Source: a virus. Taken from it: DNA of 35,995 nucleotides. The notes beneath the pieces were generated by a model, which was not told where the DNA came from, ran no database searches, and saw nothing but the letters and a program-made list of their open reading frames with translations. Where the stretch lies: positions 1 through 35,995 of IMG/VR virus record IMGVR_UViG_3300017971_000540; one strand, given 5' to 3'. The translations under genes and the position numbers were made by a program. Within the stretch, counting starts at the first letter, position 1. Every line of letters starts with the position of its first letter. This document shows, in pieces, positions 1 to 35,995 of the stretch.

Positions 1-1406
1 AAAAGATTGTTCGGGTTCTGAGCCCAAGCAATATCGCTGATAACCCCTTCCGTGATGTGGTCAGAGAAGAATGACAGATCACGAGACAGCCAGTTATTGG
101 CCGTCCATTCATACTGCATCGCCCTGACCTTGGTTCCATCAGGGGAAACGTAAAACATCTGATCGCCTACCTGCACGCCGGCCAAGTGATTCGAGCCATA
201 GCTCGACTGCCTCTGAACCTGAATATCGCCAGAGTAGATCACGCCGCCCTCGGAGGTCACAATATGCTCGCCGTTCTCCGTACCGATCAACAGGTTCTTC
301 AGGCCAGCCATCCATTTGATTTCACCCTTGTCTGCCATCGTGAACTCAAGTGCATCTGCTGCACCAGCACCAGTGGTGAAGTCCTCGTAGGATCCAGACT
401 TGGATCCCCAGAAGGTTTCTGGGTTATTCGGGCAACCGCCAAGCCATAGCCGGCCTTGGAAAAAGCATCCGGTCGTTGGGTAATTCCACGAGACTGCAGT
501 CCAAGCCGCAGGCTGGGAAGTCCACGTTACAGTGCTCAGCGTCCAAGTATTTGTGCTTGCATTATACGTGAGCTTACGTGGAGCAGTCTTGTTATGCAGG
601 ATGTACATTTCATCATGACTCGGCGCCCTGATGACATGCAAATCGTTCACCCATTGATCTGACCAAGGGGAAGGGATTCTCGTTACATCAGCATTAGCTC
701 CACCGTATTGATAGCAGAAAATGCTATAGACCTCGACATCGTGAACCGCCTCCTGATCTTCAAATTCAGAATAATGATTTTCTACTGCGATAATCGTATT
801 TGGATTGCCGGTAAATGGCAGCACAATCCTTGCCACTTCCTCATGATGCACAGCATCATAGTAATTCGTGATTGATCCGCTATGACCAATCCTGACTCGA
901 TATGGATTGTCACCCTTAGTGGCAACCTTGACGACGAATGTGCCTGTAGGACTGCCGACATCTTGGCTAATACGCGCATGCGCATTTGTGTACCGAGTAC
1001 TCAGAATGCACTTGCCGTAACCCTTATAGTAAACATCACTAACGCCGCCGGTACTTGACCCCCAATAAGTATCACTTCCGATATATGGATCATCTGCTAT
1101 CGTCCCGCTGGCTGCTGCAGTGTCCGGTGCATTTATAAAAAGATTGTAATTGGCGAACAGAACAGAGAAAAATAGGTTTTCGCTAATCTGCAGCTCTTCT
1201 AACCTAGCATGCGGCCACGACCCAGTGCTAAAGTAATGTAGATCCCGCTCTCCACCACGGCGCTCTGCAGGCCCACGAGGATTAGGCAGGAAATTCTGAA
1301 GCGTTTGTGCGCCCTGAGAATAAGCCTCGGTATCTACTCGGCCAAGCATTTTTGGGGAGATCTCCCCAGCTGCAAAGGATGTCTGGAGAGGGATGACTTT
1401 TGGCAT
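1..1406 (-). CDS. Tail nozzle protein (T7 gp12-like), N-terminal part; continues at the other end
   Basis: The frame opens at ATG 1406 and stays open to base 1, giving 468 codons plus two bases. It begins MPKVIPLQTSFAAGEISP, the usual start of podoviral tail tubular protein B / gp12-type nozzle proteins. It continues with family-like patches such as NFLPNPRGPAERR and, near the edge, NPNNL. Joined to base 35995 the frame continues without a shift (codon TTC) into LTYERG-like text, reading NPNNLFMTYERG, which is what the family shows there. Full length is 692 aa. The protein would form the distal tail tube through which DNA leaves. The start lies 3 bases after the stop of the gp11-like adaptor gene. 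The function call rests on family resemblance read by eye. Confidence 0.85.
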   Translation of the reverse strand, partial: MPKVIPLQTSFAAGEISPKMLGRVDTEAYSQGAQTLQNFLPNPRGPAERRGGERDLHYFSTGSWPHARLEELQISENLFFSVLFANYNLFINAPDTAAASGTIADDPYIGSDTYWGSSTGGVSDVYYKGYGKCILSTRYTNAHARISQDVGSPTGTFVVKVATKGDNPYRVRIGHSGSITNYYDAVHHEEVARIVLPFTGNPNTIIAVENHYSEFEDQEAVHDVEVYSIFCYQYGGANADVTRIPSPWSDQWVNDLHVIRAPSHDEMYILHNKTAPRKLTYNASTNTWTLSTVTWTSQPAAWTAVSWNYPTTGCFFQGRLWLGGCPNNPETFWGSKSGSYEDFTTGAGAADALEFTMADKGEIKWMAGLKNLLIGTENGEHIVTSEGGVIYSGDIQVQRQSSYGSNHLAGVQVGDQMFYVSPDGTKVRAMQYEWTANNWLSRDLSFFSDHITEGVISDIAWAQNPNNL

Positions 1407-1409
1407 AGC

Positions 1410-2000
1410 TTATACCGTCGGGCCGACTGATATTGATCCAGCGTGACGAGGTTTCGTCAGCTTGCCGGACTTAAATTTCTTGGCGCGACCCTGACGACCG
1501 TCGATCTTACGAGCACGATCCAATGCGTCTTCATACAGACCCATCATCGCCTCAAGAGTCGATTTGCTGTTGGTCACTGGGATTGATAATTCAGCTGCCA
1601 GTCTGGCCGAAAAGGCCACAATGAACAGCTTTGAGAATACGCCCACATCCGTCACCTTCTTGGTGTAGATGAGGTTGCATGTCCCGTCATCAGACAGGAT
1701 CTTGTTACCCTCGACCTGATATTCTGAGTCGTCGCCGTTAAACTCCAGCACATGCAGGAAATCTGCCGGTAGGGTAAATGAATTGGCATAGCCAAAATCA
1801 GGGCCGGTCAGATCCTTGGCAAGGCTGATTCTGGCTTTTGCGAAGCTCCACGGATACTCTTCGAGTATACCGTCACGAACAATCTCATAGTTCTCATTGC
1901 ACAAGGTAGCGTTACGCGAATCCTCGCTCAGAGAGAGAATGCGATTGGCCCCCAGCATACCGAGGGCCTTGTTGCATATCGTTACTTCGCTGACAGCCAC
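1410..2000 (-). CDS. Tail adaptor / tail tubular protein A (T7 gp11-like)
   Basis: 196 aa, starting MAVSEVTICNKALGMLGA. This opening (a short helix with NxAL..LGA) followed by a YPWSFA patch is typical of gp11-type tail tubular A proteins, which form the ring between portal and nozzle. The C-terminus is basic (KKFKSGKLTKPR). Length matches T7 gp11 (about 196 aa). The gene sits directly upstream of the gp12-like nozzle gene and 3 bases from it, the same order as in T7-like phages. The function is inferred from family pattern and synteny. Confidence 0.85.
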   Translation of the reverse strand: MAVSEVTICNKALGMLGANRILSLSEDSRNATLCNENYEIVRDGILEEYPWSFAKARISLAKDLTGPDFGYANSFTLPADFLHVLEFNGDDSEYQVEGNKILSDDGTCNLIYTKKVTDVGVFSKLFIVAFSARLAAELSIPVTNSKSTLEAMMGLYEDALDRARKIDGRQGRAKKFKSGKLTKPRHAGSISVGPTV

Positions 2001-2003
2001 GGA

Positions 2004-2171
2004 TTAGCCCTCAGCTTCAGCTGACTTCTTTTCCGCGCCGAACTTCAGCTTGTAGTGAGTCGCAATCTCTTTGGCTTGCTTCTCGGTTACACCGGCATAC
2101 TTGGCAGCTTCAGCTACGGAATAGCCTTCACGAGCAGCCCTGACCACACGGTTTACATTAAGTTTCTTCAC
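2004..2171 (-). CDS. Small HTH-like protein (55 aa), GTG start
   Basis: This short frame starts at GTG 2171 behind a near-perfect Shine-Dalgarno (AGGAGGTGATGC). Its start overlaps the stop of the upstream 77-aa gene (GTGA), so translation is probably coupled. The product begins KKLNVNRVVRAAREG and contains SVAEAAKYAGVTEKQAKEI, which looks like a helix-turn-helix, then a Lys/Glu-rich tail. The gene lies between capsid and adaptor genes, where many podoviruses have a short head-completion or unknown protein. Function is not known; DNA binding is only a guess from the helix pattern. Confidence 0.7.
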   Translation of the reverse strand: MKKLNVNRVVRAAREGYSVAEAAKYAGVTEKQAKEIATHYKLKFGAEKKSAEAEG

Positions 2172-2401
2172 GCATCACCTCCTGCGTCATTCAAGAAAGT
2201 ACCAAAGCATACCAGCCCATCATATGGGGCTTCGGTTGTTGGTACATCGGGAATAGCAATGGGGCTTGCAGCATCTTTGCTGGATACTTGCACGTCAGCT
2301 CCAAGCGTCAGCTCGCCGCCCGCCTTATCCGACTGGATAAGATCATTGCGCTGTTGTGGTACTGCAGACTGAACCAGTCCGGACTTCTGATCACCAATCA
2401 T
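2168..2401 (-). CDS. Hypothetical protein downstream of capsid (77 aa)
   Basis: The start ATG 2401 has an SD (GGGAG, 6 nt spacing), and the stop overlaps the GTG of the next gene. The sequence is proline- and alanine-containing with low complexity and ends LNDAGGDA. I do not recognise a domain. Its position just after the major capsid gene suggests a head decoration or completion role, but nothing in the sequence proves this. Strand, coupling and SD support it as a real gene. Confidence 0.65.
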   Translation of the reverse strand: MIGDQKSGLVQSAVPQQRNDLIQSDKAGGELTLGADVQVSSKDAASPIAIPDVPTTEAPYDGLVCFGTFLNDAGGDA

Positions 2402-2422
2402 GACAATCTCCCATTAAGGGAA

Positions 2423-2440
2423 GAGGCCCAGAAGGGCCTC
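2423..2440 (-). terminator. Hairpin after the capsid gene, terminator-like
   Basis: A 7-bp perfect stem (GAGGCCC / GGGCCTC) with a 4-nt loop. On the minus strand it is followed by TTCCCTT, a poor U-tract. It lies between the capsid stop and the next start, the place where T7 has its partial terminator. It may be a leaky terminator or a 3'-end protecting structure that favours capsid mRNA. Confidence 0.5.
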
Positions 2441-2446
2441 ACCCGA

Positions 2447-3343
2447 TTAGCTCAGAGCATCTTTCAGATGCACGCGAACCACATGCTCGTCTTCGGTACG
2501 AACAGCACCAATAGTCATATGGGTGTACAGCTGAGTAGCGAAGCTCATATCGGTACGCTCACCAACCTTGGCAGAAATGTCAGAAGCGACATGCAGGCCG
2601 ATACCCTTGGCAGTAAATGCCAAGCAGTCGATCTGACCAGCTGTAGGAACATTCAGACGGTTGGATACAACCCAGTCGAAGCCCATAAAGTTGGGCAGCT
2701 TGCCAGTTGCCAAAGCCTTCACTGACTGGAAGTCAGCTGAAGTCACTTCGAGCAGCTGCATCAGCTTACGCTGCTGAGTTGGGCCGATGACCATTACCTT
2801 TCTCTCATCAGGATCTACATCATTCGATGTGAACAGTTCCTGAACCTCAAGGATGGTATCCAGCGAGATTACGGTAGTCGCACCACCAACAGTCTGCCCA
2901 GCGCCAAAGGCGGTAGTCGTACCGTCACCATTCAGCGCATCAGCCAGAGCCGCATCGATGATCAGGTCATCAAACGCACGCTTCATCGCCATTGCAAGGT
3001 TCTGCGTAGCAGCAGACTTTGGATCCACCAGCATCTGGATTGGATCTTCAACCTCGATGACTTCACCCGCATCCCAAGTTTCTGCAACAGAAACTCGACG
3101 GCTGTAAGCCAAACCATCAGTTGCATCAACAGCACCAGAGCCGCTACCACCAGCTGGAGACACCATACGAGCAGCTGTCTTCTGACGAGCAGCGCCGGCT
3201 GCGAGACGTTCCCAGTTGTGCTTTTCTGATTGCTTGGAGACTTCGGATACATAAGGACGCAGACGGGCATCACCCTGTTGCGCTAGATGACGAATGTTTG
3301 ATTCAAACGTCTGGATATAGACTTCATCAATAGTAATGGCCAT
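2447..3343 (-). CDS. Major capsid protein
   Basis: 298 aa, starting MAITIDEVYIQTFESN. It has the layout of short HK97-fold-like podoviral capsid proteins: an N-terminal helix, a central region with PIQMLVDPKSAATQN, and a C-terminal half with DWVVSNRL and MTIGAVRTEDEHVVRV. It lies immediately downstream of the scaffold gene and upstream of the tail adaptor, the standard place. The start has an SD (GGAGATCCCAA). Hairpins flank the gene on both sides, consistent with raised or protected expression. Identity is firm from order and text; the exact family is not. Confidence 0.88.
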   Translation of the reverse strand: MAITIDEVYIQTFESNIRHLAQQGDARLRPYVSEVSKQSEKHNWERLAAGAARQKTAARMVSPAGGSGSGAVDATDGLAYSRRVSVAETWDAGEVIEVEDPIQMLVDPKSAATQNLAMAMKRAFDDLIIDAALADALNGDGTTTAFGAGQTVGGATTVISLDTILEVQELFTSNDVDPDERKVMVIGPTQQRKLMQLLEVTSADFQSVKALATGKLPNFMGFDWVVSNRLNVPTAGQIDCLAFTAKGIGLHVASDISAKVGERTDMSFATQLYTHMTIGAVRTEDEHVVRVHLKDALS

Positions 3344-3445
3344 TTGGGATCTCCTCTATTGACCAATTAAACAAAAAGTTATCGCTCAATTCGTCCAAGG
3401 TTATCCGCAAAAACGGGCCTTTACTGACTGGGGTAACTCACCCTT

Positions 3446-3484
3446 GAGAGTGACGGAGTTCTCCCGAAGGGCTCCGTCACTCTC
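3446..3484 (-). promoter_or_regulatory. Long stem-loop between scaffold and capsid genes
   Basis: A 13-bp perfect stem (GAGAGTGACGGAG with its complement) closes a 13-nt loop. On the minus strand that loop contains CCC-TTCG-GG, a small stable tetraloop. No U-run follows on the minus strand, so it is not a plain terminator. It sits about 100 nt upstream of the capsid start. It may be an mRNA processing or stabilising site that lets capsid be made in excess over scaffold. Confidence 0.6.
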
Positions 3485-3495
3485 ATCATAGCAGG

Positions 3496-4362
3496 TTATT
3501 TGCTGTTCGCAATACGCATATACTCAACGCGCTTCTTGACCAGTCCCTGATAGGCCGGATCCGAAGGAGGCATGCTATCAAGCTTGGTCATGATCTCACT
3601 GGCTCTTGCCAGTGCCTCGTCCGGAGTCATGCGGTCAGATGAGCCACCGAATTGCGAAGCAATCTGTGCGTCCTCCTTGCCCAGAGAACCACCCAGAGAA
3701 TCCAGCCACTTCAGCGTAGCTGCATCGGCCTTGCCAGCTGACAGGGCTTCAACCAGCTTCTTTGGCGCTCCAGTTGCCTCAGCAATCTTGCTGGCACGAG
3801 CAACCTTGTCGTCATACGCCATACCCCACTCGTTATGCAGGGCCTCAAGGCCAGCCAGTCGCTCAGATTCTCGGCCTGACATCACCTCGGCATCAGCCTG
3901 AAGGATCTGTCCAATGACAGATTCAAACTGACGACCACCAACACCGGCCTTGTGAGCTGCCTCACGGATGAAGTTCAGACGGTCGTCTGAGATATCGAGG
4001 CCTTCGATCTCCGGAATGGTGTATCCAGAAGCTTCTTCTGGACGACCGAGCTGCTTATACACGGTATCCCACACCTCAGAATCCGGATCATCTGGCAAAG
4101 CCAGCAGGCTAGGATCCTTTTCCATCACACTCTTGCGGAACTTCTCCCAATCTTCAGGGCCAGCCTCCTCCGAAGGAGGACGGATAGAGCTACCGATCTT
4201 CTTCTCCAGCTGGCTGTACGAAGTAGCCAGATCGGCTACATCGTTAAACTTGTCCATCCCACCCCTGAGATCCTCTGGAAGAGAATCCTTCCAGTTTGGT
4301 ATTGCTGCTGCAGCTGCTGCTGCATCTGGTGTTCCAGATGTTACCTGAGCTTCTTCAGACAT
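3496..4362 (-). CDS. Scaffolding protein
   Basis: 288 aa, acidic, beginning with an Ala-rich stretch (AAAAAAIPNWKDSLPEDLRG). The text from NWKDSLPEDL through NDVADLATSYSQLEKKIG is the common opening of podoviral scaffold proteins, followed by helical, low-complexity sequence. It would direct capsid assembly and leave the prohead. It lies between the Bbp19-like gene and the capsid gene, as expected. No protease domain is visible in it. Confidence 0.85.
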   Translation of the reverse strand: MSEEAQVTSGTPDAAAAAAAIPNWKDSLPEDLRGGMDKFNDVADLATSYSQLEKKIGSSIRPPSEEAGPEDWEKFRKSVMEKDPSLLALPDDPDSEVWDTVYKQLGRPEEASGYTIPEIEGLDISDDRLNFIREAAHKAGVGGRQFESVIGQILQADAEVMSGRESERLAGLEALHNEWGMAYDDKVARASKIAEATGAPKKLVEALSAGKADAATLKWLDSLGGSLGKEDAQIASQFGGSSDRMTPDEALARASEIMTKLDSMPPSDPAYQGLVKKRVEYMRIANSK

Positions 4363-4366
4363 CTGC

Positions 4367-4576
4367 TTACTCCTTATCTGCGTTTATGATGTGCTGAACC
4401 ACTTTGTGTGATCCAACATTTACCGCCATTTTATTGGCGCTTTCACTATCCAGAGATCGGTCATAGAACCGAGCTCTGAGATCGTCCAGTACAACCTTAC
4501 CGTCTGGCGTCTTGAAAAGACGACGGTATGCTTTACGGATTTCCAGCTGCTGCTGGTAGTATTCCTTCTTGTCCAA
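4367..4576 (-). CDS. Bbp19-like small virion-morphogenesis protein (69 aa)
   Basis: The sequence KAYRRLFKTPDGKVVLDDLRARF matches the pattern of the Bbp19 family, named from Bordetella phage BPP-1: a Phe, then TPdG, then VLedL. Such proteins are encoded between portal and scaffold in many podoviruses; their exact role is not settled. The frame overlaps the end of the portal gene by 44 bases and stops 4 bases before the scaffold start. Family recognition is from memory of the pattern. Confidence 0.75.
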   Translation of the reverse strand: MDKKEYYQQQLEIRKAYRRLFKTPDGKVVLDDLRARFYDRSLDSESANKMAVNVGSHKVVQHIINADKE

Positions 4577-6209
4577 GGTTCACTCCTCCCATTGCTTCCT
4601 GACCTGCACCAACAGCCTGCATCGCGTTACCGCTCTGCTCAGCCATTGCCATCTTCTCTGCCAGCTCTGCCTTCTTGGCCTTCGCTTCGCGTTCTTTGGC
4701 GATAGTCTCATCATCCTTAATGGATGTGGCTGGCACACCTCGTAGCTCTGCTACAGTCTTCCAAGCATCATCGACATCTGGAAGATCCAGCAGCGACGGG
4801 TAGATCTCGGCCATCTGAGCGGTAGCTCCAAGCCACTGCTCAATCGCTGCAGCTGTATCGGCCTTCTGAGCCCTCGGTAGAGGGCCAGTGTATTCGATAT
4901 CCAGATCGGCGTCTTCCATACCAGCCGGCAACTCAGGCAGAGCACCAGCTCGATACATGATGCCAAACGTCCTCTCGATGAGAGGATCGAGGAAATCATT
5001 CTGCAGCCTGCCTAGGGTAGGCCCAAGTAAACGCTGCATAAGCTCGTAACGTACATTGACCTCGGTTGCTGTCATAGCTGGACTCTCCTTGAGCTCCAGC
5101 TGATCCTGATAGAAGGCCTGACGAACAGACTGCTGTAGGTCGCCAACAATCATCGATGAAACATCGAATCTTGCTCCAGACTCATACGGCCTGATCCTTT
5201 CAATGTCTCCAACGACATTGAGCGCAGAGCGAGACAGGTCAAACTCACCGAAGATGTTGCCCTGCTCTGTCAGCGTAGCTGGATCAACAACCTTGCCGGC
5301 AGCCTCAAGGACTACTTCCTTGAGCTGGTTCAGAGTGAGGATGTCACCCAGAGCAGTAGCTGCAGGGCCAAAGCCCCATCGAGATCCCGCAGTCTTGCGC
5401 CAGCGAGCTATGAAGGCAGGCATTTCATAATAGCCACCCTCTTCACCAAGCTGCTCCTTGCTTGAAGCAAGGACGTACTTTGAACCGAATGGGCGTTTCT
5501 CAGGAGCAAGCATCTTGCTCTTCTGCTCCGGAGGCTTGTAATCACGGCGCGTGAAGATGCAGTAGATGACAGTTTCCTTCACACTGGCCTGATCAGGGTT
5601 CTTTGCTTTGTCCCTGATCTCCTCGGTTACACCATCCTCACCGAATTTGTCCACCATCTGGAGAGGCGTCCAGCTCAACTTCCGGTAGAAGTTGATTACA
5701 TTCCCCTCGTAACCCTCATCAAAGAAGCACTCTCTGAGTGGCATACTGGTGAAGTCGAGGCCTTGGAAGTTGGTTTCATCGCCCTTCGCCTCCTCTACGA
5801 GGATCGTGTTGCCGAAGCCACACAGATCAAGGTAGCTCTCTGCTACCTCGATATTGAAGTCAGACTCAAGCAGAGCTTGCCACATCCGGCGAGTCGTCTC
5901 TTCGAGCCACTCCTTCGCTTCATCCTTGTCGTTCAGCTCCGCTTTGCGGAAGCGTGCCTGAAACCACTGCTGCGAAGGACTCGTGAGGTTTCCCTGCATG
6001 CTGGCAGCAAGAGACTGGACTGCGAATGGAGCTGTGCTGTCGTAGACTTCGCGTGACCTCCAGTCCACTTGGTTCTCTGTAGTCTCAGTCCGGTAGAAGT
6101 CTCCCCGAAGAGGGAGAACGAACTTCTCGATGATGTCCCATAGGGACTCAGCAGATGATCGGTCTGACTCAGCAACCTGCTGAGCTCTTACTATGTCTTC
6201 GCACTTCAT
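4533..6209 (-). CDS. Portal (head-tail connector) protein
   Basis: 558 aa. The N-terminus carries DSTAPFAVQSLAASMQGNLTSP, a hallmark of T7 gp8 / podoviral connector proteins. Later parts include WGFGPAATALGDILTLNQLKE and MTATEVNVRYE (a portal helix region), with an Ala/Glu-rich C-terminal tail. It forms the dodecameric ring at the packaging vertex. It is directly downstream of TerL (4-base overlap, ATGA) and upstream of the Bbp19-like and scaffold genes, as expected. Length is usual for the family. Confidence 0.93.
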   Translation of the reverse strand: MKCEDIVRAQQVAESDRSSAESLWDIIEKFVLPLRGDFYRTETTENQVDWRSREVYDSTAPFAVQSLAASMQGNLTSPSQQWFQARFRKAELNDKDEAKEWLEETTRRMWQALLESDFNIEVAESYLDLCGFGNTILVEEAKGDETNFQGLDFTSMPLRECFFDEGYEGNVINFYRKLSWTPLQMVDKFGEDGVTEEIRDKAKNPDQASVKETVIYCIFTRRDYKPPEQKSKMLAPEKRPFGSKYVLASSKEQLGEEGGYYEMPAFIARWRKTAGSRWGFGPAATALGDILTLNQLKEVVLEAAGKVVDPATLTEQGNIFGEFDLSRSALNVVGDIERIRPYESGARFDVSSMIVGDLQQSVRQAFYQDQLELKESPAMTATEVNVRYELMQRLLGPTLGRLQNDFLDPLIERTFGIMYRAGALPELPAGMEDADLDIEYTGPLPRAQKADTAAAIEQWLGATAQMAEIYPSLLDLPDVDDAWKTVAELRGVPATSIKDDETIAKEREAKAKKAELAEKMAMAEQSGNAMQAVGAGQEAMGGVNLGQEGILPAAAGNP

Positions 6210-7627
6210 CCTATAGCCCTCTTAACTCTCGGTTTCCTGAAGCCCTCTGGGGCTACAGGCTGTGCAAATGTTAGCGCCAAAGCATCAGCCCAGTCTGGCG
6301 AAGCCAAGCCTCGCTTCTTCATGTCTGACTTCTTCTCCAGCTGCAACCTCTGGTTGGCATCAAACTGGTACTCCAGACCACACAGATCCTGTATCAGCTC
6401 CGCTTCATTGGGGATCATAGCAGTCTCAAGCCAGTCACGCATGTCTGACCACATTTCAGCACGCTTATTCAGGAAGCGCTTGGCATCCTTGGCCTTGCCT
6501 CCGGCATTGACCTCGATGATCCTGTGGCCATAACCCATCTGCCTCAGACGATCTATGACACCACCACCAACCCCAACCCCGTCGATGAAGCAGGTCGTTA
6601 TGTTATAACGATCCATAGCCTGAGCTGCCCTGTTGGCAATATCCATCAGATCCAATGATCTGTATCGCTGAGCTGGGATAGTCCTGCCGTCTCGGCCTTG
6701 TCTAAAGACAAATACCGTCCTGTCATCACCGAACCGAGCTACATCAAGCCCCATAACGATTGAGCCATAGGCTGCTTGAGCGGCACGATCTGCGGCCTCT
6801 CTGGCTGTATTCGCAGGAATGAACTGCATGTCACCAGCTGATGGGAACTGGCCAAGCACACGAACCTTTACAAAGTCAGAGTCGATGCCGTAGTCATCGA
6901 TCCACTCTTGTATCAGCTTTTTGTCGGTCATCTTCGCTGTTCGCGAATCTATGTGCTTGTTCTTCCAGCGATGAGAGAACCGGCCAAAGCATTCTCTGAA
7001 TGGCCCTGTGTTCTTGGTAGGGTTCCCGAAACAGAACCAGATGGCCCCCTCGGTAGTCATTGCACCTTCGGTGACTTCAAAGATCTTCTGGCTGATTGCT
7101 GAGGCTTCATCGAAGATGATCAGGACATGTTTGGCGTGAAGTCCAGCAAAGGCCTCTGAGTTAGTCTCAGAGTTAGTGATGGCATCAATGAACTGGACGG
7201 AGGGATCTTCTTTGAAGGCGAATCTGGTAGCAGTCCAAGTGAACCAATCCTTATGGATTGCCCTTGAATGCCATAACGCGAGCTCTGCCCAAGTCTTACC
7301 GGAGAGCTGGGGAAATGTATTGGCTGTGACAATACCTTTACCCTGAAACCAGTAAGTCATGAACCAGAGGATCAGCCAAGCTGTCATAGCGCCCTTACCG
7401 ATACCGTGGCCAGAGGCTATCGCGACTCGGTAAGCTTCCTTGGGGTTCTCCCTGAAATGCCGGCCAAGAGCTTGCAGCTCTTCGTATTGCCAGACATCAG
7501 GGCCATCGTAGCCCTCCAGATCCCCAACTCCCCAGTCGAAGACTGCCTCGACAAACCGCTCAGGGTAATACTTGAATGGTGCTAGGAACTCAACGAGTTC
7601 CTCCAGCTGCTCAGCTTCAGTCGCCAC
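6206..7627 (-). CDS. Terminase large subunit (packaging ATPase/nuclease)
   Basis: 473 aa. Walker A is at residues 71-80 (ASGHGIGKGA), Walker B at 168-174 (VLIIFDE) and a coupling motif at 199-203 (CFGNPT). The nuclease acidic residues are in GLDVARFGDD (D295), FIDGVGVGGG (D349) and SPDWADA (D445/D448). It cuts and pumps DNA into the prohead with the small subunit and portal. The start is GTG at 7627, overlapping the TerS stop by 11 bases, with only a weak SD, so expression is probably coupled. The headful versus cos mechanism cannot be decided here, though the circular assembly fits permuted ends. Confidence 0.95.
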   Translation of the reverse strand: MATEAEQLEELVEFLAPFKYYPERFVEAVFDWGVGDLEGYDGPDVWQYEELQALGRHFRENPKEAYRVAIASGHGIGKGAMTAWLILWFMTYWFQGKGIVTANTFPQLSGKTWAELALWHSRAIHKDWFTWTATRFAFKEDPSVQFIDAITNSETNSEAFAGLHAKHVLIIFDEASAISQKIFEVTEGAMTTEGAIWFCFGNPTKNTGPFRECFGRFSHRWKNKHIDSRTAKMTDKKLIQEWIDDYGIDSDFVKVRVLGQFPSAGDMQFIPANTAREAADRAAQAAYGSIVMGLDVARFGDDRTVFVFRQGRDGRTIPAQRYRSLDLMDIANRAAQAMDRYNITTCFIDGVGVGGGVIDRLRQMGYGHRIIEVNAGGKAKDAKRFLNKRAEMWSDMRDWLETAMIPNEAELIQDLCGLEYQFDANQRLQLEKKSDMKKRGLASPDWADALALTFAQPVAPEGFRKPRVKRAIG

Positions 7628-8156
7628 TTTGACGCTTTACCGCACGCTGCATGCGCTCTGATATGGACAGCTCTCCCTCAACCTCAAGCCTTTCCTTAAA
7701 GGCTTGAACATCGACATGCTTGCCGAGCTGCTCCAAGACTCTCGTCTTGTCTGGCCACTTGATCTTCGTGATAGCGTTAATGATGGCATCATCATCCCCG
7801 GATGCCTTGAATATGCGGGATACATCGATAGCAGATATCGATGTACGCCAAGCCTTGGGCCATTCCTTGAGCGGCTTCACGGTCATATCCTCTTCGAGGA
7901 TGTCCATAACGTCCAGACAGTCGATCTCGTGGAGCCTTCTGAGTACATACTCAGCATCGACTTTGACGGCCTCCGAGATCTCGCGCTGGGATTCCTTCAG
8001 GAATTTACGCACCTCAGTATTTCTCAGCAGCCTTTCAGCCGTCGAGTAAGCCGAGTTTGCTGCGTAGCCAGCCCTGATTGCTGCCTGAGTACCATTGAGA
8101 TCTTTCAGGTACTCCTGCACGAATCGGCGCTGCTTATCTGTCAGCCCCTTAGCCAT
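7617..8156 (-). CDS. Terminase small subunit
   Basis: The product (179 aa from ATG 8156) begins MAKGLTDKQRRFVQEYL and continues GTQAAIRAGYAANSAYSTAERLLRN, the DNA-binding helix region of the Terminase_2 small-subunit family. I chose ATG 8156 because an SD (GGAG, 7 nt spacing) precedes it and homologues start there. An upstream ATG at 8219 would add 21 residues that look unconserved. It recognises phage DNA and regulates TerL. It is the first gene of the late block and is divergent from the early operon. Confidence 0.9.
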   Translation of the reverse strand: MAKGLTDKQRRFVQEYLKDLNGTQAAIRAGYAANSAYSTAERLLRNTEVRKFLKESQREISEAVKVDAEYVLRRLHEIDCLDVMDILEEDMTVKPLKEWPKAWRTSISAIDVSRIFKASGDDDAIINAITKIKWPDKTRVLEQLGKHVDVQAFKERLEVEGELSISERMQRAVKRQSGD

Positions 8157-8219
8157 TCGCGATCTCCATATGATTGCTTCATGTGAGAGATTGTAGTTCA
8201 TTTGTCGCTGCTGGAACAA

Positions 8220-8279
8220 CAGGTGTTAATTAGAATTTACTTCTATACGGAGTGAAGAAGTAAATTCATTAACAACCTG
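8220..8279 (+). promoter_or_regulatory. Leader hairpin H1 before the first early gene
   Basis: An 11-bp perfect stem (GAATTTACTTC / GAAGTAAATTC) closes the loop TATACGGAGTGAA (8244-8256). An outer imperfect stem joins CAGGTGTTAAT to ATTAACAACCTG. The start codon at 8294 follows a strong SD (GAAGGAG). The inner stem and loop closely resemble H6 at 18371. The site is in the divergent gap between TerS and the early operon, so on the other strand it is upstream of TerS. Confidence 0.75.
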
Positions 8280-8293
8280 AAGGAGTAAATTCG

Positions 8294-8590
8294 ATGGCAG
8301 ATTTCGAGGAAGGCCTTTACAAGGCCCTGAACGGAATGATCCGGAGTGGTGAATACCACTGGTTTACCAGCTCAGCCCTGAACTGGAGGACTGGTACTGA
8401 CCTTGCCAAGGTACTGGCAAGTCAGAAGAGAGCTGACACCGGGCCCAGCAGTTTTCAGGCTAAAGCCTGTAACATCTGGATCGTTCCTCTTCCGGATGAT
8501 GCTAAGTACAGCATCAACAACTACGCTCCTGAGGTCGATGGGGCAATCTGGATTGGCAATAACGTCTATGACGTTAAGGAAAAAAAGTAA
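8294..8590 (+). CDS. Early hypothetical protein (98 aa)
   Basis: This is the first gene of the rightward early operon, with an SD (GAAGGAGTAAATTCG) directly after hairpin H1. The product begins MADFEEGLYKALNGM and contains WFTSSALNWRTGTDLAKVLA and a C-terminal patch ending IGNNVYDVKEKK. I do not recognise a family. It overlaps the next gene by one base (TAATG), so translation is coupled. Phage genes in this position often modify or inhibit host functions; that is inference only. Confidence 0.75.
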   Translation: MADFEEGLYKALNGMIRSGEYHWFTSSALNWRTGTDLAKVLASQKRADTGPSSFQAKACNIWIVPLPDDAKYSINNYAPEVDGAIWIGNNVYDVKEKK

Positions 8591-8856
8591 TGCCCGTTAT
8601 CGAAGATACCATTGAGTCTCGTTTCAACAATGCCGCAGAGCTCTCCGAGCTGGCCACTGAGCAGATGGATTTTGCTCATGCCCTTGCAAGGGAGTGGCAC
8701 AGCCTTGGGTTCAAGGCCTCCAGAGAATCTCTGGAGTTCCTGATCCGGATCGGCGCTGAGGCCGAGACTGCCCTGAAGCTTCTTGAAGCTTCTCAGGAGG
8801 TTCGTACATCAGCATTTGCTGATCGTCGCAGCCTGAAAAAGGATGCTGAGTCATGA
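8590..8856 (+). CDS. Early hypothetical protein (88 aa), helical
   Basis: Starts at ATG 8590 in a TAATG overlap with the gene before. The sequence is largely helical with heptad-like spacing (NNAAELSELATEQMDFAHALA, then IGAEAETALKLLEASQEV). No recognised domain, no signal peptide and no membrane segment. The stop overlaps the next start (ATGA). Function unknown. Confidence 0.7.
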   Translation: MPVIEDTIESRFNNAAELSELATEQMDFAHALAREWHSLGFKASRESLEFLIRIGAEAETALKLLEASQEVRTSAFADRRSLKKDAES

Positions 8857-9050
8857 AATATGACTGGACAGCTTGGGTTTACATCAGGGGAAAGGATTCC
8901 CCTGTCATCCTGAAAGGATCTCGTGATGAGGTGCTGACTGCTTACAACGTGATGAAGCGTGCCGATGGAACCCACGGAGGAGTTCTGCAGAACCGTGGTC
9001 AGGATTTACGCTACGATCTCGACTGGGCATTGGACAACTGGGGTACTTAA
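8853..9050 (+). CDS. Early hypothetical protein (65 aa)
   Basis: Starts in an ATGA overlap with the preceding gene. It begins MKYDWTAWVYIRGKDSPVIL and ends DLDWALDNWGT; it is rich in Trp and Asp and probably a single small alpha/beta domain. Its stop codon TAA falls inside the loop of hairpin A1 (9039-9060), so a ribosome finishing this gene would disrupt that hairpin. Function unknown. Confidence 0.7.
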   Translation: MKYDWTAWVYIRGKDSPVILKGSRDEVLTAYNVMKRADGTHGGVLQNRGQDLRYDLDWALDNWGT

Positions 9051-9060
9051 ATGTACCCCA
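9039..9060 (+). promoter_or_regulatory. GC-rich hairpin A1 at the end of the first early gene set
   Basis: An 8-bp perfect stem (TGGGGTAC / GTACCCCA) with a six-base loop TTAAAT that contains the stop codon of the 65-aa gene. The tail is ATAA rather than U-rich, so it is not a good intrinsic terminator. Two related hairpins (10416, 11146) have nearly the same loop (TTAAAC), and each is followed at once by an AT-rich leader hairpin. Confidence 0.6.
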
Positions 9061-9061
9061 A

Positions 9062-9114
9062 TAAGTATTTACTAACTCTGAACCCGTAGGGTGAAAGAGT
9101 TAGATAAATACTTA
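9062..9114 (+). promoter_or_regulatory. Leader hairpin H2
   Basis: The left arm at 9062-9079 pairs with 9096-9114 (18 bp with one bulged base). The loop at 9080-9095 reads GAACCCGTAGGGTGAA; its CCC and GGG can pair further, leaving the GTGAA end. The next gene starts 14 nt later behind the repeated ribosome-binding-site cassette. The stem sequence is unrelated to that of the other leader hairpins. Confidence 0.7.
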
Positions 9115-9131
9115 AAGGAGAAATTCCGATG
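9115..9131 (+). repeat. Repeated early RBS/start cassette (AAGGAGAAATTCCGATG)
   Basis: This 17-base unit, ending in the start codon, recurs at 10493-10509, 11225-11241 (first base pair of the SD differs) and 12042-12058. In each case it comes right after a leader hairpin. A coupled variant, AAGGAGTAATTCCAATG, at 9631-9647 and 10744-10760 carries the upstream gene's TAA inside the unit. A looser copy precedes 8294. Such repeats could give uniform translation and could serve as homology for gene shuffling. Confidence 0.8.
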
Positions 9132-9347
9132 GCCGACACCGAATACAATTTCATCGTTGCCGTTAATGGCTACCCCAAGGCTTATGGCCAGTCGTTTTAC
9201 AGCGCTTTAGCGATCCTGAAGCAAAACATCTACGTCTCTGAAAGAGACCGTCAGCGTCTGATCGACGGCTTTAATGCCGGAGAGCGTGACTTCGACGTTC
9301 ATTATGGCTTTGCTCACGGAGCAATCTACCAAGTGGAGGGCAAGTAA
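9129..9347 (+). CDS. Early hypothetical protein (72 aa)
   Basis: Starts at ATG 9129 of the repeated RBS cassette, after hairpin H2. The product begins MADTEYNFIVAVNGYPKAYG and ends YGFAHGAIYQVEGK; it looks like a compact alpha/beta domain. No family recognised. The stop overlaps the next start (TAATG). Confidence 0.72.
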   Translation: MADTEYNFIVAVNGYPKAYGQSFYSALAILKQNIYVSERDRQRLIDGFNAGERDFDVHYGFAHGAIYQVEGK

Positions 9348-9502
9348 TGCTGTTTCTCGACATCCCAACTCGAACCGATCACGACAATCTGGCCGATCAC
9401 GGCTTTGATCTGGCCGACGGCCTGAGCGTCACCACTCCTGAAGAAATGGAGTGGATGCTTGAAGCTGAAGACAACTACGTTGTAACCGAGGAGGCTGAAT
9501 AA
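9347..9502 (+). CDS. Small acidic early protein (51 aa)
   Basis: A short frame chained by TAATG overlaps to genes on both sides. It begins MLFLDIPTRTDHDNLADHG and ends NYVVTEEAE. It is strongly acidic (roughly 15 Asp/Glu against 1-2 basic residues). Upstream GGAGG overlaps the end of the previous gene. Its size, charge and placement in an early island fit host-take-over or DNA-mimic proteins, but there is no direct evidence for a function. Confidence 0.6.
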   Translation: MLFLDIPTRTDHDNLADHGFDLADGLSVTTPEEMEWMLEAEDNYVVTEEAE

Positions 9503-9639
9503 TGCTACACGGCATCTGGATAAATCACTTTGGCGCTTGGTGGATGATGACTGGCCGTGAGGCCAACACTCTCCGGAAGTCTGCAGATCCTGAACATATG
9601 GCCCTGAAGGCCAAATACTCACTCACTGAAAAGGAGTAA
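9502..9639 (+). CDS. Small early protein (45 aa)
   Basis: Starts in the TAATG overlap with the previous gene, with GAGGAGG upstream as SD. It begins MLHGIWINHFGAWWMMTG, with an aromatic and Met-rich N-terminal half and a charged second half ending LTEKE. The final codons and stop lie inside the SD of the next gene (AAGGAGTAA), so the two are translationally linked. No function recognised. Confidence 0.6.
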   Translation: MLHGIWINHFGAWWMMTGREANTLRKSADPEHMALKAKYSLTEKE

Positions 9640-9644
9640 TTCCA

Positions 9645-9881
9645 ATGCAATCACTGAACATCAAAGCCTGCGAAGCAGATTACGAAGAAATGTTTGCCAC
9701 TTGCTGGGAAGGCGAGTTTGAAGGCATCGAAAAGATGGCTGACGAGCTCATCGATTCCGGCGAAGCCGAGGATCTGGAGAGCGCTCTCGAACTTCTCTAC
9801 GAGAAGGAAGAGATTTCAGCCGGCCAGCTGGATGTGGCTTTAGCCAACATTTACTTCCGTACAGAGAGGAGTGAGTCATGA
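9645..9881 (+). CDS. Highly acidic early protein (78 aa)
   Basis: About two dozen Asp/Glu against about five Lys/Arg; helical throughout (ADYEEMFATCWEGEFEGIEKM, then DLESALELLYEKEE). Starts after the coupled RBS variant. The composition resembles phage DNA mimics and other anti-defence or anti-host proteins, and an ArdA-like gene lies 1.6 kb downstream. This is inference from composition and neighbourhood only. The stop overlaps the next start (ATGA). Confidence 0.7.
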   Translation: MQSLNIKACEADYEEMFATCWEGEFEGIEKMADELIDSGEAEDLESALELLYEKEEISAGQLDVALANIYFRTERSES

Positions 9882-10114
9882 GCCAAGACAACTACATTGA
9901 ATACACCGGCAAACTCCGGATTATGGCCAGATCCAAGGAGGACGGCAGCACCTACTGCGTTAAGGACGGGATCGAAGATCCTCAATACGCTGACTACCTT
10001 GCCCACAAGTATTCACAGGAGGATTACCTGACCGAATACTGGACGGAGCGTGAAAGGGATCGCCACGCTGAGGTTCAGCAGATGATCGATGATGATGTTT
10101 ACGACCTCTATTGA
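9878..10114 (+). CDS. Acidic early protein (78 aa)
   Basis: Starts in an ATGA overlap behind AGAGGAG. It begins MSQDNYIEYTGKLRIMARS and has an acidic, aromatic second half ending MIDDDVYDLY. No recognised family, signal peptide or membrane span. It sits in the early island of small acidic genes; its function is unknown. Confidence 0.7.
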   Translation: MSQDNYIEYTGKLRIMARSKEDGSTYCVKDGIEDPQYADYLAHKYSQEDYLTEYWTERERDRHAEVQQMIDDDVYDLY

Positions 10115-10131
10115 GGTCAAAGGAGATCACG

Positions 10132-10410
10132 ATGAAGTACATTGCACACCTTGTTGACTCTGATGGAGTCATTGTCGCAAAGCTGGCCGGATCATATGAA
10201 GGCCGCTACAGCCTAGATATCATCAAAGATGATGTCGAAATGGCTATGGCAGAAGCCGCTCTCGATCCCAGAGGGATCGAAGGCGTTTATGGCGGCGAGT
10301 GGACTCCCTACGGGAAACTCGACCGAGAAAGAGGCCGCGATATCACCATTGATAAGGTGATTATCACCAGAAAAACCAAGCCTGACGTACTGGCCGTATA
10401 TCCGCTTTGA
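10132..10410 (+). CDS. Early hypothetical protein (92 aa)
   Basis: I use ATG 10132 because AAAGGAGATCACG precedes it; an in-frame start 21 bases earlier has no SD. It begins MKYIAHLVDSDGVIVAKLAG and ends with a KVIITRKTKPD patch. It is probably an alpha/beta fold; no family recognised. It closes the second early gene set and is followed at once by hairpins A2 and H3. Confidence 0.7.
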   Translation: MKYIAHLVDSDGVIVAKLAGSYEGRYSLDIIKDDVEMAMAEAALDPRGIEGVYGGEWTPYGKLDRERGRDITIDKVIITRKTKPDVLAVYPL

Positions 10411-10415
10411 CCATT

Positions 10416-10444
10416 CTGGGGAGTTAAACCTCCCCAGTTTGTTT
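10416..10444 (+). terminator. Hairpin A2, terminator-like
   Basis: An 8-bp stem (CTGGGGAG / CTCCCCAG) with loop TTAAAC, followed by TTTGTTT. This is the best terminator shape among the three A hairpins. It lies 5 bases after a stop codon and directly abuts hairpin H3, leaving no room for a new promoter. If it terminates, it must be leaky for the downstream genes to be made. Confidence 0.65.
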
Positions 10445-10488
10445 CCTAATGACTACTTCAGTTTTTATGAAAGTAGTCATTAGTAAAC
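10441..10488 (+). promoter_or_regulatory. Leader hairpin H3
   Basis: A 13-bp perfect stem (10446-10458 with 10471-10483), extended by GTTT/AAAC across one mismatch. The loop CAGTTTTTATGA ends TGA, then A at the closing pair; it keeps the 12-nt length but has the weakest match to the shared loop pattern. The repeated RBS cassette and ATG 10507 follow. Confidence 0.65.
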
Positions 10489-10506
10489 AACCAAGGAGAA
10501 ATTCCG

Positions 10507-10752
10507 ATGGGCCGATTGAAAATCACCGATGAGCATTATGACCAGCTCAAAACGATGGTCGAATCCAGCCGATTATATGGCTTTGAACTCAATTACACTC
10601 AAATGGGCCTATCTCTGAAGAGATACCGCTGGGATTGCCTTTGGGCAATCAACGACAAAAGCCGCGGCGAACTGTTCAGCGAAATGTACAAGTACATCAA
10701 CGATGACCACATCGACTCTGCGCTTCGCCACATTTTCAGCCACAAGGAGTAA
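10507..10752 (+). CDS. Early hypothetical protein (81 aa)
   Basis: Starts in the repeated RBS cassette after H3. It begins MGRLKITDEHYDQLKTMVES and contains MGLSLKRYRWDCLWAI, a pattern seen in small phage proteins of unknown role that I recall as widespread in early operons. It ends FSHKE, and those codons form the SD of the next gene. No function assigned. Confidence 0.72.
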   Translation: MGRLKITDEHYDQLKTMVESSRLYGFELNYTQMGLSLKRYRWDCLWAINDKSRGELFSEMYKYINDDHIDSALRHIFSHKE

Positions 10753-10757
10753 TTCCA

Positions 10758-11054
10758 ATGAAATTGACCGACAATGAAATCGCCGCTCTCAAGATCTGCC
10801 TGAACTATGACGACCGCGAAGCCCAGCTGGAGGATAACTTCTCCAATGGGGGCCCTCGTGAGTTTGCAGATCAGATCTTCGGCGGCAACCTCCGAGCAGC
10901 TGGCGGCCTGATCACTTCCCTTCATCAGAAGGGACTTGGCGACCTAGATGACCGAACCGGCGAAGGCTGGGGCCATCAGCCAATAGACATGCACATTTTC
11001 TGGCTCTCCGAGCTGGGTGTGAACACGATCTTCGATATCATCGAAGCAGAATAA
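10758..11054 (+). CDS. Early hypothetical protein (98 aa)
   Basis: Coupled to the gene before through AAGGAGTAATTCCAATG. It begins MKLTDNEIAALKICLNYDDRE and contains a Gly-rich middle and WGHQPIDMHIFWLSELG. No recognised domain. It is the last gene before a terminator hairpin (11074) and the next leader hairpin. Confidence 0.7.
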   Translation: MKLTDNEIAALKICLNYDDREAQLEDNFSNGGPREFADQIFGGNLRAAGGLITSLHQKGLGDLDDRTGEGWGHQPIDMHIFWLSELGVNTIFDIIEAE

Positions 11055-11145
11055 CCGAATTGTTAAAGAGCGCAGGGAGGATGTATCTCCTCCCTCTTAT
11101 TCTAACAAAATCATGCGCTTAACACTAGCACACACGAATAGCATT
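11055..11145 (+). terminator. Terminator hairpin within a larger inverted repeat
   Basis: The core is AGGGAGGA (11074-11081), loop TGTATC, and TCCTCCCT (11088-11095), followed by CTTATTCT. An outer inverted repeat, TGTTAA..GCGCA near 11060 and TGCGCTTAACA near 11114, could enclose the core in a larger structure. It is probably the intrinsic terminator of the 8294-11054 gene set. No gene is seen in this stretch. Confidence 0.65.
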
Positions 11146-11167
11146 CAGGGGAGTTAAACCTCCCCTG
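11146..11167 (+). promoter_or_regulatory. Hairpin A3
   Basis: An 8-bp stem (CAGGGGAG / CTCCCCTG) around the loop TTAAAC, almost the same sequence as A2 although 730 bases away. It is followed by TTTACTT and then hairpin H4. The repeat of loop and stem shows that the A-H pair was copied as one module or is selected as one. Confidence 0.65.
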
Positions 11168-11168
11168 T

Positions 11169-11220
11169 TTACTTACTTTGTACTACTTGATACATTGTGA
11201 AAGTAGTACAAAGTAAGTAA
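11169..11220 (+). promoter_or_regulatory. Leader hairpin H4, 20-bp perfect stem
   Basis: Bases 11169-11188 pair perfectly with 11201-11220. The loop GATACATTGTGA carries the shared TAC and GTGA elements. A stem this long without mismatch is rare by chance and is an ideal size for RNase III. The SD and ATG 11239 follow within 20 nt. Confidence 0.8.
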
Positions 11221-11238
11221 CCAACAGGAGAAATTCCG

Positions 11239-11454
11239 ATGAACATCAAATCCGTTAACGTCATCTTCAAATTCGAGAATCGCCACGGCGAAGGTATCGT
11301 TCTTCACCATATGCCTGAAAGCCACACCCCTTTCATTGTTCACAGCTACGGCCTGAACAGTGGCGGCGAACTGTACTGGGGCCATTACTTTGCTGATGAG
11401 CCAGAGGCTGAAAAATATTTTTTCAACAAAGTCACCGAATTTAAAAACTACTGA
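11239..11454 (+). CDS. Early hypothetical protein (71 aa)
   Basis: Starts in the repeated RBS cassette after H4. It begins MNIKSVNVIFKFENRHGEG and contains SGGELYWGHYFADEPEAEKYF, a patch I recall from small uncharacterised phage proteins. It lies directly upstream of the ArdA-like gene with a short gap, so the two are co-transcribed. No known function. Confidence 0.7.
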   Translation: MNIKSVNVIFKFENRHGEGIVLHHMPESHTPFIVHSYGLNSGGELYWGHYFADEPEAEKYFFNKVTEFKNY

Positions 11455-11464
11455 GGGAGCGAAC

Positions 11465-11941
11465 ATGACACAGATAAACGTAGAATACGTCACCACCGAA
11501 GGTGAATCAGGCAGCGATTGGCTGAATGTTGAGCTGTTCGCTGACTGGGATGCCGTACTCGAAGAGTGCGCCGATCAGGCCGAGGTCGATGTCGAAGACA
11601 TCCAAGAGGCCTATGTAACCGACGACACTGGCCTTGCCAGTCACTTCAAGCTGCCTGATGAGTACGACTCACTCTATGAGTGTGCTACTCATTCAGCCGA
11701 CGAAGAGGCAAAGATTGCCTACATCGACATCTATCTGAATTGGAATTCAGATAACTTTGATGAAGCCTATCAGGGCGAATATGACTCTGACGAGGCCTTC
11801 GCTCAGCAGATGGCTGAGGATATTGGCGCTTTTGATGGTCTTTCCAGCTGGCCACATAACTGCATAGACTGGGAATATGCGGCCAGAGAGCTGATGTACG
11901 ACTACTCAGCATCAGATGGCCACTACTTCAAGGATCTTTGA
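11465..11941 (+). CDS. ardA: ArdA-like antirestriction protein
   Basis: 158 aa from ATG 11465 (SD GGGAGCG); a longer in-frame start overlaps the previous gene and is not used. The C-terminal part reads FDEAYQGEYDSDEAFAQQMAED and later DWEYAARELMYDY, the conserved ArdA pattern (EAY.GEY.S.E.FA, then A.ELM.DY). The protein is very acidic. ArdA proteins mimic bent B-DNA and block type I restriction and modification enzymes. It is slightly shorter than plasmid ArdA (about 165 aa) with a divergent N-terminus. It is the clearest anti-defence gene of the early island. Confidence 0.85.
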   Translation: MTQINVEYVTTEGESGSDWLNVELFADWDAVLEECADQAEVDVEDIQEAYVTDDTGLASHFKLPDEYDSLYECATHSADEEAKIAYIDIYLNWNSDNFDEAYQGEYDSDEAFAQQMAEDIGAFDGLSSWPHNCIDWEYAARELMYDYSASDGHYFKDL

Positions 11942-11972
11942 TCCTTGCCTGTTCAGGAGCTGTGAATATCTT

Positions 11973-12040
11973 GTTGATAAATAGATGTTCACAGTTTCTG
12001 TAACAGGGTGAAGAAACTGAATGAACATCATTTATTCAAC
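11973..12040 (+). promoter_or_regulatory. Leader hairpin H5, long imperfect stem
   Basis: The inner 8-bp stem (CAGTTTCT 11992-11999 with AGAAACTG 12012-12019) closes the loop GTAACAGGGTGA, which has AAC and GTGA. The outer arms 11973-11991 and 12022-12040 pair with few mismatches, giving about 25 bp in total. An alternative 12-bp pairing of 11960-11971 with 11983-11994 overlaps it, so two folds compete. The RBS cassette of the next gene follows. Confidence 0.7.
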
Positions 12041-12055
12041 AAAGGAGAAATTCCG

Positions 12056-12682
12056 ATGCGTCAAATTACCGCCGACTCAGTAAACGCCTTTAAGGCTCGC
12101 CGCCCTTTTTCCCGTCAGAACATGACCGTGACCGTCGAAGACGGAGTAGCAAGCCTCCTGCTTCACGGCAACCTGATTGCCAAATGGGATGGTTATGTGC
12201 TCTTCATAACCGATGCCGGATGGCAGACCAATACCACCAAGGAGCGCCTGAATGGCGTACTTGATGCCTTCGGCATCAGTGGCCCTGCTGGCATCTACCA
12301 GAAAAACTACGAGTGGTACATTACCGATGGTAATGGCTACACAGAAGAGTGGAGAGGCGGCATGAACATCCCTAATGGTATGTTTACCGTACTGCTCGGA
12401 AATGGCGTTTACCATTTACTCAATCGAAGATTGGAAGGAGAAATTACAGCAATGAGCCTCTTCCGAGCAGTCGTCACTCATGACGATCCAAAGTCACCAA
12501 GGCCTCTATCCTTCTGGGTAGAGGCAAGCTCTCCAACACAGGCCCTGAAGGGTGCTATGTACGAGCTTCGTGAATACCGGCCCAACTGGAAGGCCGATCA
12601 TATAGAGGTGACGTTATTCAAACGTCACGCAATGATCTCCGGATCAGATCTCTTCGAGCACTACGACGACCTCGCCTCCTGA
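12056..12682 (+). CDS. Early protein, apparent fusion of two small cassettes (208 aa)
   Basis: ATG 12056 is in the RBS cassette after H5. The first about 125 residues (MRQITADSVNAFKARRPF, LLLHGNLIAKWDG, NTTKERLNGVLDAFG) match a phage family of unknown function that I recall as a free-standing protein. Inside the frame, GGAAGGAGAAATTACAGCAATG (12433-12454) is a full RBS, and ATG 12452 could start a separate 76-aa product, MSLFRAVVTHDDPKSP. The linker residues RRLEGEITA are thus a translated RBS. The last 39 bases overlap RusA tail to tail. Confidence 0.75.
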   Translation: MRQITADSVNAFKARRPFSRQNMTVTVEDGVASLLLHGNLIAKWDGYVLFITDAGWQTNTTKERLNGVLDAFGISGPAGIYQKNYEWYITDGNGYTEEWRGGMNIPNGMFTVLLGNGVYHLLNRRLEGEITAMSLFRAVVTHDDPKSPRPLSFWVEASSPTQALKGAMYELREYRPNWKADHIEVTLFKRHAMISGSDLFEHYDDLAS

Positions 12683-12994
12683 GGTCGTCTCTCCTCGCTC
12701 CACAAGGATTCTATCTATGTTCTCATCATCTATGATGATCCCAGCATGCACGAGCAGATCCAGCACAGGCTTGAGTATGTTGTCCAGATCGCGCCTGCGC
12801 CTGTCTGGCGGGAACACCTGTATGCTCGCACTGATGCGCCCGTGTAATATTTTTTGCGGTGCGGTGCGGCTTGCCATTAGGTGTTTTAATCCGGCCTCTC
12901 GATAGGCCCGACCTTTCTTTGACAGGATATTTCTGCCACTGATGCAGCGCCAGTAGCTATTGACCGTTGGCGGCCAAGGCAATTCAATTTTCAA
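12644..12994 (-). CDS. rusA: RusA-family Holliday junction resolvase
   Basis: 116 aa. It begins MKIELPWPPTVNSYWR, the RusA opening. The catalytic acids are in RRRDLDNILKPVLD (D69, D71) and IIIDDENID (D89/D90), at the same places as D70, D72 and D91 of E. coli RusA; K75 (LKP) is also kept. It cuts four-way junctions and branched DNA, preparing replicated or recombined DNA for packaging. It is the last gene of the leftward middle operon and overlaps DUF1364 by 11 bases. Confidence 0.95.
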   Translation of the reverse strand: MKIELPWPPTVNSYWRCISGRNILSKKGRAYREAGLKHLMASRTAPQKILHGRISASIQVFPPDRRRRDLDNILKPVLDLLVHAGIIIDDENIDRILVERGETTSGGEVVVVLEEI

Positions 12995-13277
12995 TTTTAA
13001 TTAGTCCTTCATCAAGCAGGATCTGCTGGGTGCGGATTATACCCTCTACAAACATCAGCTGCAGCTCGCATTTTGAGTAGGCTCCTACAGGAGATCTACC
13101 GTCTACGGCATCATGACATGCACTGCAGGCATAGGCGCCAAACATATCGTTATGCTTGAGCCCCATCCCTCCTCCGTTCATGTGCGCAAGGACAGTGGTG
13201 CGCTCATCCCTGTTGCACACACCATAGATCCTGACCTGACACTGCCGGCCCTTAGCTGAGCGCCTGATCTTGCTCAT
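12984..13277 (-). CDS. DUF1364 protein (HNH-like zinc protein of nin regions)
   Basis: 97 aa from ATG 13277, overlapping the NinB stop (ATGA). The text MSKIRRSAKGRQCQVRIYGVCN, then VLAHMNGGGMGLKHND and YACSACHDAVDGR is the DUF1364 signature. The Cys and His residues would bind zinc in an HNH-like fold. Such proteins occur beside ninB and rusA in lambdoid phages and are thought to act in recombination; activity is unproven. Confidence 0.88.
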   Translation of the reverse strand: MSKIRRSAKGRQCQVRIYGVCNRDERTTVLAHMNGGGMGLKHNDMFGAYACSACHDAVDGRSPVGAYSKCELQLMFVEGIIRTQQILLDEGLIKIEN

Positions 13278-13705
13278 TTGTGCCAACCCATTGCTTCATA
13301 GTACATATCCTCTGGATGACTCAGGCTCAGGCCGATATCCATAGAGCAGTATTCATCGATGTCCTTCAGGAACAGCGAGAACTCATCGACCTCAAGCTCA
13401 GATGTGCCTTTGGGTATGCTGACCTTTTCTTCACCGATGCCTATCTCCTTGCGCGGAGCATAGCGATCACGAAGGAACTCCTTGATTTCCTCAACCGAGA
13501 ACTCTTGTCCGGATCCTGTCGATAACAAGTGATCCCTGATCTCCCGCATCCACTTCCACATCAGCGCATTCTGAGCCAACGAGCGCCCGTCCTTCTTGTT
13601 TTTGACACTGACCACAACAGGATACTTCCCCTTTGCTGCAATCTTCCCCAGCTCTATCGCTGCCTCTTTCAGATCGTCCCTGTTGTATGCCGTTATCTCG
13701 TACAT
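13274..13705 (-). CDS. ninB: NinB-like recombination protein
   Basis: 143 aa from ATG 13705, behind AGAGGACGGAT. It contains RSLAQNALMWKWMREIRDHL and VEEIKEFLRDRYAPRKE, characteristic of the NinB (Orf) family. NinB binds ssDNA and SSB and stands in for RecFOR in phage recombination. Its C-terminal partner here would be the phage or host SSB. The longer upstream frame belongs to another gene and is not used. The first about 215 bases also lie inside the frame of the upstream CxxC protein. Confidence 0.9.
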   Translation of the reverse strand: MYEITAYNRDDLKEAAIELGKIAAKGKYPVVVSVKNKKDGRSLAQNALMWKWMREIRDHLLSTGSGQEFSVEEIKEFLRDRYAPRKEIGIGEEKVSIPKGTSELEVDEFSLFLKDIDEYCSMDIGLSLSHPEDMYYEAMGWHK

Positions 13706-13853
13706 ATCCGTCCTCTTTCGCACAGCTTCCACATAAAAGCAACCAAGGATGGAATGGATAACACCCCTCTGCCTTGTATGCCGGCCCATCGTAAGTATCA
13801 TCATCGTAGATGAAGTCGTTTTTACACTTGTCACATATCAAGCGCTCATCCAT
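13491..13853 (-). CDS. CxxC/CxxC small protein with long overlap into ninB
   Basis: ATG 13853 overlaps the stop of the upstream gene. The first 50 residues have two Cys pairs (C7-x2-C10 and C41-x2-C44) in a sequence like ICDKCKNDFIYDDDTYDG, a zinc-ribbon layout. No stop follows before the NinB start, so the frame runs on another 215 bases inside ninB to give 120 aa; that part looks non-protein-like (GRSERGSDRAGED). Either the overlap is real, or an indel has removed the natural stop. Function unknown. Confidence 0.5.
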   Translation of the reverse strand: MDERLICDKCKNDFIYDDDTYDGPAYKAEGCYPFHPWLLLCGSCAKEDGYVRDNGIQQGRSERGSDRAGEDCSKGEVSCCGQCQKQEGRALVGSECADVEVDAGDQGSLVIDRIRTRVLG

Positions 13854-14556
13854 TCTCGAATCTCCTGAATGCAGCTTCGCTGCTACTGAATACATGATCC
13901 TTAAGCCAGCGCTTTCCTTCAAAGCGATAGCAGTACCAATGCTCGCCTACCTTGCTGATCCTGTCCTTGTAAGACCCTTTTCGCTCGTAGACATGCGAGC
14001 CGACATGACGCCAGCCTGCACGCTTAATGATATCTGATGCCGCCTCTATCTTGCGAGTCCCAGCTGGCTTGCGCCGGCCAGTCCTTATGAACATACTGTC
14101 ATCCGGATCCAGCTGGATCTTGGCGAACAGATCATAAGGGAATTTATAGACGTACTTCTCCTTATCGCCTCGCTCAGACCTGTACCGCTCAAGATGTCTC
14201 GTAAATTGATCGAACACTGCTCGCACATCCTTCAGATACCCAAGCACGCCATCGTTGAACAGGTAGAAGAGGGCGAAGTCTGCATCGTGCTGGTCGCATA
14301 GCTCTATCGCTGCATCCGTTTTGATCTGATCTATCACGCAACCTTCCAGATGCCTGTACCCGAATGGAATATCCCTGCACTTGAACTCGGCCAGCGTATA
14401 TCTCTGATCAGGGCCAAGACGCATCTTGAAATCTACTGACTCCAGCTTTGCTGTCTTGGCGTACTTCACAGGATGCTTGGCTATCTTGGTAAAGATATCT
14501 ATGAACCGATCTTCTCGCTCACGGTCTACCTTCTTCTCATGAATAGGTGGACTCAC
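13846..14556 (-). CDS. Putative PD-(D/E)XK nuclease-like protein (236 aa)
   Basis: Near the N-terminus ESVDFKMRLG (D42) is followed by TLAEFKCRD (E57-F-K59), the D...ExK layout of restriction-endonuclease-fold nucleases. Further helices with DQIKTDAAIELC follow, as in YqaJ-, VRR- or Holliday-type members. The basic C-terminal domain ends with a FSSSEAAFRRFENG helix. It lies between small cassettes and NinB/DUF1364/RusA, so a DNA-processing role fits. The nuclease call comes from motif shape alone. The start overlaps the previous stop (ATGA). Confidence 0.6.
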   Translation of the reverse strand: MSPPIHEKKVDREREDRFIDIFTKIAKHPVKYAKTAKLESVDFKMRLGPDQRYTLAEFKCRDIPFGYRHLEGCVIDQIKTDAAIELCDQHDADFALFYLFNDGVLGYLKDVRAVFDQFTRHLERYRSERGDKEKYVYKFPYDLFAKIQLDPDDSMFIRTGRRKPAGTRKIEAASDIIKRAGWRHVGSHVYERKGSYKDRISKVGEHWYCYRFEGKRWLKDHVFSSSEAAFRRFENG

Positions 14557-14744
14557 AGCTTTGGAACCTCGCGTGCTATCAATGTTTGCAGGTTATCCCA
14601 TTGACTGGAGTCAATGTTATAGCTCTTCTCTGGCAGCAGATGACTTGTGACTTTGCCTACATCCATCTTATGCACTAGATCTATAATCTCACGCAGCAGC
14701 TTCTGCGTCCTCAAAAGCTCAAGCTCTTGCTCTGCATTGATCAT
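14553..14744 (-). CDS. Small helical protein (63 aa)
   Basis: It overlaps its neighbours by ATGA on both sides. It begins MINAEQELELLRTQKLLREII, a long amphipathic helix, and ends QTLIAREVPKL. No recognised family. It is part of the tightly packed leftward operon; its role is unknown. Confidence 0.65.
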   Translation of the reverse strand: MINAEQELELLRTQKLLREIIDLVHKMDVGKVTSHLLPEKSYNIDSSQWDNLQTLIAREVPKL

Positions 14745-15004
14745 ACCCCTTGCTCCTGTGCCTCATCCATTGCTGATGTTGCTCTGTTTGCGATTATGCT
14801 ATTCAGCCTCTCGATTTCTTCAGCTTGATGGTTATATACGGCCTTTTTCAAGTCTTCATTTTCATTAAACAGTTCTTTGTTCTCTGCCTCTCTGTATCTA
14901 CATTCCTCCTTAAGCCTCTCGATTTCTTTGTCCTTGGTTTCTAGCTCATACTCAAGGCTATCAATAGTACGCTCTAAACTGATCTCATAGGTTGCATCAC
15001 CCAT
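14741..15004 (-). CDS. Coiled-coil protein (87 aa)
   Basis: ATG 15004 is preceded by AGAGGGTGAAGACA, a variant of the operon's repeated RBS. The sequence is a continuous coiled coil (IDSLEYELETKDKEIERLKEE, then EEIERLNSIIAN). Other genes of this operon contain the same EEIERL text, so they may share ancestry. A scaffold or oligomerisation role is possible; no activity is visible. Confidence 0.68.
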   Translation of the reverse strand: MGDATYEISLERTIDSLEYELETKDKEIERLKEECRYREAENKELFNENEDLKKAVYNHQAEEIERLNSIIANRATSAMDEAQEQGV

Positions 15005-15452
15005 TGTCTTCACCCTCTACGTTAATCAGTTCGATGGGGACTGACTTGCCATTCCCGCTTATAGCATCATTTTTGAGGCAATACGGTGATGATTCTCGCG
15101 TTCCATCCTCCCGCATGAAGATCGGTTGAGGGCGTTTTTTAATATTCCAAGAAGGGAATTCTTCGCAATTAACAGAGCCTTTAACCATTACCAAAAAGCC
15201 GCCATCAATTGACTCATTAAAGCACCCTTCCATCCAACCGTCATTTTCGCTATAACGTACCCACACAGCCTCACCCCATTTCGGTATCCACTCGGGTTCC
15301 TCTGGCTTAATTCGGTAGTCAGTGTTAAGCCAATCCCAGACAGGTCTTGGACAGTCATCCCAGAAGGGATACCCGTGATCCATAGCTTGGATGGTTTTCC
15401 CATCCACAAACGCCTGCATTACAGCTATTTTTTCTTCGATTGTTTTACTCAT
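14997..15452 (-). CDS. Phage cassette protein (151 aa)
   Basis: ATG 15452 follows GGAGCCAAGACA. It begins MSKTIEEKIAVMQAFVDGK and contains a WxWLNTDYRIKPEEPEW patch, an N-terminal module I recall in many small phage proteins of unknown function. The second half (WIPKWGEAVWVRYSENDGW) resembles a small beta-rich domain found in others. The upstream in-frame ATGs only add the translated RBS and are rejected. No known function. Confidence 0.7.
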   Translation of the reverse strand: MSKTIEEKIAVMQAFVDGKTIQAMDHGYPFWDDCPRPVWDWLNTDYRIKPEEPEWIPKWGEAVWVRYSENDGWMEGCFNESIDGGFLVMVKGSVNCEEFPSWNIKKRPQPIFMREDGTRESSPYCLKNDAISGNGKSVPIELINVEGEDNG

Positions 15453-15642
15453 TGTCTTGGCTCCCATCAAATAGCGCATCTATCTGATCTCGTAATTTTT
15501 CCCAGTGTTTTAGCTTAATCCTTACAAGGTCATCATCTTGGACAATATCAATCAAGCCTGCGTCCGCATCCTTTTCCAGTGTATAGCCTTCGCCTGTTTC
15601 TGGATCATAAAACCCTATAGTTCTAATCACTAAGTCACTCAT
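15445..15642 (-). CDS. Small cassette protein (65 aa)
   Basis: ATG 15642 follows GGAGCAAAGACA and overlaps the stop of the preceding gene (ATGA). It begins MSDLVIRTIGFYDPETGEG and ends LFDGSQDNE. The final SQDNE is the RBS of the next gene read in this frame. It is acidic and probably a single small domain. No family recognised. Confidence 0.65.
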   Translation of the reverse strand: MSDLVIRTIGFYDPETGEGYTLEKDADAGLIDIVQDDDLVRIKLKHWEKLRDQIDALFDGSQDNE

Positions 15643-16007
15643 TGTCTTTGCTCCTCCTTCTCCCAGCATTCATCTTCTTCAGCGATATTCGCCGGGTTAT
15701 CTGGGTGAGTGCAGTAGGCGCAGGGCGCAGCAAGGTGACAGGAGCAGCCTGAGTTATCATATTCAAACTCAAACAGCTCTACGCGCTCTTGGCACTCTGG
15801 CTTTAGTTTCCGCTCTCTCATTGTCTTGGCTCCTGTGATATTATCAATAGGCAACGGTTTAACATTATGCAACGCATAATCTGAGGCATATCCTTTAGAA
15901 GGAGAATGAACCCAGATACCGTGAGTCACGCCTGTTTCAGATTTAACTACTATGCCAATCTCTTTGTTGTTTAGAATGACTTGTTGTCCTATTAAATACT
16001 CACTCAT
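15639..16007 (-). CDS. Fused cassette protein with internal RBS and start (122 aa)
   Basis: ATG 16007 follows GGAGCCAAGACA. The first 62 residues (MSEYLIGQQVILNNKEIG, a small beta domain) run without a stop through a second copy of that RBS, read as GAKTM. The frame then enters a Cys-containing segment, CSCHLAAPCAYCTHP. ATG 15821 could start this 60-aa part alone (15639-15821). The Cys/His cluster suggests a zinc knuckle. The shape shows two neighbouring cassettes merged by loss of a stop codon. Function unknown. Confidence 0.7.
   Translation of the reverse strand: MSEYLIGQQVILNNKEIGIVVKSETGVTHGIWVHSPSKGYASDYALHNVKPLPIDNITGAKTMRERKLKPECQERVELFEFEYDNSGCSCHLAAPCAYCTHPDNPANIAEEDECWEKEEQRQ
15817..15833 (-). 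repeat. Repeated middle-operon RBS cassette (GGAGCCAAGACAATGAG)
   Basis: The 17-base unit ending in ATGAG occurs exactly at 15448-15464, 15817-15833 and 16003-16019, with one change at 15638-15654. A looser copy is at about 15002. Read in one frame it gives C-terminal SQDNE of the gene before; in another it gives GAKTM, the fusion joint. It differs from the early-operon RBS cassette on the plus strand. Confidence 0.85.
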
Positions 16008-16239
16008 TGTCTTGGCTCCTTGGCTGGTAAAGACCTTCATCCTCTGGGTCTGATCCGTCCCATTCGCAGTCGCTATCTACTATTTTTTGTAGATGCTCAA
16101 CAGTATCCGTAAGCCTCTCGATTTCTTCTGCATCCTCACGCAACTTGTCAGCAACATCATCTAACAAAATCTCAAGTTCTGCGTTGTCACATTCTGGCTC
16201 TGGCTCAAAGTCTCTCAGTCTTTCAAGTAAATCACTCAT
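16000..16239 (-). CDS. Acidic coiled-coil protein (79 aa)
   Basis: ATG 16239 with AGCAGGATAGCGAACA upstream. It begins MSDLLERLRDFEPEPECDNA and continues with DKLREDAEEIERLTDTVEHL, a coiled coil like that of the 87-aa gene in the same operon. It ends RSQDNE, which is the translated RBS of the next gene. The type (MSDLLERLRD...) is common in phage middle operons, but I know no function for it. Confidence 0.68.
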   Translation of the reverse strand: MSDLLERLRDFEPEPECDNAELEILLDDVADKLREDAEEIERLTDTVEHLQKIVDSDCEWDGSDPEDEGLYQPRSQDNE

Positions 16240-16253
16240 TGTTCGCTATCCTG

Positions 16254-16712
16254 CTAAAAGTCTAATATTTTCACAGCTGCATTTACGCCCCAGCTGGTCT
16301 TGATGTCGTCTCGTGTTGAGAAAGTTATTAGTGGTGTTAGCGCCACTCGATTCGCAATCACAAATGTCGGGAAGACATATGGCAGCACTGGGTTATCTTT
16401 GTACCCAGTCACCAGCCCAGCACTTGGCGTAAACATAACGTGCTCAGTCAGCTGGAAATCATACGACCGTCCAACAAAGAAGGACTGCTGGTAGTCCGAG
16501 TTATTATATGCACCGACATTCCACTTGGCTCGCTCGTCGCCGTGACGATAGATCAGGCCAAGGTTGTCGTTCCTGTAATCAGGCTCCTTGTTGTGATGGT
16601 AGGTATACAGGGTAAGGATCAGCTCTCCAGCCTCAGCCTTGCTACAAATGCACATCATCATCACAAACATGAAGACGTATATTCCGCCTATAAACATCGC
16701 CAAAATTTTCAT
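16254..16712 (-). CDS. Predicted outer-membrane beta-barrel protein
   Basis: 152 aa with a signal peptide (MKILAMFIGGIYVFMFVMMM.. cut near CSKAEA-G, residue 28). The rest alternates strands with aromatic and glycine girdle patterns (NLGLIYRHG, WNVGAYNNS, YQQSFFVGRSY, SAGLVTGYKDNP) and ends in Phe (KILDF), the usual final residue for Bam-inserted barrels. Similar proteins occur in many phages of aquatic bacteria as I recall. Likely roles are receptor blocking or superinfection exclusion; neither is shown. The start overlaps the DnaT-like stop (ATGA). Confidence 0.75.
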   Translation of the reverse strand: MKILAMFIGGIYVFMFVMMMCICSKAEAGELILTLYTYHHNKEPDYRNDNLGLIYRHGDERAKWNVGAYNNSDYQQSFFVGRSYDFQLTEHVMFTPSAGLVTGYKDNPVLPYVFPTFVIANRVALTPLITFSTRDDIKTSWGVNAAVKILDF

Positions 16713-17116
16713 CGAATCGCCTCCTCATAGCGTCTTCTTAAATCTTCCCAAGACTCACCAGCTCGTGGCGTCAGACCTATCTTCGATGCCTCCCTTGCAA
16801 GGGCTACATCGCTTGTCTTCCAGTCAGCGACTCGCTTTTCCTGAGACTTCTGACGACGACACCACGTTTGCCAAGTCCGGAACCAATCAACCTTAATGGC
16901 TTTCTTACCTCCAGTCGAAAGCCAGTAAGATTGAAAGTCTTTGTACACGGACACAGGATCAAGATCTGGACGGTTCTCAATGCACCACTTCTCCCAATCC
17001 TCTGGCAGTGGCTGCTCTTTCCAGCGAGTACCCTGCACCGGCTTCACATCACGAAGCAGGGAAAGGATCTCCTCCTGCTGCTTCAGGATAAAATCGAGCT
17101 TTTCTGAATCAGTCAT
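16709..17116 (-). CDS. DnaT-like replication protein (C-terminal-domain type)
   Basis: 135 aa from ATG 17116 (SD GGGAGGAA). An N-terminal helix (SEKLDFILKQQEEILSLL) is followed by LPEDWEKWCIENRPDL, FQSYWLSTGG and VDWFRTWQTWCRRQK. That W..W.....DL / F..YW / DW...W..W pattern is the DnaT DNA-binding domain found in DnaT and in phage replication proteins. It would bind ssDNA and help load host DnaB/DnaC. No phage helicase or primase is seen elsewhere, so this is the best candidate for the replication initiator or loader adaptor. Confidence 0.72.
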   Translation of the reverse strand: MTDSEKLDFILKQQEEILSLLRDVKPVQGTRWKEQPLPEDWEKWCIENRPDLDPVSVYKDFQSYWLSTGGKKAIKVDWFRTWQTWCRRQKSQEKRVADWKTSDVALAREASKIGLTPRAGESWEDLRRRYEEAIR

Positions 17117-17378
17117 TGGCTGGTTTCCTCCCGCGTTTTTTCTGCTGAATGCCGGCTTTAACAACCTCTACTCGCAGCAAGTAGTAAGGCTCATTGCCAG
17201 AGAAACCGTTGATGCTGGTCATTTTTAGTTTAGCCTTAGCCTTAGTTGCGTAGCTCTGGACAAGAACAGCCAGCCGGTTACTAGGCTCACCCTTCTCATA
17301 GATACATGCAGTACCTGATGCCATACGCACAAGCTCTGATGGTGGTATCGATCCTGATGCTATTTTGTTTGACCACAT
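17109..17378 (-). CDS. First gene of middle operon, hypothetical (89 aa)
   Basis: ATG 17378 behind GGGAGGAAGAAA. It begins MWSNKIASGSIPPSELVRMASG and ends with a basic tail, KKRGRKPAND. It has a small beta-rich middle (RLAVLVQSYATK, YYLLRVEVV). The basic end suggests nucleic-acid contact. It directly follows the structured leader RNA, so it is the gene most likely to be controlled by it. No family recognised. Confidence 0.68.
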   Translation of the reverse strand: MWSNKIASGSIPPSELVRMASGTACIYEKGEPSNRLAVLVQSYATKAKAKLKMTSINGFSGNEPYYLLRVEVVKAGIQQKKRGRKPAND

Positions 17379-17409
17379 TTTCTTCCTCCCATAGGTATCC
17401 CCTTTTCCC

Positions 17410-17547
17410 CGTGAAGACTATCTCCACTGCCTGCCTTAGCAGACTATAGGTACTCAGCGTTCCCCATCCTTTCGGATCAGCAAGGTCGTTAATCTTGCCG
17501 GCTCAACCCCCAGATCACTGGGCTTCACGTTGCCTGTTGTCAGGGTA
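17410..17547 (-). ncRNA. Structured leader RNA of the middle operon
   Basis: On the minus strand, CGTGAAG (17529-17523) pairs with CTTCACG (17416-17410). It encloses hairpins at 17509-17522 (CCCAG / CTGGG), 17480-17498 (GCAAG / CTTGC), 17466-17477 (ATCC-GAAA-GGAT, a GNRA tetraloop only in this orientation) and 17431-17442 (CTGC-TAAG-GCAG). A further CCTG-ACAA-CAGG hairpin lies just upstream. CGTGAAG could instead sit in a loop between GGC and GCC, giving two exclusive folds. The first gene starts about 30 nt downstream. I cannot match it to a known riboswitch. Confidence 0.55.
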
Positions 17548-17635
17548 GGACAGCGCAGGACTTAAAGTTTTAATTGATTTCTACTGCTGACAGGCTCAAG
17601 AACCTCAAACGAATAACGATTTAATCCGCTATGAC

Positions 17636-17666
17636 TTGAAGACAAATACTAGATATGGTGTATAAT
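17636..17666 (+). promoter_or_regulatory. Sigma-70-like promoter with perfect -10
   Basis: TATAAT at 17661-17666. Upstream are two possible -35 elements: TTGAAG (17636-17641, spacing 19) or AAGACA (17639-17644, spacing 16). Transcription would begin near 17673 and end at the terminator 120 bases on, with no open frame of note between. Confidence 0.6.
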
Positions 17667-17672
17667 TAGCAG

Positions 17673-17792
17673 CAACTGCTGAAGTGGACACGATATCTGG
17701 GTTATCTGTCTGCAAATCGAAGCTGGTTACTTCGTTGCAGTGTTATTCAGAATAGGCCCTCGATGGATTTCCGTCAAGGGCCTTTTCTTTTT
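17673..17792 (+). ncRNA. Candidate phage small RNA (about 120 nt)
   Basis: The span lies between a good promoter and a strong intrinsic terminator, with no supported ORF. Near its start AGCAG-CAA-CTGCT can fold (17668-17680). In the middle 17710-17740 forms an 11-bp stem (CTGCAA-CGAAG with CTTCG-TTGCAG, two-base bulge) and a seven-base loop CTGGTTA. The 3' end is the terminator hairpin. The single-stranded parts around 17681-17709 and 17741-17752 could base-pair with a target, which is unknown. It converges on the gene at 17791. Confidence 0.55.
17754..17792 (+). terminator. Strong intrinsic terminator
   Basis: AGGCCCT (17754-17760) pairs with AGGGCCT (17777-17783), and the inner part pairs on to GATGG / CCGTC around the loop ATTT. 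One mismatch in a 12-bp stem. TTTCTTTTT follows on the plus strand. The T-run abuts the stop codon of the convergent gene. Confidence 0.85.
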
Positions 17793-18093
17793 AATGGTTC
17801 TTAAAGCCGTCAGGGCTTTCTGCTTCCAGCTCACCAAGAGTCTTCTTGGCTTTGAGCATAGGATCTACTTCCTTCAAGAAATCAAACAGCGAGCCAGTGC
17901 TTGCAAGAACATCAGACTTACTGCCGTCTTTTGAAAAAGCATTCAGCACCCTCTCAAGATCAACAATCTGGCCGATGCTTGCCTTTGGCGTCATAGGGAA
18001 TGCCAGCCTGTTTACCGGATTGCCATTGTCGTATGTAACAATCTGGACATGCCATTCGCCGTCGATCTTTATTGCGTTTGCTTCGACATTCAT
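17791..18093 (-). CDS. Hypothetical protein (100 aa) after the RHH regulator
   Basis: ATG 18093 has a strong SD (CCGGAGGAAAGCG) and lies downstream of leader hairpin H7. It begins MNVEANAIKIDGEWHVQIV and includes VNRLAFPMTPKASIGQIVDLERVL; a beta-rich start, then helices. It shares its transcript with the ribbon-helix-helix gene. No known family. It ends at the sRNA terminator. Confidence 0.7.
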   Translation of the reverse strand: MNVEANAIKIDGEWHVQIVTYDNGNPVNRLAFPMTPKASIGQIVDLERVLNAFSKDGSKSDVLASTGSLFDFLKEVDPMLKAKKTLGELEAESPDGFKNH

Positions 18094-18104
18094 CGCTTTC
18101 CTCC

Positions 18105-18153
18105 GGTTAATTAAATTACTACCTTCACTACGTTAGGTAGTAATTTTCTTAAC
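18105..18153 (-). promoter_or_regulatory. Leader hairpin H7 (minus strand)
   Basis: Read on the minus strand, AAATTACTACC (18146-18136) pairs with GGTAGTAATTT (18123-18113). The loop is TAACGTAGTGAA, with the shared AAC and GTGAA. Outer GTTAA/TTAAC pairs extend it across a two-base mismatch. It lies before the 100-aa gene. Its 5' arm is coding sequence for the last residues of the RHH protein, so ribosomes reading that gene would open the hairpin. Confidence 0.7.
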
Positions 18154-18294
18154 AGGTAGTAGCTTGGCCTTTGTCAGGGCAAACCGGATCGCCTCACTAT
18201 GACTCATGTTGTTCTTTGCGCACATCGCCTTGAAATGAGCCTTCTCTTCATCGTTCACTCGACACTGAAGCGTGTAATCTTTTGGTGCTTTCAT
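18133..18294 (-). CDS. Ribbon-helix-helix (Arc/CopG-like) regulator, 53 aa
   Basis: ATG 18294 with GGAG about 12 nt upstream. The product is MKAPKDYTLQCRVNDEEKAH.. with ..KNNMSHSEAIRFAL, the ribbon (strand LQCRV), helix, turn, helix (S-E-A-I-R) pattern of RHH DNA-binding proteins, ending VKKITT. RHH dimers of this size usually repress their own or a neighbouring promoter. It is divergent from the ERF-YqaJ-SSB operon, whose promoter lies in the gap between, so that is the likely target. The stop is inside hairpin H7. Confidence 0.72.
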   Translation of the reverse strand: MKAPKDYTLQCRVNDEEKAHFKAMCAKNNMSHSEAIRFALTKAKLLPVKKITT

Positions 18295-18321
18295 TTATTC
18301 ATTCTCCGTGGTAAGTTTGTA

Positions 18322-18350
18322 TTGCATATTGTACCTCACGGGTATATATT
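18322..18350 (+). promoter_or_regulatory. Candidate promoter of the recombination operon with operator-like repeat
   Basis: TTGCAT at 18322-18327, 17-base spacer, TATATT at 18345-18350. The spacer contains TACC-N5-GGTA (18332-18344), a small inverted repeat placed where a bound RHH dimer would block RNA polymerase. The -10 matches consensus at five of six bases; the -35 is weak. The resulting mRNA would begin shortly before hairpin H6. Confidence 0.5.
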
Positions 18351-18370
18351 ATGCACTATTAAGATCACTC

Positions 18371-18417
18371 TGTATAAATGAATTTACAATACGGAGTGAA
18401 GTAAATTCATTTATACA
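18371..18417 (+). promoter_or_regulatory. Leader hairpin H6, 17-bp perfect stem
   Basis: Bases 18371-18387 pair perfectly with 18401-18417. The loop is AATACGGAGTGAA (18388-18400), differing from the H1 loop by one base, and the inner stem GAATTTAC also matches H1 although they lie 10 kb apart. The SD AGGAGG and start GTG 18429 follow directly. Confidence 0.82.
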
Positions 18418-18428
18418 GGAGGACTACC

Positions 18429-19058
18429 GTGGAAGACTTTCCGCAAATCACCCAAGTAAATCCTGAGGCTCAGGCCAAGCTATTCGAGGCACTGTCAAAG
18501 GCACAAGCTGAATACCCAGACGTACCTAAAAGCAAGGTCGTCAAGGTGCGAGGCAAAACAAAGAATGGCCAACCATTCGAGTATGAATTTAAGTATGCCC
18601 CTCTCGAAGAGGTGCAGCGAGCCCTGCGTAAGCCATTCGAGAAACACGGCCTGTCGTTCTTCCAGCGGGTCGTGGCCGGCGATGGATCTGATGCCCTGCT
18701 GATTACCACCATTGGCCACAAGGATGGCGGCTGGATCGCTGACAGCATGCCAATCACCAGATCCGGTGACATGAAAGAGTTCGGCGGGACGATCACCTAT
18801 GCCAAGCGCTTTGCCCTTTGTGCCATTGCAGGTATCTCTGCAGAAGAAGATACAGAGAACACTGGCAACGGAGATCGAGTGACTGATATCTCTGATACCA
18901 ATCCTGAGATTGTTGAGAAGATCGAGGCTGCATCAACACTGCCCGATCTCATGAAAGTATGGCAATCACTGAGTGGAGCAGAACGTAAGGCTCATGCTCA
19001 TGTGAAGGATGTCCAGAAGGCGTTCATTCAGGAAGTGCAGGAGGCCGAAAATGTCTGA
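18429..19058 (+). CDS. erf: ERF-family single-strand annealing recombinase
   Basis: 209 aa from GTG 18429, with SD CAGGAGGACTACC. The core reads YAPLEEVQRALRKPFEKHGLS, then DGGWIADSMPI and GGTITYAKRFALCAIAGIS, the ERF superfamily signature (YAxL..v...r..l...GL; G...TYakRYaL...Gi). It anneals ssDNA for recombination and genome circularisation. It overlaps the YqaJ exonuclease gene by 8 bases, forming a two-component Red-like system with SSB downstream. Length is usual. Confidence 0.93.
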   Translation: MEDFPQITQVNPEAQAKLFEALSKAQAEYPDVPKSKVVKVRGKTKNGQPFEYEFKYAPLEEVQRALRKPFEKHGLSFFQRVVAGDGSDALLITTIGHKDGGWIADSMPITRSGDMKEFGGTITYAKRFALCAIAGISAEEDTENTGNGDRVTDISDTNPEIVEKIEAASTLPDLMKVWQSLSGAERKAHAHVKDVQKAFIQEVQEAENV

Positions 19059-19902
19059 TCTATCACCACTGCGCAAAGGCCGCATCACAGCAACCAGAGG
19101 TCGGGATATCCTGACCTCTCACTTCAACACCCCTGAACAGGTTATGCGGGAAATGGTGCGAGAATACTTTGATGCACCTACCGAGTTCGAGGGCAACATC
19201 GCAACCGACTGGGGCATTGAGCATGAGGCAGATGCAGCGATTGAATACGAGAACCGCTTTGGAGAGATTCTGGTTGAAAAAGAATTTGCGGTGCATCCCG
19301 ATTACGATTGGCTGGGTTCCAGCTACGACCGCGCTACGACTGATAAGCTGGTCGAGATTAAATGCCCGTTCACGAAAAAGATTCCTGCCTCCTGTCCGGA
19401 AGGTTATCTGGTACAGCTCCGTATCGAGCTCGAATGTGACCAAAGGTTCGAGGTCGGTGAGGTCTTTTACTGGACGCCGAATGAAGCGAAGATCCTTGCT
19501 ACAGTCGAGGAAGGGCTCACGAAAGAAGAGCTCGCTAAGCTCCTTGAGTTCCACAAGAGATTCAGGGAGATCATTGCAGATGAGAAACTCTACGGCCCGT
19601 ACCTCGAAGAACCTGTCGTCGAGCACACTGACCAGAAATGGGCAGATGCGGCTGCCTCATACAAGGCGGCCTGTGACGCAGAGGCTGCAGCTAAGCTGGT
19701 CAAGGATGCCGCAAGAAAGAATCTCATTGAGCTGGCAGATAAGAAGAAAAGCCGTGGAGCTGGAGTCTCTGTTACCCCCTTCGAGAAGAAGGGGAACGTC
19801 GATTACAAGAAGGTTCCTGAGCTTAAAGGTGTAGATCTTGAGCAGTACCGAGCCAAGTCTACGCTTCAGTATCGATTAACTGTTGAAAAGGAGGACGTAT
19901 GA
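19051..19902 (+). CDS. YqaJ-family recombination exonuclease
   Basis: 283 aa from ATG 19051 (SD GCAGGAGGCC); an upstream in-frame ATG lies inside erf and is rejected. The text ATDWGIEHEADAAIEYENRFG (E57, E59), WLGSSYDRATTDKLVEIKCPF (D93, E102, K104) and GYLVQLRIELEC (Q122) matches the YqaJ/lambda-exonuclease active site, with SSYD replacing the usual SPD. It resects dsDNA ends to give ssDNA for ERF. A helical, Ala/Lys-rich C-terminal part follows. Confidence 0.9.
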   Translation: MSDLSPLRKGRITATRGRDILTSHFNTPEQVMREMVREYFDAPTEFEGNIATDWGIEHEADAAIEYENRFGEILVEKEFAVHPDYDWLGSSYDRATTDKLVEIKCPFTKKIPASCPEGYLVQLRIELECDQRFEVGEVFYWTPNEAKILATVEEGLTKEELAKLLEFHKRFREIIADEKLYGPYLEEPVVEHTDQKWADAAASYKAACDAEAAAKLVKDAARKNLIELADKKKSRGAGVSVTPFEKKGNVDYKKVPELKGVDLEQYRAKSTLQYRLTVEKEDV

Positions 19903-19943
19903 AATCCGCTGACGAGCCTACTGAAGATTCTGAGACAAGCTAA
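19899..19943 (+). CDS. Possible 14-aa micro-ORF with strong SD
   Basis: ATG 19899 overlaps the YqaJ stop (ATGA) and is preceded by AAAAGGAGGACGT, a near-ideal SD. The peptide is MKSADEPTEDSETS, ending at TAA 19943. It is too short to call with certainty. It may be a leader peptide for the hairpin and ssb gene that follow, a remnant of a lost gene, or chance. Confidence 0.35.
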   Translation: MKSADEPTEDSETS

Positions 19944-19962
19944 CCACTGCATGCAAGAATAT

Positions 19963-19997
19963 GTATAGAGCAGTCTGACAGAACAGCTGCTCTATAC
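19963..19997 (+). promoter_or_regulatory. Hairpin H8 upstream of ssb
   Basis: An 11-bp perfect stem (GTATAGAGCAG / CTGCTCTATAC) with a 13-nt loop TCTGACAGAACAG, then CTTTCATC. The geometry is like the leader hairpins, but the loop lacks GTGAA, so I count it as a doubtful member. It could also be a weak terminator after YqaJ. The ssb start follows 33 bases later behind AAGGAG. Confidence 0.55.
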
Positions 19998-20030
19998 TTT
20001 CATCAATCAATTTTCGCATAAGGAGTTATT

Positions 20031-20447
20031 ATGAGTGGAGTAAACAAGGTCATTATAATCGGCAACCTTGGGAATGATCCAGATGTACGCTATACCGCAA
20101 ACGAGCAGGCAGTGACTAACATATCTGTCGCAACCTCAGACTCGTGGAAGGACAAGCAGACAGGTGAGAAGAAGGAGAAGACCGAGTGGCATCGCATCAT
20201 TTTCTTCGGGAAGCTGGCTGAGATCGCCGGAGAGTACCTACACAAGGGCTCGAAAGTGTACATCGAAGGCAAGCTACAAACCCGCAAATGGCAGGACAAG
20301 GAAGGTCATGACAGGTACACGACCGAGATTGTCGCCAACAACCTGCAGATGCTGGACAGCAAAGGCGGCAAGCCTGAACCTCACGAGTCCGGCAAGCCTC
20401 AAGGACGGCCTGAACCAGACGACTTCGTTGACGATATCCCGTTCTAA
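20031..20447 (+). CDS. ssb: Single-stranded DNA-binding protein
   Basis: 138 aa. It begins [21 protein letters not shown], the SSB OB-fold start, with [21 protein letters not shown] in the core. A short linker and the acidic tip DDFVDDIPF follow, like the DDDIPF tail of gammaproteobacterial SSB that docks host repair proteins. The linker is shorter than in E. coli SSB (178 aa). It sits with ERF and YqaJ as one recombination set. Confidence 0.96.
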
Positions 20448-20448
20448 A

Positions 20449-20488
20449 TGATTAGTGCCTCTCTTGTAGTGAGAGAGGCACATAATCA
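20449..20488 (+). promoter_or_regulatory. Leader hairpin H9 after ssb
   Basis: A 9-bp stem (GTGCCTCTC 20455-20463 with GAGAGGCAC 20473-20481) around the loop TTGTAGTGA. TGATTA / TAATCA extends it with one bulged base. The loop keeps GTAGTGA, as in H7, but is shorter (9 nt). It lies directly after the ssb stop and before the RBS of the protease-like gene. Confidence 0.65.
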
Positions 20489-20504
20489 ATTTAAGGAAGA
20501 AATC

Positions 20505-21113
20505 ATGCTGTTAAATTTCAAAAACCACCAGCGACTGCTGATCACCAAGTACAAGGGCAAGCGCTTGATCATCGACACCGGATCTCCGATGTCGTTCCTC
20601 GATTCCATTATGGGGCAGGATCCAGTGAAGTATTCCCAGAAGCTTGGTGCGAAGGTAGACGGCCTGATGGGCTTGGACATGCTCGGAGATCAGTTCACTT
20701 TCTTTAAGGACTCTGTTGATACAGGGCTCGTCGTCCGTGATGCAGATCCAATCAAGATGCAGAAGGTGCTCGGATTCCCGTTGATCGAGGTCGTGGTCGG
20801 AGGCTACAAGCTGAGGGCTATCATCGATACCGGAGCGCAGATCTCATATGTTCCGGCCAAGGCACACCCACAGTTCGGAGTGGTCTTCGAGGATCATTCT
20901 CCTTTGCTTGGTGACTTCGTTACAGAGGCCACTCCACTGGAGTTCGAGATCGGTAGCAAGCAGGTGACTCTGGATACCGGCTACATGCCGCCAGCCCTGC
21001 GAGCTCTGACCAAGATCCAGATGATCGATGTCATCATCGGATCAGAGCTTCTTGATCATTTCATCTACTCTGTAGATTTGCCTTATTGTTACCTAACTGC
21101 ACCGGAGGTGTGA
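20505..21113 (+). CDS. Two-lobed retropepsin-like aspartic protease
   Basis: 202 aa from ATG 20505 (SD AAGGAAGAAATC); an in-frame ATG at 20448 overlaps the hairpin and lacks an SD. Two D-T-G-S/A triads appear: LIIDTGSPMSF (D24) and AIIDTGAQISY (D108), each preceded by hydrophobic strand residues. Each is followed by a hydrophobic-hydrophobic-Gly motif: DGLMGLDML (52-60) and DVIIGSELLD (175-184). This is the layout of a retropepsin domain present twice in one chain, so the enzyme could work as a monomer as pepsin does. It lies between ssb and a membrane protein. Substrate unknown. Confidence 0.78.
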   Translation: MLLNFKNHQRLLITKYKGKRLIIDTGSPMSFLDSIMGQDPVKYSQKLGAKVDGLMGLDMLGDQFTFFKDSVDTGLVVRDADPIKMQKVLGFPLIEVVVGGYKLRAIIDTGAQISYVPAKAHPQFGVVFEDHSPLLGDFVTEATPLEFEIGSKQVTLDTGYMPPALRALTKIQMIDVIIGSELLDHFIYSVDLPYCYLTAPEV

Positions 21114-21114
21114 C

Positions 21115-21333
21115 ATGACAATTACCTTACCGATATTGCTTGGCGTGTTTGTGCTGGGCATCTTTACTGGATTCGTATTCGCTGTTCGAAATCTACGAAA
21201 GGAGGAGGCAGACTTATGGAAAAGCGCCAAGTTCAGGCCATCAGGTGAAGACTTGAGGCAATACGAGCAAAACAAGCGCAACGAGCACAGATTAGAGTCG
21301 TATTCTCGTAAGAGAAACAATATCTGGCTATAA
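21115..21333 (+). CDS. Small single-span membrane protein (72 aa)
   Basis: ATG 21115 with GGAGGTGTGAC, whose SD is the last codons of the protease gene. A transmembrane segment covers residues 4-23 (TLPILLGVFVLGIFTGFVFA), followed by a basic cytoplasmic part (RNLRKEEADLWKS.. ending RNNIWL). It may anchor or regulate its neighbour or be a superinfection factor. No known family. It ends at the two-way terminator region. Confidence 0.7.
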   Translation: MTITLPILLGVFVLGIFTGFVFAVRNLRKEEADLWKSAKFRPSGEDLRQYEQNKRNEHRLESYSRKRNNIWL

Positions 21334-21357
21334 AAAAAGGCCCTCGTGAGAGGGCCT
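21331..21357 (-). terminator. Terminator of the late minus-strand block
   Basis: AGGCCCTC (21338-21345), loop GTGA, GAGGGCCT (21350-21357). On the minus strand it is followed by seven T residues, an excellent intrinsic terminator after the endolysin gene. On the plus strand the tail is AACTTTCC, weaker. A second small hairpin (TCCTCT-TGGG-AGAGGA) follows on the plus side, so both convergent operons end here. Confidence 0.88.
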
Positions 21358-21386
21358 AACTTTCCTCTTGGGAGAGGAGGGGAGGA

Positions 21387-21767
21387 TCATGCAAGCTGGT
21401 AGTGAGGCCCGTCCTTAAACGTAACCCAGTCACCACCCCAGATAATATCGACACCAAGCTCTTCAGCTGCAGTCTTCATAGCGATAGCAATCTTGTCGTA
21501 TAGCGGCCAGCTCCAATCAACCTGACCATCTACCCAAGCGCCAAGATCTACCGCCTCAGCATAGCCGCTCTTCTGCTTCAGGTGCTTGCTCTTCATTGTT
21601 TTCGAGGCCCCGATCTCTACCAGATTAGCCTGCCTTTCTTCAGTCCGGAGAGTTTCCAGAACCGTGAAGTCTATCTGTGTGATCTCAATAGCCCTTCGCA
21701 CGACCTTGGCCAGATCAGGATGCAGATCTTCCAGCCTCTTGTTGCTGCGCTTTCCAAGCTTATACAT
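21387..21767 (-). CDS. Endolysin, M15 (VanY/CwlK-like) peptidase
   Basis: 126 aa from ATG 21767, which overlaps the holin stop by 8 bases; the longer frame starting at 21836 lies in the holin gene. It begins MYKLGKRSNKRLEDLHPDL, the typical opening of M15C phage L-Ala-D-Glu peptidases. Zinc ligands: H62 (SKHLKQKSGYAEAVDL, with D74) and H122 (GGDWVTFKDGPHYQL); D113 is the likely catalytic acid. It cleaves peptidoglycan cross-bridging peptides. It has no signal peptide, so it depends on the holin. Confidence 0.92.
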   Translation of the reverse strand: MYKLGKRSNKRLEDLHPDLAKVVRRAIEITQIDFTVLETLRTEERQANLVEIGASKTMKSKHLKQKSGYAEAVDLGAWVDGQVDWSWPLYDKIAIAMKTAAEELGVDIIWGGDWVTFKDGPHYQLA

Positions 21768-22149
21768 CTTTCTTCTTGCCTCCACTCCAGTCTCGTACCA
21801 TACCAGACAGGAAATAAAACGCGATGATGATACCAACCGGCTCCTTCAGGGTTTCCCTGATCAGGTCGTACATCTTTGCGTACATAGCACCCTGATCCAT
21901 CAGTATAAGAACAGCACAGATACCCACCAGAATGAGGAACCCACCAACAACCATTACGGCAATAAGCCGTCTGGCCACATTAGATCCTGAGCTCTTGTCG
22001 TGGAATGCCAGCACCCAGTCCAGCATCTTCTGCCGGCCCTCTGCCTTTTCCTCGTCGGTATAGAACATCTTGTCGCCTGTGTTGATCACGGCATCGACGG
22101 TTTTATCAACCGTCTTTGAGCTGCTGAATAGCTGGCCCAAGAAACTCAT
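21760..22149 (-). CDS. Holin of the GTA_holin_3TM type
   Basis: 129 aa. An N-terminal amphipathic part (TVDKTVDAVINTGDKMFYTDEE) precedes membrane spans at residues 62-84 (LIAVMVVGGFLILVGICAVL) and 104-117 (VGIIIAFYFLSGM), then a basic tail GGKKKDV. The TDEEKAEGRQKMLDW patch and this layout fit the holin family first described in gene transfer agents. It makes membrane holes that free the endolysin encoded directly downstream. Confidence 0.85.
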   Translation of the reverse strand: MSFLGQLFSSSKTVDKTVDAVINTGDKMFYTDEEKAEGRQKMLDWVLAFHDKSSGSNVARRLIAVMVVGGFLILVGICAVLILMDQGAMYAKMYDLIRETLKEPVGIIIAFYFLSGMVRDWSGGKKKDV

Positions 22150-22682
22150 GACTCTTCGTACCAGCCGTGAGCAGTGAATCCGTGAACAACAAGTGTAGTG
22201 AGATTGTCGTTTACCGTGATGCCAATCTTGTCACCCTGATCAAGCTTTATCACGCCGCCGTGCTCCTTGAAATCCCATTTAGCACAAAGTGACTCATCAT
22301 TACCTGCAAACTGATAATGATTCAGCTCTGAGAAATATGCTCCTATCTGAGGATTTAACTTGATTGGCGCGACATTCAGATCCTGACTGATATCGCCAGC
22401 CTCAAGCCGGATGCCGTGACCGTTTGTTAAACCTCCAGAAATATTGCCGAAACCTGTACATAGAAAAGGAGAGTTCACTGCCATTGCTAGTGATAGCTCA
22501 GTCACATAGTACACGCGCCCTGCAGTGGGTGTGATGAAAAACTCGACCGGCGTGACGCTGCCATCAACCGCGGCATCAGGATCGCCTGTAGGCGTGCCGT
22601 CAATAGTGAGCGGGAATGCAAAAACGGAATCTGTAATCCCGTCTGATCCTGTGATGATCTTTGGCGCTGACCTGTTGCTCAT
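22146..22682 (-). CDS. Hypothetical virion-associated protein (178 aa)
   Basis: It starts MSNRSAPKIITGSDGITDSV and is beta-rich, with FFITPTAGRVYYVTELSLAMA and a C-terminal HGFTAHGWYEES. Proteins of this type lie between tail fibre and lysis genes in several podoviruses as I recall, and may be carried on the virion. The stop overlaps the holin start (ATGA). No enzymatic motif is seen. Confidence 0.65.
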   Translation of the reverse strand: MSNRSAPKIITGSDGITDSVFAFPLTIDGTPTGDPDAAVDGSVTPVEFFITPTAGRVYYVTELSLAMAVNSPFLCTGFGNISGGLTNGHGIRLEAGDISQDLNVAPIKLNPQIGAYFSELNHYQFAGNDESLCAKWDFKEHGGVIKLDQGDKIGITVNDNLTTLVVHGFTAHGWYEES

Positions 22683-22690
22683 GCTACCTC

Positions 22691-23086
22691 CTACATCCCA
22701 TCATGCTTCCTTACATGATTAACCAAGAATGATACGTTTGCATCCATCCTTTCCATTTTCGTATTAAGCAAATTCATGCTTGCCTCAACTCGATCAACCC
22801 TGCCCTCAAGCGCCTCGCCTCTGCGCTCGGTATATCGACCACCTCTATCGATCTCATACTCTACGATAGATAGCCTCGTATTATGCTCATCCATAGCAGC
22901 AGTCATTTCCTTCTGCTGATGAATGAACATGCTATTCGCCCATACAACAGCTCCAGCTCCTGTCGTGATACAGAACAGCAACAGCCCGATGATAAGTTTC
23001 TGCTGCCTCGATACAGCCTTGTGCTCGGAGTGCCAGTCATACTGATCAGGATCTGTACTTCTGCGCGTCATATCATCATTGGCCAT
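22691..23086 (-). CDS. Membrane protein with coiled coil, spanin-like position
   Basis: 131 aa. A transmembrane span (residues about 30-50, LIIGLLLFCITTGAGAVVWA) is followed by a long helical region (MTAAMDEHNTRLSIVEYEID, then RVDRVEASMNLLNTKMERM). Its position near holin and endolysin and its single N-terminal span fit an i-spanin-like or lysis accessory protein, but I see no o-spanin lipoprotein. It could also be a tail-associated protein. The start is 3 bases after the stop of the 44-aa gene. Confidence 0.65.
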   Translation of the reverse strand: MANDDMTRRSTDPDQYDWHSEHKAVSRQQKLIIGLLLFCITTGAGAVVWANSMFIHQQKEMTAAMDEHNTRLSIVEYEIDRGGRYTERRGEALEGRVDRVEASMNLLNTKMERMDANVSFLVNHVRKHDGM

Positions 23087-23088
23087 CG

Positions 23089-23223
23089 CTACCTCTTCCT
23101 TTTCTTGGAGGCTTTGATAGCTCGCCCTTGGCGTGAGGCCTTAGCCTTCGCACTTGATCCGCAATACTTTTTGCCTGATGAGCCATATTTGTAACACCCT
23201 TTTCCGACTTTCTTAACTGGCAT
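23089..23223 (-). CDS. Very basic Cys-containing small protein (44 aa)
   Basis: ATG 23223 on the minus strand encodes MPVKKVGKGCYKYGSSGKKY.., then ..SRQGRAIKASKKRKR. About 16 of 44 residues are Lys or Arg, with two Cys. Short proteins of the MPVKK..GCYKYGSSGK type occur in late operons of many phages; their role is unknown. An overlapping 70-aa frame on the same strand (23076-23288) lacks this pattern and is taken as spurious. Its charge suggests DNA or RNA binding or virion packing. Confidence 0.65.
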   Translation of the reverse strand: MPVKKVGKGCYKYGSSGKKYCGSSAKAKASRQGRAIKASKKRKR

Positions 23224-23256
23224 TTTAAACCTTCTCTAGCAAACTTAACACAAAAT

Positions 23257-23688
23257 CTAAGCAGGCCAGTTGTCCCGGGTGGTATCATAGTTTTCTAATG
23301 TTGCTGCGCTAGCGTTCTTAGCAGTATTAATCTTGTTTTTGGCAAACACGACTACATCACGCACATAAGCAAGATCAGGGTTAGATGCTGGGTTGTTGAG
23401 TACCGGCCAAAGCTCCGCTAGGAACTCAACCATCCTATAGTTCCCAAGAACTTCTATCCTTGCTCCGCATAAGGCAGTGCCATATTCCTTTATTTCACCA
23501 ATACGTTTTTCACGCAGATACGGTAAGTACCCTTCTGATTGCGCAAAAGGAGTAATTGTATTGCCTTCAGCAACCCAATCTTGGACTGACTGGCAGTCTA
23601 TGTTAGCCGGATCGTTAGGTACAGAATACTTGTCATTGACAAGATATCCACCACCTCTATGCTCTACTACAGATATAATTTTTTCCAT
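23257..23688 (-). CDS. Hypothetical protein following the tail fibre (143 aa)
   Basis: It begins MEKIISVVEHRGGGYLVND and contains PNDPANIDCQSVQDWVAEGN and a C-terminal helical part. The layout (a short beta start with an Asn/Asp/Pro-rich loop, immediately after a fibre gene) is like tail-fibre assembly chaperones. I cannot confirm the family. It lies 12 bases after the fibre stop and is co-transcribed. Confidence 0.65.
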   Translation of the reverse strand: MEKIISVVEHRGGGYLVNDKYSVPNDPANIDCQSVQDWVAEGNTITPFAQSEGYLPYLREKRIGEIKEYGTALCGARIEVLGNYRMVEFLAELWPVLNNPASNPDLAYVRDVVVFAKNKINTAKNASAATLENYDTTRDNWPA

Positions 23689-23699
23689 AAATACCTCGT

Positions 23700-25475
23700 T
23701 TATAGCTCCGCACTAAAATAGAGAGAACCGCTGTTTGTATCTCTTTTCATAAGATACACAAAGTCGTTGGCAGAAAAACTACCACTTGCCGTAAAATTAG
23801 CGGGCACGTTAATGCGTGTGCTACTATCCGTCCAGCCCCAAGCAGCAGCGAAAGACGTAACCGATGTTACTGAATTATTAGGTCTACGCAGTTGCCAAGC
23901 ACCAGTTGAGCCTAGCGTGGGCGAAGCTCTTAAAGGAACGGGCGTATCAAGCTGCAAAAATGCAGTAGTAGTTGTCTGACACCCACCACTAGCAGGCTGG
24001 ACATAAGAAAATTGAGGTGCGTCAACATAGTAAAGATACCTCTGACACAAAGCCAGTTCCTCTCCGAAAGAGCGATGCTCGAAGGGGGTTTCTACTTGTC
24101 CTGCTTCTATTTGTAGCCCAGTGAACTTGAAGTAGTTACCTACAGTGTCATACAGATTTGCTTGATTTGTGCTATACGGAGTATTTGTGGTTATCCAAGT
24201 ATCGGTACTAGCAGTCTTCAGATTTGAACCTGACATCAAGCCGATACCTACCCGCAACCCTATACCATTTGTGTAATCCCAAGTTCCTCCAGAGTAATTT
24301 AGAGGGATTGTCAGGGTCTTCTTTTCCCAAGTACCAGAGGTATCCACTGTAAACTCAGCTACATAACACCTATCCCTAGCATCATTTCGTAGTGAAAAAG
24401 AATATGTCCCTGTCTTGTTGCTTTTAACCCAGAAAGAAGCTGTTAAGTACCCTGCACTTTCTAATGGCTTATAGTCATACCCTTCTATGTTCTGCGTAAG
24501 AGTAAGCTGGTTAACAGCAGAGGGCGTTAGTGTTGCCGTGGTAGTTGCAGATAAACTAGTTGCAAACCCATATCCAACTGGAACATCTGTATCTCTGGCT
24601 ACATTTAACTTACTGCCACCATCATCGTTGTAAAGTATAAACCTATCGGCAGAGTAAGTAGACTGCAAATCTGGCACTCCAGCAAGACTGCTAAAGCCTC
24701 TTTGGTTTACACCAAGGGCACCATTTATAATAACATTGCGCCTTCCGTGGAGGGCAATAGTCTCTGCCTGAGAATATACATCGAGGTTAGCCCGGGCAGT
24801 AGCGGCATCTGCAACATCGGAAAGATTGGATGCCTTAGCGAGATAGTTATCTGGCTCGAAAGTAGCGGCTTCAGCAGCAGAAGCAGCAGCTTCAGCAGCA
24901 GACGTAGCAGAGTCGCTGGCACTTGACGCAGAAGCAACAGCAGAAGCAGCAGAGTCACTAGCACTTAAAGCAGACGCAGCAGCAGATGCAGCAGAATTTG
25001 TCTGCGCCTCATCTGGATCATATGCTGTATTGACCAGCTTCTGCTCTGACTCATCCCATACAAGCGCTCGTCGGGCAGAGTATGACGGCAGTGTATAATC
25101 ATTTATCCCGCCGCCAGATGGCGGCCCTTTCAGGCAGCGAGTCACATCATCTGCGACTTGCTGTATTGCCATCGTGCAATAATCAAGCCCAGTCTCATGA
25201 TTGATCGCTGGGAATTTGCCGTAGGTCACATAACCAAATTCCTGCGTGATCGGAAGTCTTCGCTGAATTGTGACAGCTGCTCCATTAGCAGGCGCTGTAT
25301 CAAAGGTAACTGTCTTTGCGCCGATGTCTACTGTGTAGTCAGCTGGATCCACAAGGTCGTCATCGATGTACGCCTCAATCCAGTCTTCATCATCATTGCG
25401 AAATGTATAGATAAAGGCTTTCGTTATGCCGTTGCCGGAAAACTGCTCTCTAACAATGTTGGCGGTAATTGTCAT
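23700..25475 (-). CDS. Tail fibre protein with T7 gp17-type N-terminus
   Basis: 591 aa. Residues 1 to about 125 (MTITANIVREQFSGNGITKAF, then DTAPANGAAVTIQRRLPITQE) match the virion-attachment domain of T7 tail fibre gp17. Residues about 158-212 form an Ala/Ser repeat rod (AASAAASALSASDSAASA) encoded by GCA/TCA-rich repeats at 24864-25000. A YLAKASNLSDVADAATARANLD linker follows. The C-terminal part starts RNVIINGALGVNQRGFSS, a motif common in receptor-binding tips, and is beta-rich to the end. It binds the host receptor. Ala/Ser rods often change length. Confidence 0.9.
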   Translation of the reverse strand: MTITANIVREQFSGNGITKAFIYTFRNDDEDWIEAYIDDDLVDPADYTVDIGAKTVTFDTAPANGAAVTIQRRLPITQEFGYVTYGKFPAINHETGLDYCTMAIQQVADDVTRCLKGPPSGGGINDYTLPSYSARRALVWDESEQKLVNTAYDPDEAQTNSAASAAASALSASDSAASAVASASSASDSATSAAEAAASAAEAATFEPDNYLAKASNLSDVADAATARANLDVYSQAETIALHGRRNVIINGALGVNQRGFSSLAGVPDLQSTYSADRFILYNDDGGSKLNVARDTDVPVGYGFATSLSATTTATLTPSAVNQLTLTQNIEGYDYKPLESAGYLTASFWVKSNKTGTYSFSLRNDARDRCYVAEFTVDTSGTWEKKTLTIPLNYSGGTWDYTNGIGLRVGIGLMSGSNLKTASTDTWITTNTPYSTNQANLYDTVGNYFKFTGLQIEAGQVETPFEHRSFGEELALCQRYLYYVDAPQFSYVQPASGGCQTTTTAFLQLDTPVPLRASPTLGSTGAWQLRRPNNSVTSVTSFAAAWGWTDSSTRINVPANFTASGSFSANDFVYLMKRDTNSGSLYFSAEL

Positions 25476-25476
25476 A

Positions 25477-28446
25477 TTAGAACTCCGGCTGGTTCATTTT
25501 TAGTTCCTCTGGCAGGCCCTTGCGCTCATTATAACGATCAGGCCTGAATATTCCTTCCTCGTCGATACCCTCAATCCACTCCTGATCGTAGTCGCGACCG
25601 AAGGTCTTGTTGATATCATTCTGCATCATAAGCCTGTATTCACTCATCGTGAATGGACGCGCAATCTTGATGCGGCGACCAATAGGCTGGCCATCAATAG
25701 AGGGCTCGAACTCGGTCTTGCCGTCCAGCCACTCAAGGAATTTTACCTTCCCGATCTTAGCCCCGTCCCTGATCGCCTTCTTGATCAGATCATGACCAGC
25801 TGCACCCTCATGTAGCAGGTTGTTTTTCAGGATCTTGTTCTCCCAGCTTGAAGACTCGACAATCTTCTTCACCAGCTTGTGACGCTCCTGACCTACCATC
25901 TGCTGATATTTGTAGTATAGCCAACCCTGATTGCCATCCAGCGCCATCAGATCGAACTGCCGGCCACCCTCGAACTGGATCTTCTTGGACGGAGACGGTA
26001 CGCGCATGTTAGTGGCTATATAAGCTGCTGCTACTGGATCCTGATTAAGCTGCGAGCTCAGGATAGGGATAGTGCCTCGAACCAGCCAGTGGTTCGGGTT
26101 CTTAACCGCATTGCCGTGAGCATCAACAGCAGGAGGCAGATCGTCGGACAGGAACGGCATCGTGTTTTTCATGCCCTTCACCCAGCGATCAAACAAGCCT
26201 GCCGCATCGTCTACGGTTCCAGACTGCCTCTGGTATGGATCTGCCATCATGCGCAGATCTCGCGAGAAACCTGCAGCTGTGTGGCTCATCACGATCTGAT
26301 TGGCCAGTCGCTCGAAGGCTTCCTGATTGTTATATTGGAATGCCTGCGTGAGCTCAGCATAGCCTGACAGCATCGATCGATCGGCAACCAGATCTCCGAC
26401 CAGCAGCATCAGCTCAGTCGGCTGCCAGTTGGGATCATTGTTCGCAATGTTGTAGCCAGTGGCTATGATGTTCAGGGTAAGACCCAGTGGATCGGTTCTG
26501 GTCAGATCGTAGTATTTATCTCCGATCTTGATCGAGTTCGAGCGCATGCCTCCGGCCATAGCCGCTCGCTCTTTACCCCAGTCTGACTGAGCACCAGTGA
26601 TGATGCCCTGCTCCCATAGCTGGTAGCCAAGCACCCACATTCCTGCAGCAATCTCCAGTCTGGCCAATGCCTCGGCCTTATCCTCCGGAGAGCCCTTGGT
26701 CAGCATGCCTAAAGTTTTGGACGGAGCCGTGAGGCCGCCAGTGGTAGCCTCCAGAGCGTAGCCGGTCACATTGGCAGGCGTCTGCACGAATGGGAAGATC
26801 AGGCGCCCTGCCCTGCCCATAATCGCGCCCTGCTGCACATCACGCACCTTCTTGGCGATATCTCCAATCACCTTGCCGTACAGGCTGGGATCATTAGTGA
26901 AGGTCAGCTTCTGGGAATATTCTCTGGCCTTATCAGTAATGTCCTTTGGAGGCGTCTCCATCATCTTCTCGTAGATTTCTTGCTGCTGCTCCTTGGTTTC
27001 ACCAAGCGCAATCGCTCGCTTATGCACGAGCTCCTCAAGGCGCGAGTTGTAATAGATCGACCTGAACCAAGCATCCTCGGCCTCAAGAGCACGAGTCGGA
27101 AGTGTGCCGACCTTGCCAAGCATAGACTCTGGCACATTACTTGCAGAGTAACGGATCCCCATTTCATTGAAGACCTTGCCCTCTCCAAGCTCCTTGCCCT
27201 GCATAATTTCTTTTGACAGATGCGTAGCATCAGCGACCGCCTTGGTAGCCGCCCTGATCTGATACCACGAGTCAGAGAAGGTCACGCGCTGATCACGAGG
27301 CAGCGCCTTCCCCTTGGTCATCAGGTTAAAGACATTCGCCGCCTCAGAGTTCAATGATGTCACCGGTCTTACGAGAAGATTCTCGTAGATGCCGGTCATG
27401 CCTGAACCGGTAATATTAGCCACATGCGTTCTCATCGAGGACAGCATCAGGTTGTATCTGATCTGGGTTATCCTTGCCCAAGCCCTGTCTGCCCAGCTTT
27501 CTTTGACGACTCTCGCCATTTCTGGGAGCGTCTTCGCTTCATTCAGCAGGCGCACGCGCTGCATGATAATGTCCGAACCTCCGGAGCTCATCAGCACATC
27601 GCCCATAGCTGCGTGATACTCCCGACCTTTGGTTGTCTTGGAGATCGCCTTCATAGCATTCAGCATGCGGCCGGCCTCAGCAGCTCGTCCAGCAGCCAGC
27701 TCCTGCAGGGCATTGAACCGTTCGCCAAGGATCTGGAACTCTGCCAAGGCCTCGTCGGTTGGCAGGCCCTCCATATCCATATCATCGATATCCTTGGCCT
27801 TGCGCTTCAGGTCATAGGCCATCGTATCGAGCATGTTGTAAATGTTGACCAGATCTTCTGGCTCCCACTTATCGTCAGGCTTTGCCCCAAGCACCCGGGC
27901 AAGAGACTCATCGCTCTTCGAGCGCTCAATCGTCTCGGCATGCGTGACTGTCCTGCGCTTTTCCTGATCTTTGTAACCACCTTCGAGCTTATTCATAAGC
28001 TCGATCATTTCCTTGGTTTCAGGATCGTTGAAGTGATTCAGGTTAATATTTCGACGCTTGGTTCGCCCAACCAGATTCTCCGGAGGCTGGCCCTGAAGGG
28101 CCCGGTCTACCAGTTCCTGAGGAGCAATAGGGATTTCTTTTTCAGGCAGCATGAATGCTTCTTCACGGCCAGTGAAATCTTTCTTGGCCTGACCCTCTAC
28201 CTGAGGGACGCCAGCCATAGATTCTTGCTCCAGCTCCTGCAGCGCACCCTGACCGGCAGGGATCTCTTCCTGCATCACATCAGCGAATGGAGTTTCCTCA
28301 AGGCCCTTGCCGGTAGCCTCGCGAGTTTCCTGCTTGAACAGCTTCTTGATGCCGCGCCTGATCGGCCCCAGAGCCGCCACCTGCTGCGGTTGCGTCTGAG
28401 ACTGAACCAGCTCAGCTTCTATCGCTTCATTCAGATCCTGATTCAT
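25477..28446 (-). CDS. Large internal virion / ejection protein (989 aa)
   Basis: It starts MNQDLNEAIEAELVQSQTQ behind GGAGGCGAGG. It is mostly helical, with a patch RYNLMLSSMRTHVANITGSGM that recurs in large polyvalent-type phage proteins ejected with the genome. No transglycosylase motif is visible. It occupies the place of T7 gp16, between gp15-like and fibre genes. It overlaps the 1178-aa gene by 20 bases. It probably travels in the capsid and enters the cell, but that is inferred. Confidence 0.75.
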   Translation of the reverse strand: MNQDLNEAIEAELVQSQTQPQQVAALGPIRRGIKKLFKQETREATGKGLEETPFADVMQEEIPAGQGALQELEQESMAGVPQVEGQAKKDFTGREEAFMLPEKEIPIAPQELVDRALQGQPPENLVGRTKRRNINLNHFNDPETKEMIELMNKLEGGYKDQEKRRTVTHAETIERSKSDESLARVLGAKPDDKWEPEDLVNIYNMLDTMAYDLKRKAKDIDDMDMEGLPTDEALAEFQILGERFNALQELAAGRAAEAGRMLNAMKAISKTTKGREYHAAMGDVLMSSGGSDIIMQRVRLLNEAKTLPEMARVVKESWADRAWARITQIRYNLMLSSMRTHVANITGSGMTGIYENLLVRPVTSLNSEAANVFNLMTKGKALPRDQRVTFSDSWYQIRAATKAVADATHLSKEIMQGKELGEGKVFNEMGIRYSASNVPESMLGKVGTLPTRALEAEDAWFRSIYYNSRLEELVHKRAIALGETKEQQQEIYEKMMETPPKDITDKAREYSQKLTFTNDPSLYGKVIGDIAKKVRDVQQGAIMGRAGRLIFPFVQTPANVTGYALEATTGGLTAPSKTLGMLTKGSPEDKAEALARLEIAAGMWVLGYQLWEQGIITGAQSDWGKERAAMAGGMRSNSIKIGDKYYDLTRTDPLGLTLNIIATGYNIANNDPNWQPTELMLLVGDLVADRSMLSGYAELTQAFQYNNQEAFERLANQIVMSHTAAGFSRDLRMMADPYQRQSGTVDDAAGLFDRWVKGMKNTMPFLSDDLPPAVDAHGNAVKNPNHWLVRGTIPILSSQLNQDPVAAAYIATNMRVPSPSKKIQFEGGRQFDLMALDGNQGWLYYKYQQMVGQERHKLVKKIVESSSWENKILKNNLLHEGAAGHDLIKKAIRDGAKIGKVKFLEWLDGKTEFEPSIDGQPIGRRIKIARPFTMSEYRLMMQNDINKTFGRDYDQEWIEGIDEEGIFRPDRYNERKGLPEELKMNQPEF

Positions 28447-31400
28447 CCTCGCCTCCGAGCATCATAGTTCCAGTTGGCAGGGCAACAACGCCATTCACAT
28501 ATTGTGGTGATTTCAATACCTTCTCGATATTGAATTTAACCACATTCAGAAGGCCTTTGCCTGAATCAGTCACATCAAAACCCTCGGTAGCATTCAGGAT
28601 TGAAAGCAGTGGATTCGACTGCGGGAGCTCCTCGATGAACTCCATTGCAGCAGCCTCGCCCTTGGTGTGCGCTACATCCAGCACATCCTTGAGCGTTATC
28701 TTGGCGATATCTGCATCAAACTCGGCAATATCATCATAAGTCAGAGGATGATTGCTGTGCATGATATCGCCGGCAGCTTCGTTCTCAAGGTAATCCAGCA
28801 TGTCTTCAAGATCACCCATCGCAGGCAGCTTGTTCACTTTCATGCCAGAGCCCTCATCAGGCATGCCGTAGCGCAGATTGCTATCCGCAAACCTTGGCTC
28901 CTGACTGACCGTGATATCAAAGTCCTTTTTCATCACTGGATCCTTGATCACCTTCTGCAGTCCCTTCTTGCCCAAGTACAGATCCAGCACCGGCTTCGCT
29001 TGAGGACTATCAAGAAACTCTTCTGGCCAGCTCTCGATATTCATAATCTGCTGTTTGTTGGCAGGGAATGAGATCTCGTCGATGCCTTGGCTGGCCGCAT
29101 AGCGGATTGCAGCGATCAGGTTGCGCCTGTGAATGCTGTCTCCCTGCACCATATGCGCTGGCACAGCCGCTTCCCTGCTGGTCAGCTTTCGATATTCCTT
29201 CACGGTTTTCAGGATATCTTTATTGACCACGCCGGACATGCTGCTAAATTCCTCAATAGAATCAGAATCGCGAGCTCGCTCAACAATAGATTCAAGCTGG
29301 TCATCTGACAGAGGGATCGAGCTGTTTGCGGCGATGTCTTTTTTCAGCTGGAGTTCCAGCGCATTCACTGCATTCTGATCAATGCTCTTTGGCTGCGTGC
29401 CGAAATTCTCTGGACGCGCCCAGTTGTTAATATCTGACTGCGCCTCCATCACCATCAGCGATGGCTTGCCATCAGGGCCGTAAACTTTCTGGCCACGGAT
29501 ATGCGAGATCCTGTTGATCTCGGTAGGGTAGTGAGTGGTTTCAAGCCGATCCTCTGTCATGCGAGGATCTTTATGCGCCCACTTCTTCATATCATCGACT
29601 CGCGCCTTCAGATCTGGCGACAGGGCCTCATAGGCCTGACCAAACCGGCCAAGTGCAATATCCTCGACGTTCTGCGTACCCTCAAAAGGCTGGAACAGGC
29701 GCATTTCGAAGTAACCATCGGCCTCGACATCTGGACGCACACGCATATGCTCATACTGGGGAGGACGCATGACCTGCTTCTCATCGAACATTCTCAGATA
29801 TTCTATCTGCTGGTTGTAATCCATATTGCGCGTCATGTTGCGCACCATATCGTCCCGCGCACGCACAGCATCATGAGGGCTTGTGTAAGTAATAGGCTGA
29901 TCGCCAAGCGCCTCGAACTCGCCATTGGCATTCATCAGCTTGTAGCGCTTGCCGGCAGGCGGTAGCTTCAGCTCGGGAACCTTGCCGATCTTGCCGTGTT
30001 TGGCCTGCATGATAACTGCCTCGCCCCACTCAGGCGCATTCTGCATCACCCAAGGTGGAGCTGATGGCTCTTCGATGACATCCATTCGCTTGGTGACGCC
30101 TTCTCCGGCTGGGAAGGCATTCTGTTCTGCCCACTCCCTGCCCCTGCGAACAATGTGCTCCTGCCAGTCAAGGAAAGGCTGAGGATCCATAGGAACCTCT
30201 TCATCAATGATCCGGTAGGCACGCTGAGCGATATGTGTATCGACCATTTGCTTCAGTTGAAACTTCGCCAGATCACCAGTCGATGTACCCATAGGGCCTT
30301 TCTCGCCGGAAATCCAAGCATTGGATCGATCACGGTTTACCCACAGCATATCCTCAAGTCGCTCACGAGTGAGCTTCTCATCCTTGGGCATAGACTCAAG
30401 GATGTCTCGCACACCGGAGCGGCGAATCTCGTCATTGGAGACTGGTAGTTTCTGATTCTGTGGAAGCTTGTCGAGCATCTGCAGCACGCCACCGACAGTC
30501 GTGCCTTTTTTACCGACGAGCGGCTGAACCTTCATCGCAGGATCACCGAATAACGCACCCTGCAGGCGTGACTTGAACATCGGCTCTGCCGTGTCGATAA
30601 AGTCCTCACCCATATCGGTTTTGTTGCGCAGGCCGATTTCAGCTTCTCTTGCCTTCGGCATTTGCGGGTTAAGAGATCCAACCTGCTTCATGATCGGCCC
30701 AACAGGGCGCATGTCAAAGTTGCCCTGAATATGCTTTCCGAAGCGCTTGCCCTGCTTCCAGCCACCGCGCACTACGTCCGGTGCAACATTGACCATAGGG
30801 CCAAGCACAGCTCCGACAGCAGCTGTCTGACGAGCTGTCTCCTGCATGCGGCCGACATCGATTTCCTCGCGCTCACCGGCCTGCATTTCGATGCCCTGAA
30901 TAGCCAGATCCTCAAGGCTGCCATAGACAAGGCCCTCCATAGAGCCAATGCCAGCCGCAGGAATCATGCGCTGGGTAATCATCTGAGCAATCTTCTGTTT
31001 AACGCCAAGCCTTGCTGCCATAGCAGTCGTGCTATAAGCCTGACCACCGGGAATCATCATGCCGCCAATAGCCGCATAGGTGGTTGGATCTTGCGCAAGC
31101 CCAAGCGCATTACCCAGAATAATTCGCCCATCGGTTCTCCAGCCGGTATCTTCCATCGCCTCGTAACCCAGCATCAAGGTCAGATAGGCCTTGGCGGTAT
31201 TCTCGTCGTATTCGCCGTTCGCGAACTTTGTGTTAAGCATGCCGAGCTTGGACAGGTTCGAGAAGGTCAGAGCAACCTCTTCGACGGCCAGATTATGCAG
31301 CTGCTCATCAGTGCCTTGGAATGGCTCGCCTTCCAACACCTCGTAGAGGTGACGCGCAGCGCCAAGCCAAGTCTTATCCTGCTTGAGCTCTGCTTCTGTG

Positions 31401-31963
31401 TAGGTGCGATTGAGTTGTGGCATAGGGCCGGCAACATCGGTCTGCTTGCCCTCCATCAGGCCGCTCAGCATAGAGCGCTGATCCTGCAGCGACTGCGCGA
31501 GGTTCCACACATTCTGGCGTGCTTGCTCATCGTATCCAAAATCGAAGTCTTCGTAGCTACCGCCGTTCTTCAGAATACCTGTGGCGATTTTAATGAGTCC
31601 TGTGGTTGTGTCCTTGGAAGGGCCTGACACCGTGTTCCAGTAGGAATTTCTGACTTGCTCAAGACCGTCGGTAATATCTGGATCCTGCCACTTTGGAGAT
31701 CTGGCTTCGCCAGTACCGATATCGTATCCAGCTACACTAACACCAGAGAAATTTTTAACTGGTAGCTTCCAACCACCATCATCTTCCTGCTCGAATTTGT
31801 CATCATCCAGAATCGCCTTGTCGAAGTCGTAGTTCTGTAGATCACCGAGGCCGGTTTCCTGCAGCAGCGTAGGCTTACGCTCAGCCACTTTCTGCTGGCG
31901 CATCAGATCTTCGTTCTCTGCAGCCTTGTTCTCGATATCCAGCTGGGCTTTTACGAGATCCAT
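28427..31963 (-). CDS. Large polyvalent-type internal virion protein (1178 aa)
   Basis: It has SD AGAGAGG before ATG 31963. The N-terminal half includes an Ala/Gly/Met-rich stretch (ALGLAQDPTTYAAIGGMMIPG) that may insert in membranes. The C-terminal half has PSLMVMEAQSDINNWARPENF and RNLIAAIRYAASQGIDEISFP, which resemble the E-x-QSD / W....R.A...G.d.v pattern of large polyvalent protein-associated domains in phage ejected proteins. No catalytic motif is evident. It lies between the gp15-like protein and the 989-aa protein, so the T7 gp16 slot is doubled here. Confidence 0.72.
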   Translation of the reverse strand: MDLVKAQLDIENKAAENEDLMRQQKVAERKPTLLQETGLGDLQNYDFDKAILDDDKFEQEDDGGWKLPVKNFSGVSVAGYDIGTGEARSPKWQDPDITDGLEQVRNSYWNTVSGPSKDTTTGLIKIATGILKNGGSYEDFDFGYDEQARQNVWNLAQSLQDQRSMLSGLMEGKQTDVAGPMPQLNRTYTEAELKQDKTWLGAARHLYEVLEGEPFQGTDEQLHNLAVEEVALTFSNLSKLGMLNTKFANGEYDENTAKAYLTLMLGYEAMEDTGWRTDGRIILGNALGLAQDPTTYAAIGGMMIPGGQAYSTTAMAARLGVKQKIAQMITQRMIPAAGIGSMEGLVYGSLEDLAIQGIEMQAGEREEIDVGRMQETARQTAAVGAVLGPMVNVAPDVVRGGWKQGKRFGKHIQGNFDMRPVGPIMKQVGSLNPQMPKAREAEIGLRNKTDMGEDFIDTAEPMFKSRLQGALFGDPAMKVQPLVGKKGTTVGGVLQMLDKLPQNQKLPVSNDEIRRSGVRDILESMPKDEKLTRERLEDMLWVNRDRSNAWISGEKGPMGTSTGDLAKFQLKQMVDTHIAQRAYRIIDEEVPMDPQPFLDWQEHIVRRGREWAEQNAFPAGEGVTKRMDVIEEPSAPPWVMQNAPEWGEAVIMQAKHGKIGKVPELKLPPAGKRYKLMNANGEFEALGDQPITYTSPHDAVRARDDMVRNMTRNMDYNQQIEYLRMFDEKQVMRPPQYEHMRVRPDVEADGYFEMRLFQPFEGTQNVEDIALGRFGQAYEALSPDLKARVDDMKKWAHKDPRMTEDRLETTHYPTEINRISHIRGQKVYGPDGKPSLMVMEAQSDINNWARPENFGTQPKSIDQNAVNALELQLKKDIAANSSIPLSDDQLESIVERARDSDSIEEFSSMSGVVNKDILKTVKEYRKLTSREAAVPAHMVQGDSIHRRNLIAAIRYAASQGIDEISFPANKQQIMNIESWPEEFLDSPQAKPVLDLYLGKKGLQKVIKDPVMKKDFDITVSQEPRFADSNLRYGMPDEGSGMKVNKLPAMGDLEDMLDYLENEAAGDIMHSNHPLTYDDIAEFDADIAKITLKDVLDVAHTKGEAAAMEFIEELPQSNPLLSILNATEGFDVTDSGKGLLNVVKFNIEKVLKSPQYVNGVVALPTGTMMLGGEDESGSE

Positions 31964-31964
31964 A

Positions 31965-33614
31965 TCAATCCTCTCTGTTGTAGTCTTCGATGGTTCTCAT
32001 CAGTCGAGCATAGCGCCAGTAGTGCATGCGCCCCTTGGACATCTGGGCATGCGCGTCTCTGGCAATCCCTACAGTATCGATCTGCTGCTTACCTTCGCTA
32101 AAGCCAAGATTATACTTAGGATTCGCAAACTCTGGGAAAGCACGCTTGAAGCCCTCGAAAGATTTATCCTTGTAGTCGGCTGGATTGAATCGATCACGGT
32201 TCTTTGTCCACCACTCCATTGGATCAGCCTGCTCACCCATAGAGCGCATGTAATCGTTCAGCGAAAGCACTGCGTCCTCATAGGCAAGAGCATAGTGATC
32301 GCGCTCTTTTAGAGCTGCATCGACGAAATCAGTGATGCCCATTTTGCGAGCAATCAGATCACGAGACTCCTGATACTCACCATTCTTGGTGCGCACCTGC
32401 TTGGTTCTGTCATCCAGATCCTTGACCAGAGCGGCATAGTCTTCACCGTTCAGGCTTGGAGGCGTGTTCTGATCACCATAGGCAGCTTTCTGCAGCATCA
32501 TCCTGATAGCACCGGCCTGTTCATCAAGGCCGATAGTGGAGAATGGATCTGTGATCCCAATATCAGTGATCGCCTTCTGAGCCTCGTTCACTACCGCCGG
32601 AGTAGAATTTATTACCTTTGGTTGGGATAGCAGGCTGCGCAGCTGGAATGCCTGTGTATAAGAGATCTGATCATTGGTCAGCAGCTTATCGATACGAGAC
32701 TGGGGCAGACGCCCGTTCATCGCGTCTACTGCTGCCGTCGCCATATTGGTTTCATGCCGGCGAGTGCGCTCCTTATCGATCCGCTGGTAGGCCTTCTCTT
32801 CCAAGGCAGAGATCCTGAGCTTCTGCTCAGAGGTCAGCTTCTCAAATGGCAGCTCCTCGATGGCACGCTCGATCTCAACCTCATCCTCGGCATTGTTCAG
32901 CGTCTGGTCAGCCTTCAGGTAGGAAATCGTGGTAGGCACAGTCATGCGCATTTGCGACGCCTCTTCAGGCGTGAACGTACCGTTGTTCTCGTACTCATCG
33001 ATCCTGCTCAGGGCAAGGCCCTCATCCAGCAGGAGCTCGGCGTTATTGATATCCTCCTGAGCTCTGGCCTTGTTCTCACCAAGCTGCCCAAGGATCTGGC
33101 CGGCAACCGCATTCTGGCCGACAGTATCCCAGATCCCCTGCATCTTCGTATTATAGTCATCCATACGACCGCGCTTCGTTAGTATTGCACCTGAACTACT
33201 ACGGAGATTTTCTATGGTTGTGTCCATCGTGGCTTGGCGCAAACGATAGCTGCTGAGATATCGACCGTCTTTGAGCAGGGCCTTGTTTTCTTCCTGCTTC
33301 ATGAACTCGTTCACCTGCTCCCTCACGGCATCAGGCATATCGCCCTCGATGTCGATCGCAGGCTGTGAGTCGAAATAGGTGTTCAGCTCAAGGATCTTCT
33401 TGCGATCCTTGCGCAGCTGCTCAGTAAGCAGCATGTCGGATTCGTTGGAGTTGAGCTTGTCCAGTATATCGCCGGCCTGATCAAGGCCTGTCTGCACGAG
33501 ATTGTTAAAAGACTGTACGGTAGCCATTTCCTGCCGAGCAAGAGATCCCGTAGCCCCGACATCCTCCCTGCCGAGGCTCTGTACACCGATGTAAGTCTTA
33601 TCCCCGAGCCTCAT
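31965..33614 (-). CDS. Internal virion protein (T7 gp15-like position), coiled coil
   Basis: 549 aa. I use ATG 33614 in the TAATG overlap with the upstream gene; a GTG at 33620 would add two residues. It begins MRLGDKTYIGVQSLGREDVG and is helical throughout (NNAEDEVEIERAIEELPFEK; YQRIDKERTRRHETNMATAA). Length and position suit a gp15-type ejection tube protein. Sequence similarity to T7 gp15 is not obvious by eye; the call rests on order and helical composition. Confidence 0.7.
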   Translation of the reverse strand: MRLGDKTYIGVQSLGREDVGATGSLARQEMATVQSFNNLVQTGLDQAGDILDKLNSNESDMLLTEQLRKDRKKILELNTYFDSQPAIDIEGDMPDAVREQVNEFMKQEENKALLKDGRYLSSYRLRQATMDTTIENLRSSSGAILTKRGRMDDYNTKMQGIWDTVGQNAVAGQILGQLGENKARAQEDINNAELLLDEGLALSRIDEYENNGTFTPEEASQMRMTVPTTISYLKADQTLNNAEDEVEIERAIEELPFEKLTSEQKLRISALEEKAYQRIDKERTRRHETNMATAAVDAMNGRLPQSRIDKLLTNDQISYTQAFQLRSLLSQPKVINSTPAVVNEAQKAITDIGITDPFSTIGLDEQAGAIRMMLQKAAYGDQNTPPSLNGEDYAALVKDLDDRTKQVRTKNGEYQESRDLIARKMGITDFVDAALKERDHYALAYEDAVLSLNDYMRSMGEQADPMEWWTKNRDRFNPADYKDKSFEGFKRAFPEFANPKYNLGFSEGKQQIDTVGIARDAHAQMSKGRMHYWRYARLMRTIEDYNRED

Positions 33615-34087
33615 TACCACCAGCCCTCGTCTGCGCCCTTAGCAATCGTAGTGCCGGCTGTCTTCACAGCATCAGAATAACCGCCATACTTCGCCTGCGT
33701 ACCGCTCTCACGGACACCTGACGCCGATACATAAGCACCACTTCTAGCCAGATTTGCCTTGCTCTTCCCGGATTTCTTGAGCCAATCAAGCTGCCGCTTG
33801 TTCTCTGTAGACATATCGGACAAATAGTCTTTTGTTGAGCCGGACACCTGCACACCTGATGCAGCAGCCTTGGCCAAAGCCATACTCTCAGCCTCCCTCT
33901 GCTGAGCAGATACGCGACGAGCTTGCTCCTGAGTCTCTGCTTCAATGAGCTTGGCATTCTCTCTGCCCTGAGCCTCCATTTCAGCAGCTCGCTTATCAGC
34001 GACATCCTCAGCTCGCTCTCCGGCATAAATTGAATAGCCAGCACCGGCAGCAGATATGATCACCATCCAAGTCGCTGGATCAGCCAT
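33614..34087 (-). CDS. Internal virion protein (T7 gp14-like)
   Basis: 157 aa. It begins MADPATWMVIISAAGAGYSIYAG, a short hydrophobic span, then a long Ala/Glu/Gln helix (EAETQEQARRVSAQQREAES) and ASGVQVSGSTKDYLSDM. This is the pattern of gp14-type core proteins, which form the outer-membrane part of the ejection channel. It ends DEGWW. It lies after the GNAT gene and before the gp15-like gene, as in T7. Confidence 0.82.
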   Translation of the reverse strand: MADPATWMVIISAAGAGYSIYAGERAEDVADKRAAEMEAQGRENAKLIEAETQEQARRVSAQQREAESMALAKAAASGVQVSGSTKDYLSDMSTENKRQLDWLKKSGKSKANLARSGAYVSASGVRESGTQAKYGGYSDAVKTAGTTIAKGADEGWW

Positions 34088-34514
34088 TTTCGCACCTCAC
34101 AATCGCATACATATCAGTATCCCGCATATCTGGCGTTACACACCGCATCGTACCTTCATATTCAAAACCAAGCAGCTTGATGAACCTGCCATACTCCTCG
34201 ATGTGCGTTTGCACATGCGCCTGAACCCTGTGTAACTGCATCACGCTCATCATCAAAGGTATCCTGTCGCGCATATGCTTAATCATAGCAAGGCCGCGAC
34301 CTCTTGCATCATCTGAAACATAAGCCCAGATCTGCCCTACGCCGGCATAAAGAGGAAATACACCGGCGCAAGCAACAACCCTTCCATCCTCTTCGGCCAC
34401 CGTGGCCAGACCCTGCAGCACGCTGTTCTCACTGAAAGTGCCAGTAACATCGCCTGAGCGGATTCTGACCTTGGCCCAGTCGCCGCGCTCGTACTTGCGG
34501 AACTTTACAGCCAC
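34080..34514 (-). CDS. GNAT-fold protein (T7 gp13-like virion assembly factor)
   Basis: 144 aa from GTG 34514 (SD GGGGCAGACGC). It contains IWAYVSDDARGRGLAMIKHM, the GNAT acyl-CoA loop (R-G-R-G-L-A), followed by a helix and VQTHIEEYGRFIKLLGFEYEG. Podoviruses of the T7 type have a GNAT-like protein (gp13) just before gp14, needed for assembly. Whether it acetylates anything is unknown. It overlaps its neighbours by 10 and 8 bases. Confidence 0.8.
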   Translation of the reverse strand: MAVKFRKYERGDWAKVRIRSGDVTGTFSENSVLQGLATVAEEDGRVVACAGVFPLYAGVGQIWAYVSDDARGRGLAMIKHMRDRIPLMMSVMQLHRVQAHVQTHIEEYGRFIKLLGFEYEGTMRCVTPDMRDTDMYAIVRCENG

Positions 34515-35323
34515 GCGTCTGCCCCAAGTTTAGGGCCAGATGCCAGCGACCAAGCAAGCTCTGGCTCTTCTGTTCCTCCGGCAGCTGGCCGCTTGGCTCC
34601 ACCGGCAGCGCTCTTGGCTATAGCCATATCATCAGCGCCATTATCCTCAGTGTACTCAGGGCCTCCATACTGGCTCTCGAACCATTGCAGCATAGCTGTC
34701 TCGTCACCAGCCAAAGCTTTTGCCTCTTTCTCAATCTCGCTTCGATAGTTTTTTTCGTCGTAGACATCTGGCGCCACTTCGTTTTTTTTCGAGTAGAAGC
34801 CGCTATCATCATCTTCAAACAACTGCTCATCTTTGAGCACGCCTTCACCCCTGCCCCAGTACCCCACTTCTTTCAAACTATAGGCCCCTTCAGAATCTAG
34901 CTCTCTTACCTTGCGCGTCCTTCGCTCATACCCTTCATCCATCAATCGCTTCTCCACGCGCTCCTTTGCAACCTGCATAGATCCAGATGGAGTGTAATGC
35001 TCGCTGGCCACATCAGCGCTCTGGCCAAAATTTCTTTGTCCAAAGCCCTTAGTCCATTGCTCTTTGAGCTCTTGGTAATGCTGGCCAGACCGGAGCTCTT
35101 CCATCTGCTTGGTGAACTCTTCCTCTGCACCCTGCATCTGCTGGTTCCATAGCTCTGACCCAGCCTGCAAGCCACCAGCTGCCATCTTGGCCTTGGACAG
35201 AGATCTGGATTTCTCAAATCCTTTCTGGGTATCGTACAGCCACTGGCTGTAATTACCCCAGTAATCCTTGAGCTCAGTCTCTCGCTGCTGAACAGTTTTT
35301 CTTGGTGCTGAAGGCCCGTCCAT
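34505..35323 (-). CDS. Hypothetical structural protein (272 aa)
   Basis: ATG 35323 overlaps the nozzle stop (TAATG). It is charged and helical, rich in Gln/Glu/Lys (WNQQMQGAEEEFTKQMEELRS), with an acidic middle (EDDDSGFYSKKNE) and a Gly/Pro C-terminus. I do not recognise it. It sits between nozzle and GNAT genes, where T7 has nothing, so it may be an extra tail or internal protein. Confidence 0.65.
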   Translation of the reverse strand: MDGPSAPRKTVQQRETELKDYWGNYSQWLYDTQKGFEKSRSLSKAKMAAGGLQAGSELWNQQMQGAEEEFTKQMEELRSGQHYQELKEQWTKGFGQRNFGQSADVASEHYTPSGSMQVAKERVEKRLMDEGYERRTRKVRELDSEGAYSLKEVGYWGRGEGVLKDEQLFEDDDSGFYSKKNEVAPDVYDEKNYRSEIEKEAKALAGDETAMLQWFESQYGGPEYTEDNGADDMAIAKSAAGGAKRPAAGGTEEPELAWSLASGPKLGADAWL

Positions 35324-35995
35324 TACGGTATCTCCTGATTAAGCTCGCCAGACACAGAGAGGATTGTGCATGCGCGAGGCAAGTCCTGAATGATCTCCAT
35401 CGTCGCATTATAATCCCAACCATCATTGAGCGCCTGTAATGTTTCAGTCGCATCAGGCTCTGTCATATCCATAGCGCTATTGAAGCTTCGCTCTGAAGGC
35501 CGCTCCCCATTCACCAGAGGATAGGCAGACTCCAAGATCTGGATATAGATCTTGTTGAAATGCTTTAAATGAGGGACTGACGCACCGATCTTTGATCCCA
35601 TCGAATTGACCGGAACAGTCTTGAGCTTCGACTCGTAAGGCAGGCCAACTACGATATGCTGGCCGCCCCAATCCAGAGTAATGGTCGATGCGACAACCGT
35701 TCGGTTGGGATGCACAGCGCCATCGACGAGAACCTGCACCTCCTCCTGATTAAACGAATCAAGGCCGGTAATGGTCGTTCCAGACCCGCCCTCATGATAT
35801 TGCTCTTCGTACATATCCATATGGAACTTTGAATTGAGCTTCCTGACATCGATGCCGGTAAATGTCCTAGTCCTATTAACGGCAGCATGAATAATACTCA
35901 CGCCGTCTCGCACGCCTGAGCAGATCGACAGATAGCGACCAGTGGTCGTGATCTTGCTCCAGCCATAGATGTTGTTGCCCCGCTCATAAGTCATG
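35323..35995 (-). CDS. Tail nozzle protein (T7 gp12-like), C-terminal part; begins at the other end
   Basis: This frame enters from base 35995 and encodes 223 residues plus stop. It begins MTYERGNNIYGWSKIT, the middle of a gp12-type protein (LTYxRE..V.gWs), not a true N-terminus; its first Met is internal. Later text includes DWGGQHIVVGLPYESKLKTVPV, a typical C-terminal block. With bases 2 and 1 it continues the frame that begins at 1406, 692 aa in all. The remaining neighbours are the 272-aa gene and the gp11-like gene. Confidence 0.88.
   Translation of the reverse strand, partial: MTYERGNNIYGWSKITTTGRYLSICSGVRDGVSIIHAAVNRTRTFTGIDVRKLNSKFHMDMYEEQYHEGGSGTTITGLDSFNQEEVQVLVDGAVHPNRTVVASTITLDWGGQHIVVGLPYESKLKTVPVNSMGSKIGASVPHLKHFNKIYIQILESAYPLVNGERPSERSFNSAMDMTEPDATETLQALNDGWDYNATMEIIQDLPRACTILSVSGELNQEIP

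Follow-up and report, generated by a model that had tools for sequence, protein, structure and literature searches.

Locus and genomic context

The window analyzed here, 35,995 bases of phage DNA from metagenome data, is an entire IMG/VR virus record (IMGVR_UViG_3300017971_000540). On its plus strand, positions 20505 to 21113 encode a 202-amino-acid, two-lobed aspartic protease-like protein (P0001). The ATG at position 20505 follows a plausible ribosome-binding site, AAGGAAG (20493 to 20499). For a longer, 221-amino-acid open reading frame (ORF) beginning at position 20448, the start would fall within a hairpin, directly after the ssb stop codon. This RNA hairpin (20445 to 20493, plus strand) between ssb and the P0001 gene is strong (-24.8 kcal/mol, z score of -7.2) and has no T-run; it is possibly an RNA processing or attenuation element. 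One base past the P0001 stop codon, a 72-amino-acid ORF with a hydrophobic N-terminal segment begins (21115 to 21333, plus strand). It has no match in Pfam and likely encodes a co-translated, small single-pass membrane-type protein.

A first-pass annotation of this DNA had placed the gene in a recombination operon next to ssb and away from the capsid genes, and matches to known families agree with that placement. The plus strand upstream of P0001 carries genes for an Erf-type single-strand annealing protein (18429 to 19058; PF04404, E value of 1e-16), a YqaJ/RecE-type recombination exonuclease (19051 to 19902; PF09588, E value of 1e-16; phrog_434), and, as the upstream neighbor, SSB (20031 to 20447; PF00436, E value of 5e-41). 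The capsid, portal, and terminase genes are distant and lie on the minus strand, with the capsid, scaffold-like, and portal genes in a T7-type order; very large ORFs (989 and 1178 amino acids) are found close to the structural genes. The minus strand also encodes a GNAT acetyltransferase (34083 to 34514), located among the structural genes, and a PDDEXK_14 phage putative endonuclease (13849 to 14556).

Putative catalytic motifs and lobe anatomy

The first-pass annotation reported two DTG triads (D24 and D108), each followed by a hydrophobic-hydrophobic-Gly motif. Both are present as described, although the protein contains four DTG triplets in total (D24, D72, D108, and D157). D72 and D157 were rejected as catalytic residues, being nonconserved and wrongly positioned. 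The former sits in a low-confidence loop of the AlphaFold2 model (residues 70 to 76); D157 and T158 are not conserved across the family, and the invariant column is the Gly at 159.

Lobe 1 spans residues 1 to 80 (20505 to 20744). Its DTG (20574 to 20582), with the putative catalytic Asp24 encoded at 20574 to 20576, is separated by ∼33 residues from the hydrophobic-hydrophobic-Gly of the lobe 1 psi-loop, GLMG (residues 53 to 56; 20661 to 20672). Lobe 2, which is Ddi1/retropepsin-like, spans residues 90 to 202 (20772 to 21110). Here, the DTG (20826 to 20834; putative catalytic Asp108 encoded at 20826 to 20828) occurs within DTGAQISY, and the psi-loop motif is VIIG (residues 176 to 179; 21030 to 21041). 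Between them lies a flap (residues 130 to 149; 20892 to 20951) that is the counterpart of the family signature DFYPGxGxFxT and is modeled with strands at residues 126 to 132 and 136 to 149. All of these features are on the plus strand.

When the family profile was split in half and the halves were aligned with hhalign, the E values were about 1e-9 to 1e-10; the lobes are thus mutually homologous and stem from a duplication. In the same comparison, lobe 1 is without the ∼28 columns that carry the DFYPGxGxF flap in lobe 2. The earlier description of two retropepsin-like lobes in one chain is therefore correct as to their number, but the lobes are unequal, with lobe 1 flapless and much shorter.

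Database searches with the phage protein

The comparison with retropepsin-like profiles proposed in the first-pass annotation gave a divided result: lobe 2 passed the cutoff of the Pfam RVP model PF00077 (23 bits; cutoff of 20.7) and is also close to Asp_protease_2, but lobe 1 alone gave no match in a single-sequence search. The best PDB sequence match of P0001, yeast Ddi1 (2i1a; E value of 4e-4), likewise falls in lobe 2. No match was obtained in PHROGs or NCBIfam, and no A1 (Asp) family was among the Pfam matches up to an E value of 10. PADLOC returned a weak match to PDC-M08B (E value of 0.002) over 30 residues around the DTG at residue 108, which we read as a shared protease motif and not as a defense assignment.

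Relatives of P0001 were also sought among mobile elements. Searches by tblastn retrieved no match from phage records (queried with P0001 and two bacterial family members) or from plasmids (queried with P0001 and one bacterial member). Viral contigs scanned with peptide and DNA patterns (P0001, the lobe 1 motif, and DTGA[QK]hSY) yielded no confirmed relative, nor did 27 related or partly related virus records, which include related-terminase phages and many fragments, contain a match to P0001. No other viral member of the family was found in these contig scans and virus records.

A rare but widespread bacterial family

Genome contigs searched with P0001 alone also gave no relative, and the family surfaced only when bacterial genomes were scanned with a DNA pattern for lobe 2 (hhDTGA[QK]hSY). 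Most of the 55 pattern-matched loci encode a protein of ∼222 amino acids, with the first DTG near residue 25 and the second near residue 129; the pattern itself demanded only the second. Against a profile built from 45 bacterial homologues, P0001 scored 99.9 bits, while the best of 2,000 shuffled sequences reached 7.1 bits. Each half also scored on its own (31.7 bits for lobe 1 and 65.8 bits for lobe 2), and the reported triads thus exceed chance. Invariant columns of the family alignment (A1) correspond to D24, G26, G48, G56, D58, D108, T109, G110, A111, S114, Y115, D130, G159, P162, and G179 of P0001; the flap residues G136 and F138 are conserved in at least 90%.

To escape the bias of the pattern, the genomes were searched again with the profile and without a motif filter. 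At most a few per cent of the sampled genomes, which covered one class and four phyla, contained a member. Among the homologues retrieved, every member whose alignment covers lobe 2 has the Asp of that lobe, and the full-length members also keep the lobe 1 Asp; exceptions in the lobe 1 column were either truncated genes or different, larger proteins that matched only weakly. The first-pass annotation had looked to homologues lacking one Asp as evidence against its reading. With or without the motif filter, both residues are kept in nearly all members.

The compact enzyme is not a phage invention, as ∼222-amino-acid bacterial proteins of the same layout occur in many phyla. P0001 evolves fast and is a trimmed member of their family, which is rare but widespread among bacteria. 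It shares with members such as L041, L032, and L063 the order of the lobes, both DTG/hydrophobic-hydrophobic-Gly pairs, a GxLP motif, the flap signature, and the single chain. P0001 is ∼20 residues shorter than the bacterial proteins, having lost about 30 residues with the lobe 1 hairpin and most of the interlobe linker, and no shorter member with two intact lobes was seen. Its identity to any family member is at most 31%. The column of a near-invariant His (GH motif) before the first DTG aligns to Leu11 of P0001, with His8 three residues away, and the family DF reads DH at residue 131. Four members were scanned against Pfam, and no model covered any of them along the full length; no description of a bilobed bacterial family of 200 to 220 amino acids was found in the open-licence literature.

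Predicted fold

AlphaFold2 models were obtained for P0001 (pLDDT of 84.7, pTM of 0.83, weak only at residues 70 to 76) and for the bacterial member L041 (pLDDT of 93.9, pTM of 0.89). The L041 model superposes over its whole length on 9iy9, a putative endopeptidase of Bacteroides fragilis (TMq of 0.72, 293 columns), and over its full length on renin (TMq of ∼0.60, ∼350 columns); these superpositions support a predicted arrangement in which the lobes face each other. For the P0001 model, the top whole-chain matches retrieved by Foldseek from the PDB were artificial single-chain HIV proteases (TMq of ∼0.5, ∼220 columns), with single HIV subunits at TMq values of 0.35 to 0.38; the rmsd to the tethered HIV protease is large (∼7 Å). 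Structure prediction, suggested in the first-pass annotation as a check on the facing lobes, thus points to a bilobed fold: L041 resembles bilobed enzymes along the full chain, and both lobes of P0001 resemble tethered HIV dimers. There is good support for a single chain that contains both lobes.

Comparison with known aspartic proteases

Bilobed single-chain bacterial enzymes of clan AA are already known, 9iy9 being a solved case, and P0001 and the compact family are therefore a variant and not a new category. Sequence similarity extends to 9iy9 (family profile E value of 1.4e-7), although that protein is 420 amino acids long, is named "Exported protein," and has ∼150 additional residues ahead of the first lobe match. 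Pepsin and renin (MEROPS A1) likewise have two lobes in one chain, as modeled for P0001, but exceed 320 amino acids, and no A1 model matches P0001 in sequence.

Lobe 2 has an RVP-type sequence with a DTGA site, as in retropepsins (MEROPS A2). Retropepsins are homodimers of equal one-lobe chains with a flap each, whereas P0001 has two unequal lobes in one chain. The RVP domains of Ddi1/Ddi2 (2i1a and 4z2z) give the best PDB sequence match for lobe 2 but have one lobe per chain, homodimerize, and form part of a larger ubiquitin-pathway protein. Single-chain dimers of HIV-1 protease (1hvc and 4eq0), matched along the whole chain, differ in having identical lobes and two flaps. Bacterial retropepsin-like proteases include RloA and RimB (PMC12239564 and PMC11957791) and APRc (PMC4140852). 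RloA has a DTGA site; it homodimerizes, and its DTG site arises where the two subunits meet (PMC12239564). Among phages, crAss-like and other retropepsin-like proteins (A0A8S5QUR9, A0A7M1RY13, and A0A8S5S0H9; 170 to 182 amino acids) share the clan AA fold with P0001 (TMq of 0.47 to 0.50), a match by predicted fold only.

Proposed mechanism, function, and origin

P0001 is probably a soluble, asymmetric aspartic endopeptidase of clan AA, with two lobes in a single chain, that is made early and has a cytoplasmic target encoded by the host or the phage. Each lobe would supply one DTG loop, and Asp24 and Asp108 would meet at the interlobe cleft to activate water, the mechanism of pepsin and of the retropepsin dimer. 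The lobe 2 flap alone would close over the substrate, with lobe 1 reduced to a psi-loop core. Synthesis would occur early, together with the recombination genes, and we infer the class of substrate, a cytoplasmic host or phage protein. Proteolysis is likely; a host or defense target is a reasonable guess from the location of the gene.

An aspartic protease fold could also serve in a pseudo-enzyme or peptide-binding protein whose two-lobed cleft holds a partner without cutting it. The heavy trimming of lobe 1, the very long branch of P0001, and the changes at several near-invariant family residues all fit such a role. However, both DTG triads and both hydrophobic-hydrophobic-Gly motifs were kept despite much other change, as expected under selection for catalysis, and we regard a noncatalytic protein as unlikely. 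P0001 might instead homodimerize using only lobe 2, in the manner of Ddi1 or RloA, and lobe 1 would then be a remnant. Lobe 2 by itself does match RVP and Ddi1, and lobe 1 is short and lacks a flap, but Asp24, Gly56, and Asp58 of lobe 1 are invariant, both models have a good pTM and form a single bilobed unit, and the bacterial one resembles enzymes with two lobes; of the alternatives weighed here, we find this one the hardest to credit.

Aspartic proteases mature retrovirus particles, and P0001 might by analogy process capsid, scaffold, or internal proteins of the phage virion; the ORFs of 989 and 1178 amino acids close to the structural genes are potential substrates. Against this stands the position of the gene on the plus strand in the recombination operon, far from the minus-strand capsid, portal, and terminase genes. 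Phages with the T7-type head gene order form a group that is not known to use a prohead protease. Related-terminase phages also gave no match, though many of those records are fragments. Prohead maturation is thus improbable because of the operon location and the T7-type head genes, in accordance with the first-pass annotation, which had judged it the less likely role.

The P0001 branch in the family tree is very long (3.47 changes per site). The simplest account of its origin would be that the phage acquired the gene from a bacterium and that the gene then diverged quickly. More speculatively, and less likely than not, the phage captured a compact bacterial bilobed aspartic peptidase, pared it almost to the minimum size of a natural single-chain enzyme, and deploys it early in infection to cleave one particular host protein, such as a defense sensor or nuclease subunit.

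P0001 would be a rare aspartic protease within a phage recombination operon, and the phage copy shows the extent to which such an enzyme can be trimmed. Rawlings and Bateman (PMC2761423) asked whether a one-lobed ancestor was duplicated and fused to give pepsin or, conversely, half a pepsin gave rise to retropepsin. A multiphylum bacterial family with two homologous lobes of ∼100 amino acids, one of them flapless, resembles an intermediate form and makes this question testable.

Gene neighborhoods and fusions of the bacterial family

In ∼10 bacterial loci from several phyla, the gene for the two-lobed protein is directly preceded or followed by a same-strand gene for a class I SAM-dependent methyltransferase, with the two genes 0 to a few bases apart or overlapping. 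These loci include L031 (426 to 1148), L032 (5581 to 6300), L039 (2784 to 3533), L041 (3903 to 4904), L042 (3365 to 4114), and L047 (4410 to 5156), as well as L066, L069, and L072. The direct adjacency in so many loci and phyla suggests that the two-lobed protein and the methyltransferase may form a functional pair; the phage window has no counterpart of the methyltransferase. In L037 (1534 to 3501), L055 (2156 to 4186), and L077 (1637 to 3667), the two-lobed domain is fused C-terminally to a protein whose start reads as similar to a von Willebrand A domain (VVIDRSGSM); a gene for a MerR-like regulator is close by. Finally, some Bacteroidota copies (L103, L104, and L106) are split or broken by stop codons, with one TAG in L106 and one TGA in L103; the bacterial family may therefore be decaying in places.
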